Source: Syntrophaceae bacterium
Lineage (GTDB): Bacteria > Desulfobacterota > Syntrophia > Syntrophales > Smithellaceae
Reading direction: 5' to 3'
NCBI GenBank assembly: GCA_003142535.1
Contig: PLMQ01000014.1
Location: forward strand, 1 to 64,000
DNA length: 64,000 nt
The position numbers and the translations under genes were made by a program. Numbering within the stretch: position 1 is the stretch's first letter; the number at the start of each line of letters is the position of its first letter. A model generated the notes under the pieces. It was not told the origin of the DNA. It made no database searches and saw only the letters and a program-made list of their open reading frames with translations. This document shows positions 1-64,000 of this stretch, piece after piece.

Positions 1-124
1 CGTTTTTCCGTATTAAGCCGAAAAATAGGCAAATATGCACCTCAAAATAATAAGCGTTTTGTTCTTTCTGGATTACGGCCTGCCCAGGCATACGGCTGAA
101 AAAAATAAATCGGCAGGGAATAAA

Positions 125-1552
125 CTATTTCATTTCCAGACAGAACTTATTGATGATTTCCGGTGGGGCGAGGGGATAGTCGCCGGTATAGCAGGCCAGG
201 CAGAAGCAATCTTTGTTCATGCCGGTTCCCCTGACCATGCCATCAATGGTCAGATAATGCATAGAATCCAATCCGATGAACTCGGCAATGGCTTTTTCAT
301 TTTCCTTTTTGGCCGCCAGCAGCTCTCCTTTGGAAGAAAAATCAATGCCATAAGGGCAGGGGTAGGCGGTAGGCGGGCAACTGATGGCCATGTGGATTTC
401 TTTGACGCCAATTCCTTTTAAATTTTGCACACGGTTACGGCTGGTAGTGCCGCGGATGATGGAATCTTCCACAATCAAAACTTTTTTACCGGCCAGCAGC
501 TGGCGCACCGGATTTAATTTCACCCGGACGCCGAAATCACGCATGGGCTGAGTCGGCTGAATAAATGTCCGGCCGACATAGTGATTGCGGATCATCCCCA
601 TTTCAAAGGTAATGCCGGACTCTTCGGCATAGCCCAACGCCGCATAATTGCCGGAGTCAGGAAATGGCATCACTATATCTACATTGGGCATATATTCGCG
701 CGCCAGTTCATGGCCTAAGCGCTTGCGGCATAAATATACATTCTGACCAAAAATCTGACTGTCGGGGCGCGCAAAATAAATCAGCTCAAAAATACAATGG
801 CATGGCTTCACCGCCGGATATGGTTGTAAGCTCTTACAACCTTGCTCATCAATAATGATGATTTCACCGGGGTTGACATCGCGGATATATTTGGCCCCCA
901 CCAGATCAAAAGCGCAGGTCTCCGACGCGACAACCCAGCCCCCATTTAGTTTACCCAGCGCCAGAGGACGGAATCCCCTAGGGTCACGGGCGGCGATGAT
1001 TTTATCGCGGGTCAGCATGATAATACTGTAAGCGCCTTCAACCCGGGAAAGCGCAACGGTCAAAGCTTTTTCCAGGCCGTCTTTTAAGTGAGGAGCCATC
1101 AAGTGAATAATTATCTCACTATCCATGGTGGATTGAAAAATGGAGCCGCTGCTCTCCAACTCAGTGCGCAATTGCTGGGCATTGACGATATTGCCGTTAT
1201 GCGCCAGGGCGTAATACTCATCGGCAAAATGAACCAGAAAAGGCTGCGCATTGGAGAGAACAGAAGACCCGGTTGTCGAATAACGCACATGGCCGATGGC
1301 CAGCTTGCCGGGCAGTTTCTGCAGTATTGGCTCTTTAAAGACTTCGGAAGCCAGCCCCATGCCTTTGTGATCCCATACCTGACAGCCGTCGGAACTGACA
1401 ATGCCTGCTGATTCCTGGCCGCGATGCTGCAAAGCAAATAACCCGAAAAAGGTCACACGTGATGCGTCCTCGTTGCCGTAAATGGCAAAAATACCGCATT
1501 CTTCGCGGGGACGTCCGGATTCATTCAAATCTTCTGAAAATAAAGATGACAT
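125..1552 (-). CDS. purF: Amidophosphoribosyltransferase PurF (Fe-S type)
   Basis: First committed step of purine synthesis: PRPP plus glutamine gives 5-phosphoribosylamine. The 475-residue protein has an N-terminal class II glutaminase whose nucleophile is Cys19 in ECGIFAIYG, so an 18-residue propeptide must be removed. The PRPP-binding loop is VLIVEDSIIRGTTSRN. Cysteines in PCHCIFE, SCPPTAYPC and the C-terminal Cys451/Cys454 pair match the ligands of the Bacillus-type 4Fe-4S enzyme rather than the cluster-free E. coli type. It is the last gene of carA-guaA-carB-purF, 70 bp after carB. Full length for the family. Confidence 0.96.
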   Translation of the reverse strand: MSSLFSEDLNESGRPREECGIFAIYGNEDASRVTFFGLFALQHRGQESAGIVSSDGCQVWDHKGMGLASEVFKEPILQKLPGKLAIGHVRYSTTGSSVLSNAQPFLVHFADEYYALAHNGNIVNAQQLRTELESSGSIFQSTMDSEIIIHLMAPHLKDGLEKALTVALSRVEGAYSIIMLTRDKIIAARDPRGFRPLALGKLNGGWVVASETCAFDLVGAKYIRDVNPGEIIIIDEQGCKSLQPYPAVKPCHCIFELIYFARPDSQIFGQNVYLCRKRLGHELAREYMPNVDIVMPFPDSGNYAALGYAEESGITFEMGMIRNHYVGRTFIQPTQPMRDFGVRVKLNPVRQLLAGKKVLIVEDSIIRGTTSRNRVQNLKGIGVKEIHMAISCPPTAYPCPYGIDFSSKGELLAAKKENEKAIAEFIGLDSMHYLTIDGMVRGTGMNKDCFCLACYTGDYPLAPPEIINKFCLEMK

Positions 1553-1622
1553 ATATACTCTCTTTTAATGTTGGATTGCCGCATTGTTTCGCTCCTCTCA
1601 ATGACACGCTAACAATTGGGCA

Positions 1623-4600
1623 TCACTTATTATGATACTCCTGTAACGGACACACCTGCCAGTCTTCTTTAGCCATCGCCTTCACCGCTTCGCACAAGGC
1701 ACGGGCTCCGGCAATAGTTGTCGTGTAAAGTACATTATAGGTCAGAGCGCCGCGCCGGATATGATAAGCATCACGTGACGATTTGCGCCCCACGCTCGTG
1801 TTGATCACCATTTGAATATCGCCGTTTTTAATATGATCCACAATATTCGGCCGCCCTTCACTGACTTTCAATACAATATCAGCGTTAACACTGTGAGCTT
1901 TCAGATGCTCTGCAGTACCGCGCGTGGCCACAATTTTGAAGCCCAAATCCTGAAAAGTACGGGCAACGGGCACAATTTTATCTTTATGATAATCATGAAC
2001 GCTGATGAATACCTTACCTTTCATCGGCATTTTAAAGCCCGCGGCCATTTGCGATTTCGCAAAAGCCAGTCCAAAAGAATGGTCAATACCCATAACTTCG
2101 CCGGTGGATTTCATCTCCGGCCCCAGCAGTATATCAACGTTGGGAAAACGGTTAAAGGGAAACACGGCTTCTTTAACGGAAACATGCTTAGGTATAATCG
2201 TTTTAGTGAAACCAAGCTCCTTTAAAGTTTTGCCCAGCATGACTTTGGTGGCAAGCTTCGCCAGCGGCACGCCGATGGCCTTGCTGACAAAGGGAACAGT
2301 GCGCGAAGCGCGGGGATTAACTTCCAGGACATAAAGCTTCCCATCTTTGATCGCGTATTGAATATTCATCAGGCCGATAACATTGAGCTCGGCTGCCAGC
2401 ATCTTGGTTTGTTTTTCAATCAACTCCAGCAAATCAGCAGAAATAGTAATCGGCGGTAATATACAGGCGCTGTCACCGGAATGAATTCCTGCCTCTTCGA
2501 TATGCTCCATAATACCGGCAACAACGGTTGTTTCGCCATCGCTGATGGCATCAACATCGACTTCAGTAGCGTCCTCCAAAAATTTGTCAATCAGGATCGG
2601 ATGATCGGGAGAAACCAGCATGGCCCTACCCATAAATGAGGTCAACGTATCCGGATCGTAAACGATTTCCATAGAGCGGCCGCCCAGCACATAGGAAGGA
2701 CGCACCAGCACCGGGTAGCCAATGTGTTGGGCCGCTTGCAGAGCTTTGGCCACATCCCTGGCCGTATCGTTATCCGGCTGATTGAGTTTTAACTTTGTGA
2801 CAATTTCCTGAAAACGGTCGCGATTTTCCGCGCGGTCAATGGAATCTGGCGAGGTACCGATAATATTTACACCTGCCGCTTCGAGCCCACGGGCCAAATT
2901 AAGAGGAGTCTGCCCGCCGAACTGAACAATCACGCCTTCCGGCTTTTCGGCCTGCAAAATGTGTAAAACATCTTCCAGTGTCACCGGTTCAAAGAAGAGT
3001 TTGTCGGAAGTGTCGTAATCGGTACTGACCGTTTCCGGATTGGAGTTGATCATGATGCTTTCGCAGCCTTCTTCACGCAGCGCAAAAGAAGCATGAACAC
3101 AGCAATAATCAAATTCAATGCCTTGGCCGATGCGGTTGGGGCCGCCGCCGATAATCGCTACTTTCTTTTTAGTGGATGGGCGCGTTTCATTTTCTGTTTC
3201 GTATGTCGAATAATAATAAGGAGTGTAGGCTTCAAATTCCGCAGCGCAGGTATCCACCAGCTTGTAAACAGGGATTATTTTTTCTTTCTGTCGCCAATCG
3301 CGAATTTCCTGTTCGGTCTTTTTCCAGATATTAGCCAATGCCCTATCGGCAAAACCCATTTTCTTGGCTGCAATCAACAATTCAACAGAAGGCTGCGAAC
3401 TTTTCAATTCTTCTTCGGCATCAACTATTTCTTTAATCTGATGAAGGAACCAGGGATCAATCAAAGTCAGCTTTTGTATTTCGCTTACTTCCATACCGCT
3501 TTGCAGCGCGGCAGCAATATAAAACAGGCGTAAAGAATTGGGCTTGATGAGCTTTTCCTTAAGGAAGGCTTTCTTATCTTTTACATCATCAGGAATGGGC
3601 TCTAACAGGCTGAAGCGCCCGATTTCCAGCGAGCGAATTGCCTTTTGCAAAGATTCCTTAAAAGTACGGCCGATCGCCATAGTCTCGCCAACCGACTTCA
3701 TGGAAGTTGTCAAAAAATCTTCCGTCTCCGGAAATTTCTCAAATGTCCAGCGCGGAATTTTAACGACGCAGTAATCGATAGTCGGCTCAAACGAAGCCAT
3801 TGTTTCGCGGGTAATATCGTTGGGAATTTCATCGAGGGTATAGCCCACAGCCAACTTGGCGGCAATTTTCGCAATAGGGAAACCGGTGGCTTTGGAAGCC
3901 AGCGCCGACGAACGCGAAACGCGCGGATTCATTTCCACGACAATCATTTCTCCGGTCTGCGGATGCACGGCAAACTGGACATTGGAACCACCTGTTTCCA
4001 CGCCGATTTCGCGCATGATGGCAATCGCCGCGTCGCGCATGTGCTGATATTCGCGGTCGGTCAGGGTTTGCGCCGGGGCAACGGTAATGGATTCGCCCGT
4101 ATGCACGCCCATCGCGTCAAAATTTTCAATCGAGCAGATAATGACAACATTATCCGCCTTGTCCCTCATTACTTCGAGTTCATATTCCTTCCAGCCCAGC
4201 ACTGACTCTTCAATCATGATCTCATTAATCATGCTAACATCCAAACCGCTTTTGGCTATTTCGCTGAGTTCTTCGCGGTTATAGGCTACGCCGCTGCCGG
4301 TACCGCCCAGCGTAAATGACGCCCGGACAATCACAGGAAAACCGATTTTATCAGAGATTTTTAATGCCTCATCTATACTACGGGCAAATCCGCTGTGCGG
4401 CATGCGCAAACCGATTTTTTCAATGGCATGACGGAATTTTTCGCGGTCTTCCGCTTTATGAATAACTTCCAGCGATGCGCCGATCATCTCCACACCATAT
4501 TTAGCCAGTACGCCGCTTTCCGCCAAGGCGACCGCAGTATTCAAACCAGTCTGTCCGCCTAAAGTGGGTAGAAGTGCGTCGGGGCGTTCGCGGACGATTA

Positions 4601-4829
4601 CTTTTTCCACTGCTTCGGGGGTAATGGGCTCAATATAGGTGCGGTCAGCCATTTCCGGATCGGTCATGATTGTTGCCGGATTGCTGTTAATTAGAACAAC
4701 TTCATAGCCTTCTTCCCGCAGAGCTTTACAGGCCTGTGTTCCCGAATAATCAAACTCACAGGCCTGACTGATGATAATCGGCCCTGATCCGATAAGCAAT
4801 ATTTTCGATATGTCTTTACGTTTCGGCAA
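1623..4829 (-). CDS. carB: Carbamoyl-phosphate synthase large subunit CarB
   Basis: Makes carbamoyl phosphate for arginine and pyrimidines from bicarbonate, ATP and ammonia tunnelled from CarA. At 1068 residues it is full length, with two homologous ATP-grasp halves (glycine-rich [17 protein letters not shown] near the start and [16 protein letters not shown] near residue 560), a central oligomerisation region and a C-terminal MGS-like allosteric domain ([19 protein letters not shown]). It lies in a minus-strand operon between guaA (23 bp upstream) and purF. Nothing looks degenerate. Confidence 0.97.
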
Positions 4830-4852
4830 TTAAATATTCTCTAGTAATTAAT

Positions 4853-6382
4853 TTATTCCCACTCAATTGTGCTGGGAGGTTTCGAACTGATATCATAAAC
4901 AACGCGGTTGACGCCGCGCACTTCATTAATAATGCGGTTGGAAATGCGCGCCAAAATGTCGTGCGGTAGCGGCGCCCAATCCGCAGTCATCGCGTCATCG
5001 CTGGTTACGGCGCGGATCGCCAGAATATTTTCATAAGTGCGCTGATCTCCCATAATGCCCACGCTCTTCAACGGCAGCAAAACAGCAAATGATTGCCAGA
5101 GTTTATAATAGAGTTTATTCGCGCGTATTTCTTCCAGCAGAATGGCATCGGCTTTACGCAAAACATCCAGACGCTTGGCGGTTACTTCGCCGATAATACG
5201 AATAGCCAGACCGGGGCCGGGAAAGGGCTGCCGCCAGACAACATCATCGGCTAATCCCAGTTCTTTTCCCAAGAGACGAACCTCGTCTTTAAAAAGATGT
5301 TTCAGCGGTTCGACTAATTGTAAATTCATTTTTTTGGGCAGGCCACCCACGTTATGATGCGATTTGATAACGGCGCTAGGGCCGCCGAAGGCGGAACGTG
5401 ATTCAATTAAATCCGGATATAAAGTCCCCTGAGCAAGAAATTTAACATTCCAGATTTTTCGGGCTTCTTTATCAAAAACTTCAATAAATGTACGACCGAT
5501 TATTTTCCGTTTTCTTTCGGGATCGGTCACGCCTTTGAGCTTGCTTAAAAACTGCTTTCCGGCACGGGTAAAACGCAGATTAATTTGCAAATGTTTTTTG
5601 AACATTTCAATCACTCGCGCGGCCTCACCCTGACGCAGCACACCGTTATCTACAAAAACACAGGTTAAATTTTTTCCGATAGCCCTGTGCAGTAAAACTG
5701 CCGCCACGGAGGAATCCACGCCACCGGAAAGGCCGAGAATCACTTTACCTTCCCCCACCTGCTTACGGATTTCTTCTACGATACGAGCCACAAACGACTT
5801 CATCGACCATGATTTTTTGCAGTGGCAAACGTCAAACAAGAAGTTTGCCAGCATTTTCTTGCCGGCTTGGGTATGCACAACTTCCGGATGAAATTGCAGG
5901 CCATAAAAATTCCTGCGGGCATCTTCGGCTGCGGCCACCGTCGTGTTTTCCGTAGATGCTGTGACGACAAAACCGGCCGGCAGTTTACCAATGGAATCAC
6001 CGTGACTCATCCAGCATTGTGTCTTCTTTCCCACGCCGGAAAAAATTCCTTTTTGCTTTTGGACAAGAAGTTCAGCAAATCCGTATTCACGCTTCTTAGA
6101 GCCAATAACTTTGCCGCCCAGCGAATCAACCATGTATTGCAAGCCATAGCAGATACCGAGCACCGGAATGTCCAGACTAAAGATGCCTCTATCCACGCGC
6201 GGTGATCCTTTGCTGTAAATGCTCGCGGGACCGCCGGAGAGAATTATACCTTCCGGATTCAGTTTCTTAATAGCGTCGATGGAAATGGACGGCGGTTCAA
6301 TCTGACAATAAACATGATGTTCGCGAACCCGCCGGGCAATTAATTGATTATATTGAGAGCCGAAATCAATTATCAAAATCAT
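4853..6382 (-). CDS. guaA: GMP synthase (glutamine-hydrolysing) GuaA
   Basis: Converts XMP to GMP with ATP and glutamine. The 509-residue protein has a class I glutaminase domain (Cys78 in GICYGLQ, and HPEV), an ATP-pyrophosphatase domain with the P-loop [10 protein letters not shown] near residue 220, and the C-terminal dimerisation domain ending PPSTIEWE. The start overlaps the carA stop by 4 bp (ATGA), so translation is probably coupled. Its position between carA and carB is uncommon, since these two subunits are usually adjacent. Confidence 0.97.
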
Positions 6383-7524
6383 GCCGCCTTCCCCTTTTCT
6401 TTCTTCATCATCTGCACAAACTGCGAAAATAAATATTCCGTATCGTGCGGGCCGGGAGATGCTTCCGGGTGATATTGCACGCTCATCGTTAAAGGTGGCA
6501 TTTGCATGCCCTCGGAAGTAGTGTCATTCAAATTATCGTATGTTTTATCGGCAAGGCCTGCCACTGATGCCGGCACGACAACGAAGCCATGATTTTGAGA
6601 AGTGATTTCGACACGTCCTGTCTGTAAATTTTTTACAGGCTGATTGATTCCATGATGGCCAAATTTAAGTTTCTCCGTATAGCCGCCAATGGCCTGACCG
6701 ATTATTTGATGCCCCAGACAAATGCCGAATACCGGTATCTTTCCCACAATTGAGCGGGCGGCCTCAACAATATAAGGAAGAGCAGCCGGGTCACCAGGGC
6801 CGTTAGAAAGCAATACTCCATCCGGTTTATAAGAAAGAATATCACTGCCTGTGGAAGATGCCGGCAGCACAATCACTTCACAGCCGTTACTTTCCAGAAG
6901 TCTTAAAATATTATATTTAACTCCACAGTCCAGAACAATAACCCGCAGCTTCTTCACTGATTTCTTTGCAGGAATTTTACCATCTTGTACAACACCCTTT
7001 TTCCATTGATAAGGCTTGGAACAGCTTACTTCGCGCACAAGATCACGACCAACCAAACCCGGATATGCCTTTACCTTTTCCAAAAGTAAATTAACATCTT
7101 GAGTTTCCGTGGATATAATTCCTTTCATGGAGCCGGAAAGCCGTAAACGGCGGGTGAGCGCACGAGTGTCAATTCCATCCATGCCGATTTTTCCATGTTT
7201 TTCCAGGAAGGATTGCAAACTTTCTTGCATTCGCCAGTTGCTGGGATTGGGCTGGTATTCTTTTACTATAAACCCTTCCAGATGAATACTCGCCGATTCC
7301 ATGTCTTCTTCATTTATTCCGTAGTTGCCGACCAGAGGATAGGTCATAGTAACAATCTGGCCTTTATAGGAAGGGTCGGTAATGACTTCCTGATAGCCGG
7401 TCATCCCTGTATTAAAAACTACTTCGCCCATAGTTTCGCCGCTTCCGGCAAAAGCATAACCTGCAAAAATACTGCCATCTTCCAGGACGAGCAAAGCTTT
7501 ACGTTCTTTATTTAACAGGGACAT
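6379..7524 (-). CDS. carA: Carbamoyl-phosphate synthase small subunit CarA
   Basis: Glutaminase subunit supplying ammonia to CarB. The 381-residue protein has the CarA-specific N-terminal domain ([33 protein letters not shown]) and a class I GATase domain with the nucleophile in VFGICLGHQ and the histidine in [16 protein letters not shown] box lies about 11 nt before the ATG. It is the first gene of the nucleotide operon, so the operon promoter must lie in 7525-8151, which is filled with repeats. It overlaps guaA by 4 bp. Confidence 0.97.
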
Positions 7525-7572
7525 TGAATTTTATCTCCCAAGCAAACCTGCATCGAAACAGAAAAGGAACAG

Positions 7573-7790
7573 AATCAGGGATATGATCCCCAGAGCATGC
7601 TTTGGAAACATATTCTGAAACAAGCTGCAGGGTATTATTTCCACTCGCCGCTTATGACGGGATAATTCGACCAGCAAACTTCAGCGCACTTTGTTTCTGA
7701 AGTTTGGGTCTCATTACAACTTGCTAATTCCGACCTGTGACCTTTAGGTTATGCGCTGCACTTGCGTAATTGGAGTTTTACTAATAAATT
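7573..7790 (+). repeat. Repeat family B, copy 1 (expanded)
   Basis: Starts AATCAGGGATATGATCC and TGCTTTGGAAA, and ends with AATTGGAGTTTTACTAATAAA, matching the two ends of the copies at 28619, 40052 and 51205. At 218 bp it is longer than the others. One extra part is a unit with GTGACCTTTAGGTTAT at 7737, placed where other copies read straight through CCGATGCGCTTCGC. It lies between the glnN stop and the carA start, so it is part of the leader or upstream region of the carA operon. Function unknown. Confidence 0.6.
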
Positions 7791-7806
7791 TTGGCGTCGA
7801 ACAGAA

Positions 7807-7854
7807 AACGCTCCCGTTTGTGCCTAACAAGTGGGAGCGTTCTAACTTTTTTTT
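7807..7854. terminator. Strong hairpin, probable bidirectional terminator
   Basis: AACGCTCCC (7807-7815) pairs perfectly with GGGAGCGTT (7833-7841), with a further TTGT/ACAA pairing inside. Eight T's follow on the plus strand at 7847-7854 and a shorter TTTT follows on the minus strand. No plus-strand gene ends here, so its likely job is to end glnN transcription (minus) before the carA operon. A role as a carA leader structure is not excluded. Confidence 0.55.
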
Positions 7855-7960
7855 CCAATCTCGTCAATGACTAAAGTATGGACAAAGGGAATTAAAATAG
7901 GAACTTAATTTCAATTATACTAATTCGATTTAACAAACGATTTTCCCGTATCTAATGTAA

Positions 7961-8100
7961 TGCCATTTCTAAATCAAAGATGATATCGCGGCGGCAAGGA
8001 GGAGGCGATGAGGCGTATAACCTAAAGGTCACGTATTGTACATACGTTGAGGAAGCCGACGATGCTGCCAACAAAGATAGCGCTTTGATTTAGAATTGGA
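7961..8100 (+). repeat. Repeat family A, copy 1 (MITE-like)
   Basis: A 140-bp element bounded by imperfect terminal inverted repeats: CCATTTCTAAATCAAAG on the left and CTTTGATTTAGAATTGG on the right. The core holds GCGGCAAGGAGGAGGC, AGGCGTAT and ATACGTTGAGGAAGCCG. The same element recurs at 22736 (same orientation) and 62635 (opposite). This copy has about 20 extra bases in its centre, containing AACCTAAAGGTCAC. No ORF; it sits just after the glnN stop. Confidence 0.7.
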
Positions 8101-8151
8101 ATAGGGCATAGCCGATACAACGAAATATCGGCTATGCCCTGTCAATTTCAG

Positions 8152-10320
8152 TTAGCTGATGAACAGCATCTCCCAGAATTTAGGCATCGGCCACAATTCG
8201 TCATCTACAATACCTTCCAGTTCGTCAACGTACTCACGAAGTTCATTCATTTTTGTTTTTACTTTGCTGCAAAGCATCTCGGCTTTTTTCGCTTCATCAT
8301 GAATTGCCGATGCCGATTCAACTTTAGCCAGAATTTCCTTGTTGGTCGAATAAATTTTATTCACGAGTTCCAGAGAAGTTTTTAAGATATCTTTCTGGGC
8401 ACTGATCACGGCAGAACTGCCGAGAGCTTCTTTTATTGCATTGATCGCTTGAGACAGCGTTTTCTGATAGGCTGTGGCAGCTGGAATTACCTGATCCAGG
8501 CAGATATTGTTCAGGCATTTGACTTCGATTTCCAGGTCTTTAATGTATTTTTCAACATAAATCAGATATCTTGATTTGAGCTCAACTTTAGAAAGCACTT
8601 CATATTTTTCAAAGAGGTTTAAAGCCTTATCTGTAATCAGTGCTTTCAGTGCTACAGGTGTGGTTTTATCATTGGGCAAGCCTCTTTTACCGGCTTCAAT
8701 TTCCCATTCTTTTATATAATTGTCGCCATTGTAGAGAATCGGTTTGATATCTTTAATTTCCTTCTTCAATATTTCGAATACGGCCTTGTTGATGTTGCCG
8801 CCTTTGGCTTTGATTTTTTCGGCAAGATAGTCCAGACTTTCGGCCACTATCGTGTTGATTACCGCAGTGGGAAAAGATATTGATTGCGATGAACCGACTG
8901 CGCGAAATTCGAATTTGTTACCGGTAAACGCAAACGGTGATGTTCTATTACGGTCCGTATTATCTTTGCTGACAATAGGTATAGACGAAACACCAAGATC
9001 AATGATTTCGGCATTTGTAGCTTTAGTCACTATCCCTTTTTCTATGTTGGAGAGAATATTGGTGAGCTGATCGCCGAGAAAAATGGAGATGATTGCCGGC
9101 GGCGCTTCATTGGCTCCTAGTCTGTGATCATTGGCATAGGTAGCAACAGATGCCCGCAGGATATCGGCATGCTTATAGACAGCGCGAACTATTGCAATTA
9201 GAAATACGAGAAATTGAATATTGTCATGCGGTGTATTGCCCGGGGTCAACAAGTTGTTCCCATTGTTATCAGACAGCGACCAGTTGACGTGTTTCCCCGA
9301 ACCGTTAATTCTGGCAAATGGCTTTTCGTGAAGTAAAGCGGCAAGATTGTGCTTCCTGGCTACTGATTGCATTGTGTCCATAACAAGCTGGTTATGATCA
9401 ACAGCTAAGTTAGCCTCTTCGAATACGGGGGCTAATTCAAACTGGCTGGGAGCGACTTCATTGTGTCTAGTTTTTGCAGGGATACCTAGTTTAAAGAGTT
9501 CCTCTTCCATATCATGCATATAGGAAGACATCCTTTCCTTGATACTGCCGAAATACTGATCTTCCAGTTCTTGTCCCTTAGCGGGAGGAGCGCCAACGAC
9601 AGTGCGGCCGGCAAGTACCAGGTCCTGACGCTTAAAAAAATAATCCATATCAATCAGGAAGTATTCTTGTTCCGGGCCCAAAGTCGAAAAAACCTTTTTA
9701 ACATTTTTATTACCCAGAAGTTTCAGCATATTTACGGCGCTTTTACTTACTGCCTTGTTCGATCTGAGCAGAGGTGTCTTTTTATCGAGGGCTTCGCCAG
9801 TGTAAGAAATGAAGGCCGTCGGAATACAGAGAGTCGTTGAAATTCCATTTCTTCTGATAAAAGCTGGCGAGGACATGTCCCAAGCCGTATATCCTCTTGC
9901 TTCAAATGTGGATCGAATTCCACCGCTGGGAAAACTCGAGGCGTCCGGTTCACCCTGCACAAGCTGTTTGCCGGAAAATTTCTCCACAACTTCGCCAACT
10001 CCGACCGGATCGACAAAAGCGTCATGTTTTTCCGCTGTAATTCCGGTCATCGGTTGGAACCAGTGGGCAAAATGGGTTGCGCCTTTGGCTATCGCCCACT
10101 CCTTCATGGCATGGGCAACGATGTTTGCAGTTGAAATATCAAGAACCTTGTCTTCATTGATCGCTTCCATAAGTTTTTTATAGGTATCTTTCGGCAGTTT
10201 TTCTTTCATTACCTTGTTACTAAAGGTATCCTCACCATAATACTCCGATACCGGAACAAATTTTTCTTTCTCAATAACGTAATTTCTTTCGGATGCTGTG
10301 ACTGGAATCGTTCTTTTCAT
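8152..10320 (-). CDS. glnN: Glutamine synthetase type III
   Basis: ATP-dependent glutamine formation from glutamate and ammonium. At 722 residues it matches the GS-III family (about 700-730), well above GS-I (about 470). Diagnostic stretches include [46 protein letters not shown] and [21 protein letters not shown]. The C-terminus [12 protein letters not shown] is typical of the family. GGAGG lies 5 nt before the ATG. A candidate sigma-54 promoter lies about 125 bp upstream. It stands divergent from the glutamate synthase operon, making a GS/GOGAT pair. Confidence 0.96.
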
Positions 10321-10443
10321 GGTTCCTCCATTTATCTTTTAAAATATTTTTTAAATTTTTTTCCAACAAGGTATTTTCTATCAAATCTTTTAGAAACATC
10401 CTCAAAATGCAAAAAAGAGCGCAAGTTTAACTGTTCAGCTTTG

Positions 10444-10459
10444 TGCGAAAAATATGCCA
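10444..10459 (-). promoter_or_regulatory. Candidate sigma-54 (-24/-12) promoter for glnN
   Basis: On the minus strand the site reads TGGCATATTTTTCGCA. GG and GC are exactly 12 nt apart as in the -24/-12 consensus (TGGCAC-N5-TTGCW), with one mismatch in the -12 box. It would start transcription near 10433, giving a leader of about 110 nt before the glnN ATG. Confidence 0.45.
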
Positions 10460-10882
10460 TGGATGCATATTATTAATACAATATAACAATTCGCAGCCAT
10501 TCGTCCACTTTAATATTGGTGACATATAGGCTAATCAGCATATTCAATTATTATATTAAACTGTATGCATTTGGCTTAATTAAGAATAAGATAGGTATTC
10601 GGAAATGCACTGATTAGTATAACCAGCAACAGGGTTGAATCCGTTAATAATGAGTAGTTAGAAAGGGATAAAAACTACTTGATATTGATTGCTCTTTGCT
10701 GTAAATTTCATAAGATAAAATATAAAAAGAACAATTATGTATTATGAATTGAGTATAAACAACAATATTGTAACATTATGATTATTAATGGTTCGTGGAT
10801 TCTTCTCCCAGAACTTAATTTTCTATAAAATAATTCACTTTGTTGTTTCGTTTTAAATAACTCATTCATTTAAAATTAGCCG

Positions 10883-10900
10883 TTGGCATTTATTTTGCTA
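10883..10900 (+). promoter_or_regulatory. Candidate sigma-54 (-24/-12) promoter for the glutamate synthase operon
   Basis: TTGGCATTTATTTTGCTA. GG at 10885-10886 and GC at 10897-10898 have the required 12-nt pitch, and both boxes match the consensus closely. It would start transcription near 10910, about 70 nt before the first ATG. The presence of a NifA-like activator at the far end of the same operon supports it. Confidence 0.6.
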
Positions 10901-10980
10901 TAAATTTGCATTCGCTCTATTGATATATAGAGTCTTAATTATTTATCATTACTATAAGTAACGGAAGAGATATACAAAAC

Positions 10981-12831
10981 ATGAAACTGGTAGAAGAATT
11001 TAAAAAAACCGCAGGCGATATAAAAATTATCGATAAAAAAGAAGAAAAAGAAATGTACAGCCACGATATCGGCGATGTTCCGGTAATCATGACTAAAACA
11101 TTATTCAACATTCAGCCTGATTTTGTCGTCCAGCCTAAAAACGCCGTAGAAATAAAAAAAGTGCTGGAATTTGCTAATGAGAAAAAAGTAGCGGTTATTC
11201 CCAGGGGCGCCGCATCATGGGGTTTTGGCGGAGTTATCCCTACAAATGCGGGAATAGTTATTGATTTATCGCCTTTTCGCAAAATTCTCCATCTCGACAA
11301 AGCCCAAAAGACTATAACTGTGGAAGCAGGAGCAAGATGGAGCGATATTGACATTCTGGCAAAAAAAGAAGGTTTATGTCTAATGACATATCCATCCAGC
11401 AAATTTTCCACCGTTGCCGGCTGGATTGCCACAGGCGGTTACGGCATTAACAGTTTTCGCTATGGCCACTTATCAAATCAGATTATTTCCATGACAATTA
11501 TGACACCGTCCGGTGAATCTAAAAAGATTACTTCTAAAGATCCGGAGTTTGAATACTTTATTTCCACCGAGGGTGAGTATGGAATTATTCTGGAAGTAAC
11601 TCTGAAACTGCGTGACGTTCCACAAGCATCATATTCCCATCTTTGTTACTTCTCCAGTGATAAAGCCGCCTTTACATTTCTTACGAGCTTCATGAAAGCT
11701 AAAGCTTCTGAAGGCATTAATCCCAATGCAATTCGTTTTTTAGATGAGAACAACTTAAATAATACCAATGAGATAATGCACGCAAGTATCTTTAAAAAGA
11801 ATGCCGGTGTCCTGTTCGAGTTCGGCAGTTCCGAGGAAGACGAAAAATTTCTGAAATTCATGACTCAGGCCGGCAATATTGAAGAAGCGCCCCGTTATGC
11901 CGCCAGTTATTTATGGAATGAGCGGCTTTTCGGTATGAAAGCAAAGCGCCTTGGCCCAACAATCATGGGCAGTGAAATCATCATTCCTATAGAGTTGGCT
12001 GCCGGATTCATTGAAAGAGCAAAAAAACTCGGTGCTTATTTTGGTGTGGAAATATTTATCGATTGTACTATCATTGATTCCAAAATGGCTTTGATCATGA
12101 CAAATTATCTCTGCGATTCCAGGAAATTCAAATATTATATCGACTTGACAATGCAGATGATCCTTACCAAAACGGCTCTTTCGATGGGAGCAGAGCCATA
12201 TGGATTGGGAATTTGGAACGCGGGATTTATTAATTATCTATACAACAGCGAAAAGAAACAAAAACTTCTGGCATACAAAGCCAAGGTTGATCCCAATAAT
12301 ATCATGAATCCGGGCAAATTCTTCGGTATCCAATCAAAATTTTTCAATATTCCGGCAGTTGTTTTTCGTCCGGCCATTCTTAACTTTTCCATAAGGATGT
12401 TAATATTGCTATCACCAGTTATTGGAAGGATAGCGACATTGATTCTCGGAAAAAATAAGAAGGTAGACAATCTCGATTTTGAGCTGACGACTCATGCCTG
12501 TGCCAAATGCGGAAATTGCATTGCCGTGTGCCCGGCATATCTTGTTACGGGAAATGAAGCTCTGACAGCAAAAGGCAAAATCGCCCTAGCGAAAAAGATT
12601 ATTGATGGTAAAAAAGTTACGCAGGAAGAAGCGGAAAATGTATTTATGTGTATGCATTGCAAGGGCTGCGAAGAGATTTGTCAGACCAATCTTGAGTTGA
12701 TGATGCTCTGGGATGCACTGGAAAAAAGGATCGACGGCAAGTTTGGCCGTCCCGAAAATAAGATTAATGATTTTCTGAAACAGGTTGATGACAGCAAAGA
12801 ATACTGGGACATGGTGGAGCGCAATAACTGA
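10981..12831 (+). CDS. FAD-linked oxidase with 4Fe-4S domain (GlcD/GlpC-like), GOGAT operon
   Basis: 616 residues. The N-terminal half is an FAD-binding PCMH fold (AVIPRGAASWGFGGVIPTNAG, then FSTVAGWIATGGYGINSFRYG) followed by the FAD-oxidase C-terminal domain (VDPNNIMNPGKFFG). A hydrophobic segment lies near residues 460-485. The C-terminus has two cluster motifs, CAKCGNCIAVCPAY and CMHCKGCEEICQT, as in GlpC-type subunits. Such proteins oxidise 2-hydroxy acids such as lactate, glycolate or 2-hydroxyglutarate. Here it leads an operon of split glutamate synthase genes that lacks GltD, so I infer it feeds electrons to the synthase. Substrate unknown. The ATG has a GGAAGAG box 11 nt upstream. 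Confidence 0.8.
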   Translation: MKLVEEFKKTAGDIKIIDKKEEKEMYSHDIGDVPVIMTKTLFNIQPDFVVQPKNAVEIKKVLEFANEKKVAVIPRGAASWGFGGVIPTNAGIVIDLSPFRKILHLDKAQKTITVEAGARWSDIDILAKKEGLCLMTYPSSKFSTVAGWIATGGYGINSFRYGHLSNQIISMTIMTPSGESKKITSKDPEFEYFISTEGEYGIILEVTLKLRDVPQASYSHLCYFSSDKAAFTFLTSFMKAKASEGINPNAIRFLDENNLNNTNEIMHASIFKKNAGVLFEFGSSEEDEKFLKFMTQAGNIEEAPRYAASYLWNERLFGMKAKRLGPTIMGSEIIIPIELAAGFIERAKKLGAYFGVEIFIDCTIIDSKMALIMTNYLCDSRKFKYYIDLTMQMILTKTALSMGAEPYGLGIWNAGFINYLYNSEKKQKLLAYKAKVDPNNIMNPGKFFGIQSKFFNIPAVVFRPAILNFSIRMLILLSPVIGRIATLILGKNKKVDNLDFELTTHACAKCGNCIAVCPAYLVTGNEALTAKGKIALAKKIIDGKKVTQEEAENVFMCMHCKGCEEICQTNLELMMLWDALEKRIDGKFGRPENKINDFLKQVDDSKEYWDMVERNN

Positions 12832-12875
12832 TCCACAGGATATTAAAATATTATTGAAAAGATGAATTAAAGACT

Positions 12876-14288
12876 ATGCCAAAGAAATATCACATTCACT
12901 CAAAAGTTACGCCGCTTAATCTGGATTACGTGTTTAAATTCAAGATCGAGCGCGGAGAAAACTGCATCAATTGCGGTAAGTGCACAAAAGTGTGCATCTA
13001 TGAAGCGCATAAACGGGGCAAAGATGGTGATACGCGCAAAATGGCTGACCCGAACACGGTGGTCTGCAAAAACTGTTTTCGCTGCATTCAGGAATGCCCT
13101 CGGGGAGCGCTGGAAAAATCTCTGGATAAAGACTTCTTAAATATCGGCGGCGGCTACTGGAAGCCGGACATGTTTATTACGCTATGGAAGCAGGCGGAAG
13201 ACGGCAAGGTGCCCGTTACCGGAGCCGGTTACAGAGGTCCGTTTACCGGACCGGGGTTTGACAGCATGTGGACCGATATGTCGGAAATTGTCCGCCCGAC
13301 ACGCGACGGAATTCATGGACGGGAATACATCAGCACATCCGTTGAACTAGGCAGGAAACTCAATCACCTGACCTTTGATGAAAAGGGCAAATTACTGTCG
13401 AAAATTCATGATACAATTGATATTCCGATTCCCATAATTTTTGATTTTCCCAAAGAGAATTTGAGTCCGAATGTTAAAGTTGCCTTGGTGAGAGCGGCTG
13501 CAGAACTAAACACCTGTATCGTATTATCTGCTGATGATATTAAGGCAGATATAAAAAAATACATAAAAAACATTATTCCATTAATTTCCCATAAGGAAAT
13601 TGATAAGCATCAGGGGTTGATCAAAAGCGTAAGATTTGTGGCACTTGATTATGATGAAGAAATATTAAGTACTTTACCTGCATTGCAGGATAAAATTAAG
13701 AAAATAAATAATGTACTTACCATCATTCGAATTCCGGCAACGAAATCTGTGGAAGCCATTGTTTCCAAGCTGGCACAAAGCGGCGCGGAGATCATCCATG
13801 TCGTGGCCGATTATCGAGGTCAGGAGAATAATGATTCGGCCGATCAAAATCGGCGTCTGGCCAAGGATATTATCCGTGCCGTGCATCTGAAGCTGGTTGA
13901 GGATAGAATCCGCGATGAAGTTACAATTATTTTCTCCGGCGGAATAGCAATGGCCGAACATGTGCCTAAGGCAATGCTCTGCGGCGCGGATTTAATCGCA
14001 ATTGATTTGCCGCTGCTGATTGCGCTTGGTGCCAGGTTGTATGAAGAGCCGGAGAAGATCATAGTGTTCCCTGAAGGACTGGAAAAAATTGCAGTACGAA
14101 CTGTAATGCAGAGGATTATTAACCTTATGGGCGCCTGGCACTCGCAGCTTCTGGAAGTAATGGGCGCCATGGGTATCCGTGAAGCACGTCGGCTGCGCGG
14201 TGAAACCGGAAGGGCTATCTTCTTTGAAGAAATCGATAATGATACTTTTGGAAAACTATTTAAAAAAAGAGAAACAGCAAACATATGA
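12876..14288 (+). CDS. Ferredoxin-domain glutamate synthase-like subunit (degenerate FMN domain)
   Basis: 470 residues. The N-terminus carries two 4Fe-4S motifs, CINCGKCTKVC and CKNCFRCIQECP. The rest resembles the central/FMN-barrel part of glutamate synthase (GAGYRGPFTGPGFD, IIFSGGIAMAEHVPKAMLCGADLIAIDLPL, then MGAWHSQLLEVMGAMGIREARRLRGE). It lacks the FMN/flavin loop seen in the next gene (KPGLGG and DGGYGGTGAAP), so it may be a non-catalytic paralogue that wires electrons or builds the complex. It overlaps the next ORF by 4 bp, implying fixed stoichiometry. The family assignment is solid; the role is inferred. Confidence 0.75.
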   Translation: MPKKYHIHSKVTPLNLDYVFKFKIERGENCINCGKCTKVCIYEAHKRGKDGDTRKMADPNTVVCKNCFRCIQECPRGALEKSLDKDFLNIGGGYWKPDMFITLWKQAEDGKVPVTGAGYRGPFTGPGFDSMWTDMSEIVRPTRDGIHGREYISTSVELGRKLNHLTFDEKGKLLSKIHDTIDIPIPIIFDFPKENLSPNVKVALVRAAAELNTCIVLSADDIKADIKKYIKNIIPLISHKEIDKHQGLIKSVRFVALDYDEEILSTLPALQDKIKKINNVLTIIRIPATKSVEAIVSKLAQSGAEIIHVVADYRGQENNDSADQNRRLAKDIIRAVHLKLVEDRIRDEVTIIFSGGIAMAEHVPKAMLCGADLIAIDLPLLIALGARLYEEPEKIIVFPEGLEKIAVRTVMQRIINLMGAWHSQLLEVMGAMGIREARRLRGETGRAIFFEEIDNDTFGKLFKKRETANI

Positions 14289-15772
14289 AACCATCAACTG
14301 TAAAAATTAAAAAAATGCCTTCGCGATTTAAGCATCAGGTGCCGAAATATAAAATTACTAGATCCGACGCCTGCATCAACTGCGGTACTTGTGCAAAATC
14401 ATGCCCCTACGGCGTTCATGAAAGAGTTGAAGGGCACAACAGGACAAAAGCACCAATTAACTATAAATGTATCGGGTTTGAATGCAAGAACAACGATTTT
14501 TATTGTATTGCAAAATGCCCCCGCAAGGCTTTGAGCATCTCACTGAATCCGATGTATGAAACGCTCGGCGATTATCGCTGGACAGCAGATATAATTACGG
14601 CGACCTGGATAATGGCGGAAACAGGATATCCGCCCGAACGAAAGGATCTTGAATATAATACCGGTAATTCCGGCGGTGGTTTCGATAAGCTTAGGCTCAA
14701 GTTTCCTGCCGGGCAGCCAAAAATTAATAAGCTGGAAATATCAACGGAGATTCCCTTAAACAGGAGAAATGATGGCCGCGCCAATGTTATCATTTCCACG
14801 CCTGTCTATGGCGGCGGCATGTCCTTCGGGTCGGTAAGTCTGCCGACAATGATTTCCAAGGCGCGTAACGCATCGTTATGGAATACATTTACCTGTACCG
14901 GTGAGGGAGGATACCCGGAACTGCTTCAACCTTATAACGACCACGTTATTACTCAGGTGGCGACAGGTTTGTTTGGAGTGCGCGAAGAAACAATACAGCG
15001 GGTAAAAATAGTGGAATTCAAATATGCACAGGGTGCCAAACCCGGTCTCGGTGGGCATCTTCTGGGTGAAAAAAATACAGAAAGCGTAGCCCGGATGCGG
15101 GAAGCAGTCCAGGGTACATCGTTGTTCTCGCCCTTTCCCTTTCACTCGGTCTATTCCATCGAAGATCACAAGAAGCATATTGACTGGATCAAAGAAATCA
15201 ATCCTAACGCATTGGTTTCCGTTAAGGTTTCGACACCCAATGATGTGGATATGGTTGCTGTCGGTTCCTACTATGCCGGTGCTCATATAATTCACATAGA
15301 CGGCGGATATGGCGGTACAGGCGCGGCACCCGACATTGCCAAAAAGAACATTGCCATGCCAATAGAATATGCCATCATGAAAGTTCATAATTTTTTAAAG
15401 GAAGAGGGCGCACGGGACGCCATTACGCTCATTGCCTCCGGTGGCATAAGAACTGCTCATGATTTGGCCAAAGCCATTTGCTTGGGCGCGGATGGAGCGG
15501 TTATCGGCACGGCGGAATTGGTTTCTCTGGAATGTGTCCGCTGCGGAAACTGCGAATCAGGACGAGGCTGTGCCCGGGGCATTGCCTCAACGGATTCGGA
15601 ACTTTCCGATTTGTTTAACGAGGAATGGGCAACGCAGCGACTGGTTAATATGTATCATGCCTGGAATGTCCAGCTTATTGAAATACTACAGAAGTTCGGA
15701 ATGAAGAGTGTAAGAGAGCTAGTTGGCCGGACTGATTTGCTTGAGCATATAGATTACAGTAAACCCCATTAG
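14285..15772 (+). CDS. Glutamate synthase FMN-binding subunit with ferredoxin domain
   Basis: 495 residues. The N-terminus holds two Fe-S motifs (CINCGTCAKSC and a spaced CIGFEC...CIAKCP). The C-terminal barrel is the glutamate synthase domain: PVYGGGMSFGSVS, FTCTGEGGYPE, GAKPGLGGHLLG (usual form KPGEGGQLPG), SVKVSTPNDV, HIDGGYGGTGAAP, ASGGIRTAHDLAKA. CVRCGNCESGRGC stands where GltB has its 3Fe-4S cysteines. It reduces 2-iminoglutarate, made from 2-oxoglutarate and glutamine-derived ammonia. The leucine in PGLGG, where glutamate is usual, is worth noting. Translation is coupled to the previous gene. Confidence 0.85.
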   Translation: MKPSTVKIKKMPSRFKHQVPKYKITRSDACINCGTCAKSCPYGVHERVEGHNRTKAPINYKCIGFECKNNDFYCIAKCPRKALSISLNPMYETLGDYRWTADIITATWIMAETGYPPERKDLEYNTGNSGGGFDKLRLKFPAGQPKINKLEISTEIPLNRRNDGRANVIISTPVYGGGMSFGSVSLPTMISKARNASLWNTFTCTGEGGYPELLQPYNDHVITQVATGLFGVREETIQRVKIVEFKYAQGAKPGLGGHLLGEKNTESVARMREAVQGTSLFSPFPFHSVYSIEDHKKHIDWIKEINPNALVSVKVSTPNDVDMVAVGSYYAGAHIIHIDGGYGGTGAAPDIAKKNIAMPIEYAIMKVHNFLKEEGARDAITLIASGGIRTAHDLAKAICLGADGAVIGTAELVSLECVRCGNCESGRGCARGIASTDSELSDLFNEEWATQRLVNMYHAWNVQLIEILQKFGMKSVRELVGRTDLLEHIDYSKPH

Positions 15773-15976
15773 AGCAACGGGCGTTTGGCGATTTCAGAAG
15801 GCGGCATTAAACAGCTAGCTGTATTACAGGATTTTAACCCCCAACAGGAGTTGGGAGCTTCCTCTAACGGGGTAAATAATAAAGGCATATAGGCTGAAGG
15901 AAAAGACATTCGATGATTATTCTTACCCCTCATCCTTTAGCCTTCAGCCGTCAGCCTTTCCACGGAGCTATTAATA
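15773..15976. other. Intergenic spacer with inverted repeats, inside the GOGAT operon
   Basis: The 204-bp gap holds a small hairpin CCAACAGGAGTTGG near 15840 and a longer-range inverted repeat, AGGCTGAAGG near 15890 with CCTTCAGCC near 15940. The gap is unusually large for genes of one complex, so an internal promoter or processing site is possible. No ORF. Confidence 0.4.
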
Positions 15977-18607
15977 ATGGACAATGTTGAAAAAATAACT
16001 ATATCACGAGCTGAAATTTGCAGTCAGGTGCCGCCTTTGAGCCAAAACACTGAAGAAGAGGGAGGCTGCGGCGTAACAGGTTTTATTTGTTCGATTCCTG
16101 TAACGGGGAAAAACATCTTCGAACCATCCGTGCAGATGCACAACAGAGGTAATGGAAAAGGCGGAGGCATTGGAGCTGTCGGATTTGTTCCCGAAGCGAT
16201 GGGTGTGTCTAAACAGGTTCTTCAAGATGATTATATGCTGCACATTGCTCTTCTTGATGGGAGCGTATGTACTGAAATTGAAGATACATACATCAAACCG
16301 TACTTTAAAATCGATAAATCGGAAAAGCTCGCCACAATTGATGATCACCGCAGTATCGGATTAGATGTCCGGCCTCCTGATATTATGCGTTATTTTGTGC
16401 GCGTTAAGGATGATGTCCTCGATAAGTTCATCGCGGATAACAAATTTTCATCTATGGAAAGGCGTGACGCTGAGGATGAGTTTGTCTATCAGAACAGTTT
16501 TAAGATTAACACGCACTATTATGCGTCCCTTGGTGAAAAAAAGGCTTTTGTCATGTCGCACGGCAGGAACATGATGATCCTGAAAATCGTGGGATATGCG
16601 GAAAATGTTGTCAAATACTATAAGTTGGATGACTTCAAAGCTTATGCCTGGCTGGCCCATCAGCGTTATCCAACGCGCGGACGTGTTTGGCATCCTGGTG
16701 GTTGCCATCCGTTTAGCGCGCTCAATGAAGCGTTGGTACATAACGGTGACTTTGCTAATTATCAGGCTGTGAATGAATATCTCAAACAGCGCAACTATTA
16801 CCCTCTGTTTCTGACAGATACTGAAGAAGCAGCGCTGTTGCTGGATTTGTGGAGCAGGGTATATAAATATCCGCTGGAACACCTGATTGAGGCCATGGCC
16901 CCGACTTCGGAAAGGGACTTCGATATGTTGCCTGCGGAAAAGCAGGAGCTGTATAAAGCTATTCAGACCCATCATGTAAACGCATCGCCGGATGGACCGT
17001 GGTTCTTTATCATTGCAAGAAATGATGTTAGAAATGATCAATTCCAACTGATAGGCATTACCGATACCGCTATGCTGCGTCCACAGGTTTTTGCCCTGCA
17101 GGAAGGGGAAGTCCAGATCGGTCTGATTTGTTCGGAAAAACAGGCGATTGATGCGACTCTAATGTCACTGGAAAGGGAAGATCCGCGTTTCGGACCCATT
17201 GCCGATAAATACTGGAATGCCCGCGGTGGCAGCTATACCGATGGCGGTTCATTTATTTTCAGCCTTAAAGATACCACAGATGGCATGAAGCTTATTTGTA
17301 CCGACAAGTTCGGAAAAGTGATTAAAACTCCAAAGGGTAAAGCTACCTGTAATTTAGCGAAAAAAATTACCATTACAGAAGACTTCAAGCCCATAGAACA
17401 AAAGCTTAGTGCTTTATTTGCTGAAAATGATTATTCGGCTACTGCTGATAAATTGTTTACATATATAAAAGATAGCATTGGCAAATTTAATCCGGACAAG
17501 TTTAGGTTCTGCATTGAGACGATCAAGGGTTATGCTCTAAAAAGTGATAACTGTAAGCAAGCAGCCATCAGCACGTTAACGTTTTTGAATGATCGTCGAT
17601 TCAATACCGGCTCGCTAAAAAGAAGCTCCCTGCTGCATGTACTGAAAATAGCTCTAGATGAAATTTTCGATGCAACGTCGATGATCACAGAAGTATCAAA
17701 TTCACCCTTCAGCCGGATTAATTACACAAGCCGCGATCAACTTCGCGCACCGAAGACCAATGAGAAAATTCTGGTTATTGACGCCGGACAATTTGAACCG
17801 GAAGGTGATAAATGCGACGCGGTAATGATGGTGAAGGCCTTTAAACTCGGCTGGAAAAAGTTCATTGTTTACAAATATCGTGGTCAGCGGTTTACCGGTT
17901 GCGGTTTCGGTCCGGCCACCAAGGATGTGAGAATAGATGTGTACGGTGCTTCCGGCGATTATCTGGCCTCTGGCATTGATGGCATGGAAATTTATGTTCA
18001 TGGCAATGCCCAGGATCAACTCTGCCAGATTATGAAAGAGGGTAAACTTGTTGTATTTGGGGATGTCGGCCAGACATTTATGTACGGGGCCAAAGGAGGC
18101 AGCGCTTACATAATGGGTAACGCGGCGGGCAGGCCTTTAATTAATGCCGTCGGTAAGCCGCGGGTTGTGATTAATGGCACTGCGCTGGATTATCTTGCTG
18201 AATCTTTTATGGCTGGTGATCCGCTCAATGGCGGCGGTTTTGTCATTCTTAACGGTATCGGCTTTGATGAAGAGAACGGCTCGATCTGTGAATACGATTC
18301 TCCATACCCCGGCTCAAATATCTTTTCTCTTGCTTCCGGTGGTGCGATTTATGTTCGGGATCCACATAAAAAACTGGTTGATGAACAGTTAAATGGCGGA
18401 GAATTTGCTGAAATTACCGATGCGGACTGGAAGCTGATAGAGCCTTACCTGCAAGAGAATGAAAAACTTTTCGGTATTACGATAGAAAGACTTCTCACAG
18501 TTGAAGGCAATAAAAAGGCTCCGCAGGCAGTCTACAGAAAGATCAAACCTCTAAAAGCGACAGCTGTCCAAAAAGACGATGAAGATGATGATGGTTTAGA
18601 AGAATAA
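15977..18607 (+). CDS. Glutamate synthase glutaminase/GXGXG subunit
   Basis: 876 residues. The N-terminus is a class II glutamine amidotransferase: after a 30-residue propeptide the nucleophile is Cys31 in EEGGCGVTGF, with MHNRGNGKGGG, HQRYPTRG and HNGDFANY following. The C-terminal third is the GXGXG beta-helix of GltB (DVYGASGDYLASGIDGMEIYVHGNAQDQ, split by repeats such as GAKGGSAYIMGNAAGRP). In ordinary GltB these domains flank the FMN barrel in one chain; here the barrel is in the preceding genes. The C-terminus is acidic (DDEDDDGLEE). It would release ammonia for the FMN subunit. Confidence 0.88.
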   Translation: MDNVEKITISRAEICSQVPPLSQNTEEEGGCGVTGFICSIPVTGKNIFEPSVQMHNRGNGKGGGIGAVGFVPEAMGVSKQVLQDDYMLHIALLDGSVCTEIEDTYIKPYFKIDKSEKLATIDDHRSIGLDVRPPDIMRYFVRVKDDVLDKFIADNKFSSMERRDAEDEFVYQNSFKINTHYYASLGEKKAFVMSHGRNMMILKIVGYAENVVKYYKLDDFKAYAWLAHQRYPTRGRVWHPGGCHPFSALNEALVHNGDFANYQAVNEYLKQRNYYPLFLTDTEEAALLLDLWSRVYKYPLEHLIEAMAPTSERDFDMLPAEKQELYKAIQTHHVNASPDGPWFFIIARNDVRNDQFQLIGITDTAMLRPQVFALQEGEVQIGLICSEKQAIDATLMSLEREDPRFGPIADKYWNARGGSYTDGGSFIFSLKDTTDGMKLICTDKFGKVIKTPKGKATCNLAKKITITEDFKPIEQKLSALFAENDYSATADKLFTYIKDSIGKFNPDKFRFCIETIKGYALKSDNCKQAAISTLTFLNDRRFNTGSLKRSSLLHVLKIALDEIFDATSMITEVSNSPFSRINYTSRDQLRAPKTNEKILVIDAGQFEPEGDKCDAVMMVKAFKLGWKKFIVYKYRGQRFTGCGFGPATKDVRIDVYGASGDYLASGIDGMEIYVHGNAQDQLCQIMKEGKLVVFGDVGQTFMYGAKGGSAYIMGNAAGRPLINAVGKPRVVINGTALDYLAESFMAGDPLNGGGFVILNGIGFDEENGSICEYDSPYPGSNIFSLASGGAIYVRDPHKKLVDEQLNGGEFAEITDADWKLIEPYLQENEKLFGITIERLLTVEGNKKAPQAVYRKIKPLKATAVQKDDEDDDGLEE

Positions 18608-18709
18608 GTCCAGAAAGCTTTGAGATTATTTTCTGATGTAGTAACGCAAGAAATGATCTGCTTTTTCAATCTTTTTTAGGGTTTAATTCCGTAAAGCTTG
18701 CTGCATGAT

Positions 18710-18775
18710 TGTCATTCCCGCGAAAGCGGGAATCCAGAAATCCTAGACTCCCGTTTGCACTGGAGTGACATTTAG
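18710..18775. repeat. REP-like palindrome (dRS3-like)
   Basis: ATTCCCGC-GAAA-GCGGGAAT at 18714-18733 is a perfect 8-bp-arm hairpin with a GAAA loop, followed by CCAGAAATCCTAGACTCCCG. Similar GTCATTCCCGCGAAAGCGGG sequences are common dispersed intergenic repeats in many proteobacteria. It sits between the convergent ends of the GOGAT subunit gene and the sigma-54 activator, and may also act as a terminator. Confidence 0.6.
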
Positions 18776-18818
18776 ATACATTACTACTTGCAGTGGGGCA
18801 ATTCTTTTTTTAAAAAAT

Positions 18819-20402
18819 TTAATCGGTGTCATCGGCGTTTTTATTGTTTTTGCGGAAAATCTTTGGATTGATTCCCAGTTTGGTAATTTTATATTGAATG
18901 ATACGCTTTGTTGTTCCCAAAATATTTGCGGCCTTTGTTTGATTTCCTCCCGTAGCTTCCAGAGTATCAATAATTAAAGATCTTTCCTGTGCCTCTACAA
19001 TAGAAGATAGTTTGCTGTGTTCCTTCTTTTCCACTTTAGCTTCTCTTACATGTAAAGACGGCGGCAAATGAAAAGCATCTATTGTATCGGTATTGGATAG
19101 CAGAACAGCCCGTTCAATGCAATTTTCCAGTTCACGGACATTACCCGGCCATTTGTGAGACAGAAATACTTCTATTGCCGCGGTGGAAATTTTTTTAACA
19201 TTTTTACCCATTTCCTTGCTGTATTTCAAAATAAAATGATCAGCCAAAAGTATAATATCGCTGCCTCTTTCGCGCAGCGCTGGTAAATATATAGGAAAAA
19301 CATTCAAGCGGTAAAACAAATCAGCACGAAAACGTTCCGCCATAATGTCTTGTTCCAAATTTCTGTTGGTTGCCGCAATAATGCGGACATTGACATTAAT
19401 AACTCGCGATGAGCCCAGCGGCTGAAACCTTTTTTCCTGTAAAACGCGTAAAAGCTTTACCTGAGCGGCAGCGGAAAGCTCGCCTACTTCATCCAAGAAA
19501 ATTGTGCCACCGTTGGCTTCTTCAAAACGTCCCCGGCGCTGCTGGAGCGCTCCTGTAAAAGCACCTCTTTCATGGCCAAAAAGCTCGCTTTCAATGAGCG
19601 TATCAGGAATTGCCGCGCAATTTACCTGAACCAGCGGTCCGCCATGCCGGGGAGAGTTCATGTGGATCGCTCTGGCGATCAACTCCTTACCGGTTCCTGT
19701 TTCACCGGTGATTAGAACTGTCGTATTCGAATCAGATACCTGAGCCACCAAACCGAATACTTCCTGCATTGGTTTGGAATGGCCGATAATATCTATCGAA
19801 GGCGCACGCTCACTGCCAACAATTTTTCTCAGCCGTTCGTTTTCTTCCTCCAAAGCCCTGATATGCACAGCCTTGGCCACAAGCTCAGCTACGGCGGAAA
19901 GCATGGCCAGTTCCTTATCCAGATCTTCCACTTCGAGAGCTACTTTATCGGCTGATAAAACTCCGACGACATTTGCATCATAAATAATGGGCACACAAAG
20001 AAAAGCCAGTTCCGATCTGTTTAAATGACGGCGGGCGCCAGTGCGGTCTAAAAAGTGAGTAGCCTGACCAAGATTAGCCACGGCCATAGGGCGGCCTGTT
20101 TCCGCCACTTTACCTGTGATACCCTCACCGGGCTTGTAAGTAACATCCATTCCCTCAATATTGACATCATGCGCTACATCCAGCCAGACTTCTTTTTTCC
20201 CCCGGTCTAAAAGGGAAATCATCCCGCGTTGCATACCTAAACGCAGACTCATTTCCTTTAAAACCAACTCTAATTGATCACGCAAATCTTCCGGCTGCGC
20301 CATAATTATAGCAATCGCGTGCAATGTGGCCAGTTCTTCATAACTATGAATACTCAAATTGCGCTCTTTCTCAGAAAAAGATTTTTTTGCAGTCTTGCTC
20401 AT
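18819..20402 (-). CDS. NifA/NtrC-like sigma-54-dependent activator (GAF-AAA-Fis HTH)
   Basis: About 527 residues from the ATG at 20402. An upstream in-frame start at 20456 adds a hydrophobic stretch that does not look native. The N-terminal GAF domain spans about residues 30-190 ([19 protein letters not shown]). The AAA+ domain has Walker A GETGTGKE, the sigma-54 contact loop GAFTGA, Walker [13 protein letters not shown] and the R-finger region. The C-terminal Fis-type helix-turn-helix is [21 protein letters not shown]. This architecture is that of NifA. No receiver domain is present. Being next to glnN/GOGAT with candidate -24/-12 promoters, it probably controls nitrogen assimilation. Confidence 0.9.
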
Positions 20403-20749
20403 AGATATTTCGACTATCCATAAAAGTATTTTGTAACAAAATTGTACTAATAGCAATCATTTTTTAGCTTTTGAGAGTAAGTTTGCAAGGACTGAACCAA
20501 TTATGACAAATTTGTGAAAAGTAGGCAGAAAGTTGAAAATATTTTCAAAAGATGGTTAATATTATGAAAATACTAACTATTTATCATAAATAGCAGCAAA
20601 GCGAATATATCCGTGCTTAATGGGATAACAAAGATGTACAAAAATAGATTCTTGATGGGGGATATTAATTTACCGGCGGTTTGAAGAAGCCACTTGCTTG
20701 TGAAATTGGCGAATATGTAAAAAACGATTAAATAGACTGCTTTATTTCA
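20403..20749. promoter_or_regulatory. Upstream region of the sigma-54 activator, with two palindromes
   Basis: This gene-free stretch has a perfect 16-bp palindrome TTGAAAATATTTTCAA at 20533-20548 and CTATTTAT-C-ATAAATAG at 20577-20593, 28 bp apart, on the upstream side of the activator gene. They could be binding sites for the activator itself or another regulator. Both are AT-rich, so chance is a real alternative. Confidence 0.35.
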
Positions 20750-20805
20750 GTAAAGCTTGAAATCAGCGGTGGCTATAATCCATTCGCTGAAGTGATTTGC
20801 TAGAT
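20750..20805 (-). repeat. attC-like site 5 (degenerate), end of the 248-aa ORF
   Basis: Minus strand: R'' ATCTAGC, spacer AAATC, arm ACTTCAGCGA, loop, arm CGCTGATTTC, spacer AA, then GCTTTAC where R' is expected. CAGCG/CGCTG pairs. The stop codon of the 20800-21486 gene overlaps R''. The terminal heptamer does not match GTTRRRY, so this is a decayed site if it is one. Confidence 0.3.
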
Positions 20806-21486
20806 TGCTTTCCAAATTAGATCCAGAATGAACTTAATGAATATTCCAATCAGCGCGCCAAGAATAAGCAACCAAATCTTGTTGGAGTTTTGTTTCCAAA
20901 AACCGCCTTCATGTTTTCTTCTCAAGATAACTTGACGTCTGTCAGTTCTGTAAAGAAAGCTTAATATCATTGCTGCCGGGAATACAGTTAATAGAATAAT
21001 CACCCATGTGTTGTACTCACTTAATGATTTCTCTGTACCTTTGTTCCCCCATAGGGAAAGAAACAGAACACTCAGGATTAGTGCAGAAAAATATAACCAT
21101 GGATTAAGTATTTTGTAAATCTTGGACATACGTGATTCACAAATATCTCTTATTTGTGCAAAGATAATTTTGGATGTTTTTTGAACATCCAAATATACAT
21201 GGATATGGATTTTTTCTTTGTCGAAGGAAACTCTGAGTGATTCGTTATTATTCTCTGTTTGTCTTCCGTAAATTTCGAAGTAGGATGGTGCTATGCCCCG
21301 TTTATCTATCAACTCCTCTAATGAATCAAATTGAAATTCCTTGTCAGTGATTTGTACCGTGTATTCGTTCTCGTGAAAGATGGATAGTATAAGATCAATA
21401 TCGTCACGATAAAGCTTAATTCTTTCATAGACTTTTAATTCGTATGTCGAATCTGGTTTTTTTTCATTATGAGAGATTTGCCTCAA
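20800..21486 (-). CDS. Hypothetical protein with two C-terminal membrane helices
   Basis: About 228 residues from a TTG at 21486; an upstream TTG at 21546 gives 248 but lies inside repeat C. No good ATG exists near the N-terminus, so the gene may have lost its native start. The N-terminal half is soluble and charged (YERIKLYRDDIDLILSIF, GIAPSYFEIYGR). Helices follow at about two-thirds length (NPWLYFSALILSVLFLSLWG; TWVIILLTVFPAAMILSFLY), and a third hydrophobic segment ends the protein (IWLLILGALIGIFIKFILDLIW). I do not recognise the family. It appears to be a cassette gene. Confidence 0.6.
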   Translation of the reverse strand: MRQISHNEKKPDSTYELKVYERIKLYRDDIDLILSIFHENEYTVQITDKEFQFDSLEELIDKRGIAPSYFEIYGRQTENNNESLRVSFDKEKIHIHVYLDVQKTSKIIFAQIRDICESRMSKIYKILNPWLYFSALILSVLFLSLWGNKGTEKSLSEYNTWVIILLTVFPAAMILSFLYRTDRRQVILRRKHEGGFWKQNSNKIWLLILGALIGIFIKFILDLIWKAI

Positions 21487-21487
21487 T

Positions 21488-21545
21488 CTAACAATTAATA
21501 TACGAACTTTGCTTTTTCGGGTGTTTTCAGTATCAAGATAACACA
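21488..21545 (-). repeat. Repeat family C, copy 1
   Basis: 58 bp matching 25530-25587 at about 50 of 58 positions; weaker similarity runs on to about 21585 (ATAATTATAA in both). On the minus strand it runs into GTTAGAT (21492-21486), a perfect GTTRRRY heptamer as at the R' end of attC sites. It covers the possible start of the 248-aa ORF. Confidence 0.65.
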
Positions 21546-21622
21546 AACCATATTTTCTTCAAATGAAAATGTTCCATAATTATAAGCCCATAAATAGGCA
21601 CGTGAGGAAACGCTAATTAAGT

Positions 21623-22177
21623 CTAGCTTGCAGCGATGTAGTCATATAACCGCTGGGCGTGATCTTTGGCTCTCTGCTCCACTTCTTCCTTCTTGTTATA
21701 GACGCCGGGAACGTAGATCATGCTGTGAGATACCAGAGGGGTATTATATTTCATGCCGGTGAGGTTGGCCATTTGCTGTAGCGGTTTCAGAAGATCGTTA
21801 ATCGGGAAATTATTGCTGCCGCCCTCTCTATAGGCATCCGCAGGGCCTCCTATGGTCGTGGATACGAGAAATTGTTTTCCTTTTAATTTATCGCCGGTGG
21901 AACCAAAGGCAAAGCCATGTTTTAAAACCTGATCCATCCATTCTTTGAGAATGCCGGGTATGCTATACCAGTAGAAAGGAAACTGAAAAACAATTGATCC
22001 CGCTTCGGTAAGAGCGGCCTGTTCAGTTTCGATGTTAAATTGGAAGGATGGATACTCCTGATAAAGATTCTTGATCTTCACACCTTCGAGCGTTCTGATT
22101 TTTTCAATGATTATTTTATTGGCAAGGGATCTTTTCTCAATACTGGGATGGGCTAATACGACAAGCGTCTTTTTCAT
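21623..22177 (-). CDS. Flavodoxin-fold NAD(P)H oxidoreductase (KefF/MdaB/NQO type)
   Basis: 184 residues, typical of the flavodoxin-2 family of FMN-dependent quinone reductases. The N-terminus TLVVLAHPSIEKRSLANKII is the phosphate-binding region. FQFPFYWYSIPGILKEWMDQVL and the GGPADAYREGGSN loop are family hallmarks. It reduces quinones or electrophiles with NAD(P)H in the cytoplasm. A GGAGG box lies before the ATG (22180s). It lies in the cassette-like cluster, with an attC-like site 22 bp upstream of its start. Confidence 0.88.
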   Translation of the reverse strand: MKKTLVVLAHPSIEKRSLANKIIIEKIRTLEGVKIKNLYQEYPSFQFNIETEQAALTEAGSIVFQFPFYWYSIPGILKEWMDQVLKHGFAFGSTGDKLKGKQFLVSTTIGGPADAYREGGSNNFPINDLLKPLQQMANLTGMKYNTPLVSHSMIYVPGVYNKKEEVEQRAKDHAQRLYDYIAAS

Positions 22178-22198
22178 AAAAAATTCCTCCTTATAGTT

Positions 22199-22252
22199 GT
22201 TTAACTGTTGAAGGCTGTTTTATGGTTGATTGGCGGCAACCGCTGGTTATGC
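22199..22252 (-). repeat. attC-like site 4
   Basis: Minus strand: R'' GCATAAC at 22252-22246 and R' GTTAAAC at 22205-22199 (exact GTTRRRY), 54 bp overall. The inner pairing is GGTTG/CAACC with GCGG/CCGC, less regular than in sites 1 and 2. It begins 6 bp after the stop of the PH-domain gene, where a cassette's attC belongs. Confidence 0.45.
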
Positions 22253-22258
22253 CATTTT

Positions 22259-22645
22259 TTACTGGCCTTGCGCCAGAACGGCCTTCCGAAACTCTAATGG
22301 TTGGGATACATTGTTAAACGGTTCATGTGTTCCGCCAGTGCCAACGATAGTAATGATACCATATCCAAATATTCGACCAATAATGTTTTGATTAACTTCT
22401 ATATTCTCAATCTTCGATAAATTCATTTCAATAGTTCGTCGTGATATTATCCCAGTTTTAATAATTACTCTTTTATTAGTCACTGCCATTTCGGTTGTCT
22501 TTTTTTGCAAAATGGCGGCAATAAGCCACGGAATGCCAATTAATATAAATGAAAATATTGCCGGCCAGATAAATATTTTCCAATGTAACTCTGCACGATA
22601 AACAACTTGCTCACCCGGAATAAGATTGTTCTCAACGTACCGCAT
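22259..22645 (-). CDS. Bacterial PH domain (YdbS/YdbT-like, bPH2) membrane protein
   Basis: 128 residues. A short N-terminal segment (NLIPGEQVVYRAELHW) leads into two close membrane helices (FIWPAIFSFILIGIPWLIAAIL), then the bPH2 core TNKRVIIKTGIISRRTIEMNLSKIENIEVNQ and RIFGYGIITIVGTGG. These proteins are membrane-anchored with the PH domain in the cytoplasm; their ligand is generally unknown. GGAGG is present before the ATG. It lies in the cassette-like cluster. Confidence 0.85.
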   Translation of the reverse strand: MRYVENNLIPGEQVVYRAELHWKIFIWPAIFSFILIGIPWLIAAILQKKTTEMAVTNKRVIIKTGIISRRTIEMNLSKIENIEVNQNIIGRIFGYGIITIVGTGGTHEPFNNVSQPLEFRKAVLAQGQ

Positions 22646-22681
22646 AGAAACCTCCCTTTAAAGTTTGTCTTAAATGACCTA

Positions 22682-22739
22682 CCGCAACTTTTTAGTGGGC
22701 GCTGCTTTTTGCGTCCGCCAGAGCGCCTTGTTGTTATAC
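22682..22739 (-). repeat. attC-like site 3, abutted by repeat A
   Basis: Minus strand: R'' GTATAAC (22739-22733), AACAA, then GGCGCT pairing with AGCGCC around a GC-rich loop, then GTTGCGG in the R' position (22688-22682). R' is a poor match to GTTRRRY. The left end of repeat A (ATACCATTTC) begins inside R'', which suggests repeat A inserted at or beside the site. Confidence 0.35.
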
Positions 22740-22858
22740 CATTTCGCTTTCAAAGGATAACGAGGCGGCAAGGAGGAGGCTCCGCAGGCGTATTACTAAT
22801 ACGTTGAGGAAGCCGCCGCCGAAGCTCACAAAGTTAGCCGAAGAAAGCAAAATGGTAT
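22736..22858 (+). repeat. Repeat family A, copy 2
   Basis: 123 bp bounded by ATACCATTTCGCTTTC and GAAAGCAAAATGGTAT, which are inverted repeats. The core CGGCAAGGAGGAGGC, AGGCGTAT, ATACGTTGAGGAAGCCG matches copies 1 and 3. The outer arms differ in sequence from copy 1 but keep self-complementarity, a sign of selection on structure or on ends. It lies between the EcsC stop and attC-like site 3. Confidence 0.7.
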
Positions 22859-22866
22859 TAGCCAAT

Positions 22867-23646
22867 TTAAAGTGTCTCGTATGTTACTTCCACAATTTCT
22901 TTACCATACTTTCTTTCCAGACGCCGTACTATAAAATGACCACGTGCCATATCCTGAAAATGATCAATAAATAATGTATTTATGAGAGCCCCACCCGCTG
23001 CTCCAATTGCCGGAATTGCCTGTGCTGCTGCTTTCTCCGATACTTGAATACTAAAACGCTGTGCAATTTGAGTTATCAGCCGAACAAGGGCAGGGGCGCC
23101 CTCTTCAGCCAGACCTTTTTCTGCTATATATTCAGCGGCTTTTGTTACAGACCTAGCTAGCGCTGCACGAATTGCAAAATATCCGGATTTAGAAGCATCA
23201 TCATTCTTGCTCGGCCCACCTAAAGCAAACACCTCAATACACGCTATTTTGGATTCAATCTTACTGATAGTTTCACTTTCGCTTCTCGCAATATCAGCTA
23301 TAGATCGCAACATGATTGTTGTTGATATTGGCAGCTCTACCGCCAATGCTGCTAGCCCAAAAAAACCTCCGATGCCGCCTGTTGTTGCAACAGCTATTTT
23401 ATGCCAGATATTAGATGCTTCTGCACCGGGCGCATCTTTCATTGTGAAAACCGCAGCATGAACCGTCTTGGATAAAGCTGCTCGGGTCAATTCACCGACT
23501 TTCGCATTCCAATTGTCCGGCAATAGTTCAAATCCTTTTTCAATTGGTGTAGCAAGTAAGTTTGTTATTTTTGCCGCAATACTCGGGCTCTCTAGGAGCA
23601 TCTTTGCTTTTTTTAAATCATTCCAATCTGTTTGCTGAAAAGTCAT
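22867..23646 (-). CDS. EcsC family protein
   Basis: 259 residues matching the EcsC-family domain (AKITNLLATPIEKGFELLPDNW, GGIGGFFGLAALAVELPISTTIMLRSIADIARSE, GGPSKNDDASKSGYFAIRAAL, AIPAIGAAGGALINTLFIDHFQDMARGHFIVRRLERKYG). Hydrophobic glycine/alanine-rich segments at about 90-120 and 215-235 suggest membrane association. The biochemical function of the family is not known. It is one of the cassette-like genes and is followed by repeat A and attC-like site 3. Confidence 0.88.
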   Translation of the reverse strand: MTFQQTDWNDLKKAKMLLESPSIAAKITNLLATPIEKGFELLPDNWNAKVGELTRAALSKTVHAAVFTMKDAPGAEASNIWHKIAVATTGGIGGFFGLAALAVELPISTTIMLRSIADIARSESETISKIESKIACIEVFALGGPSKNDDASKSGYFAIRAALARSVTKAAEYIAEKGLAEEGAPALVRLITQIAQRFSIQVSEKAAAQAIPAIGAAGGALINTLFIDHFQDMARGHFIVRRLERKYGKEIVEVTYETL

Positions 23647-23663
23647 GATTACCTATCTTAATT

Positions 23664-23725
23664 GGCTAATGATGCGCATCAGCGGCGCGACGGCAACTAG
23701 CGTCCGCTGGAAGGAAATGTCAGGC
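23664..23725 (-). repeat. attC-like site 2
   Basis: Minus strand: R'' GCCTGAC, ATTTCC, arm TTCCAGCGGA, loop, arm CCGCTGATGCG, CATC, R' ATTAGCC. Total 62 bp. CAGCGG/CCGCTG pairs perfectly. The layout is that of site 1 and of textbook attC sites (R'', spacer, L'', loop, L', spacer, R'), with A instead of G at the first R' base. It starts 4 bp after the remnant stop of the DUF5329 pseudogene. Confidence 0.5.
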
Positions 23726-23729
23726 GCAG

Positions 23730-24097
23730 TTATTTTACGGTTGAATAATATTCCTTTAGTTTTTTTTGAAAATATTCTTCTGATTTTATCGTCTTCCCAT
23801 CAGATGTTCTGATCATATAAGGTTGGCCCGTAATATAAGATTGGGAAGCGCATAGCCTTATAAAATCATCAGCGGTTCGGACCCTGCCACCGGCTGTTTT
23901 GAAGTTTCATTCGTAAATGCTCCACGGCTTGCCTTCCCATCATACTCTGAGCCATTTCTGATAAATATTGCGCCTTTTAAATTCTCTATTGAGGATATTA
24001 AAAATTCTATTTTCTTTTTTTCTATATTATCCTGGGCGCTGACCACTCCGGAAAATAGCGCCAGGATTACAAAAGCTGAGACCAATATTTTTTTCAT
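23730..24097 (-). pseudogene. DUF5329-like secreted protein, two frameshifts
   Basis: The open frame gives only 79 residues: a signal peptide (KKILVSAFVILALFSGVVSA) and the family core FLISSIENLKGAIFIRNGSEYDGK, then an unrelated tail. Reading past one extra base gives AVEHLRMKLQ, and past a second extra base (in an AAAA run) gives TAGGRVRTADDFIRLCAS, QSYITGQPYMIRTSDG and a natural stop at 23730. Restored, it is about 120 residues, the usual DUF5329 size. Both lesions look like single-base insertions; true decay or assembly error are both possible. Probably periplasmic; function unknown. Confidence 0.75.
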
Positions 24098-24116
24098 ACT
24101 TACCTCAGTAAATTGT

Positions 24117-24173
24117 GCCTAATGGAGAAGTTCAGCCGGGCACTTGCGCATCGGCTGGAACGACTTGTCAGCC
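24117..24173 (-). repeat. attC-like site 1 (best structural match)
   Basis: Minus strand, 57 bp: R'' GGCTGAC, AAGTC, arm GTTCCAGCCGA, loop TGCGCAAGTGCCC, arm GGCTGAACTT, CTCC, R' ATTAGGC. Each block lines up with the classical 59-base-element order, including the unpaired bases in the left arm. CAGCCG/CGGCTG and AAGT..TTC/GAACTT pair. It starts 25 bp after the stop of the decarboxylase-like gene. R' has A where GTTRRRY has G. Confidence 0.55.
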
Positions 24174-24197
24174 ATTCCGCAATCTCCAAAACAAACT

Positions 24198-25478
24198 TCA
24201 CTCCGCGCACCGTTTCAGAAATGACGGCATCACCTCATTTTGCATGATCTGGTCCAATGTCTGGCGTTTGCGGATGAGTTCGACCGATCCGTTCTCAGAG
24301 ATCATTACCTCTGTGGCTTCAGGGAAAGAATTGTAGTTCTTGGCAGCCATACTCGAACAATAAGCCCCAGCACCGCCGAGCACAACCAAATCACCAATCC
24401 GTGTTTCTGGCAGTAAACGCGGTTGTAAAACTTCCGGGTTCCCTGGAGCCGGCGTGAGCACGTCACCGCTTTCGCAGCAGTGGCCGACTACAACATATTC
24501 TAGATGGTTGCGCTCTTCTGTAGTTGTCGGTATAATTTCAAGGGGATGTTGTGCTCCATACATGCTTGGTCTAAGAATCTCGGTCATTCCAGTATCTACT
24601 TTGATAAACTTGTAACCGCCTCGTCCCGTATCCACAACATCGATGACCTTCGCGAGCAGGGCACAGGAATTGGCCACAAGATACGTGCCGGGTTCCACTT
24701 CAAGATGAAGTCTTCGCCCATACTTTGCGTTGAATGATTGAAACGCCTCTACGACGGGAAGGCCGATCTTCTGCAGGTCGGTTGTCTCTTCACCCTTAAC
24801 TCTACCGATTTTGAATCCGCCGCCGAGATTCAGTATGGTCACATCAGTAAGGCGTGCGCATGTGTCCAACGACATCAATGACACACGTTGCCAAACCTTT
24901 GGGTCGCTCCCCGATCCAATGTGCGTGTGCAGACGAGTGAACTTGAGGCCGTACTTTCGTCCAGCCGCCAGTGCCTCGTCCAGGTGCTCATGCCAGATGC
25001 CAAAACTCGCTGAAGGTCCACCGACGTTCGTCCTGTTGTTGTGCCCTGAGCCAAGACCTGGATTGACCCGAATAGACAGCTGACGACCGGGGAACAGTAC
25101 GCCAAATGTGTGGATTTGTGCGATCGAGCAGGCATTGAACAGGACTCCCACTTCAACCAGCGCCTTCAGATTATCTGGTACCTGTTGCGCCGTGAGTTGA
25201 ATCAGGTCAGGGTGAACGCCTGCTCGGAGCGCGCGACCGACCTCATAGCCGCTGCTCGCATCAATATGCAGACCGGCATCAGTCAACATCTTGAGCACCG
25301 CGCTTGTTGAGCAAGCCTTCATCGCATAACGGGCGGTCAAGCCGAAAGCGTTGGGGAAGCCGAGTACGAGACGAGCCTGATGCTCTAAAGTCTTCTGATC
25401 ATATACGAAAACGGGTGTCCCAAACTCCCGCTGGATGGAACGTGTTTTATCTTCAGTAAGAAACGGTATCGTCTCCAT
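24198..25478 (-). CDS. PLP-dependent decarboxylase, LysA/DABA-decarboxylase-like (fold III)
   Basis: 426 residues of the alanine racemase-like barrel plus C-terminal sheet. Lys54 in ARYAMKACS should bind PLP. The glycine loop is ILNLGGGFKIGR, the substrate cysteine loop is GHCCESGDVL, and VEPGTYLVANSC and GAGAYCSSMAAKNYNSF are as in diaminopimelate decarboxylases. The substrate could be diaminopimelate, arginine or another diamino acid. Its GC content and codon use look higher than its neighbours, and it sits at the entry of the cassette-like cluster, so transfer is likely. A second family member lies at 51423. Confidence 0.85.
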   Translation of the reverse strand: METIPFLTEDKTRSIQREFGTPVFVYDQKTLEHQARLVLGFPNAFGLTARYAMKACSTSAVLKMLTDAGLHIDASSGYEVGRALRAGVHPDLIQLTAQQVPDNLKALVEVGVLFNACSIAQIHTFGVLFPGRQLSIRVNPGLGSGHNNRTNVGGPSASFGIWHEHLDEALAAGRKYGLKFTRLHTHIGSGSDPKVWQRVSLMSLDTCARLTDVTILNLGGGFKIGRVKGEETTDLQKIGLPVVEAFQSFNAKYGRRLHLEVEPGTYLVANSCALLAKVIDVVDTGRGGYKFIKVDTGMTEILRPSMYGAQHPLEIIPTTTEERNHLEYVVVGHCCESGDVLTPAPGNPEVLQPRLLPETRIGDLVVLGGAGAYCSSMAAKNYNSFPEATEVMISENGSVELIRKRQTLDQIMQNEVMPSFLKRCAE

Positions 25479-25529
25479 ACGCTCTCTCTGGTGTCATGCA
25501 CCTGCCGTCATTCACGTTCATTTGTAAGG

Positions 25530-25587
25530 CTAGCAATTAATATACGAGGTTCGCTTTTTCCGGTATTTTGAATATCAAGATAACACA
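25530..25587 (-). repeat. Repeat family C, copy 2
   Basis: 58 bp, about 86% identical to 21488-21545 and in the same orientation, 50 bp upstream of the decarboxylase-like gene. On the minus strand it ends GCTAGCC, where copy 1 has GTTAGAT. The two copies bound about 4 kb of cassette-like genes. It lies downstream of mnmG. Confidence 0.65.
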
Positions 25588-25672
25588 GCTCCCTTTTTCT
25601 AAAAAGGGGAATTTTTTATAATTATAAAAGTGAACTTCGTAAAACAAGGGAAATTTGTCCAAATAAGCAATT

Positions 25673-27571
25673 TTAGTCTATCTCATCTTTTTCTTTTTTA
25701 GAGTTACCCACGAGTTCCTGTTTTCTCATCATTATCAACACAGCGGAAATTGCGCCTTCCGTCATGCCGGGGATTCTTTCCATCTGACCGATGGTGAGTG
25801 GAGCAATCTTAGCGAGCTTGGCTTTTAGTTCATTGGAAAGACCGGGTACGGCTGAATAATCAAAATCAGGAGGGATTTTCTTTTTTTCCTGATCTTTTAA
25901 TTTTTTCACAGAATCAAATTGCCGCTTGATATAGCCTTCATATTTAATTTCAATTTCAATTTGCTTTTTGACAAAGGAATCCTTTTCTTCCTGCCAGCCG
26001 GGAAATACAGCCAAATCATCATAAGAAATTTCATATCTTTTCAAAAGGCCATACAGAGTAGTGGAATTATTAAGAGGCGGAGATTGGAGTTTTGACAAAT
26101 GTTCGTTTATTTCCGGGAGGGATTTAACCGGCACTGTTTTAAGTCTCTCGATGCCCTGCTTGATCTGGAGCATTTTATCCTGCAGGGACAAATAATGCTC
26201 GCTGCCAATCAGCCCCAGCTCACAGCCCTTGCCCATCAGACGGATAGTGGCGTTGTCTTCCCGCAAAATCAATCTGTATTCGGCGCGGGAAGTGAACATG
26301 CGATATGGTTCGTCAACACCGCGCGTAACGAGGTCATCTATTAAAACTGCCATGTATGCTTCGGAGCGATCCAGAATAAATGGCGGCGCTTTCTGCAGAG
26401 CGCGCACGGCATTGATGCCCGCCCAAAGCCCCTGAGCTGCCGCTTCTTCATAGCCGGAAGTGCCGTTGATTTGCCCGGCAAGATACAGGCCTTTAATTAA
26501 TTTAGTTTCGAGTGTCGGTGTAAGTTGAGTGGGCTGCACAAAATCGTATTCGATGGCATAGGCGGGACGCATTATTTCCGCCCGCTTCAGACCTTTTATA
26601 CTATTGACTATCTTTTGCTGTAGCTCCAGCGGCAGGCTATTGCCTAAACCTTTGGCATATATTTCTTCTGTTTCCAGGCCTTCATGCTCCAGCACAACCG
26701 GATGGCTCTCCCGTTCGGTGAAGCGCATGACTTTGTCTTCCAGCGAAGGACAATAACGCGCGCCGACACCTTTTATTACACCGGCATAAAGTGGAGAAAG
26801 CTGGATGTTATCTCTGATAAGCCGATGTGTTTCGGAGGACGTTGACGAGAAGTAAGAAGGCAGGCGCTCAGAGCGTAATTGCCTTGTGGAAAAGGAAAAT
26901 GGCTGCGGCTCCGGATCACTATCTTGCCTTTGAGTGAGAGAGAAATCAATTGTTGCCGCTTTCAGACGCGGCGGCGTGCCTGTTTTCATCCGCCCCATTT
27001 CGAAGCCTAGACCTTTCAAACAGGCGGCAAGACCAATGGATGCCAGTTCGCCGGCACGGCCGGATGAACATTGTGAACTGCCGATATGGATAAGACCGTT
27101 TAAAAATGTTCCCGTGGTGATGATTACTTTCGGGGCGCTGTAAAAGTAGCCAGTTTGATCCAGCACGCCTTTAATTTCGTTTCCCTCGATCACCAGTTTC
27201 TCCACCATGCCTTGCCGGATATGCAGATTATTCTGTTTTTCGACAACTGATTTCATGGCTAAACGATACTGTTGCTTATCGCACTGCACACGGGAAGAGT
27301 GAACCGCGGGGCCTTTGGAGGCATTGAGCATGCGAAAATGCAAAGCGGTTTTATCGGCAATTTTCCCCATTTCGCCGCCCAACGCATCAATCTCTTTAAC
27401 CAATTGCCCTTTGGCCAGTCCGCCGATGGCCGGATTGCAGGACATCAGAGCTATGGAATCAAGATTAATGTTAAAAAGCAGTGTCCGGCAGCCCATGCGC
27501 GCTGCCGCCAGCGCTGCCTCACAACCGGCATGGCCTGCGCCCACTACGATAATATCATAATTATCACTCAA
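25673..27571 (-). CDS. mnmG: tRNA uridine 5-carboxymethylaminomethyl modification enzyme MnmG (GidA)
   Basis: FAD enzyme that with MnmE builds the cmnm5 group on U34 of certain tRNAs. The Rossmann motif is IVVGAGHAGCEAALAAARMG. Other hallmarks are NPAIGGLAKGQLVKEIDALGG, GTFLNGLIHIG, TGTPPRL and TSRAEYRLILREDNA. From a TTG at 27571 (preceded by GGGGG) it is 632 residues and begins MSDNYDIIVVG, the usual N-terminus. ATG starts at 27592 or 27610 would run into the divergent gene's control region. mnmE is not in the window. Confidence 0.95.
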   Translation of the reverse strand: MSDNYDIIVVGAGHAGCEAALAAARMGCRTLLFNINLDSIALMSCNPAIGGLAKGQLVKEIDALGGEMGKIADKTALHFRMLNASKGPAVHSSRVQCDKQQYRLAMKSVVEKQNNLHIRQGMVEKLVIEGNEIKGVLDQTGYFYSAPKVIITTGTFLNGLIHIGSSQCSSGRAGELASIGLAACLKGLGFEMGRMKTGTPPRLKAATIDFSLTQRQDSDPEPQPFSFSTRQLRSERLPSYFSSTSSETHRLIRDNIQLSPLYAGVIKGVGARYCPSLEDKVMRFTERESHPVVLEHEGLETEEIYAKGLGNSLPLELQQKIVNSIKGLKRAEIMRPAYAIEYDFVQPTQLTPTLETKLIKGLYLAGQINGTSGYEEAAAQGLWAGINAVRALQKAPPFILDRSEAYMAVLIDDLVTRGVDEPYRMFTSRAEYRLILREDNATIRLMGKGCELGLIGSEHYLSLQDKMLQIKQGIERLKTVPVKSLPEINEHLSKLQSPPLNNSTTLYGLLKRYEISYDDLAVFPGWQEEKDSFVKKQIEIEIKYEGYIKRQFDSVKKLKDQEKKKIPPDFDYSAVPGLSNELKAKLAKIAPLTIGQMERIPGMTEGAISAVLIMMRKQELVGNSKKEKDEID

Positions 27572-27669
27572 TTCTTCCCCCAAAAACAACATTGCCTTGC
27601 AAAAGGGCAAATGATATTAAGATAGTATTAATATTACTACTCCAAAAACACAACAAAAAAGAGGCTGAT

Positions 27670-28605
27670 TTGGCTAAACCTGCGGTCTGGAAAAATGATA
27701 AACGCTATTACGATTTGAAAAGTTACTGGCGCAACTTATTCGGATGCAATGTGCACAAACTCCAAATTGACGCGGGTTTTACCTGTCCCAACCGCGATGG
27801 ACATGTGGCAACGGGCGGCTGCATCTATTGTGACGGGCGTGGCTCCAAGTTGCGTCAGCAAGGCGCGCTACCACGCATCACAACACAAATTAAAAGTGGC
27901 AAAAAATATTATACCGGCAAGGCGGATAAATTTATAGCTTATTTCCAGACCTTCACGAATACTTATGCTCCTATCGACAAGCTGAAACTTATTTATGACG
28001 AAGCATTGAATGAGGAAAATGTCATCGGCCTTTCCATCGGTACCAGGCCGGACTGTCTTCCCGCTGAAACAATCGAATTACTAAGTGATTATGCCCGTAA
28101 ATATCATGTCTGGGTGGAGTTGGGCTTGCAATCTATTCATGACAAGACGTTACAATTAATCAACCGCGGTCATAATGTGCAACAGTTTTTCGACACAGTG
28201 AAAGCACTGGACGGAACCGGCATTAACATTTGTGTTCATATAATTATCGGCCTGCCGGGCGAAAGCGATAAGGATATCTTGCAAACAGCACACACTCTGG
28301 CTTCGTTACCAATTAGTGGAATTAAAATTCATTCCCTATTGGCGTTGCAGGGAACTGCACTGGGAGAGATGTATCAAAAAGGTGCAGTGAATATAATTCT
28401 AAAGGACAAATATGTATCTCTTGTTTGTGATGTTCTGGAAATACTGCCTCCGCAAATGGTCATTCAACGCCTGACCGCTGACGGCTACCGCGATATTTTT
28501 CTGGCTCCAGACTGGGCAGCAAATAAGCTGGATGTCTTAAACTCCATCAATCGCGAATTGCAGCGGCGGGATACTTATCAGGGAACACATTATCAGGATA
28601 AATGA
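27670..28605 (+). CDS. TIGR01212 family radical SAM protein (YhcC-like)
   Basis: The open frame begins at 27592, but the first homologous residues follow a TTG at 27670 with GAGG 5 nt upstream, giving about 311 residues. The cluster-binding motif is in DAGFTCPNRDGHVATGGCIYCDGRGS (a CX14CX2C pattern typical of this family, not CX3CX2C). ARKYHVWVELGLQSIHDKTL, NRGHN and IHIIIGLPGES-like segments are typical of Elp3-related radical SAM enzymes. Function is not established; E. coli YhcC is the named relative. Divergent from mnmG. Confidence 0.88.
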   Translation: MAKPAVWKNDKRYYDLKSYWRNLFGCNVHKLQIDAGFTCPNRDGHVATGGCIYCDGRGSKLRQQGALPRITTQIKSGKKYYTGKADKFIAYFQTFTNTYAPIDKLKLIYDEALNEENVIGLSIGTRPDCLPAETIELLSDYARKYHVWVELGLQSIHDKTLQLINRGHNVQQFFDTVKALDGTGINICVHIIIGLPGESDKDILQTAHTLASLPISGIKIHSLLALQGTALGEMYQKGAVNIILKDKYVSLVCDVLEILPPQMVIQRLTADGYRDIFLAPDWAANKLDVLNSINRELQRRDTYQGTHYQDK

Positions 28606-28618
28606 AACGGCAAGGCAG

Positions 28619-28740
28619 AATCACGGGTATGAACACCAAAGCAAGCGCTGAAAACAGATTGCGCAGTCCGCCGCAGGCGGATTCAACTTACCAATTTCAC
28701 TTCACTTCGTTATGCAAATTGGATTTTTACGAATAAATTT
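28619..28740 (+). repeat. Repeat family B, copy 2
   Basis: 122 bp starting AATCACGGGTATGAACACC, 14 bp after the radical SAM stop. It contains CAAAGCAAGCGCTG, GATTGCGCAGTCCGCCGC and ACGAATAAATTTC, shared with the other copies, plus the small palindrome TCCGCC-GCA-GGCGGA. Confidence 0.7.
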
Positions 28741-28833
28741 CAGGCAATAATCAGTGCATCGTGATAATTTATTCAACCAATTGAGATAATATTTTATATA
28801 TAGTAGTCCAACATGACAACTGGCATGTATTGC

Positions 28834-28864
28834 TTGACACTACGGTATATATTGTGTTTATAAT
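28834..28864 (+). promoter_or_regulatory. brnTA promoter (-35/-10)
   Basis: TTGACA at 28834-28839 and TATAAT at 28859-28864, both exact consensus hexamers but with a 19-bp spacer, longer than the 17-bp optimum. Transcription would start at about 28870, at the brnT ATG itself, so the mRNA may be leaderless. BrnTA operons are normally self-repressed, and an operator is expected here. Confidence 0.6.
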
Positions 28865-28869
28865 GACAT

Positions 28870-29148
28870 ATGGAAGAAATAAAGTTTGATTGGAATCAAT
28901 GGAATATTCAAAAAAATGAGGAGAAACATGGGATATCCATTCTGGAGGCTCAATCTGCTTTTTACGATGAAAAGATAATTATTTTTGATGATATCGAGCA
29001 CTCGTCGCAAGAAGCAAGGTATATTTGTTACGCAAGAAGCGCCTACAACAACACTTTAATGATTGCCTTCACAATACGGAATAAAAAAATTAGAATAATA
29101 TCAGCACGCAAAGCATCCAAAAAGGAGCGTAATATTTATGAAGGCTAG
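28870..29148 (+). CDS. brnT: BrnT family type II toxin (RelE-fold ribonuclease)
   Basis: 92 residues, the normal BrnT size. FDWNQWNIQKNEEKHGISILEA and YDEKIIIFDDIEHSSQEARY are family signatures, and RIISARKASKKERNIYE is the C-terminal catalytic/RNA-binding helix. The family cuts RNA and blocks translation. There is no Shine-Dalgarno sequence before the ATG and the -10 box ends only 5 bp upstream. The next gene overlaps by 11 bp and encodes the antitoxin. Confidence 0.92.
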   Translation: MEEIKFDWNQWNIQKNEEKHGISILEAQSAFYDEKIIIFDDIEHSSQEARYICYARSAYNNTLMIAFTIRNKKIRIISARKASKKERNIYEG

Positions 29149-29413
29149 AATAAAAGAAATTAAATTATATGATGAAAATGATACTACTCATTTCATTGAT
29201 GTATCTAAACCAAAATCTTTGAAAGATTTAGGTTTTAAGCTGCCGGCGGAACCGCCGACAAAAGTAGTAAGCATTCGTTTGCCGATTAATTTATTTAATA
29301 AAATTAAAGCTTACGCTACAAATATTGATATGCCGTATCAGGCATTTATTAAATATGTGCTTAACAAGGAACTGGAGAAAGAAAGCAGGAAACATAACCG
29401 CAATGCCGCCTAA
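29138..29413 (+). CDS. brnA: BrnA-like antitoxin (ribbon-helix-helix type)
   Basis: 91 residues. The C-terminal half VVSIRLPINLFNKIKAYATNIDMPYQAFIKYVLNKEL is a ribbon-helix-helix DNA-binding unit of the CopG/BrnA kind; the N-terminal half (FIDVSKPKSLKDLGFKL) would bind and mask BrnT. The start overlaps brnT by 11 bp. It should bind the promoter at 28834 with BrnT to repress it. Confidence 0.85.
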   Translation: MKARIKEIKLYDENDTTHFIDVSKPKSLKDLGFKLPAEPPTKVVSIRLPINLFNKIKAYATNIDMPYQAFIKYVLNKELEKESRKHNRNAA

Positions 29414-29453
29414 AGTTTCTTGTCGATTAAAGCATCGGTTAACGACATAAAAT

Positions 29454-30083
29454 ATGATAGCCATTATTGATTACAAAGCCGGAAATATCACCAGTGTTGC
29501 CCGTGCCCTCCAAAGCATTGGCGAATCTGTCGTAATTACCGACAACATAAAAGAACTTAATGATGCTGATCGCGTTATTTTTCCGGGCGTCGGCGCGGCT
29601 GGCGAGGCGATGAACTATCTGCGTAGCAAGAAACTTGATACTTGGATGAAGGAGTGGATTAAAACAGGAAGGCCTTTAATGGGCATTTGCCTGGGAACGC
29701 AGATTATTCTGGAGTACAGTGAAGAAAATGACACTAAATGTATTGGCCTTATTAAAGGAGCAACGAAACACTTTCCCGATAACATGAATGATAAGGGAGG
29801 CAGATTAAAGATACCGCACATGGGTTGGAATAATCTAAAGCTTAAACGTCAACATCCTGTTTTTGCGAATATTCCTGAGGAAGCTGAATTTTATTTTGTG
29901 CATTCCTATTATCCCACTCCGTCTGATGATTCCGTAATTTTAGGCCTTACGGATTACGGAATCAGTTTTTGTTCGGTATTGGCGAGCAATAATCTTGTTG
30001 CCATGCAGTTTCACCCTGAAAAAAGCGGTAGGCCGGGTCTGCAAATCCTGAAGAATTTTTGCAACTGGAGGGGCAATGATTAG
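29454..30083 (+). CDS. hisH: Imidazole glycerol phosphate synthase glutaminase subunit HisH
   Basis: Class I glutamine amidotransferase supplying ammonia to HisF in histidine synthesis. 209 residues. The nucleophile is in [10 protein letters not shown], the oxyanion-strand region is PHMGWNNL, and the catalytic His/Glu is in [10 protein letters not shown]. It overlaps hisF by 8 bp, so translation is coupled. No other his genes are in the window, so this pair is detached from the rest of the pathway here. Confidence 0.95.
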
Positions 30084-30855
30084 CAAGAGAATCATTCCCT
30101 GCCTAGATGTACGCAATGGCAGGCTGACAAAAGGCATTAAATTCGAGGGTAACGTGGATATTGGCGATCCCGTAGAGGCCGCACGCGAATACTATGAACA
30201 GGGCGCGGACGAAATTGTTTTTTATGACATAACTGCATCCGCCGATAGACGCGACATCATGATTGACGTCGTTAAACGAGTAGCGCAGATAATTTTTATT
30301 CCTTTTTCCGTGGGCGGGGGAATTCGCAATCTGGAAGATATGCACAAGGTAATTCTGGCTGGAGCGGAAAAGGTCAGTGTAAATTCCGCGGCAGTAACAA
30401 GCCCGGAAATCATCGCGCAGGGAGCACAGGCTTTCGGCAGACAGTGCATCGTTCTGGGGATGGATGTAAAAAAGGTGAACATATCAGAGAAGATTCCTTC
30501 GGGTTACGAGATAGTTATTCATGGCGGCAGGAAATATACCGGTATTGATGCGCTCTGGTGGGCGAAGGAAGCGGAAAAATTGGGAGCCGGTGAAATTTGC
30601 TTGAACTCGATTGATGCCGATGGCACACAGAATGGATATGAGCTTAATTTAACGGCAATGATTTCGACTAATGTGCATATTCCGGTCATTGCTTCCGGCG
30701 GTGCCGGCAAACCGGAACATCTGGCGGAAGTGCTGACAACTGGCAAAGCAGACGCAGCACTAATTGCATCTATGGTACATTATCGAACATATACAATAAC
30801 TGAAATTAAGCAATATCTGCAAGGGCGGCAAATTAAGTCCAGAATGCTCTGGTAA
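30076..30855 (+). CDS. hisF: Imidazole glycerol phosphate synthase cyclase subunit HisF
   Basis: 259-residue TIM barrel. [19 protein letters not shown] contains the first catalytic aspartate, DITAS the second strand, FSVGGGIRN and IASGGAG the phosphate-binding loops, and [14 protein letters not shown] the second catalytic aspartate. It forms IGP and AICAR from PRFAR and ammonia channelled from HisH. Length and motifs are intact. The AICAR by-product links it to the purine genes at the start of the window. Confidence 0.95.
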
Positions 30856-30976
30856 CGACATTCAATATACTTAACGAAGACAGCTATAATTACATAAATA
30901 ATTAATTTTTCGAATAATATTTCCATAAATGTGATATAATATAAAATATTTTTGATAAGCTAGGAGGCGATTTTAC

Positions 30977-31858
30977 GTGGATGCAAAAAGATATGAATTA
31001 AATGTACAATTGGCGCAGATGTTAAAAGGCGGCGTCATTATGGATGTAACAAATGTGGAACAGGCAAAACTCGCGCAGGAAGCCGGGGCTGTATCAGTTA
31101 TGGCTCTCGAGCGTGTTCCTGCTGATATTCGTAAACAGGGAGGCGTGGCCCGCATGTCCGATCCGGCCATGATTGCCGAAATCAAGAAGGCCGTATCGAT
31201 TCCCGTCATGGCCAAAGCGCGCATTGGCCACTTTGTCGAGGCCCAACTGCTGGAGGCTCTGCGGATTGATTATATTGATGAAAGCGAAGTGCTGACACCG
31301 GCTGATGAAGAATGTCATATTGATAAAACAAAATTTTCTATTCCATTTGTTTGCGGTGCCCGTAATTTAGGGGAAGCGTTGCGTAGGATAGCGGAAGGCG
31401 CAGCCATGATCCGCACCAAGGGCGAAGCGGGAACAGGTAATGTTGTCGAGGCTGTGCGTCATATGAGGACAATGAACCGCGAGATTCGTCAGCTGTCTCT
31501 TATGCCGGTAGAAGAAGTAACGGGTTTTGCCAAAACAAACGGTCTTCCTTTTGAATTGGCACACAAGGTCAAAGAGTTGGGAAGACTGCCGGTAGTTAAT
31601 TTTGCCGCGGGCGGCATTGCCACGCCAGCCGATGCAGCTCTAATGATGCAGTTGGGTTGCGATGGAGTTTTTGTGGGATCAGGTATATTCAAATCGGCCA
31701 ATCCGCAGGCACGAGCACGGGCAATAGTTAAGGCCACTGCTTATTTCAATGATCCGCAGAAAGTATTGGAAGCTTCGATGGGGTTAGGGGAGGCCATGCC
31801 CGGTTTGGAAATATCGCAAATTGCTCCCGAACAGCTTTTAGCTGGTAGAGGCTGGTAA
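30977..31858 (+). CDS. pdxS: Pyridoxal 5'-phosphate synthase subunit PdxS
   Basis: Builds PLP from ribose 5-phosphate, glyceraldehyde 3-phosphate and ammonia. 293 residues with a GTG start, and TAGGAGG at 30961-30967 nine nt upstream. [12 protein letters not shown] carries the first active-site Asp, [14 protein letters not shown] the Schiff-base lysine, and [27 protein letters not shown] and [10 protein letters not shown] are hallmarks. It forms a dodecamer with PdxT. A TATAAT lies at 30935-30940. Confidence 0.97.
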
Positions 31859-31881
31859 GTATAAATGATTATTGAGTATTT

Positions 31882-32556
31882 ATGTCTACAACATTAAATA
31901 ATAAAAAACCGGATATTATCGGGGTTCTTGATTTACAAGGCGGAGTCCATGAGCACCTTGATCACCTGCGACGCTTAGGAATAAAGACCAGACGCGTAAA
32001 ACAAAAAACTGATTTTGATGATTTAGCAGGATGCATCATTCCGGGTGGTGAAAGCTCCTGTATTTCGCGCCTGCTTGATATTTTTAACATTAAGTCAAGT
32101 TTGTTGAAAGCCTGTGACAAGGGAATGAAAATCTGGGGTACTTGCGCGGGAGCAATTTTGCTGGCGAAAAAGATTGTTGGAGAAAATGCCTGTCTGGGAT
32201 TGATTGATATTGAAATTGAACGTAACAGTTTTGGCAGTCAGCTCAATAGTTTCCAGACTGAAGCCCTGATCCCGGCAGTAGCCGCGGAACCAATACCGCT
32301 GACATTTATCCGGGCACCAAAAATATTAAAAGCGGGTCCGGAAGTAAATGTGCTGCTCAGAATTGATGATTATATTGCAGCGGCGGAAAATAAAAACATT
32401 TTAGTTACCGTGTTTCATCCGGAACTAACGGGTTGCATTGCCCTGCATCGTTATTTTGCAGTTAAATGCGGATTAATACCAACAGATAGCAAATATGCTT
32501 ATAGCGATCCGCAATGGCAAAATTCCAGTTGGACACAACTGGCACGTATTGCGTGA
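31882..32556 (+). CDS. pdxT: Pyridoxal 5'-phosphate synthase glutaminase subunit PdxT
   Basis: 224 residues, class I glutaminase partner of PdxS. VLDLQGGVHEHLDHL opens the protein, CIIPGGESSCIS holds the glutamine-binding glycines, the nucleophile is in GTCAGAILLA, and the His/Glu dyad is in VFHPEL. FIRAPKI is typical of PdxT. It is 23 bp downstream of pdxS and slightly longer at the C-terminus than the usual 190-200 residues. Confidence 0.95.
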   Translation: MSTTLNNKKPDIIGVLDLQGGVHEHLDHLRRLGIKTRRVKQKTDFDDLAGCIIPGGESSCISRLLDIFNIKSSLLKACDKGMKIWGTCAGAILLAKKIVGENACLGLIDIEIERNSFGSQLNSFQTEALIPAVAAEPIPLTFIRAPKILKAGPEVNVLLRIDDYIAAAENKNILVTVFHPELTGCIALHRYFAVKCGLIPTDSKYAYSDPQWQNSSWTQLARIA

Positions 32557-32604
32557 AGGCGAGATGGGTTTTGCGCAGGGCGGAAACGTATTGCGAATTT
32601 TATA

Positions 32605-32691
32605 ATGTCGAAGGAGGATTTTGATAATCCACAGATCAAACCTCATTATCAGCATTACCCCACGTCTGGAAAACCGGAAAACAAAAAATAG
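32605..32691 (+). CDS. Possible 28-residue peptide downstream of pdxT
   Basis: ATG at 32605 opens a 28-codon frame (begins MSKEDFDNPQIKPHY, rich in polar residues and proline) that ends 22 bp before the GNAT gene. Its composition looks coding-like, but there is no ribosome site before the ATG (AAGGAGG at 32611 lies inside the frame). A second short frame from the TTG at 32621 uses that site poorly and stops exactly at the GNAT start. Confidence 0.2.
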   Translation: MSKEDFDNPQIKPHYQHYPTSGKPENKK

Positions 32692-32713
32692 CGGTTCAAC
32701 TGAAATTATTTAG

Positions 32714-33505
32714 ATGAATTTACTGCAAGCTATTGAAGAAAATTTTTTTGCAATTGGCCGATATTGGGGAAACCTCAATTCTAAAATCGTTCAGGCACAA
32801 TCTATTTCAGCCATGTCCACAGGTATTCCCGTTGCCGATTTAAACTGGGTCTGGAATGAAAAACATCTAACAGTCAAAGATTCAAGGGACATTGATAACA
32901 TAATAAAAAATTATGAGCAATTGGCGTTGCCTTTCTGGTGGTGGGTTTATCCGTGCGGGCAAGCAAACGAGAGCAGGATAATACTGGAAAGCAAGGGATT
33001 GAAATATTTAATGGCAATTCCTTGTCTCGCCATGGATTTAACTTCGTTACCTGCAGAAATGTCCATTAATGCTGCGACAAAAGTTGCCATTGTCCAAAAT
33101 ACAGGCGATTTAAATTTATGGGAAGAGCTGTCTTTTGCCGGATTTGAATTTGCCGCTGATGCTATAATTCCCTATCATCGCTTCGTGACGTCATTTGATA
33201 TAAGCGAACAATCACCACAAAAGCTTTTTCTGGTATATCTGAACGGGGCACCTGTAGCCAGTTCACTGCTATTTATGAACAAGGATACGGCGGGAATTTA
33301 TTTTGTTTCCACCCTGCCTGCTTATAGAAACAGGCGTATCGGGCTGGCCTTAACTAATTACATCATAAATTATGCAAAAAAGCTGGGGTTAAAGTTATGC
33401 ATTCTGCAAGCTTCGGAACTGGGATTGAATGTATATCGGCGGGCCGGATTTAGGGAATATTGCCATGCTGATGTTTACAGTAGGGCCGCCCTGGAAAAAT
33501 CTTAA
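32714..33505 (+). CDS. GNAT family N-acetyltransferase
   Basis: 263 residues. The C-terminal half is a GNAT domain: LFLVYLNGAPVASSLLFMNKDTAGIYFVSTLPAYRNRRIGLALTNYII holds strand 4 and the acetyl-CoA pyrophosphate loop (RNRRIG), followed by CILQASELGLNVYRRAGF. The N-terminal half (DLNWVWNEKHLT) is a divergent region often seen in two-part GNAT proteins. Substrate unknown. No Shine-Dalgarno sequence is evident before the ATG; it may belong to the pdxST transcript. Confidence 0.8.
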   Translation: MNLLQAIEENFFAIGRYWGNLNSKIVQAQSISAMSTGIPVADLNWVWNEKHLTVKDSRDIDNIIKNYEQLALPFWWWVYPCGQANESRIILESKGLKYLMAIPCLAMDLTSLPAEMSINAATKVAIVQNTGDLNLWEELSFAGFEFAADAIIPYHRFVTSFDISEQSPQKLFLVYLNGAPVASSLLFMNKDTAGIYFVSTLPAYRNRRIGLALTNYIINYAKKLGLKLCILQASELGLNVYRRAGFREYCHADVYSRAALEKS

Positions 33506-33551
33506 AGTGAAAAGCAAGTGAAGCAAATGGTAAGGAATTAAGCTGTGGAAA

Positions 33552-34346
33552 TCAAAGATGTTCTTGAATTTTTTTAGTGATTATCTCCGGCGCTTCCACA
33601 TGAAGTCCATGACCTACATCGGGAATAGTGAACAGCTCAACGTTTTTCTTATTTTTTATATAGCCTTTCAGTTCTTTTATGGGATGAATGATATCTTCTT
33701 CTCCATGAATGCAGAGGACAGAAGAATGAATCTCATTAAAAGGCTTTTGCATATCAAAGCTCCTCGCATGTTGTATATTCCAGCGAAAAGCCTGCAACTG
33801 ATTTGCTTTCAGGATACTAAGCCTTTCTTTAGTCAGGTCAAATAAATTCGGCGTTTTTTTCAGAAAATTCTCTGAATAGACAAGGCCGATGGAGAGACGC
33901 GCCAGCAGATCAAGATTGTTGGAGCAAAGCTCCCAGAGAATATTCCAATTCTCATAGCGCTTCGTTTTATTCACTAAAAGAGCTCCCAAGAGACAGATTT
34001 TGTCCACCATGCCTTTATATTTATAAGCAAAATTCACAGCAATAATAGAACCAAAGGATAGTCCGATTATGTGAATTTTTGAAAGCTCAAGGGATTTTAT
34101 AAGAAAACGAATTGCTTCTGTATGTTCATCTATGGAAAAATTTTCTTTTAAATTTCTGGAGTCAATGATTGTGGAGCCCTGCCCGGCGAGCTCAACACTA
34201 ATGCATCTATACTGCGCTTTTAAACGATTGATTATAGATTGAAACGTCAGCCGATCACCTAAAATACCTGGAAGAAACAAGACCGGATATCCTTTGCCAT
34301 ATTCTTCATAATAAATTTCATAACCTGCGGCAATTTTTAAATACAT
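33552..34346 (-). CDS. Alpha/beta-fold hydrolase
   Basis: 264 residues. VLFLPGILGDRLTFQSII gives the oxyanion hole region, HIIGLSFGSIIAVNFAY the nucleophile elbow (G-L-S-F-G, Ser nucleophile), VLCIHGEEDIIHPI the acid and DVGHGLHVEAPEII the histidine. Complete triad, usual size for carboxylesterase- or lactonase-like hydrolases. The substrate cannot be inferred. It stands alone between a convergent GNAT and the Mla-like operon. Confidence 0.88.
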   Translation of the reverse strand: MYLKIAAGYEIYYEEYGKGYPVLFLPGILGDRLTFQSIINRLKAQYRCISVELAGQGSTIIDSRNLKENFSIDEHTEAIRFLIKSLELSKIHIIGLSFGSIIAVNFAYKYKGMVDKICLLGALLVNKTKRYENWNILWELCSNNLDLLARLSIGLVYSENFLKKTPNLFDLTKERLSILKANQLQAFRWNIQHARSFDMQKPFNEIHSSVLCIHGEEDIIHPIKELKGYIKNKKNVELFTIPDVGHGLHVEAPEIITKKIQEHL

Positions 34347-34468
34347 TATTCATTCCTTGGTATAGCGACTTGATATTTTACGATATTGTAACTGTATGAG
34401 CAACATATCCATCACCTATGATATTACGTATTTCAATCACGGGTAATGAATCAGAAAATGGCGGCATA

Positions 34469-35131
34469 TTATTTTTTTAGCAGATCCAGCCGTTCTTTGA
34501 TGTTTTCGGCTTTGGCTGTTTCCTGGCGGTCAAGATAATATTTTTGCAGTTTGTTCAGGTAAGCCCATAATGGCCGTCTCCAGCCATCTCTCGCTGCGGT
34601 ATCAATTGCCAGCCGGAGAATGTTTTCATCATAAGGCATGTATTTCACCCAGATACCGCAAGAAATCAAGCGGGACAGCGGATCATCAATAGAAGCAATT
34701 TCCCGGACTGCAGCAGACAAATTTTTATCCTTCATTAACTGCAAAAGTTTTCGGTAAGTTGGCTTTAATTTTGTTTCATCTATCTGAGAAATATTGCCCT
34801 TTAATAAATCATAATAAGCGCGATTGGCGGCATTGGGTTCCAGCTTATCAATCCTGATAAAATCGCTATCATCAAAATCTTCCAGGACGGCCGTGTGCAA
34901 AGCGTATTTGGTTAAATAAACTGTGGCTAGTAGCTGCAAATCATTGTTACTGGAAATAGCATTTTTAGCTTTGGCAAAATGAGGCTCCGTTGCATCTTCT
35001 TTATCGGCCAGAAAATTTATCTTGTAATTTTCGAGCTGGCGCGCAGCCGTATCCTTCCACTGAGGAATTGATTGAGATCCGCCACACGCGTAAATAAAGA
35101 GGAGCATCGCAACTGCTAAACAATTTCTCAT
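34469..35131 (-). CDS. Putative lipoprotein of the Mla-like operon
   Basis: 220 residues. The N-terminus AVAMLLFIYACGGSQS has a lipobox ending at a cysteine, so it is predicted lipidated and held in the inner or outer membrane. The rest is helical and repeat-like (LEPNAANRAYYDLLKGN, REIASIDDPLSRLISCGIWVKY, LNKLQKYYLDRQETAKAENI), possibly TPR/HEAT-like. It overlaps mlaD by 4 bp and ends the operon. It could serve as the periplasmic or outer-membrane partner of the lipid transporter, the place MlaC/MlaA hold elsewhere, but no sequence tie to those is visible. Confidence 0.75.
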   Translation of the reverse strand: MRNCLAVAMLLFIYACGGSQSIPQWKDTAARQLENYKINFLADKEDATEPHFAKAKNAISSNNDLQLLATVYLTKYALHTAVLEDFDDSDFIRIDKLEPNAANRAYYDLLKGNISQIDETKLKPTYRKLLQLMKDKNLSAAVREIASIDDPLSRLISCGIWVKYMPYDENILRLAIDTAARDGWRRPLWAYLNKLQKYYLDRQETAKAENIKERLDLLKK

Positions 35132-35889
35132 GGCACCTCAAATTCCGGATTCTTTTTCGAAGATATAAGCTCATCGAGTTTAATTACCACCTTATCCATG
35201 GCGTTAACCGCATCGTCAATGTCGGAACGCAGCATGCGGAAATCCTTCGTGCCCTCGGACGTATCTTTGCTGATCTTATTTATGTTATCCACAGTCGTAT
35301 CCAATTTTTCCAGTTTGTTTATAATATTTTTTAAAATTTTATTAACCTGGGGCAATGTTCCTTCCTTGCCGTAAAGCTGTTCATCGGTTTTATCGGCCAT
35401 CTTGTCAACTTTTTTGCTGATGCGTTCCAGATTTTCAGCAATTTGCGTGATTTTTTCGATCAGCGGCTGCACAATCTTTATCAGGTCATTGATATCATTA
35501 ACTATTTCAACATCGGCAATCTTGCGGGGCGGCATCGGCGCGCTGTCTAAATTATTCGTGGTTACAACAATTCGCGCCGCGCCAATCAAGGGTCGGTACA
35601 GAATAAATGTACTGTCCGCTTTAATCCATTTCATATGTCTTTGGGGTATTTTTATTTTAATCAGGACTAAACCCTTTTCATTAAGTTCCAGTTCGCTTAC
35701 TTGCCCAATTTTAAACCCGGAGAACACAACAGGCATTCCATCAGTAAAGCCGTCACCCGATTTGGAGGAAAGCGTAAAAGTATATACATTGGCAAAAAAT
35801 CCTTTTTCACTGGACAGATAAAGCAAAGCCAATAGTACAGCAATTGTTGTACAAACTATAAATAATCCTACTTTAAATTCCCGGCTCAT
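35128..35889 (-). CDS. MlaD family MCE-domain lipid-transport protein
   Basis: 253 residues. An N-terminal anchor (FKVGLFIVCTTIAVLLALLYLS) precedes one MCE domain at about 35-115 (SKSGDGFTDGMPVVFSGFKIGQVSELELNEKGLVLIKIKIP), then a long helical tail (IEKITQIAENLERISKKVDKMADK). MCE proteins form hexameric rings in the periplasm that conduct phospholipids between membranes. It overlaps both neighbours by 4 bp, so it is tightly co-translated with the ATPase-like and lipoprotein genes. Confidence 0.9.
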   Translation of the reverse strand: MSREFKVGLFIVCTTIAVLLALLYLSSEKGFFANVYTFTLSSKSGDGFTDGMPVVFSGFKIGQVSELELNEKGLVLIKIKIPQRHMKWIKADSTFILYRPLIGAARIVVTTNNLDSAPMPPRKIADVEIVNDINDLIKIVQPLIEKITQIAENLERISKKVDKMADKTDEQLYGKEGTLPQVNKILKNIINKLEKLDTTVDNINKISKDTSEGTKDFRMLRSDIDDAVNAMDKVVIKLDELISSKKNPEFEVP

Positions 35890-36314
35890 ATCTCTCCGTA
35901 TTTTTCAGCCATCCATTTATAATCATATATATGGCAGGTTATAAAAAAATCTTCAATTTTTTTTAATGTCTGGAATATAAAATCATAACCTTTAAGATTC
36001 GGAATAATATTTAAAGGACGATCAATAATAACTATGGCATCGCGCACCATAACCGCACGGAGCAGCATAACACAAAACCTTTCTTCATTAGTTAAAGATG
36101 GGTTTCTTTTATAAGCTATACTTAGAAGACCGAGGCGCTGCAAAGCATACAGCACTATTTGCTCAGCTTTATGGCGGGGCATATTTTCGTGATATTGTTT
36201 AATCAAGGCAATGTTCATCCATACCTCCTGATTGGAAATCAAAGGCACATCAGCCGAGACTGGTGCGGCCTGCCGGCCGTGCTTTGCCATAAAGACAGCG
36301 AATGCTTCGCTCAA
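35886..36314 (-). CDS. Degenerate MlaF-like ABC ATPase lacking Walker A
   Basis: 142 residues from a TTG start, in the place of mlaF between the permease and mlaD. The Q-loop side (VPLISNQEVWMNIALIKQYH), the helical domain and a Walker B-like strand (AIVIIDRP) align with MlaF. The signature is LTNEER where LSGGQ is expected, and arginine stands in the place of the catalytic glutamate. No P-loop exists, and only 23 bp separate it from the permease stop, so the ATP-binding half is truly missing here. The same frame reads upstream to about 36356 without finding one. Probably a structural subunit needing an ATPase from elsewhere, or a decayed gene. Confidence 0.7.
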   Translation of the reverse strand: MSEAFAVFMAKHGRQAAPVSADVPLISNQEVWMNIALIKQYHENMPRHKAEQIVLYALQRLGLLSIAYKRNPSLTNEERFCVMLLRAVMVRDAIVIIDRPLNIIPNLKGYDFIFQTLKKIEDFFITCHIYDYKWMAEKYGEI

Positions 36315-36337
36315 GTTTTTTTCATCATCAAAAAAAT

Positions 36338-37120
36338 TTAAAACAACTTTGTTATTAATGACAGCACCTCAATAATGATTATCGCCGTAAAAACACCGAC
36401 CATTCCACCGGAAACAACGATCGGAATACTGGTTAACTCCTGTGAAGCCTTTAACCCGAAACGAATAGGTATCAAAGTAATAAAAAAACCGAAAATGGCG
36501 CATTTAATTAATGAAATAACTATATCAGAAAGATTGGCAGAATTTAATATAATATTTGAATAAACATCAATACTCATACCGAAAATCAGCCGTGAAAACA
36601 GAATACCGCTCGTTAGTAAGAGGATGGAAAAGAGGCTGCTTAACAAAACCAGAGAAATAACACCATTAATAATCCTTGGTAGAATTAAATAATCTATAAT
36701 ATCGATACGGAATATCTCCAATGTCTTTATTTCCCTGTTAACTTTCATTACCGCCATTTCCGTGTTAATTGCAGCACTCGAACGCAAAGTAATTAAGAGA
36801 ACGGTGAGGAAGGGCGATAATTCTGTAACAATCAGACCCATGAGAACATTGCCAAAAAAATCTGTCAGCCCTAATTGCTTTAACAATTGAAAAACAATCC
36901 CGACCAGCAATGATCCCAGTATAATGGAAACGATAAAAAAGAGCGGTAAAATCTGAACAGATGTAAAGTAAATCTGGTTAAGCAGCACCATGCGCATGGC
37001 GCTGCTGTATGTGCGGCGTTGAAACATCCTGAAAATAACTTTAAAGGCAAACATAATCGTATCAGTGAATGCCTTAAACATTTTTATTTCCAGCCGGCCT
37101 ATGTTTTCCAAAACGGACAT
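36338..37120 (-). CDS. MlaE family ABC permease
   Basis: About 260 residues from the ATG at 37120, chosen because AGGAGA lies 9 nt before it; the longer frame from 37177 overlaps the htrA leader. Five to six hydrophobic segments, with the family signature VLMGLIVTELSPFLTVLLITLRSSAAINTEMAVMKVNREI (usually G-R-x-G-A-x-x-A-E-x-G-x-M) clearly recognisable though R/G positions differ, followed by L-x-x-P-R. Inner-membrane part of an Mla-type phospholipid transporter. First gene of a four-gene operon. Confidence 0.88.
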   Translation of the reverse strand: MSVLENIGRLEIKMFKAFTDTIMFAFKVIFRMFQRRTYSSAMRMVLLNQIYFTSVQILPLFFIVSIILGSLLVGIVFQLLKQLGLTDFFGNVLMGLIVTELSPFLTVLLITLRSSAAINTEMAVMKVNREIKTLEIFRIDIIDYLILPRIINGVISLVLLSSLFSILLLTSGILFSRLIFGMSIDVYSNIILNSANLSDIVISLIKCAIFGFFITLIPIRFGLKASQELTSIPIVVSGGMVGVFTAIIIIEVLSLITKLF

Positions 37121-37309
37121 GGGCAACTTTCTCCTAATATAGACATGTATCTTAACACATGATTGCCGATACTTCAAACACCCGATGATTTTAATATTGT
37201 GATTGACAAAAACCCGGCAATCGTTATATTTACTCCAGTTTTTCGCATATCAGACATTCGTGAGTTTACGACTAAGCCGAAAAAACCAACAATCTGGCGG
37301 AGGATAAAT

Positions 37310-38773
37310 ATGAAAAATCAACATCGTAAAACATTTTTTATGTTTTTAATGGCGTTTCTGGTAGCTTTTTTTATAGTGTCTTTAGTAGAAGTACTGCGTT
37401 CTTCTTTTACTCCTTCCGGAGCACCGGAAATACAAATGGCGTCAGCGGTATCTTCGGACACATTCAAAACGCCTGCTTCTTTTTCCGACCTTACGGAAAA
37501 AGTCAAACCGGCAGTAGTTAATATCAGCACATCAAAAACTTACAAAGGCCGCGGTGGCTTGGGAGTGCCGTTCGGGAGGTCACCTTTTGGCGATGATTTT
37601 TTCGATCGTTTCTTTGGTGATGTACCACAGCGCGAATTTAAGCAGCGCAGCCTTGGTTCCGGTTTCATCATCAGTACTGACGGATATATATTCACTAATA
37701 ATCACGTCGTAGAAAAAGCAGACAAAATTCTCGTTAAAGTCACCGACGGCAAGGAATACGAAGCCAAAATCATCGGCACCGATACCAAAACAGACATCGC
37801 TCTGATTAAAATCAAACCGAATAATAGTTTACCGGTTGCTGATATCGGTGATTCGGATAAAGTTCGCGTCGGAGAATGGGTAATCGCTATCGGTAATCCT
37901 TTCGGTTTAGAGCAAACCGTTACAGCGGGCATTGTCAGCGCTAAGGGACGCGTCATCGGTGCGGGACCATATGACAACTTTATTCAAACCGATGCCTCCA
38001 TCAATCCGGGCAACAGCGGAGGCCCGTTATTCAGTATGGACGGTAAGGTCATTGGTATTAACACAGCAATTGTCGCCCAGGGACAGGGAATTGGTTTTGC
38101 TATACCGATTAATATGGCCAAGAGCATTTTGGCTGATTTAAAAACAAAAGGCAAAGTTACAAGGGGATGGATGGGTATTTCTGTTCAGGACATCACTGAA
38201 GATATTGCCAAAAATCTCAATCATAAAAGTAAAAGCGGGGCGCTGGTTTCTGATGTTTTTAAGGGTGATCCGGCGGATAAAGCAGGAATAAAAGTAGGTG
38301 ACATTGTAATTGAAATTAACAATAAGTCTATCAAAGACACTCATGATTTGCTTTTATCTATTGCCGCATTTCATGTCGGCGAAACAGTTACAATTAAAGC
38401 ATTACGTGATGGGAAAGAAATGGTTTTCAATGTAACTGTTGCCGAGCGTAAAGACAGGCCGGAAATTGCCGATTCAGGTAAAGGCACCAAAGAATATTTT
38501 GGTATTACCGCGCAGGAAATAACACCGGAGATTGCCCGACAATTAGGTGTTTCACGTGAAACAGGTGTAATCGTAATTGATGTAGAAAACGGTAGTCCGG
38601 CCGATGATGTCGGTATTCAGCCGCAAGATATCATTGCCCAGGTAAATAAAGTCAAGATTAATTCCATGAGAGATTACACAAAAGAAATGAGCAGGGCGGC
38701 GGAAAAGAAGAACGTAACTTTGCTGGTTAAGCGCGGCAAGTCTAGTTTCTTTATTGGATTACGCATAGAATAA
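37310..38773 (+). CDS. Periplasmic serine protease HtrA/DegP (Do family)
   Basis: 487 residues from the ATG at 37310 with GGAGG 6 nt upstream; the open frame extends back to 37163 but overlaps the permease gene. A membrane segment or signal sits at about 8-28. The trypsin-like domain has His132 (FTNNHVVE), Asp162 (TDIALIKI) and Ser236 (NPGNSGGP). Two PDZ domains follow (about 275-370 and 385-485; GWMGISVQDI, YFGITAQEI). It degrades or refolds misfolded envelope proteins. Divergent from the Mla-like operon. Confidence 0.95.
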   Translation: MKNQHRKTFFMFLMAFLVAFFIVSLVEVLRSSFTPSGAPEIQMASAVSSDTFKTPASFSDLTEKVKPAVVNISTSKTYKGRGGLGVPFGRSPFGDDFFDRFFGDVPQREFKQRSLGSGFIISTDGYIFTNNHVVEKADKILVKVTDGKEYEAKIIGTDTKTDIALIKIKPNNSLPVADIGDSDKVRVGEWVIAIGNPFGLEQTVTAGIVSAKGRVIGAGPYDNFIQTDASINPGNSGGPLFSMDGKVIGINTAIVAQGQGIGFAIPINMAKSILADLKTKGKVTRGWMGISVQDITEDIAKNLNHKSKSGALVSDVFKGDPADKAGIKVGDIVIEINNKSIKDTHDLLLSIAAFHVGETVTIKALRDGKEMVFNVTVAERKDRPEIADSGKGTKEYFGITAQEITPEIARQLGVSRETGVIVIDVENGSPADDVGIQPQDIIAQVNKVKINSMRDYTKEMSRAAEKKNVTLLVKRGKSSFFIGLRIE

Positions 38774-38801
38774 GTTCTTTAATTATCATTAACATTTTTT
38801 T

Positions 38802-38829
38802 AGGCAGGCGAACAACGCCTGCCTTTTTT
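38802..38829 (+). terminator. Rho-independent terminator of htrA
   Basis: AGGCAGGCG-AACAA-CGCCTGCCT is a perfect 9-bp stem with a 5-nt loop followed by TTTTT. It begins 29 bp after the htrA stop. Confidence 0.92.
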
Positions 38830-38997
38830 ATTAGTGAGACTCCAACTTTAAACTATCGCGATCTACAGGGGCGGCAGGTTGAATGTAAAGTACGCAACCC
38901 TATCAGAACGGAACAAGGCTGCGGTGCCTGACCTATGGTTCACGCCCATGATGACATTCGCCTGGACAAAAAAGAGGGAAGGATTTAAAGAATACAT

Positions 38998-40065
38998 ATG
39001 AAGCTTTATGATTATACAGGCATCATCCATTTTCATTCTGAATATTCTTTCGATGGGCGGGTAGGCCTGCCTCAAATTATCTCTGCCGCTGCAAAATGCG
39101 GTATTGATTTTTTAATGTTGACTGACCATGACCATTTGCAGGCACGCGATAAAGGATGGGAGGGATGGAATGGAAAAGTCCTTTTGGTTGTGGGTCAGGA
39201 AATATCGCCACGCTTTAATCATTATCTTGCCTTCAATATACCTGAGCCCGTAAGATGTCCCGAAGACGTCACGGGCATTGCACCACAAAAATATATTGAT
39301 GATGTAAATCGAGCCGGCGGTTTTGGTATTATCGCCCATCCTGATCATGAAGGAACAAAAACGTTTCACGTGAAACATTATCCCTGGACTGATTGGTCGG
39401 TTGATGGTTATGCCGGTATCAGTATCTGGGATTTTATGACCGATTGGCAAAGCAGCTTAAATAGCTATTTGCCTTCTTTATTAAGTTATTTCTTCCCGGC
39501 CTTATATTTGCGGGGCCCGCGCCAAATTACCTTGGATAGATGGGATTTGTTAAATCAAAAAAAGAAAATTATCGGCATTGGTGAACTGGACAATCATGCC
39601 AGCATGAAAAAAGTATGCGGCATCACAGTCGAAGCCTTTCCGTTTGAACGCGCTTTTAAGTTCGTCCGTACTCATATATTAACAAAAGCACCATTAAGCC
39701 AAGATAGCCAAAAAGATATAAATCTCTTATTTAGCTCTTTGCGCCATGCCCGTTGCTATGCCGCAATGGAATATTTTCAGCATTCCCAAGGCTTCAATTT
39801 TTCGATTACGCAGGACAATAAAGAATACTACATGGGCGATGCTTTTGCTTTATCGAGCAAAGCTGAAATGTGCGTTTCTTTTCCGAAGGCCGCCTTAATT
39901 CGTGTAATTAAAAACGGCGCCCTTATAGCTGAGGAAATAAGAAAGGATTTATTTTTGCCTGTCGAGGAATCAGGAGTTTATCGCGTAGAGGCCTATATAA
40001 AGGCATATGGTAAATATCGGCCGTGGATTTTTTCTAATCCTATTTACATCGAATCACAGGTATGA
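38998..40065 (+). CDS. PHP-domain metal-dependent phosphoesterase
   Basis: 355 residues. The N-terminal PHP motifs are all present: IIHFHSEYSFDG (H-x-H), LMLTDHDH, a VGQEIS glutamate and GIIAHPDHEG; IGIGELDNHA supplies a late D-x-H. The substrate may be a phosphorylated nucleoside or histidinol-phosphate-like compound, but nothing in the context fixes it. The last codons and stop (ESQV*) lie inside repeat B copy 3, so the native C-terminus may have been altered by the repeat. Confidence 0.85.
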   Translation: MKLYDYTGIIHFHSEYSFDGRVGLPQIISAAAKCGIDFLMLTDHDHLQARDKGWEGWNGKVLLVVGQEISPRFNHYLAFNIPEPVRCPEDVTGIAPQKYIDDVNRAGGFGIIAHPDHEGTKTFHVKHYPWTDWSVDGYAGISIWDFMTDWQSSLNSYLPSLLSYFFPALYLRGPRQITLDRWDLLNQKKKIIGIGELDNHASMKKVCGITVEAFPFERAFKFVRTHILTKAPLSQDSQKDINLLFSSLRHARCYAAMEYFQHSQGFNFSITQDNKEYYMGDAFALSSKAEMCVSFPKAALIRVIKNGALIAEEIRKDLFLPVEESGVYRVEAYIKAYGKYRPWIFSNPIYIESQV

Positions 40066-40217
40066 ACCACAAAGCAAGCGTTGGAAAACATAACTAACAA
40101 ATTTTAATTCACTACGTTCTTAAAATTTGAGTTTCACTACCCTCCGCTTTCGTCCCGCCGGCGGCGGGATTCAAATTACCAATTCCGATGCGCTTCGCTT
40201 TCGAAATTGGAGTTTCA
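40052..40217 (+). repeat. Repeat family B, copy 3
   Basis: 166 bp beginning AATCACAGGTATGAACCAC, with CAAAGCAAGCGTTGGAAAA, then an insertion relative to copies 2 and 4, then CAATTCCGATGCGCTTCGCT and AAATTGGAGTTTCA. The first 14 bp overlap the coding end of the PHP gene and supply its stop. The palindrome CCCGCC-GGC-GGCGGG is near its middle. It lies between two converging genes. Confidence 0.7.
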
Positions 40218-40250
40218 GGCTTTTCTTAAACTAAAGCTATTCCCAGCTTT

Positions 40251-42428
40251 TTATTCATTTTGCCATTTTGCATACTCATACATTTTTGCCAACGATTTAA
40301 CTGCTCTCTCCGGTGTAATGAAAGTAACTCCTTTATATTTACATTTATCAATTTCTGTAATTGTTCGTGAAGTATCATCATAAAGCAAATATACGCCTAC
40401 TATAGGCTTGTCATATTGTCCCATCAGCCTTACTGTATTTTCAATAAACTGCTTTTCAAAAGCATCTAGTAATTGCAGCGCGTCTTCCAAAAACTTCTGG
40501 TTATAATTTTTATCTACGGCAACAGCCGATTTCAGCATATTTTTTACCATGACTCTTCTTCCAATGAGCCCCATATGGATAACTGCATCGCACTCATTCC
40601 ACTTAAGCAATTCTTCAATAATCGCCTTATGGATGTCTGGATTATTTTCAGCCACAACATCTACGGGATTAGCATGGCTCCAGAAAGGAGGAAGTATTAT
40701 ATTTATTTTTTCGATTATTTCTTGGGAGAGCTTCGGCACCTCTAAGCCATTCTCTATACATAAGTCTGTGGAGACAACTCCCCATCCTCCACCCAGTGTC
40801 ATAATGCCAACTTTATTGCCCTTCGGCAAAGGCAAAGAAGAAAAGACAGCGGAAAGATCGAGCAGTTCCATCGTCTTGTCCACCAGAACAGCCCCTGCTT
40901 GACGACAAGCAGCATCAAATACTTTCACATTAGAAGCCATTGCTCCAGTATGACTAGCCGCGGCATGTGCACCGGCCTGTGTTCTACCGCCTTTCAGGAC
41001 TATAACCGGCTTCTTCTTTCCCACACGCTTAGCTGCTTCAAAAAATCGACGTCCATCTTTAACGCTTTCGACATATAAAACTACTGTTGTCGTTACTTCA
41101 TCGACTTCAAACCCTTCCATATAATCTTCAATTGTAATCATCGCTTCATTACCTGACCCGCTGAAGGCACGAATGCCGATACCCTCCTTCTCGGCAAACG
41201 CCAGTAACTGAGTTCCCAAATTTCCGGACTGAGCAACCAGAACCGTCCCTCCGGCCTCCGGACGAACATGCGTGCCCGTACAATAAAGAGAAATATGCGG
41301 ATTACAGATTCCCATTGTATTAGGACCTAGAATAAGTATACCTGCTTTACTTGCTTCGTTAATTAACTCATTTTCCAGCGCTTTACCTTCCGGACCAACT
41401 TCGCTAAACCCGGAAGTTATTAGCAACACGTTTCTAATTTTTTTCTCCTGTAAATCAGGTATTAATGAAAGAACTTTAGCAGCAGGTACTGTAACTACTG
41501 CCAGGTCTACCCGGCCGGGTATTTCTTGGACAGATTTAAATACTTTTCTGCCTGCAATCTCTCCCCCTTTAGGATTAACTAAATGAATCTCTCCTTCATA
41601 TTTCCCACCGATTACGTTGGTGAAGAGCAAATGTCCCCATTTGCCAAATTCCGCTGAAGCACCAATAAAAGCTATAGATTTGGGATAAAACAAATTGCCT
41701 ATTGCCTGCACGTCCACTGGAACACGCTGGGACTGGGTTTCCACCTTTTCACCCAAGACTATCAAAGCATCTACAGCAGTAATTTTCCCATCCGGAGATA
41801 CTAACAAGGGGTTAATATCAATTTCTTTGATATCTGATATTTCCTGCCCAATACGGGATAAACCAACCAATGTTTTAATTAGTGCATTTTTATCTGCAGC
41901 TTTTTCTCCGCGAAATGCCCCTAGTAATTTCTTCGCCTTTAATTCATCGAGCATCCCTGCCGCTTCTTTTTCATCCAACGGTGCTATACGAAAAACTACA
42001 TCTCCGATTGCTTCAGTAAAAATTCCACCCAGCCCGAACATTACCGTTGGCCCAAACTGCTTATCATGAAAAAGTCCGGCAACAAATTCTCTTTTCCCCT
42101 CCATCATCGGCTGGATTAAGAATCCCTCCAGATCATCCCCCGCAGCTTTTTTTATGAATTGAGCAGCGTTTAATAAATCGTTTTTGCTTTTTAAATTTAA
42201 CTTTACCAATCCCCTCTCTGTTTTATGTGTAAGACGTGCACCCAATCCTTTTAATACTACCGGATAATCCATCTTGTCCGCAGTTATTTCCAATTCTTCA
42301 ATGGAGGCAACTGATTTTTCCTCTACAACAGGCACGCCATATTCCTTTAATACTTGCTTTGCTTCCGCTTCTGTTAATGTACTTCTCCCCTGTTGCTTAG
42401 CCTTTTGAATTATCTCCCTTTTTGCCAT
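40251..42428 (-). CDS. NDP-forming acyl-CoA synthetase (acetate-CoA ligase, ADP-forming family)
   Basis: About 725 residues from the ATG at 42428, with GGTGGAG just upstream. The N-terminal 230 residues are an ATP-grasp domain (EAEAKQVLKEYGVPVVEEK, PVVLKGLGARLTHKTERG, FGLGGIFTEAIGD, DINPLLVSPDG). Then come a CoA-binding Rossmann domain (FYPKSIAFIGASAEFGKWG) and the succinyl-CoA-ligase-like part (LITSGFSEVGPEG, LGPNTMGICNP, GGRTQAGAHAAASHTGAMA with the phosphohistidine). The beta-alpha order is the reverse of the archaeal alpha-beta fusion. It interconverts acyl-CoA plus ADP/Pi with acid plus ATP, as suits a fermentative or syntrophic life. Confidence 0.92.
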   Translation of the reverse strand: MAKREIIQKAKQQGRSTLTEAEAKQVLKEYGVPVVEEKSVASIEELEITADKMDYPVVLKGLGARLTHKTERGLVKLNLKSKNDLLNAAQFIKKAAGDDLEGFLIQPMMEGKREFVAGLFHDKQFGPTVMFGLGGIFTEAIGDVVFRIAPLDEKEAAGMLDELKAKKLLGAFRGEKAADKNALIKTLVGLSRIGQEISDIKEIDINPLLVSPDGKITAVDALIVLGEKVETQSQRVPVDVQAIGNLFYPKSIAFIGASAEFGKWGHLLFTNVIGGKYEGEIHLVNPKGGEIAGRKVFKSVQEIPGRVDLAVVTVPAAKVLSLIPDLQEKKIRNVLLITSGFSEVGPEGKALENELINEASKAGILILGPNTMGICNPHISLYCTGTHVRPEAGGTVLVAQSGNLGTQLLAFAEKEGIGIRAFSGSGNEAMITIEDYMEGFEVDEVTTTVVLYVESVKDGRRFFEAAKRVGKKKPVIVLKGGRTQAGAHAAASHTGAMASNVKVFDAACRQAGAVLVDKTMELLDLSAVFSSLPLPKGNKVGIMTLGGGWGVVSTDLCIENGLEVPKLSQEIIEKINIILPPFWSHANPVDVVAENNPDIHKAIIEELLKWNECDAVIHMGLIGRRVMVKNMLKSAVAVDKNYNQKFLEDALQLLDAFEKQFIENTVRLMGQYDKPIVGVYLLYDDTSRTITEIDKCKYKGVTFITPERAVKSLAKMYEYAKWQNE

Positions 42429-42495
42429 TGCTCCACCCCTCATCTAGGTTATTTATTAATTATTCCTTATATTTATACAATTATTACTATATATT

Positions 42496-42508
42496 GACTG
42501 TCAGTCAT
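42496..42508. promoter_or_regulatory. Candidate TetR-type operator
   Basis: TGACTG-T-CAGTCA is a perfect 13-bp palindrome, 68 bp upstream of the acyl-CoA synthetase start. Sites of the form TTGACTGNCAGTCA are typical operators of TetR-family regulators of acyl-CoA metabolism. No regulator gene lies nearby. Confidence 0.4.
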
Positions 42509-42656
42509 TATCACATCATGCATCATATTGCAAATGCCGCCCCTCATTTTTTCATCATACTACCCTTATATATTTAAATTATTTTTCTTTAATAAAATTT
42601 TTCTTGACGAATGTTCCTTACGTCAATAGATATAGTACTAATTAAGAGGACAAACA

Positions 42657-43172
42657 ATGTCTAAAAAAGAATTAAAGCAGGTTATGATTAATGGTCGTCT
42701 CGTCGGCATTCTCGGAATAGACGATGTAATCAACAAAACAGCTCATTCTCTGAAACTGGGTAATGATACCGAAATCGCAAATAATCTTTTCAACGAGATT
42801 GCCAAAACTAATTATATTCCGGCTGCCGTGGCCGATGCCTATAGTAAGGCTCTATTACGCGAATTTAAAATAGCTCAGTGCCTGCCTGTGGAACCAGCAT
42901 CTGCTTACGGACTGAATATTTCTGTACTGGGTATGGGTTGTGCGCGCTGCTCTCAGCTGCTGTCCGATGTTCGTGATATTCTGTCCGAATTGAAGATTGC
43001 CGCTGATTTGCGTCATATAACTGACTTTAAGGAAATTGCGCACTATCAAGTGATGGGCTCTCCTACCCTGGTTATTAATAATAAGGTAGTGTCCTCAGGG
43101 GAAGTTCCGCCGAAGAGTAAAATCCGCCAATGGATAATAGAAGCTTCTGACCCACAGACGGAGAAGAATTAA
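42657..43172 (+). CDS. Thioredoxin-fold protein (redox-active disulfide protein 2 type)
   Basis: 171 residues. The C-terminal half is a small thioredoxin-like domain: LNISVLGMGCARCSQLLSDVRDIL holds a CARC active site, and HYQVMGSPTLVINNKVVSSGEVP the cis-proline. The N-terminal 80 residues (MINGRLVGILGIDDVINK, AYSKALLREFK) are an extra unit. No signal peptide, so cytoplasmic. An AGAGGA box precedes the ATG. It is first in an operon with a rhodanese and a MauE-like membrane protein, suggesting disulfide or sulfur transfer. Confidence 0.85.
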   Translation: MSKKELKQVMINGRLVGILGIDDVINKTAHSLKLGNDTEIANNLFNEIAKTNYIPAAVADAYSKALLREFKIAQCLPVEPASAYGLNISVLGMGCARCSQLLSDVRDILSELKIAADLRHITDFKEIAHYQVMGSPTLVINNKVVSSGEVPPKSKIRQWIIEASDPQTEKN

Positions 43173-43189
43173 TAGAGGTTCGTATCCTA

Positions 43190-43711
43190 ATGAAAATATT
43201 TTATCGAATGCATAAAACCTATATTGGATCAATACTTAATTCAACCCTTAAAGAATCCGCAATTATCGCCGCCATTGCATTAATTTTTGCAATTTCGTTT
43301 AATCTTTTGCGGTCATCACACATTCCGCTGCTTGGTTTCTCTTCTGCCAATTTAATTAAACAGCAACAGGCGCTGATTCCGGAAATAAACATTCGTGACG
43401 CATATGATCTTTATTTAAAAAAGAAAGTTGTTTTTGTTGATGCGCGCGACCCCCTGAGCTTTGCAGAAGGTCATATTGCCGGTGCCTTAAACATTTATCC
43501 TGATGAAGCATCCCTTCATGCCGCCACATTAAAGACTAAACTTACTTCCGATTCCCTTGTCATCACTTACTGCGACGGCCCCCAGTGCCCTCTCAGTAAA
43601 GAAACTGCGCACACTCTTTTACTTCGAGGCATTCCTATGGTGAAAGTCCTCGTTAACGGTTGGAATCTCTGGCTCAATGCCGGCTATCCCGTGACTAAAG
43701 GAAAATCATGA
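43190..43711 (+). CDS. Membrane-anchored rhodanese-like protein
   Basis: 173 residues. One membrane helix at about 22-43 (ESAIIAAIALIFAISFNLL) precedes a rhodanese domain: VVFVDARDPLSFAEGHIAGALNI and the active loop YCDGPQCPLS, where the first cysteine is the persulfide carrier position. The domain should face the periplasm. It is 17 bp after the thioredoxin-like gene and overlaps the next gene by 4 bp. Confidence 0.88.
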   Translation: MKIFYRMHKTYIGSILNSTLKESAIIAAIALIFAISFNLLRSSHIPLLGFSSANLIKQQQALIPEINIRDAYDLYLKKKVVFVDARDPLSFAEGHIAGALNIYPDEASLHAATLKTKLTSDSLVITYCDGPQCPLSKETAHTLLLRGIPMVKVLVNGWNLWLNAGYPVTKGKS

Positions 43712-44175
43712 AACTAAGAAACTTCCCCTCTCCCATCGCTCCCGTAATAGCAATTTTCTTCCGGCTGTTTTTAAGTTTTCTTTTCTTTTATGCCGCCTTC
43801 GAAAAAATTGCTGATCCGCAGGAATTTGCTGTTACAATTTACAATTATCAGATTCTGCCCAATTTTGCCCTAAATCTGCTTGCTGTAACTTTACCCTGGC
43901 TGGAAGTCTTCCTTGCTGTATGCCTTTTTCTGGGAATTTATGTGCGCGGTGCATCTTTTCTTTCTTCTTTGCTATTTTTGACTTTTGCCACTGCGTTATC
44001 AATCAATTTGGTCCGCGGACTTGATATTTCCTGCGGTTGTTTTGGAAAATCATCGGAAAGCATAAATTGGTTTTATCTTGTTCGCGACTTCACTCTTTTT
44101 CTCATGTCCCTTTTTGTTTTCTTTTTTAATCGCGGCTGGCGTCACTTTTTCTCGCCGAGCAGTGCATCCAAATAA
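43708..44175 (+). CDS. MauE/DoxX family membrane protein
   Basis: 155 residues, four hydrophobic segments (FRLFLSFLFFYAAFEKI, LNLLAVTLPWLEVFLAVCLFLGIYV, FLSSLLFLTFATALSINLV, FYLVRDFTLFLMSLFVFFF). The motif GLDISCGCFGKSS with paired cysteines is characteristic of the MauE branch, which is linked to disulfide chemistry and electron transfer. Translation is coupled to the rhodanese gene. It may pass thiol electrons between the membrane and the rhodanese/thioredoxin partners (inference). Confidence 0.85.
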   Translation: MKLRNFPSPIAPVIAIFFRLFLSFLFFYAAFEKIADPQEFAVTIYNYQILPNFALNLLAVTLPWLEVFLAVCLFLGIYVRGASFLSSLLFLTFATALSINLVRGLDISCGCFGKSSESINWFYLVRDFTLFLMSLFVFFFNRGWRHFFSPSSASK

Positions 44176-44190
44176 TTTCTCGTATCATTA

Positions 44191-44964
44191 CTATGTCTGA
44201 CATTGCGGACAATAAAATGTGCTTCTTCCTCCCTGTTTGATCCTTTTAATTATTCCACCGCATTTCCTGCATTGTTTCCCTTCTCGCCCATATGCTTTCA
44301 ATTCATGCTGGTTCTCACCTTTATGTCCGTCCAGATCACGCCAATCGGAAATTGAGGTTCCCCTGTTTTCAATGGCCTTCTGGAGAATTGCTCTGGCATT
44401 TTTGAAAATCAATTGCCAATCTTTCACATTTAAGGACTCCGCTGTACGCTCCGGATGAATACCGCATCTGTACAAGATTTCACATGCATAAATATTGCCG
44501 ATGCCGGCAACTGTATTTTGATCCATGAGTAGATTTTTAATTTTTCCTTTTCTGCCTCCATTCTTTGCCAGGAAATCTTCTCTAGCAAAGCTTACCAGCA
44601 AATCATTGTCAACCTTATCATTTTCCCACTTTTGAATTTTAATCGTCGCAAATCGCCTCGGGTCTATAAGATAAATTGCGCCATCTTTAAAATTCATCTT
44701 CCAGCGGCTATGTTTCGGTCTTTCCTTTTCCGACTGCCAGAGCAGCCTGCCCGTCATGCGCAAATGAATCTGCACAGAAGTCCCGTCATCAAGATTTATC
44801 TCAATTGTTTTGCCTTTTCGCTTGACCTCTGTAATTCTTTTCCCTTGAATATTTTTCAAATTATTTAATTTTACGTCATATACTTCCGTTGATGATATCT
44901 TTTTCCCCGCTATCCTCGTCTGGAGTTGACGGCATAATGTTTCTACTTCCGGTAATTCAGGCAT
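44191..44964 (-). CDS. mutM: Formamidopyrimidine-DNA glycosylase MutM (Fpg)
   Basis: 257 residues. The N-terminus MPELPEVETL supplies the proline nucleophile (Pro2 after Met removal) and Glu3. HLRMTGRL is the H2TH-adjacent beta-clamp, LLMDQNTVAGIGNIYACEILYRCGIHP the helix-two-turn-helix, and the C-terminal zinc finger is CRKCGGIIKRI...GRSTFYCPQC. It removes 8-oxoguanine and nicks the backbone. Slightly shorter than the 270-residue norm but complete. It converges on the MauE gene. Confidence 0.96.
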   Translation of the reverse strand: MPELPEVETLCRQLQTRIAGKKISSTEVYDVKLNNLKNIQGKRITEVKRKGKTIEINLDDGTSVQIHLRMTGRLLWQSEKERPKHSRWKMNFKDGAIYLIDPRRFATIKIQKWENDKVDNDLLVSFAREDFLAKNGGRKGKIKNLLMDQNTVAGIGNIYACEILYRCGIHPERTAESLNVKDWQLIFKNARAILQKAIENRGTSISDWRDLDGHKGENQHELKAYGREGKQCRKCGGIIKRIKQGGRSTFYCPQCQT

Positions 44965-45507
44965 TTTCTTCCTCCATATATCTTGGATACTGTTTTACGA
45001 ACAGTCTTGCTGCTACAATTTTTTTGTTTCTGATGATTTTCTTATTTTATCTTATAATTCTATAATACCATAATAAGGACAATAAGCAATCGCACCTGAC
45101 ATGTCAATTATTACAGCACTTCATACCTCGCTATGCCTTCCGCACTTTTTATTTATTATCTTGCCTCAATAATGATGCATCTATCAGGCAACTTTCCGCG
45201 GCATCACTTAATATGATCAAATATCATCTGCTATATACTTTCCTTGTTATCGGCAATTGCAGACCACCACTGCGTTTCCGCGTTATCCTCACATCCGTTT
45301 TTGCCGTTTTCGTCGTTTGCGGAATTTATCTCCGGTATTATGCTGACTTTTTTGTAAAGTCTCTCTTGAAATTTTTTTCATTTTTTTGGCAAAAATGCAA
45401 AAAAAATGTTGACAAATTTTATAGCTCGCGTAAATTCAAATTACAGATTGCAAAAATATTTTGCAAATAATTTTAATTGGAAGGAAACTTCCAGAAGGAG
45501 GAAACAA
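44965..45507. other. Upstream region of the kamA-like operon, with promoter and leader hairpins
   Basis: 543 bp without a credible gene (an 85-codon frame at 45213 has no ribosome site and odd composition). TTGACA at 45409-45414 and TAAATT at 45431-45436, 16 bp apart, make a good sigma-70-type promoter. The leader then holds an 8-bp-arm palindrome TTGCAAAA-ATA-TTTTGCAA (45448-45466) and a TGGAAG-GAAA-CTTCCA hairpin with a GNRA-type loop (45478-45493) directly before AAGGAGG. Confidence 0.55.
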
Positions 45508-46818
45508 ATGGAAAACGAGACCCTGTTCAATGAGGACGCTGAACCTCCTGGTCCGGCGAACGGTCTTGTTAAGGTTGAACATGAAGTAATTGACTTTTTT
45601 TCATTAAACACACAAACCCACCAGCCCTATCCGGCTAAACAAAAGTCTGACAGATTTTTATTTCCCTTTAAAGATTCTCCCCGATCACGTATTTTTCGTA
45701 AACGATTTTATCCCGAAATTACCCGTTTCGAATGGTTCGATTGGCACTGGCAGCTGCGCAACGCGATCAGGGATGTGGATACATTGGAACAAATGATCAA
45801 TCTTTCGGAGAATGAACGCCAAGCTATGATGCATCATTCGGGAGCTCTGCCCGTTTCCATTACACCATACTATGCCAGCCTGCTTAGTGCTCATGACCCT
45901 TCGTCGCCTTTGCGCCGCTGCGTTGTTCCAGTTGTGGATGAGTGTTTACATACTGCCGGTGAAGAAGCAGATCCTCTTTGCGAAGATAACGATTCTCCCG
46001 TTCCCGGAATAGTGCATCGCTATCCAGACCGTGTTCTTTTTTTGGTTACCGATATTTGTTCGACATACTGCCGCTATTGTACTCGGTCCCGCATTATCGG
46101 GCGCAGCGATCAGCATTTTGTCGATTTGAATAAATGGGAAACCGCCATTTCCTATATAGAAAATAACCCGAACATCAGGGATGTTCTCCTTTCCGGCGGA
46201 GATCCTTTAACTTTATCCGATGAAAAACTCGAATGGCTTCTCTCCCGGTTAAATAAAATTCCACACATTGAGCTTATACGAATTGGCACCAAGGTTCCTG
46301 TCGTCCTGCCGCAACGGATAACTCCGGCGCTGACTGCGATGCTGAGAAAATATCATCCGCTCTGGATGAGTATTCACATTACCCATCCGGATGAATTAAC
46401 CCCGGAGATGAGCTCCGCCTGCATACGTCTGGCTGACGCCGGTATTCCGCTGGGCAGCCAAACTGTTCTTCTTTCCGGTGTCAATGATGAGGTTTCCACT
46501 ATGGCACGCCTCGTTCATGGGTTACTCCAAATCAGGGTTCGTCCTTATTATCTCTATCAGTGCGATCCGATTCCCGGCTCATCTCATTTCCGGACACCGA
46601 TCAGCAAGGGACTGGAAATAATCCAGGGGTTGCGCGGCCATACAACCGGCTATGCAGTGCCGACTTATGTTGTGGATGCTCCCGGTGGCGGCGGCAAAAT
46701 ACCTCTTCTTCCCGAATATGCTGTAGGCTGGGAAAATGGCGACCTGCTGCTGCGCAATTATGAGGGCAATGTTTACCGTTATCCAGACAATCACGCTGAG
46801 ACGAAAGATATTCACTAG
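45508..46818 (+). CDS. KamA-family radical SAM lysine 2,3-aminomutase-like protein
   Basis: 436 residues from the ATG at 45508, preceded by AAGGAGG. The radical SAM cluster motif is Cys184-x3-Cys188-x2-Cys191 (CSTYCRYC), followed by Arg193 for the substrate carboxylate. Lys397 in APGGGGK should bind PLP. Asp353 (YQCD) and Asp390 (VVDAPGG) occupy the two positions that hold the lysine side-chain amine in clostridial lysine 2,3-aminomutase, with identical spacing to the PLP lysine. So lysine to beta-lysine is the best guess, rather than glutamate. It leads an operon with two ATP-grasp ligases and a GNAT. EpmB-like use on EF-P is less likely, as EpmB proteins are shorter. Confidence 0.88.
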   Translation: MENETLFNEDAEPPGPANGLVKVEHEVIDFFSLNTQTHQPYPAKQKSDRFLFPFKDSPRSRIFRKRFYPEITRFEWFDWHWQLRNAIRDVDTLEQMINLSENERQAMMHHSGALPVSITPYYASLLSAHDPSSPLRRCVVPVVDECLHTAGEEADPLCEDNDSPVPGIVHRYPDRVLFLVTDICSTYCRYCTRSRIIGRSDQHFVDLNKWETAISYIENNPNIRDVLLSGGDPLTLSDEKLEWLLSRLNKIPHIELIRIGTKVPVVLPQRITPALTAMLRKYHPLWMSIHITHPDELTPEMSSACIRLADAGIPLGSQTVLLSGVNDEVSTMARLVHGLLQIRVRPYYLYQCDPIPGSSHFRTPISKGLEIIQGLRGHTTGYAVPTYVVDAPGGGGKIPLLPEYAVGWENGDLLLRNYEGNVYRYPDNHAETKDIH

Positions 46819-46854
46819 ACGTTCACTAAAGGGCAGGGGGTTAGATAATATAAT

Positions 46855-47880
46855 TTGAGCAACGCCGTGGAAAAGTTGAAAGTGGGGATCACCTATGATT
46901 TACGCGATGATTATTTGAAAGAAGGATACACTCACGAAGAAACGGCGGAGTTTGATCTTCCCGATACAATTGAGGCCATTGAAAAAGTTATTCGCGATAA
47001 TGGCTTTCAAGCCGATCGTATAGGCAACATTAAGGCTTTAACACAACGGATTGCACGAGGAGATCGTTGGGATCTTGTTTTCAATATCTCTGAAGGCTTA
47101 TACGGTTATGGGCGGGAAGCTCAAGTTCCCGCTCTGCTGGAAGCATACAACATTCCCTACACTTTTTCCGATCCCCTTGGTCATGCCCTCACCCTGCATA
47201 AGGGCGTGACCAAACATATTGTCCGTGATCTGCAAATTCCTACTCCTGATTTTGCTATTGTCAGAGACGAATTGGATATAGCAGATGTTACTCTGCCTTT
47301 TCCTCTTTTTGCCAAACCAGTTGCCGAAGGAACCGGTAAAGGAATAACGGCATTATCCAAAATTAATACTACCGCCGAACTGCATCAGGTATGCACCTAT
47401 ATCCTGCAAACATTCCATCAACCGGCATTAGTGGAAACCTATCTGCCCGGCCGCGAGTTTACAGTCGGCATTCTGGGAACGGGCAAAGAAGCCAGGACGC
47501 TGGGTGCAATGGAAGTAATTTTACGGCCGAAAGCGGAAAAGAATTCTTATTCCTATGAAAACAAGGAACATTATGACAAGCTTGTCCGGTATGTTCTTGT
47601 TGAAGACGATGAAGCAAGGCTGGCCATGGATACATCCCTTCAGGTATGGCGCGGTCTGGAGTTAAAGGATGCAGGCCGTGTTGATTTGCGTTCCGACGGT
47701 CATGGCGTACCGCATTTCATGGAAGTTAATTCACTTGCCGGCTTAAATCCCATAAGGTCTGATTTACCTATTCTCTGTAATCTTCTGGGTATGACCTACC
47801 ACGAATTGATCAGTTCCATTATTGAGTCAGCACTTTTAGGCAACAAAAAAATAGATACTGATTATCAATATCTTAAATAA
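46855..47880 (+). CDS. D-Ala-D-Ala ligase-like ATP-grasp protein (1)
   Basis: 341 residues from a TTG start (a GTG at 46867 is the alternative; no strong ribosome site for either). VFNISEGLYGYGREAQVPALLEAYNIPYTFSDP corresponds to the N-terminal ligase motif. FPLFAKPVAEGTGKGI is the ATP-grasp lysine strand, ALVETYLPGREFTVGILG the next, and RVDLRSDGHGVPHFMEVNSLAGLNP the metal-binding end. It should join an acyl phosphate of one amino acid to an amine. The context argues against cell-wall D-Ala-D-Ala: no mur/ddl neighbours, and a second copy follows. Confidence 0.85.
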   Translation: MSNAVEKLKVGITYDLRDDYLKEGYTHEETAEFDLPDTIEAIEKVIRDNGFQADRIGNIKALTQRIARGDRWDLVFNISEGLYGYGREAQVPALLEAYNIPYTFSDPLGHALTLHKGVTKHIVRDLQIPTPDFAIVRDELDIADVTLPFPLFAKPVAEGTGKGITALSKINTTAELHQVCTYILQTFHQPALVETYLPGREFTVGILGTGKEARTLGAMEVILRPKAEKNSYSYENKEHYDKLVRYVLVEDDEARLAMDTSLQVWRGLELKDAGRVDLRSDGHGVPHFMEVNSLAGLNPIRSDLPILCNLLGMTYHELISSIIESALLGNKKIDTDYQYLK

Positions 47881-47898
47881 TAATATTTTAAAGGCTAC

Positions 47899-48882
47899 AT
47901 GAAAAAAGTTGTAATCCTGCACAGCGATGTTCCACTCGATGCCAGCGAAGATGAATTGGATTGCTTAAGGCAGGCGGGAACCATATCTTTAGCTCTGCAA
48001 CAACTCGGCTATGAACCCGTTTTGCTGCCGTTTGTTTTGGATTTGTCTAAAACAATAAATGCCCTTAAAGACTTGCACCCTGAAGTTGTCTTTAATCTTG
48101 TAGAAACTATCAATGCCAAAGGCAGCATGATTCACTTTGCCCCGGCAATTCTGGATCATTTGAATATTCCTTACACCGGTTGCGGCACAGATGCCATTTT
48201 TCTTACATCCAATAAGCCACTGTCCAAAAAAATTATGCAGTTTGCTGGAATACCCACTCCTGCCTGGATTTCCTCCAAAGGAGTACGTAGCGGACAACCT
48301 TCATCCAGCATATTCCTGCTGAAAGCCTCCTGGGAGCATGCATCTGTCGGTTTGGACGAAGACGCTATAATAACTCTTGCCGATTCCACCGATATTAAAT
48401 CGCTGATGCAGAAGCGGAATAAAATAATCGGTGGCCCTTGTTTTGCTGAAGCCTACATCGACGGACGGGAATTTAATGTAGCACTGATTGCCGGCAAGTC
48501 CGGTGTGGAAATACTTCCGGCTGCCGAAATGCAATTTATCGGCTTCGGCCCGGAGAAATTAAAACTGCTCGATTACCGAGCCAAATGGATTGAAGGAACT
48601 TTTGAATATGAGAATACTTCACGGACCATGGATTTTTTAGAAAACGATAACGGATTGATTGCCGAATTGCAATACATAGCTAAACGCTGCTGGGAACTCT
48701 TTGACCTGCGCGGCTATGCCCGTGTAGATTTTCGGGTGGATAATGATGGTAATCCCTGGGTGCTGGAAATAAATGCCAATCCCTGTTTATCTCCTGAAGC
48801 GGGTTTTGCTTTTGCTATCGAAAGGGCTTCTTTAAAATATCATGAAGCAATTGAACGTATTATTAATGACGCGCTCAGATGA
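47899..48882 (+). CDS. D-Ala-D-Ala ligase-like ATP-grasp protein (2)
   Basis: 327 residues. VVILHSDVPLDASEDELD begins the N-terminal domain, VFNLVETINAKGSMIHFAPAILDHLNIPYTGCG the substrate loop, IFLLKASWEHASVGLDEDAII the ATP-grasp loop, and RGYARVDFRVDNDGNPWVLEINANPCLSPEAGFAFA the metal and substrate end. It differs clearly from the preceding gene, so this is not a recent duplication; the two may work in sequence or as a heteromer. It is 18 bp downstream of the first ligase gene. Confidence 0.85.
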   Translation: MKKVVILHSDVPLDASEDELDCLRQAGTISLALQQLGYEPVLLPFVLDLSKTINALKDLHPEVVFNLVETINAKGSMIHFAPAILDHLNIPYTGCGTDAIFLTSNKPLSKKIMQFAGIPTPAWISSKGVRSGQPSSSIFLLKASWEHASVGLDEDAIITLADSTDIKSLMQKRNKIIGGPCFAEAYIDGREFNVALIAGKSGVEILPAAEMQFIGFGPEKLKLLDYRAKWIEGTFEYENTSRTMDFLENDNGLIAELQYIAKRCWELFDLRGYARVDFRVDNDGNPWVLEINANPCLSPEAGFAFAIERASLKYHEAIERIINDALR

Positions 48883-48931
48883 TTCTGAGTCTGGCATATT
48901 TTGCCGGGAAAGCATTATTGAATAATTAACT

Positions 48932-49423
48932 ATGAATGACAAGAAAATAACATACCGCCTCCAAATTATAAAAACAGACGTAAAAGCAATTGAAAGAATT
49001 GTGCGCTCCAGCGGTTTCTTTTACGCTGCGGAAATTGATTTGGCTATCGAATTAGCTGAAGAAAAGATTGCCCGGGGCAAGGCATCTTCTTACGAATTTC
49101 TTTTCGGCGAATCTGCCGATATGATTGTTGCCTATACCTGCTTTGGTTTAATCCCGGCAACTGCCGCCAGCTACGATCTCTATTGGATTGCCGTGGATGA
49201 ACAATTTCGCAAAAAGGGGTATGGTAAGGAGATGATGCTAAAAACTGAAGAGGTCATCTGCTCCCTGGGCGGCAAACATATTTATGCGGAAACATCATCC
49301 CGCGACCTCTATCGGCCCACCCATATTTTTTATGAGAATTGCGGTTATCTGCGCGAGGCTTCTCTAAAAGATTTTTATGCAGAAGGGGATAGTAAAATCA
49401 TTTATTCCAAGGTACTTAAATAA
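48932..49423 (+). CDS. GNAT family N-acetyltransferase, kamA-like operon
   Basis: 163 residues. YDLYWIAVDEQFRKKGYGKEMMLKTEEVI is the acetyl-CoA site (R/Q-x-x-G-x-G/A form RKKGYG), and HIYAETSSRDLYRPTHIFYENCGYLREA the C-terminal signature. As last gene of the KamA/ligase/ligase set it may acetylate an amino group of the ligase product, by analogy with N-epsilon-acetyl-beta-lysine (AblB) and N-acetylglutaminylglutamine amide synthesis. It is shorter than AblB and not an obvious orthologue. Confidence 0.82.
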   Translation: MNDKKITYRLQIIKTDVKAIERIVRSSGFFYAAEIDLAIELAEEKIARGKASSYEFLFGESADMIVAYTCFGLIPATAASYDLYWIAVDEQFRKKGYGKEMMLKTEEVICSLGGKHIYAETSSRDLYRPTHIFYENCGYLREASLKDFYAEGDSKIIYSKVLK

Positions 49424-49583
49424 TTGTTTTGTTTCACTATTCCGATATTGATAGCTGTATTCGGCTCTAATCCCGGTTTATCTGACTTCAAGCTTAAACA
49501 GCTTGCAATTTTCCTTATTATTCGTTAATGACTGCCTGCGTTGATTATGACGCTATATTTTTAACCCTAAGGAGAGCTTATTC

Positions 49584-50204
49584 ATGCGTTTATTCCCCAG
49601 AGAAGAAAAATTTTTTGATTATTTCGAAGAACTGGCCAATAAAATTGAGCAAGGCGGACGTCTCTTTTTAGAAATGACGGAAAATCACGATTATTCGGAC
49701 GCTAAGGTTTCCAAGCTCAAGGAAATTGAGCATGAAGCCGATGTGATCACCCATACAACATATGAAAAAATGCATAAAACCTTCCTCACTCCCTTAGACC
49801 GTGAAGATATTTATGCTTTAGTCAATAAAATGGATAGCATCCTGGATATGATTGAAGCTACCGCTGTCCGTATCTATCTCTATAAAGTAAAAAAACCTGA
49901 TGACGAAATAATCAAGCAGGCGAAAATTTTAAATGAAGCGATCACCAAAGTAAAATTCGTAATTCATGCCCTGCGTGATATGAAAAATGCAAAAGCAATT
50001 CTCGATGCCTGTGTGGAAATCAACACGCTGGAAAATGCCGGTGATGTTGTTTTACGAACCATTATCGCCGAACTTTTCATCAAAGAAAAAGACGCCATTG
50101 AGCTTTTGAAATGGAAGGAAATTTTTGAGCGTATCGAAGAAGCACTTGATGTGTGCGAGGATGTATCCAACATCGTGGAAGGAATCGTCTTAAAACATGC
50201 TTGA
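49584..50204 (+). CDS. PhoU-like DUF47 (TIGR00153) protein
   Basis: 206 residues, all helical. EIEHEADVITHTTYEKMHKTFLTPLDREDIYALVNKMDSILDMIEATAVRI is the family signature, with acidic E/D-x3-D pairs that bind metal as in PhoU. These proteins accompany Pit transporters and are thought to modulate them. AAGGAGAG lies before the ATG. It overlaps pit by 8 bp, so production is coupled. Confidence 0.92.
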   Translation: MRLFPREEKFFDYFEELANKIEQGGRLFLEMTENHDYSDAKVSKLKEIEHEADVITHTTYEKMHKTFLTPLDREDIYALVNKMDSILDMIEATAVRIYLYKVKKPDDEIIKQAKILNEAITKVKFVIHALRDMKNAKAILDACVEINTLENAGDVVLRTIIAELFIKEKDAIELLKWKEIFERIEEALDVCEDVSNIVEGIVLKHA

Positions 50205-51198
50205 TTCGATGGCCTTTGTCATAGTTATTGTTGTCATTGCTCTTGTTTTTGACTTCATCAATGGCTTTCATGATTCTGCTAATTCTATTTCTACAGTTGT
50301 TTCTACTCGCGTTCTTTCTCCCAAGTATGCTGTTCTTTGGGCTGCCTTTTTCAACTTTATTGCCGCCTTCTTTATCGGCACTCAGGTCGCCAATACTATT
50401 GGCCGCGGCATTATTCATCCTGATATTGTTGATAATATGCTTATCCTTTCCGCATTGGGTGGTGCAATCATTTGGAATCTTATTACCTGGTATTATGGAC
50501 TTCCTAGCAGCTCTTCCCACGCTTTAATCGGTGGTCTCATTGGTGCGGGTATCGCTAAAAGCGGAACAAGCTCGCTTGTATGGGCGGGTGTTATCAAAAC
50601 AACGGCTTTCATCATCCTTTCTCCAGCTATCGGTCTCGTTTTAGGTTATATTTTTATGGTAATTTCCCTTAACCTAAATCGCAACTCTAATATGGCTCGG
50701 TCCGAAAAACTTTATCGCAAATTACAACTTTGTTCCTCAGCTATTTATTCTCTGGGACATGGAATGAATGATGCTCAAAAAACAATGGGCATTATTGCCA
50801 TTGTCCTTTACAGTAAAGGTTTGATAGGCTCCAGTTTCAACATTCCCTATTGGATCATCATCATGTGTTATACCGTAATAGCGCTAGGAACTATGTTTGG
50901 CGGCTGGCGGATTGTTAAAACAATGGGAACCAAAATTACTAAATTGCGCCCCATTGGCGGATTTAGCGCGGAAGCTGCCGCTGCCTGCTCCATTATTGGC
51001 GCTTCGATCGCCGGGATTCCTGTCAGCACCACTCATACGATTACCGGCGCCATTGTCGGTGTGGGCGCGACTCATCGCCTTAATGCCGTGCGCTGGGGAG
51101 TTGCCGGAAATATTGTCTGGGCATGGATTTTAACAATCCCTATTACTGCTTTAATCTCCTCCATCATTTACTTTCTTTTAATATTTTTCACTACTTGA
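50197..51198 (+). CDS. Inorganic phosphate transporter, Pit family
   Basis: 333 residues with about ten membrane helices. The paired Pit motifs are present: DFINGFHDSANSISTVVSTRVLSP near the N-terminus and AACSIIGASIAGIPVSTTHTITGAIVGVGA in the second half, plus GLPSSSSHALIGGLIGAGIA and HGMNDAQKTMGI. Low-affinity uptake of (metal-)phosphate driven by a cation gradient. Paired with the DUF47 protein upstream. Confidence 0.94.
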   Translation: MLDSMAFVIVIVVIALVFDFINGFHDSANSISTVVSTRVLSPKYAVLWAAFFNFIAAFFIGTQVANTIGRGIIHPDIVDNMLILSALGGAIIWNLITWYYGLPSSSSHALIGGLIGAGIAKSGTSSLVWAGVIKTTAFIILSPAIGLVLGYIFMVISLNLNRNSNMARSEKLYRKLQLCSSAIYSLGHGMNDAQKTMGIIAIVLYSKGLIGSSFNIPYWIIIMCYTVIALGTMFGGWRIVKTMGTKITKLRPIGGFSAEAAAACSIIGASIAGIPVSTTHTITGAIVGVGATHRLNAVRWGVAGNIVWAWILTIPITALISSIIYFLLIFFTT

Positions 51199-51204
51199 TT
51201 TTTA

Positions 51205-51322
51205 AATCACGGGTATGAATCCCACAGCAAGCTTTGGAAAGAGATTGCGCAATCCGCCGCTGGCGGATTCAACTTATCAATTCCGATGCGCTTCGCTTTC
51301 GAAATTGGAGTTTCACAAATAA
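51205..51322 (+). repeat. Repeat family B, copy 4
   Basis: 118 bp starting AATCACGGGTATGAATCC, 6 bp after the pit stop. It holds GATTGCGCAATCCGCCGC, the palindrome TCCGCC-GCT-GGCGGA, CAATTCCGATGCGCTTCGCT and AAATTGGAGTTTCAC. It is the shortest and may be closest to the consensus form. Confidence 0.72.
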
Positions 51323-51422
51323 TCTGAAAATTTTCTTGAATTCTTCCTCTGTTTGCCGTAAACCACAGGAGCTATCTTTTATTTAATTAATTCGTTTTAA
51401 TAGAGAATAAGGAGTCTATTTC

Positions 51423-52688
51423 ATGGCGGAAAAGTTGCTGCCCTTTACCAAAGATCAAATGGAAAAAATAATAGCCAGGTATCCAACGCCATTTCATATT
51501 TATGATGAGAAGGCTATCCGGGAAAACGCTCGCGCTTTTAAAAAAGCTTTTTCCTGGAATGAAGGATTTAAAGAATTTTTTGCCGTAAAGGCTACGCCTA
51601 ATCCCTATCTGCTGAAAATTTTGCACAAGGAAGGATTCGGAACCGATTGCAGTTCGCTTGCTGAATTAGTTATGTCCGAAAAATCAGGCATTACCGGCGA
51701 GGAGATAATGTTTTCTTCCAACGACACTCCCGCTGCTGAATTTATCAAGGCGCGTGAATTGAATGCCACTATCAATCTGGATGATATCAGCCATATTGCT
51801 TATCTGGAAAAATATGCCGGCCTGCCGCCATTAATTTGCTTCCGCTATAATCCGGGGCCTTTGAAGAAAGGGAATATTATCATCGGTCATCCCGAGGAAG
51901 CCAAATACGGCTTCACAAGGGAGCAGCTTTTTGCAGGCTATAAAATCTGCAAGGAAAAAGGGATCAAACGTTTCGGAATCCATATCTTTGTTGCTTCCAA
52001 CGAACTTGATGCCGGTTACTTTGTAGAAACTGCGGAAATCTTATTTCAGATTATTGCCGAAATTTCTCAGCAGTTGAAAATACGCTTTGAATTTGCCAAT
52101 CTCAGCGGCGGCATGGGAATTCCCTACCGACCGGAACAGGAGCGCATTAATCTCACCACCATGAGCCGCGGCATTAAGGACAAATATGAGCAGCTTATTG
52201 TTGCCAACGGCCTGGCGCCGTTGAAAATATTTACCGAATGCGGCCGATACATTACCGGCCCTTACGGGTATCTCGTTTCCCGCGTCCTGCATATCAAAAA
52301 TACCTATAAAAAGTTTGCCGGCCTGGACGCCTGCATGGCGAATTTAATGCGCCCTGCTCTTTACAGCGCTTATCACCATATTACCGTTATGGGTAAAGAA
52401 AATAAGCCGCATAATGTTCTTTATGATGTCACCGGATCGCTTTGCGAAAATAACGACAAGTTCGCTATTGACCGGGCACTACCGGAACTTATGCCCGGAG
52501 ATATTGTTGCCATTCATGATGCCGGCGCGCATGGCTTCTCGATGGGATTCAACTATAACGGCAAGCTGCGTTCGGCGGAACTTCTTCTGAGAGATAACGG
52601 CGAAGTTGTACAAATCCGCCGCGCCGAAACTGTTGATGATTATCTGGCTACTTTGGACTTTAAAAGTTTAGTCGGTTTCCCCGTCTAA
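51423..52688 (+). CDS. PLP-dependent decarboxylase, diaminopimelate decarboxylase-like
   Basis: 421 residues, fold-type III. Lys56 in FFAVKATPNP is the PLP lysine; GFGTDCSSLAEL, FANLSGGMGIPY, TECGRYITGPYG, GSLCENNDKFA and IHDAGAHGFSMGFNYNG follow the LysA order, with CENND replacing the usual CESGD. It lies downstream of pit and close to the KamA/ligase operon, so besides lysine synthesis it could act on a product of that operon. A second, quite different member of the family is at 24198. AAGGAG is present before the ATG. Confidence 0.88.
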   Translation: MAEKLLPFTKDQMEKIIARYPTPFHIYDEKAIRENARAFKKAFSWNEGFKEFFAVKATPNPYLLKILHKEGFGTDCSSLAELVMSEKSGITGEEIMFSSNDTPAAEFIKARELNATINLDDISHIAYLEKYAGLPPLICFRYNPGPLKKGNIIIGHPEEAKYGFTREQLFAGYKICKEKGIKRFGIHIFVASNELDAGYFVETAEILFQIIAEISQQLKIRFEFANLSGGMGIPYRPEQERINLTTMSRGIKDKYEQLIVANGLAPLKIFTECGRYITGPYGYLVSRVLHIKNTYKKFAGLDACMANLMRPALYSAYHHITVMGKENKPHNVLYDVTGSLCENNDKFAIDRALPELMPGDIVAIHDAGAHGFSMGFNYNGKLRSAELLLRDNGEVVQIRRAETVDDYLATLDFKSLVGFPV

Positions 52689-52698
52689 ACTTTTATTA

Positions 52699-53163
52699 TT
52701 ATTTATATCCCGATTTCTTACCGGTTATATTATCAACCCGGATATCAACGACAATCACTTTCTTCAGTGCTTCTTCCTGATAAGTGAAATATTTCCTTAC
52801 CGCATACTTTTTCATCAGACAGTTCAAGGCTTTCTTTTTCTCCTCAATTTCATCTAAAAGAAAAGCGCGCCCAAAACCAATAACACTTAAATATTTTGTC
52901 CCCCACGAACAGGGATAATCTCCCTGCACCATCTCCACGCCATCATCTACTTCAAAACATACCTGATTATTTTTCTTTAGTATTGCTATCTTCTTTCCTT
53001 CCGCCGCTGAATGAAAATAAAGATGGCTATCGCGCATAACAAAATTCACCGGCACAATATAAGGGTAATCATCATCGATCAGGGCAATTCGACAGACAAG
53101 GGCTTTTTCCATGATAGTTGCTATTTCTTTACTGTCTTTAATCTCTTTATCTGATCTGCGCAT
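52699..53163 (-). CDS. Pyridoxamine 5'-phosphate oxidase-fold flavoprotein (NimA-like)
   Basis: 154 residues of the split-barrel FMN-binding fold. MEKALVCRIALIDDDYPYIVPVNFVMRDSHLYFHSAAEGKKIAILKKNNQVCFEVDD is characteristic of the NimA/PNPOx-like subfamily, as is SVIGFGRAFLLDE. FMN or F420 binding is expected; the reaction is unknown (the name refers to nitroimidazole reductases). It converges with the decarboxylase-like gene (10 bp between stops). Confidence 0.85.
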   Translation of the reverse strand: MRRSDKEIKDSKEIATIMEKALVCRIALIDDDYPYIVPVNFVMRDSHLYFHSAAEGKKIAILKKNNQVCFEVDDGVEMVQGDYPCSWGTKYLSVIGFGRAFLLDEIEEKKKALNCLMKKYAVRKYFTYQEEALKKVIVVDIRVDNITGKKSGYK

Positions 53164-53273
53164 TTTCCCCTCCGCAATAAAATGTTAACAAGAAATCTTG
53201 CTATATACTGATTATTTATGATAAATAAGTCACGAGCAAGCTTTTCAAGGGTCACCTTACGGCAGGATCTTAC

Positions 53274-55748
53274 ATGAAGAAATTTAAAAAGTCGATAATT
53301 TCTGATTTAATCCTAGGTATCGTCCTTACCTTGCTTGTTCTCTTCGCCTTTTTCCTTTCGCGCGGTCCGCTGGAAACGCTGGAATATGTTGTTTATGATT
53401 TCAATTCCAGCATCCGTGTCAAACCGGCCGTTGCGCCTGTGGCCGTAGTCGCCATTGACGAACAAAGCATTGCCAATCTTGGCCGGTGGCCCTGGCCGCG
53501 ATCTTACGTCGCCTTTATGTTGCAATTGTTGCATTCCTATGAGGCTAAAGTAATCGGTCTGGACTTTATCTACTCGGAAAAAGACCTCAATCATGGCCTT
53601 ACGGAAGTACGCAATGTCATAAAAAATATTGAAAGCAATCCGCAATACTTCAAGAAAAACATGAGCCTCGTTATAATTCTTTCGTCATTAAGAGATGCTG
53701 AAGAACGGCTCGACAACGACACAATTCTGGCTAATGCCATTACAGCGAACAAAAATGTCGTTCTGCCTTTATTTTTTTCCTTTCAAAATCCTACGGGCAG
53801 AACTGCTTCCAATCTGCCGGATTATCTCCTGAACAATTCCATATCGCCACCTTTTTCCGACACCAGTATTAGTGCCCGCGAAATCAGGCCACCAATTGCC
53901 GAATTTGCCTCAGTCGCGTTGGGGCTGGGTCACATTAACATCATTGCCGACAGCGACGGCACTGTGCGTAGCGAACCGTTATTCATTAATTTTGAAGAAA
54001 AACTCTTCCCGTCTTTTGCTCTGCAACTGACCTTAAAATATCTTAATTTTGATTTGAAGGATTTACAGTTAGGCAAAGAAATAAAATTCGGCCGGAAAAC
54101 TATTCCTCTTTATGAAAATAACAGAATGCTGATTAACTTCTCCAGCGGCGTTCTTTTTTATTCATTCATTGATGTATTGAATAAAAAAGTCCCTCCGGAA
54201 GCCTTTAAAGATAAAATTGTTATAATCACCCACAATGCCGCCGGTATCGGTGCTTTGCAGGTTACACCAACTGCCGTTAACGTTCCCCCGGGAACGATTA
54301 TTGCCAATGTCATCGATAATATTATCAGCGGTGATTACATCTCCCGTCCTTACTGGGCTGTCTCTCTGGAATTAGCCATGATCATTTTCTTCAGTTTATA
54401 TATCACATTGGTGATTCCGCACATCAGGGCCGGTATCAGTGCTATTGTCTCTTTTGTTCTCCTTCTTGGCTGGGCAATAACAACCTTTTACCTTTTTACC
54501 TCTTATGGTTACTGGATTAAGTTCATTTATCCGGCTCTTCTTTTATTGCTGGGTTACATCGTCATGGTTTCCAAACGATATCTGCTGACAGAAGAAACCA
54601 TTGATCGCATTGAAGCCGACAGTATCGAAACCAACAAAATGCTGGGATTGTCTTTTCAGGGTCAGGGACTGCTGGATATGGCCTTTGATAAATTCCGTAA
54701 ATGCCCGGTGGAAGACGAACCGGTAAAAGAGTTGCTCTACAATCTGGGGCTCGATTTTGAGAGAAAACGAATGTTGAATAAGGCCGTCGCTGTGTATGAA
54801 CATATCTCTTCAGCCGGAAGTTTCAAAGACATCAGTGAACGCATTACTAAGCTGAAAGTTACCGGCGATACGTTAATTTTCGGTTTATCCGGAGCTAAAA
54901 AAAATGCCACGGTGCTTATGGATAATACCGAAATCAAACCTACACTGGGGCGGTATGAAATTGTCAAAGAGCTCGGACGCGGTTCTATGGGCACTGTTTT
55001 GCTCGGTAAGGATCCACTCATTAACCGCGAAGTGGCCATTAAGACTTTAAGATATGAAGAAATTGATATCGAAGAGCTCGCCGAAGTTAAAAAAAGATTT
55101 TTCCTCGAAGTGGAAGCTACTGGGAAACTATCACATCCCAATATCGTTACGATTTTTGACGTGGGCGAGGATTATGACATCGCTTATATGGCCATGGAAT
55201 TACTCGATGGCACCAATTTGGCGAAATATTGCCACAAAGATAATTTGCTTCCCGTGCCGGAAATAGTCCGCATTATCTGCTGTGTGGCCTGGGCTCTGGA
55301 TTACGCTCATACCAATGGCATTATCCATCGCGATATCAAACCCGCCAACATCATGATATTGAACAATGGCGATATTAAAGTTACGGACTTCGGCATTGCC
55401 CGTGTTATGAGTTCATCCAAAACGCAAACCGGCGTTGTTCCCGGCACTCCCAGCTATATGTCACCGGAACAAATTTCCGGAAATAAGGTTGATGGCCGCT
55501 CGGACTTGTTTTCCTTAGGTGTCGTTTTATTTGAACTTCTTACTGGCGAAAAACCTTTTAACGGAGAGAGCATCGCCACGCTTATGTTTAACATAACTTC
55601 CTCTGTGCCTCCGGCGATACAGGAACTTTCTCCCGATATACCGCCCAAGCTTGTGCCGATTGTGGAAAAGCTGCTGGAAAAAATTGTCGAAAACAGATAT
55701 CAAAGTGGTAAGGACTTGGCTGATGATCTTCTGGCCTGCTTAAAATAA
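53274..55748 (+). CDS. CHASE2-domain serine/threonine protein kinase
   Basis: 824 residues. After an N-terminal membrane helix (LILGIVLTLLVLFAFFL) comes a periplasmic CHASE2 sensor (about 40-350; VAVVAIDEQSIANLGRWPWPRS, VIGLDFIYSEKD), then two or three helices (about 360-440), a short TPR-like stretch (about 455-530) and the kinase domain (about 560-824). Kinase motifs: GRGSMGTVLLG, VAIKTL, IIHRDIKPANIM, TDFGIARV, GTPSYMSPEQ. It would transmit an envelope signal to cytoplasmic targets. Followed directly by PP2C and FHA genes. Confidence 0.95.
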   Translation: MKKFKKSIISDLILGIVLTLLVLFAFFLSRGPLETLEYVVYDFNSSIRVKPAVAPVAVVAIDEQSIANLGRWPWPRSYVAFMLQLLHSYEAKVIGLDFIYSEKDLNHGLTEVRNVIKNIESNPQYFKKNMSLVIILSSLRDAEERLDNDTILANAITANKNVVLPLFFSFQNPTGRTASNLPDYLLNNSISPPFSDTSISAREIRPPIAEFASVALGLGHINIIADSDGTVRSEPLFINFEEKLFPSFALQLTLKYLNFDLKDLQLGKEIKFGRKTIPLYENNRMLINFSSGVLFYSFIDVLNKKVPPEAFKDKIVIITHNAAGIGALQVTPTAVNVPPGTIIANVIDNIISGDYISRPYWAVSLELAMIIFFSLYITLVIPHIRAGISAIVSFVLLLGWAITTFYLFTSYGYWIKFIYPALLLLLGYIVMVSKRYLLTEETIDRIEADSIETNKMLGLSFQGQGLLDMAFDKFRKCPVEDEPVKELLYNLGLDFERKRMLNKAVAVYEHISSAGSFKDISERITKLKVTGDTLIFGLSGAKKNATVLMDNTEIKPTLGRYEIVKELGRGSMGTVLLGKDPLINREVAIKTLRYEEIDIEELAEVKKRFFLEVEATGKLSHPNIVTIFDVGEDYDIAYMAMELLDGTNLAKYCHKDNLLPVPEIVRIICCVAWALDYAHTNGIIHRDIKPANIMILNNGDIKVTDFGIARVMSSSKTQTGVVPGTPSYMSPEQISGNKVDGRSDLFSLGVVLFELLTGEKPFNGESIATLMFNITSSVPPAIQELSPDIPPKLVPIVEKLLEKIVENRYQSGKDLADDLLACLK

Positions 55749-55758
55749 GGAGCTCTCT

Positions 55759-56553
55759 TTGCAGATAACCGCTACCGGCAAAACTGATCTTGGTTTAGTC
55801 CGGTCTAATAATGAAGATAATTTTTACCTCGATGAAAAGACAGGACTCCTGCTAGTTGCCGATGGCATGGGGGGCCATGCCTCCGGCGAAACCGCCAGCA
55901 AACTGGCCGTAACTGTTATGCGTGATTATTTTCATGGTCCGCAAATACAATTTGGCAAATACAATTATTCTTATTCGGAAGCCACAAACAGATTGAACTC
56001 TGCCATAAACTTCGCTAATCTTGCCGTATTGGAAGCAGCCCGCGAATCGCCTCAGTTAAGAGGCATGGGGACAACCATTGTCGCCGTCCACCTGAACGGT
56101 AACAAATTGAGCATCGCTCATATCGGCGACAGCCGTGCTTACCTGATTCGCGCAGGCTCCATCGAACAGCTGACTCACGACCACACGCTGGTCAATGAAC
56201 AAATAAAAAGTGAAATGATTACCGCAAAAGAAGCGGCTCAATCCGCAATGAAAAATATTCTTACAAAAGCATTGGGAATAAGCGAGGACACCGAGGCAGA
56301 ATTGGATGAGTTGACTGTTTTTAATGATGATATTTTGCTCTTGTGTAGCGATGGTCTTAATAATATGATAAGAGATGAAGCCATGCTGGATATAATTTTA
56401 TCTTCCCCTCATCATGATGCCGCATGCGCTTCTTTAATTAATGCCGCCAATGAACTGGGCGGATGGGATAATATAACTGTTGTCATCGGCCACATAAAAA
56501 AGAAAAAATGGCATTTTGCTTTGTTTAAATTAATGGAAGCTTTTCGGAGGTGA
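55759..56553 (+). CDS. PP2C-type serine/threonine phosphatase
   Basis: 264 residues from a TTG, with AAGGAG at the kinase stop (10 bp apart). Motifs: KTDLGLVRSNNEDNF, LLVADGMGGHASGETAS, LRGMGTTIVAVHL, SIAHIGDSRAYLI, LLLCSDGLNNMI, GGWDNITVVIGHI. All metal-binding aspartates are present. It should reverse the action of the adjacent kinase. Confidence 0.95.
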   Translation: MQITATGKTDLGLVRSNNEDNFYLDEKTGLLLVADGMGGHASGETASKLAVTVMRDYFHGPQIQFGKYNYSYSEATNRLNSAINFANLAVLEAARESPQLRGMGTTIVAVHLNGNKLSIAHIGDSRAYLIRAGSIEQLTHDHTLVNEQIKSEMITAKEAAQSAMKNILTKALGISEDTEAELDELTVFNDDILLLCSDGLNNMIRDEAMLDIILSSPHHDAACASLINAANELGGWDNITVVIGHIKKKKWHFALFKLMEAFRR

Positions 56554-56556
56554 AGT

Positions 56557-57258
56557 ATGGCAAAGGTCTTACTTAAATACAAAGAAGCCGTTGTTCGAGA
56601 GTTTATTCTGGAAAAAGAGACAACGACCATCGGCAGAAAACCGGAAAATGATATTGTTATCGATAACCAAGCTGTGTCGGGACATCACGCTTTACTAAAA
56701 ACAGATGGCGATCATATTGTGGTTGAAGATTTAAACAGCCTCAATGGAACATACATCAATGGACATAAAGCTTCCAGAACCGAGGTTTTTAACGGCGATG
56801 TAATTCTGATCGGTGTGCACACATTAAGTGTTTCCTCCAACAAAAACAAGGAAGCCGAGAAAAAAACTTTTGCCGTCCGCGGCCGGTCCATGGATGAAAC
56901 GATGATTATTTCTCCGGATGATAAAAAGAAAATCATCAGCGCCTCCGATAAAGACAAACCCGAACCGCTGGGTGGATTTCTGGTTCTGGAAGGTTCAACC
57001 GACCAAAAACAATATGAGTTTAATGAAAAAGTATCCGCAATCGGCAAAGAAGAAGGCTGCGCCATCATGCTTAAAGGCCTATTTGCTCCGAAACTTGCCG
57101 CACTGGTCAACCGCCGGAAAGAAGGTTATTTTATCACGCCCCCCGGCAGCAAACAGTTAAAGATTAACGGGAAAGTTATTGATCGCCGTTACGATCTTAA
57201 GGACGGCGACATTGTGGAAGTAGCCCATCTTAAATTACAGTTTTATGTAAATGAGTAA
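56557..57258 (+). CDS. FHA-domain protein (two FHA units)
   Basis: 233 residues. The first FHA domain (about 10-90) has GRKPENDIVIDNQAVSGHHA and DLNSLNGTYINGH, with the Arg, Ser, His and Asn expected for phosphothreonine binding. A second, divergent FHA-like unit spans about 140-233 and lacks those residues. Between them SMDETMIIS carries a threonine in an acidic patch, like kinase target sites next to FHA domains in GarA-type proteins (inference). It completes a kinase-phosphatase-reader operon. Confidence 0.9.
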   Translation: MAKVLLKYKEAVVREFILEKETTTIGRKPENDIVIDNQAVSGHHALLKTDGDHIVVEDLNSLNGTYINGHKASRTEVFNGDVILIGVHTLSVSSNKNKEAEKKTFAVRGRSMDETMIISPDDKKKIISASDKDKPEPLGGFLVLEGSTDQKQYEFNEKVSAIGKEEGCAIMLKGLFAPKLAALVNRRKEGYFITPPGSKQLKINGKVIDRRYDLKDGDIVEVAHLKLQFYVNE

Positions 57259-57267
57259 AGATAATTC

Positions 57268-58074
57268 GTGGATGCAAAAAATAACAGATCTATAGGCGTC
57301 TTTGATTCCGGAATTGGCGGTCTGACCGTTGTGCGCGCTTTGATGGAACGTCTGCCTTTTGAGAACATCATCTATTTCGGCGATACGGCTCGAGTGCCTT
57401 ATGGTATCAAGTCCGTGGAAACAATCAACCGCTATGCTTCACAAATTACCGAATTTCTATTGAAAAAAGACGTAAAGCTGCTGGTTGTCGCCTGCAATAC
57501 TATGGCTGCTGTCGCGTATCAGGCTATCAAAGATTTATCCTCGGTACCTGTTCTGGAAGTTATCGAAGCCAGCGCCCGCAATGCAGTTGCCGAAACCCGC
57601 AGCAAATCCATTGGCGTTATTGGCACTCCCGCAACAATTAACAGCAATGCCTATGCCCGGGCCATTCACCTGCTGGACAAAAAAGTAAGAATTTATTCGC
57701 AAACCTGCCCGCTGTTTGTGCCGCTGGTCGAAGAAGGCTGGTTCGATCATCCGGCGACCAGGCTTATTGCCCAGGAATATTTAAAGCCGGTTTTGGCGGA
57801 ACAAATTGATACGCTTGTCCTGGGCTGCACCCATTATCCGCTCCTCAAGCCTCTCCTACAGGACATCGCCGGAACGGAAATAACACTCATTGACTCAGCG
57901 GAAGCAATGGCCGATGCCACTGCCGATTTACTTAACGGGCTCAACCTCGGCAATCAGAACCGCCGTCCCCCTGATTATCTTTTTTGCGTCAGCGATGTTC
58001 CTTACCGCTTTCAAACCATCGGGGAGCGTTTCTTAGGTCGCACTCTGGGACACGTGGAACTGATGCGGCTTTAA
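57268..58074 (+). CDS. murI: Glutamate racemase MurI
   Basis: 268 residues from a GTG start. VFDSGIGGLTVVRAL, FGDTARVPYG, VVACNTMAA (first catalytic Cys) and VLGCTHYPLL (second catalytic Cys, with His) are all intact. It supplies D-glutamate for peptidoglycan in the cytoplasm. It lies 9 bp after the FHA gene, so the signalling operon may extend into cell-wall synthesis, recalling kinase control of cell-wall enzymes in other bacteria. Confidence 0.96.
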   Translation: MDAKNNRSIGVFDSGIGGLTVVRALMERLPFENIIYFGDTARVPYGIKSVETINRYASQITEFLLKKDVKLLVVACNTMAAVAYQAIKDLSSVPVLEVIEASARNAVAETRSKSIGVIGTPATINSNAYARAIHLLDKKVRIYSQTCPLFVPLVEEGWFDHPATRLIAQEYLKPVLAEQIDTLVLGCTHYPLLKPLLQDIAGTEITLIDSAEAMADATADLLNGLNLGNQNRRPPDYLFCVSDVPYRFQTIGERFLGRTLGHVELMRL

Positions 58075-58113
58075 AGTCCTGCGTGCTCCCCGGAATAATT
58101 TACTGGAAAAGGT

Positions 58114-59595
58114 ATGGAATTAAAGATGAAAATTCTCCTCGCCGGCTACAATTTGGATTACGATGTTATCCAGGAACTTAAAGAAAAAAGCGGTATAATT
58201 GATGATTTAACGCCCGAAACAATTTCCGCCGCTTATGCCCGCATCAGTCGCAGCCCCAAGCCGGTCAATGAGCTGCGGGAAATCTCCCGCAGGGAAGTTG
58301 ATAACGCCCGCAAGTCCAACCGTAACATTGTCTTTGCCATGGGGCACAGTTCCGTCGCTGAACATGCAATTTTCAATATCGACGTCATCGGCGCTTCCCG
58401 TTTTTTAATCGAAGAGATCGAAAAGTTTCGCTTATGCTCATATACGGAAAAATCGCAGCGCTATGTGCTTTTTGATAAGGATTACGTTATTCCGGAAGAA
58501 ATAAGGCAAGCGAAGCTAACCGACTTATTCACTTCCACAATTGAGATGCAAAATAATTATTATCATGAACTGTATGAACAATTGTGGCCTTATGTATTTG
58601 CCAACCACAAGGATTTGGCGACTAATCCCGCCAACCGCTCCCTGCTGGAAGGATGGGCTAAAGAAGATGCCCGCTATGCCATCGCTCTGGCAACGGAAAC
58701 GCAACTTGGCATGACCATCAATGCCCGCAATCTGGAGCTGATGCTGCGGCGGCTGGCAGCTCTGCCCTACAAGGAGGCGCAGGATTACAGTCAAAAATTA
58801 TTTGCCGCCACCAAAGATATTGCCCCCTCGCTCATCCGTTATACGGAAGTGACCGATTACGATAGGTTGACCAGACACAATTTGCGTAAAAAGGCTGATT
58901 CTTTTTCTATAAAATACTCTCAGCGGGGGGCAGAAAAAAATACTCCTGCCGTGCAATTGGTTTTTGTTACACCGAATGCCGATACTAAGGTTGCTGCGGC
59001 CTTACTTTTTTCCGCATCCGCATTAAATTATAAACAATGCCTGTCTCAAACTACCCGTCTTACTCTCCGGGACAAGAAGTCACTATTTAAGACAGCCTTC
59101 GAACATATTAAAGCTCATGATGCCGCATTACGGGAACTGGAAAATGTCGATTTACAATTTGAGTTGGTAATGAGCGCCAGCTGCTTTGCTCAACTGAAAA
59201 GGCACCGCATGTCCACCATCATTTCTCAGGATTATGATCCACAACTGGGTGTCACTATCCCGCCTGCCATCAGCAAAATCGGGCAGAAAAAACAATTTTT
59301 ACAAATCATCAGCAAAACACAGGCTGCCTATGAACAAATAAAGAAGAAGTCACCGCAGGCTGCGCCCTACATTCTGACCAATGCTCATCGTAAAAGAGTC
59401 CTGATGAAACTCAACGCCCGCGAATTTTACCATCTGGCGCGCCTGCGCGCTGATCAACACGCCCAATGGGATATCCGCACTCTATCAGAAGAAATGCTGA
59501 AGGCGGCAAAAAAGGTTATGCCGCAGACCATGATGCTGGCAGGCGGTAAAAATAGTTACCCGGCACTTTACAAAAAGACATTTGGCCGCCCTTGA
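58114..59595 (+). CDS. Tandem ThyX-like (flavin-dependent thymidylate synthase family) protein
   Basis: 493 residues (ATG at 58126 is an equally good start), about twice a single ThyX. The N-terminal unit has GHSSVAEHA and KFR-x7-S (residues 104-114, LCSYTEK between), followed by QRY, where ThyX has RHR-x7-S. The C-terminal unit has RHR at 363-365 but Asp373 where the serine should be, plus LNAREFYHLARLRADQHAQWDIR near the end. Thus each half keeps a different part of the signature. It may form a composite active site or have another role; canonical dTMP synthesis is unproven. Confidence 0.8.
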   Translation: MELKMKILLAGYNLDYDVIQELKEKSGIIDDLTPETISAAYARISRSPKPVNELREISRREVDNARKSNRNIVFAMGHSSVAEHAIFNIDVIGASRFLIEEIEKFRLCSYTEKSQRYVLFDKDYVIPEEIRQAKLTDLFTSTIEMQNNYYHELYEQLWPYVFANHKDLATNPANRSLLEGWAKEDARYAIALATETQLGMTINARNLELMLRRLAALPYKEAQDYSQKLFAATKDIAPSLIRYTEVTDYDRLTRHNLRKKADSFSIKYSQRGAEKNTPAVQLVFVTPNADTKVAAALLFSASALNYKQCLSQTTRLTLRDKKSLFKTAFEHIKAHDAALRELENVDLQFELVMSASCFAQLKRHRMSTIISQDYDPQLGVTIPPAISKIGQKKQFLQIISKTQAAYEQIKKKSPQAAPYILTNAHRKRVLMKLNAREFYHLARLRADQHAQWDIRTLSEEMLKAAKKVMPQTMMLAGGKNSYPALYKKTFGRP

Positions 59596-59620
59596 CCTAT
59601 TCAACAAACCACATGGCTAT

Positions 59621-60997
59621 ATGACAGACAATAATCATCGCTATATAATTCTTCTCGCTACAACTTTAAGTTCGTTTTTAACTCCTTTTATGGGTTCGGC
59701 CATCAATGTCGCTCTGCCGATCATGGCCAAAGAACTTTCCATGACGGCATTATCCCTGAGTTGGGTTGCCTCTTCCTTCATTCTGGCTGCCGCCATAACT
59801 CTTGTACCTCTGGGGCGCCTGGCCGATATTTACGGCCGCAAAAGAATTTTTTTTTACGGCGCCATTACCTTCACCTTTGCTTCCCTTCTTTGCATATGGT
59901 CGCCGACACAGACTTTTCTGATTATCGTGCGGGCACTGCAGGGCATCGGTGGGGCGATGATTTTCAGCACCGGCACAGCAATGCTGATCTCCGCCTATCC
60001 GCCGACGCAGCGGGGCAGAATTCTGGGCATTAATATTGCGGCCGTTTATATAGGGTTGACTGTCGGCCCCTTTATCGGCGGCATTCTGACGGATCATTGG
60101 GGATGGCGATATATTTTTCTCTTTACGTCTATACTGGGAATAATGATTCTCTTGCTTGTTGCATTTATGGTCAAAGAAGAGTGGCTAGGTGCCGAAGGCG
60201 AGAGTTTTGATCTGGCCGGTTCGCTGCTTTATGCCGTGGCTCTATTCGCTATCATGTACGGCATATCCCTCCTTCCCGCAGGCAAGGCAGTTCCTTTAAT
60301 CGGCATAGGATTGATCTGCTTTATCTTATTTATTCGGCAGCAGTTAAGAAATCCTTCCCCTTTGTTGGATATGCGTCTTTTTCTTAATAATAGAGTTTTT
60401 GCTTTTTCCAATCTGGCTGCGCTCATCAATTACTGCGCCACATTTGCCGTGACTCTTTTGCTGAGTCTCTACTTGCAGCACATCAAAATGCTGACGCCGT
60501 CACAGACCGGTATAATTCTTATTGCCGAGCCGGTTGTGCAGGCACTTTTTTCACCGCTTGCCGGCAGGCTCTCCGATCGCTTTGAACCACGGCTTATCGC
60601 TTCTCTGGGCATGGCTCTCAATATCCTCGGGCTAATTCCGTTGATTTTTATCCATAACGATACCAGTATCCATTATATTGTTTTCTGTCTGATCGTTCTA
60701 GGCATCGGTTTTGCTCTTTTTTCTTCACCCAATGTTAATGCCACCATGAGCGCCGTGGAAAATAAATATTACGGCGTGGCTTCGGCAACGCTCGGCACTA
60801 TGCGCCTCACCGGCCAGATGCTCAGCATGGGCATTACCATGCTTGTCTTTGCCGTTATTTTGGGCAATCAGCCGCTGGCGAAAGCGAACAATCCGCTTCT
60901 TTTACAGAGCACACACATTATATTCTTTGTTTTGTCTATCGTGTGCTGCGGTGGTATCTGGGCATCACTGGCACGGGGCAAGGTTCATAATAATTAG
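59621..60997 (+). CDS. MFS transporter, EmrB/QacA-type drug:H+ antiporter family
   Basis: About 458 residues from the ATG at 59621; a TTG at 59582 would overlap the ThyX-like stop. Fourteen-helix-type arrangement. Motif A appears as LGRLADIYGRKRIFFYG, motif B as LIIVRALQGIGGAMIFSTGTAML, motif C as GLTVGPFIGGILTDHWGWRYIF, and the second-half repeat as PLAGRLSDRFEPR. The substrate cannot be told. No EmrA-like partner is present. Confidence 0.9.
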   Translation: MTDNNHRYIILLATTLSSFLTPFMGSAINVALPIMAKELSMTALSLSWVASSFILAAAITLVPLGRLADIYGRKRIFFYGAITFTFASLLCIWSPTQTFLIIVRALQGIGGAMIFSTGTAMLISAYPPTQRGRILGINIAAVYIGLTVGPFIGGILTDHWGWRYIFLFTSILGIMILLLVAFMVKEEWLGAEGESFDLAGSLLYAVALFAIMYGISLLPAGKAVPLIGIGLICFILFIRQQLRNPSPLLDMRLFLNNRVFAFSNLAALINYCATFAVTLLLSLYLQHIKMLTPSQTGIILIAEPVVQALFSPLAGRLSDRFEPRLIASLGMALNILGLIPLIFIHNDTSIHYIVFCLIVLGIGFALFSSPNVNATMSAVENKYYGVASATLGTMRLTGQMLSMGITMLVFAVILGNQPLAKANNPLLLQSTHIIFFVLSIVCCGGIWASLARGKVHNN

Positions 60998-61025
60998 TAT
61001 TTGATTGCAGAAAGAGAATAAATTA

Positions 61026-61448
61026 ATGGCACAGATATACCGGCATGAATTTATAGTCCCTGAAGATGCACTCGATGAAAACGGCCATGTTAACAACGTG
61101 GAGTATCTGCGCTGGATGCTGGATGCCGCTGTGCTCCACGCCGATTCTCAGGGCTGCACTCAAGCTACAAAAGCAGCCGGGGCAACATGGGTTGTGCGGA
61201 CGCATCATCTCGAATATCTGCGTCCGGCCTTTGCCGGCGAGCATATTTGTGTCTTGACCTGGGTTGCCAACTTCCGCCGGGTGCAATCCCTGCGCAAATA
61301 CAAAGTCATCCGCCTGGAGGATAATGCCGTCCTTGCCGAGGGCGAAACTGATTGGGTTTTTGTTGATGCGTTAACTGGTAAATTGCGCTCCATACCAAAG
61401 GAAGTTATAGCAGCTTTTGAAGTAGTCCCGGAAGAAAAAGAACCGTAA
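61026..61448 (+). CDS. Acyl-CoA thioesterase, 4HBT/YbgC-like hot-dog fold
   Basis: About 140 residues from the ATG at 61026. YRHEFIVPEDALDENGHVNNVEYLRWMLDAA has the catalytic acid in DENGHVNNVEYL, the typical position for this hot-dog family. GATWVVRTHHLEYLRPAFAGE and RRVQSLRKYKVIR complete the fold. It hydrolyses acyl-CoA thioesters, possibly hydroxybenzoyl-, short- or medium-chain. 29 bp downstream of the MFS gene. Confidence 0.9.
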   Translation: MAQIYRHEFIVPEDALDENGHVNNVEYLRWMLDAAVLHADSQGCTQATKAAGATWVVRTHHLEYLRPAFAGEHICVLTWVANFRRVQSLRKYKVIRLEDNAVLAEGETDWVFVDALTGKLRSIPKEVIAAFEVVPEEKEP

Positions 61449-61549
61449 ATATTGGTAATCATGTATACTTTGTCTTTTACAAAGCAATATTATATGTTAT
61501 GTTTATGTCGTAAATATCAGAAAAGACCAAGTTGATATATTGAATATTC

Positions 61550-61581
61550 GGCGGGGACAAAAGCAAAAGACTGTCCCCGCC
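61550..61581. terminator. Long GC hairpin downstream of the thioesterase
   Basis: GGCGGGGACA (61550-61559) and TGTCCCCGCC (61572-61581) form a perfect 10-bp stem around a 12-nt A-rich loop. No T-run follows, so termination would be factor-dependent; it may instead belong to the folded region that contains the attC-like site next door. Confidence 0.45.
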
Positions 61582-61625
61582 GAACGCAGCGACGCCGTAC
61601 AGGGGAAAAGATAGGGGCATTTGGC

Positions 61626-61717
61626 GCCGAACAAGGCGCTCGAACGGTCAGTCACTCATCTGCCTGCCCTTACGGGCGGCAGTCTCGTTCCTGCCGATCA
61701 GCGCCGCTGCGTTAGAC
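61626..61717 (+). repeat. attC-like recombination site (isolated)
   Basis: R'' GCCGAAC (61626-61632), AA, arm GGCGCT then CGAACG, a GC-rich hairpin loop (CTGCC..GGGCGGCAG), CGTTC, arm AGCGCC, GCTGC, R' GTTAGAC (61711-61717). R' matches GTTRRRY exactly and GGCGCT/AGCGCC pair. A second R''-like GCCGAAC at 61579 and AACGCAGCG (61583-61591) pairing with CGCTGCGTT (61705-61713) allow a longer 139-bp version. A truncated cassette-type gene starts 8 bp after R'. Confidence 0.6.
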
Positions 61718-61724
61718 ATAAGAA

Positions 61725-61826
61725 ATGGAGATTATCAAGAGCTCAAGACACCCCAAAATAGTTGGTGATCTTGGCGAACAACTTGTGTGTAATTGGCTGT
61801 CTCGGTCAGGTTGGGAGGTCGTCTTA
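61725..61826 (+). pseudogene. 3'-truncated cassette-type gene
   Basis: ATG at 61725 encodes about 34 coherent residues (EIIKSSRHPKIVGDLGEQLV, NWLSRSGWEVVL), the start of a small conserved hypothetical protein with a PD-(D/E)xK-nuclease-like opening (from memory, unverified). After residue 34 the sequence changes into the leader of the next gene, and the frame continues only as out-of-frame reading of that gene to 62039. I read this as a deletion joining a cassette start to host DNA. Confidence 0.5.
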
Positions 61827-61878
61827 AAGGTAAAATATCCTACATCAGAAACGTCAATACTGGAAAAAGGAGCATACA

Positions 61879-62238
61879 ATGAAAACACGCATTTTTTTGC
61901 TTATGTCGGTATTCTTTCTTCTCTGTTTGTCCGTTGCCCAGGCACAGGAATTTGGCAAGATCCGTGCGTTGCAACAGCGGGCGGCTTATGTCACCAAAAT
62001 CAAAAACGATTTTGTCGCCCGGGTATTGACTTCTTATAAAATCCCGCATGATCGCAATGAACAGGGCGTCGTCGTCCGTATTAATATGGATGGTAAGTTG
62101 CAGGATATCACAAAGATTGAAATCGTTCCGGTTCTCAAAGAATCAGCCGACAAACGCCAGTATGTTGCCGCCCATGAATTATACTTTTATACGGCGGACG
62201 GTATTTTGGATTTGGTCTCCGAACTGACTATCCGGTGA
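61879..62238 (+). CDS. Small secreted protein of unknown function
   Basis: 119 residues. The signal peptide RIFLLMSVFFLLCLSVAQAQ ends in AQA, suiting cleavage before Q or E. The mature part is helical then beta (FGKIRALQQRAAYVTKIKNDFV; GVVVRINMDGKLQDITKIEIVPV; YVAAHELYFYTADGILDL). AAAAGGAG lies 7 nt before the ATG. No recognised family. Convergent with the next gene. Confidence 0.75.
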   Translation: MKTRIFLLMSVFFLLCLSVAQAQEFGKIRALQQRAAYVTKIKNDFVARVLTSYKIPHDRNEQGVVVRINMDGKLQDITKIEIVPVLKESADKRQYVAAHELYFYTADGILDLVSELTIR

Positions 62239-62240
62239 AT

Positions 62241-62564
62241 TTAAGAGACCGCCTGATTTTTAATTTCCGCCAGCTTTTCTTTATTCAAATAATATTGGCC
62301 GCTGAATGTTTTGCAGACAACTTCACTCAAAACAAGGCTCTCCAAAGCTTTCGGGCGGTAATCACGATAGCCTATTTTGAAATTATTGATTTTATCGTAA
62401 GGTAAAGCAACTGCTGTTGAAGCATTGAGAGCTCCCTGGTCGTCAAGCTCCTTAATTATCGCCAGGCAGATGCGCTTTGTCCACCAGCCGGTCCCCAGCA
62501 TGACCAGGATATAAACGATGAAAACGGCCAGGATACCGATAATAATTTGCATTGATTCCGGCAT
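62241..62564 (-). CDS. Small membrane-anchored protein of unknown function
   Basis: 107 residues. One N-terminal membrane helix (IIIGILAVFIVYILVMLGTGWW), then a cytoplasmic part (TKRICLAIIKELDDQGALNASTAVALPYDKINNFKIGYRDYRPKALESL). GTAGVVC-like cysteines: a single Cys in LSEVVCKTF. Convergent with the secreted protein (2 bp between stops). Family not recognised. Confidence 0.7.
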   Translation of the reverse strand: MPESMQIIIGILAVFIVYILVMLGTGWWTKRICLAIIKELDDQGALNASTAVALPYDKINNFKIGYRDYRPKALESLVLSEVVCKTFSGQYYLNKEKLAEIKNQAVS

Positions 62565-62634
62565 GAAATATATCCTTTGTAAGTTTTTTTCTTATCATTA
62601 AACAATTAATAATAATTGATCAAGAACATATTTC

Positions 62635-62759
62635 ATACCAATTCTCAATCAAAGCGCTATCTTTGTTGGCCGCGTCATCGGCTTCCTCAACGTATATATA
62701 ATACGCCTCGTCGCCTCCTCCTTGCCGCCTCGATATCATCTTTGATTTAGAAATGGTAT
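62635..62759 (-). repeat. Repeat family A, copy 3
   Basis: 125 bp, inverted relative to copies 1 and 2. Outer ends ATACCA and TGGTAT are perfect inverted repeats, extended by AATTCTCAATCAAAG and CTTTGATTTAGAAATGG. The core (minus strand) GGCGGCAAGGAGGAGGC, GAGGCGTATTAT, ATACGTTGAGGAAGCCG matches the other copies. It lies between two genes and holds only a spurious 69-codon frame. Confidence 0.72.
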
Positions 62760-62861
62760 AACCATGAACACTATGTGGTCGGAAAAAATCACCTTGAATA
62801 AGCTTGACATAAACTCTCCCATTGAACATAAAGAAACATTCTTAAACAACGGTTTTAACCA

Positions 62862-63767
62862 ATGATAAAAACAAAAAATCATAAAGACCAGCTTCCTTTA
62901 CTAGGGCTCATGCATCTGGGTATTGTTTATCTGGTCTGGAGCAGTACTTATCTGGCCATGCGTATTCTTGTTGCCGAAGGCAGCGGGTTTACCCCGTTTA
63001 CCGCCGGTGCCGCCCGTATGTTGGCCGCCAGCCTGATTATTCTGGTTATTGCTTATTTTCGCAATTCTAACATCTGGCCAAAGCGCGGTGATCTGCCCAT
63101 AATCATTGTAAGCGGAATACTTTTTTGGGTTACCGGAAACGGGATGATTATGTGGGCGGAACAACACGCTCATTCCGGTCTGGCAGCCCTCATGGCTTCG
63201 ACAACACCTCTCTGGGCCGCATTTTTGGAATTAATCCTTTCGAAAAGACGGCCTTCCTGGCAGCTCATCGCCTCTTTGTTGCTGGGACTCGCCGGAATTG
63301 TTGTTTTGATGGGGCCGTCTTTAGCCAATTTCGCCCGCGCTGATATTCTCTCCGGCCTTGCTCTTGTTTGCGCATCAATGAGCATTGCCGCCGCTTCCGT
63401 TATCCAATCGCGCAAAACTATACAGATATCCGTGCTGGCAATGTCCGGCTGGCAGCACTTATTTGCCTTTTTTGGTTTTTTAATAATTGCTCTTGTCATA
63501 GGAGATCCGTTTCCTCATCCTACGCCAAGCGCCTGGCTTTCCTGGAGCTATCTTGTTATTTTTGGTTCGGTGTTTGCTTTTACCGCATATATTACAGCCA
63601 TTAAACTGTTGCCGATTAACATTGTCATGACTTACGCTTACGTTAATCCGGTTTTAGCGCTCTTTCTCGGCTGGTGGTTATTAAATGAACCGATTACCGC
63701 CTCAACAATCGGCGGCGCCGCTATGGTACTTATTGCCGTGTTTGGTATCTTTTGGCATTATAAATAG
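62862..63767 (+). CDS. EamA/DMT superfamily transporter (RhaT/YedA-like)
   Basis: 301 residues, ten hydrophobic segments in two homologous EamA repeats. LMHLGIVYLVWSSTYLAMRI begins helix 1, GNGMIMWAEQHAHSGLAALMASTTPLWAA is the helix 3-4 signature, and the second repeat ends PINIVMTYAYVNPVLALFLGWWLLNEPIT. Export of metabolites or amino acids is usual for the family; the substrate is unknown. Confidence 0.92.
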   Translation: MIKTKNHKDQLPLLGLMHLGIVYLVWSSTYLAMRILVAEGSGFTPFTAGAARMLAASLIILVIAYFRNSNIWPKRGDLPIIIVSGILFWVTGNGMIMWAEQHAHSGLAALMASTTPLWAAFLELILSKRRPSWQLIASLLLGLAGIVVLMGPSLANFARADILSGLALVCASMSIAAASVIQSRKTIQISVLAMSGWQHLFAFFGFLIIALVIGDPFPHPTPSAWLSWSYLVIFGSVFAFTAYITAIKLLPINIVMTYAYVNPVLALFLGWWLLNEPITASTIGGAAMVLIAVFGIFWHYK

Positions 63768-63861
63768 GATATTTTAATAATCTGTCCATTTAAATTTATG
63801 ATTGCAATCAAAAGGTGCTTGTCATAATTATACGCTATATCTCCACTCAAGAGGTGATAAA

Positions 63862-64000
63862 GTGATTGTTACGGATACTGCAGAATTATGCCAGATATGC
63901 AAAAAGAAACAGGCCGTTATCCTTTGTGACGGGTGCGGTATTTATCTTTGCAGGGATTGCCGCAAATTTGATCTTTGGGGATATGGCTGTGGGCATGTCG
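63862..64000 (+). CDS. Zinc-finger protein, truncated by the window end
   Basis: GTG at 63862 with GAGGTGA 4 nt before it opens a frame that runs off the end. The 46 visible residues hold CQICKKKQAVILCDGC and CRDCRKFDLWGYGC, a cysteine/histidine pattern of B-box/treble-clef type with paired CxxC motifs. Probably binds two zinc ions. The function cannot be judged from the fragment. Confidence 0.75.
   Translation, partial: MIVTDTAELCQICKKKQAVILCDGCGIYLCRDCRKFDLWGYGCGHV

Follow-up and report, generated by a model that had tools for sequence, protein, structure and literature searches.

Glutamate synthases and their electron-entry modules

To our knowledge, ammonia assimilation by glutamine synthetase and glutamate synthase (GS-GOGAT) is nearly universal, and either NAD(P)H or ferredoxin serves the glutamate synthases characterised so far; a role for F420 has only been proposed. 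The NADPH-dependent enzyme of Azospirillum and E. coli (GltB-GltD) joins a glutaminase, an FMN barrel with a 3Fe-4S cluster and a GXGXG domain to a separate module that contains FAD and two [4Fe-4S] clusters and through which electrons enter. The locus described here shares these elements but has no GltD: GltB is split into separate genes, an extra FMN-less GltB-like subunit is present, and the FAD module, which has no NAD(P)H site, adopts the VAO/PCMH (GlcD/LctD) fold. With the ferredoxin-dependent enzyme of cyanobacteria and plants it shares the lack of GltD and an Fe-S route to FMN. Fd-GOGAT, however, is one large glutaminase-FMN-GXGXG chain without an FAD subunit, whereas four genes encode the enzyme here, with FAD and additional 2x[4Fe-4S] domains among its four subunits.

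Among known systems, the putative F420-dependent GltS, with an FrhB-like subunit as the entry point, comes closest to such an exchange of the electron entry (PMC3448663, PMC3087415, PMC9012536). It too is a split-subunit GOGAT with another flavoprotein in the place of GltD. Its entry subunit is an FrhB/FdhB-like F420H2 dehydrogenase, whereas we find a GlcD/GlpC-like FAD/Fe-S protein and a second GltB-like adaptor; an F420H2 dehydrogenase domain of the FrhB/FdhB/Fsr-N type is found in none of the four operon proteins. A first-pass annotation of this DNA had proposed a new electron entry for GOGAT. The replacement of GltD by an FAD/Fe-S subunit is strongly supported, but a swapped entry has a precedent in principle in the putative F420-dependent GltS (PMC3448663, PMC3087415). 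We found nothing relevant in the searchable papers on a GOGAT with GlcD-like or MetVF partners.

A four-gene glutamate synthase operon without GltD

The window is the whole stretch of DNA that was analysed, 64,000 nucleotides of a Syntrophaceae contig. It contains a four-gene operon on the + strand at 10981-18607; when we re-read the open reading frames, the coordinates of the first-pass annotation matched exactly. The intergenic gaps are, in order, 44, -4 and 204 bases, B2 and B1 overlapping by 4 bases. The operon and its neighbors are as follows.

8152..10320, - strand: GSIII/GlnN, type III glutamine synthetase, divergent to the operon (PF12437, PF18318, PF00120)
10981..12831, + strand: FAD/Fe-S protein, 616 aa, GlcD/LctD-like FAD domain and GlpC/GlcF-like 2x[4Fe-4S] domain (PF01565 FAD_binding_4, 112 bits; PF02913 FAD-oxidase_C; PF13183 Fer4_8)
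12876..14288, + strand: B2, 470 aa, GltB-like Fe-S adaptor on a degenerate barrel, two 4Fe-4S sites (weak PF01645 Glu_synthase match to the C-terminal part of the profile only)
14285..15772, + strand: B1, 495 aa, catalytic glutamate synthase subunit with FMN barrel, 3Fe-4S cysteines and N-terminal 2x[4Fe-4S] (PF01645 Glu_synthase, 296 bits)
15533..15571, + strand: 3Fe-4S cysteines C417, C423 and C429 of B1, aligned to the three cluster cysteines of GltB
15977..18607, + strand: glutaminase (class II GATase) fused to a GXGXG helix domain, 876 aa (PF13522 GATase_6, PF01493 GXGXG)
18819..20456, - strand: NifA-like sigma-54 activator, GAF-AAA-Fis HTH (NCBIfam nifA, 482 bits, under the 528.85 cut-off)

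Profile matches and alignments bear out the earlier reading of the parts: a glutaminase and a GXGXG domain fused in one protein, a catalytic FMN/Fe-S subunit, a second subunit without the flavin loop and, in front of them, a protein with an FAD domain and two Fe-S sites. Aligned with Azospirillum GltB (1ea0/2vdc), B1 retains the GEGG and AQGAKPG blocks and the three 3Fe-4S cysteines. The glutaminase retains the nucleophile Cys31 in GGCGVTGF as well as the HNRG and LVHNGDFANY blocks, and removal of a propeptide would expose this cysteine as an N-terminal-type nucleophile. B2 shares 31% sequence identity with B1 and lacks the flavin loop, the catalytic lysine block and the 3Fe-4S cysteines. We thus take it to be a barrel that carries two Fe-S sites but is not catalytic. 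The predicted structure of B2 matches the folds of FMN hydroxy-acid oxidases, IMPDH and GltB; the model is poor at the Fe-S N terminus (pLDDT <50 for residues 1-76). Residues 111-150 of B2 (window 13206-13325) contain a block, W-T-D-M-S-E-I-V-R-P-T-R-D-G-I-H-G-R-E, that is the same across phyla and not found in GltB. This block is possibly a docking surface for the electron module.

GSIII divergently adjoins most Smithella-type loci that carry the FAD gene. A sigma-54 promoter pattern gave three matches in the window, below chance expectation, none of them before the operon. Window positions 125-7524, adjoining GSIII and the GOGAT genes, encode further glutamine-using enzymes (a class II amidotransferase with PRTase domain, GMP synthase and the CPSase small chain).

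The window belongs to a 2.93 Mb, 100% complete draft genome. Among named organisms, Smithella and other Syntrophaceae are the most closely related; our statements on the draft genome rest on searches for protein families. The reported absence of GltD from the window extends to the genome, in which a PF14691 search detected no free-standing GltD. This GltD-type Fe-S domain occurs there only in an HdrA-like 1494-aa fusion and in a NuoF-type 1018-aa hydrogenase-subunit fusion, which adjoins a hydrogenase catalytic subunit. The HdrA-like protein (L008, G000:C55, 5920-10404) carries an inserted GltD-type NAD(P)H module. We also considered a hidden GltD in the genomes with an FAD-type locus and rejected it: 7/7 inspected free GltD-like ORFs (∼480 aa) are NfnB located beside NfnA, and the window genome has no such ORF. 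The operon is the sole GltB locus of the window genome, and glutamate dehydrogenase (PF00208, ELFV type) was not found there. Of the known ways to make glutamate that were searched for, the window genome thus has only this GOGAT, unlike most FAD-type relatives, where glutamate dehydrogenase is present.

The FAD gene is part of the glutamate synthase locus across phyla

A survey of co-occurrence had been suggested with the first-pass annotation. We find the FAD gene directly before B2 in 28/28 related loci with downstream sequence. Within the reach of the contig, B2, B1 and glutaminase come directly after the FAD orthologue in all 28, far more often than chance would allow. The loci come from Syntrophales-like deltaproteobacteria, Dehalococcoidia, Opitutia and two euryarchaeal metagenome-assembled genomes (MAGs), the archaeal FAD proteins being 33-35% identical. 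One Desulfobacterota family has FAD protein, B2, B1, glutaminase and GXGXG domain in that order as a single chain of ∼2530 aa, with GlnA directly upstream of the fused gene (L123, L160-L163, and L124 in two pieces). This natural single-chain fusion strongly supports a role of the FAD unit as a subunit of GOGAT.

Within the order, ten of 59 genomes carry the FAD gene, the window genome included, and in these ten the GltB is of this type only. In the same NifA/GSIII neighborhood, further members of the same family, and even of the same genus, instead encode a different GltB, one with a GXGXG-GltD fusion. Beside this GltD-type GOGAT, sister genomes likewise have a homologue of the NifA-like activator. 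The 376-aa ORF in the glutaminase position of the sister GOGAT has no Pfam or NCBIfam match. From synteny, fusions and locus replacement, the FAD/Fe-S protein very probably stands in the place of GltD as a true GOGAT subunit.

The FAD subunit lacks the metal site and base of hydroxy-acid dehydrogenases

The following sites could be located in the FAD subunit.

12067..12090, + strand: residues 363-370, in the place of the HxGDGNxH metal motif, which is lost (T363, A370; alignments with LctD, 7qh2_C, and LDHD)
12196..12219, + strand: residues 406-413, PYGLGIWN, in place of the EHGxG motif with metal Glu and base His (alignment with LctD, LDHD and homologues)
12499..12531, + strand: first [4Fe-4S] site, CAKCGNCIAVC
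12649..12681, + strand: second [4Fe-4S] site, CMHCKGCEEIC

The two cluster motifs supply eight cysteines (507/510/513/517 and 557/560/563/567), all of them invariant in 20 homologues. Conservation of these cysteines and of the FAD-binding half indicates that the flavin is under selection. The predicted structure (pLDDT 78.7) is closest to D-lactate dehydrogenases in the PDB (TM about 0.8 on the target). With LctD, GlcD and D-2-hydroxyglutarate dehydrogenase (D-2-HGDH) the subunit shares the fold of FAD and cap domains and the substrate arginine, R315 corresponding to the carboxylate-binding Arg328 of LctD. It differs from them in the active site. In LctD this site consists of His377, His384, Glu422 and the base His423 (structure, PMC9232219); the corresponding residues are His434, His441, Glu475 and His476 in human D-2-HGDH (PMC7801405) and His398, His405, Glu442 and His443 in mouse LDHD (PMC10589216), each essential by mutation in the human and mouse enzymes. 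In the main FAD clade, the metal ligands His, His and Glu are replaced by T/Y/Q363, A370 and P406, and the catalytic base by an invariant tyrosine, Tyr407. Some divergent homologues retain the first metal histidine only; the second histidine, the glutamate and the base histidine are retained in none. The motif found instead, PY[GS]xG[IL]WN, is common to all GOGAT-linked homologues of the FAD subunit, archaeal and fused ones included.

A hydrophobic segment of 19 residues lies near residues 471-489 in most of the main clade (Kyte-Doolittle 1.4-2.5) and falls on a helix (464-489) in our model.

A group of GlcD-GlpC-like fusion proteins (L022-L026, G000:C2:21033; 580-1045 aa) is 26-28% identical to the FAD subunit, and in these the full hydroxy-acid metal site is also missing.

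The core is found with alternative electron-transfer partners

B2 is present in 114/395 Desulfobacterota genomes. The gene before it in most inspected loci is not that of the FAD protein: MvhD alone, MvhD-MetV or MvhD-MetV-MetF are found there, and the complete MvhD-MetV-MetF set lies directly upstream of the B2-B1-glutaminase/GXGXG core in many genomes (L092, L100, L107, L112, L117, L145-L151 and others). Glutamine synthetase genes often precede these B2-B1-glutaminase loci. When we classified 82 loci, 35 had the FAD protein (29 separate, 6 fused), 46 had MvhD/MetV/MetF, none had both, and one lay at a contig edge. The catalytic blocks of B1 and glutaminase are intact in every partner class compared. 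A tree of B1 groups the main FAD-type cores in a single clade (20 rows, SH-aLRT 100), and partner labels are strongly clustered, with weak deep branches.

MvhD, MetV and MetF are known from the HdrABC-MvhD-MetVF complex of Moorella-type acetogens. That complex has no GOGAT subunits, whereas the FAD-type locus has none of its genes, and we found no description of MvhD-MetV-MetF paired with a GOGAT core in the searchable papers. One genome of the Smithella family (L137, G022:C29, 4760-18001) contains an MvhD-MetF-B2-B1-glutaminase-HdrC-HdrB-HdrA(GltD domain)-MvhD cluster, and a separate classical gltBD elsewhere.

Since the core is paired with either FAD protein or MvhD/MetV/MetF and never with both, it appears from these gene arrangements to accept electrons from exchangeable modules. 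Relatives with the FAD gene elsewhere or with other partners had been named as findings that would speak against the original reading. The FAD gene was never found away from GOGAT, but the core often occurs with MvhD/MetV/MetF instead. We tentatively suggest, at less than even confidence, a modular GOGAT class in which the modules attached to one core can be exchanged: syntrophs, Chloroflexota and some archaea would use a GlcD/GlpC-like FAD protein, and sulfate reducers MvhD, either without MetV-MetF or together with them. Such enzymes might draw on donors outside the set of NAD(P)H, ferredoxin and F420 (an organic compound or a quinol that reduces the FAD, for instance, or methyl-THF via MetVF), sparing low-potential electrons in energy-limited anaerobes. 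In sulfate reducers the same core is paired with Wood-Ljungdahl electron-transfer proteins, and the sole GOGAT of a syntroph in which no glutamate dehydrogenase was found carries a different, conserved electron-entry flavoprotein. If correct, this would couple nitrogen assimilation directly with redox pools in organisms near the energy limit, would explain how GOGAT can run without GltD, and would make GOGAT a redox enzyme with exchangeable modules.

Proposed mechanism and candidate electron donors

We consider it likely that the operon encodes a functional glutamate synthase in which the FAD/2x[4Fe-4S] subunit docks on the non-catalytic B2 in place of the NAD(P)H-oxidizing GltD, and electrons pass from FAD through the clusters to the FMN of B1. 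This scheme builds on the subunits, cofactor motifs, invariant association, natural fusion and partner exchange, all of which can be read from the sequences, and assumes that the complex forms and that electron flow is linear and in the direction given. Electrons would enter at, or pass through, the FAD and then move via the two [4Fe-4S] clusters of this subunit to the two of B2, to the two of B1, and finally to the 3Fe-4S cluster of that subunit and its FMN. For the part that leads through B2, this route is based on cluster content and gene order. The glutaminase domain would free ammonia from glutamine; ammonia and 2-oxoglutarate would form iminoglutarate, to be reduced to glutamate at the B1 FMN.

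With this subunit in the place of GltD, the electrons for glutamate synthesis probably have an unusual origin. A donor near -100 to -200 mV is enough for glutamine-driven reductive amination of 2-oxoglutarate, and NADPH or ferredoxin is therefore not required thermodynamically. Candidate donors remain a non-classical small acid bound at the FAD (Tyr407/Arg315 site), reduced ferredoxin, and a membrane or flavoprotein donor.

The reading that competes best, although we hold it to be rather less probable than not, is that the enzyme is in effect ferredoxin-dependent. Reduced ferredoxin would feed the Fe-S domains, and the FAD would be a storage, gating or bifurcating flavin and not the entry point. 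The six [4Fe-4S] sites of the putative complex, its lack of an NAD(P)H domain and the pairing of related cores with the Fe-S protein MvhD are all consistent with this. Nfn transhydrogenase, which could provide reduced ferredoxin, is encoded in many FAD-type genomes and in both archaeal loci, where it lies just downstream of the glutaminase gene; NADPH could hence still supply the enzyme with electrons by way of ferredoxin. For simple ferredoxin input, however, there would be no need of a complete FAD fold in which the FAD-binding residues are strongly conserved and the altered active site is invariant.

It seems unlikely that a membrane or flavoprotein donor (menaquinol or ETF) feeds the FAD subunit via its hydrophobic helix. 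The segment near residues 471-489 and the partnership of LctD with EtfAB (PMC9232219) point in this direction, but the segment is missing from the archaeal and fused homologues, and the operon contains no etf or quinone-enzyme gene.

The first-pass annotation had proposed oxidation of a 2-hydroxy acid (lactate, glycolate or 2-hydroxyglutarate) as one possible source of electrons. A true dehydrogenase of this kind, feeding GOGAT directly, would be energetically sufficient, lactate/pyruvate lying at about -190 mV, and D-2-hydroxyglutarate oxidation would yield 2-oxoglutarate, the substrate of GOGAT itself. The FAD_binding_4/FAD-oxidase_C domains, the D-lactate dehydrogenase fold and the retained R315 agree with it. 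For the known chemistry this proposal is not supported: all three metal ligands and the catalytic histidine are replaced across the main clade and only R315 is kept, divergent members have at most the first histidine, and human D-2-HGDH and mouse LDHD become inactive when any one of these residues is mutated (PMC7801405, PMC10589216). The subunit also scores far under the glcD equivalog of NCBIfam (121 bits, cut-off 567.9). With metal site and base lost, classical 2-hydroxy-acid oxidation is improbable.

That the core is an accessory of methylene-THF reductase/Hdr complexes outside nitrogen assimilation, from which the FAD version was derived, fits its position beside MvhD-MetV-MetF in many genomes and the HdrCBA cluster of the Smithella-family genome with its own gltBD, but is very improbable given intact glutaminase and GltB active sites in all partner classes, GlnA or GSIII directly upstream at many loci, and a single GOGAT in the FAD-type relatives.

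Additional genes near FAD-type loci

A PPDK_N-type gene of ∼860 aa was considered as a fifth subunit of the putative FAD-dependent complex and rejected: the window and many FAD loci lack it, and a GltD-type GOGAT locus has it nearby as well. The conserved protein is encoded downstream of the glutaminase gene in many relatives (L055, L056, L065, L067, L071, L076, L077, L082, L127, L144). On the contig of an Opitutia MAG (L068, 1853-13283), gltB/gltD-like genes lie immediately upstream of the FAD-type operon.
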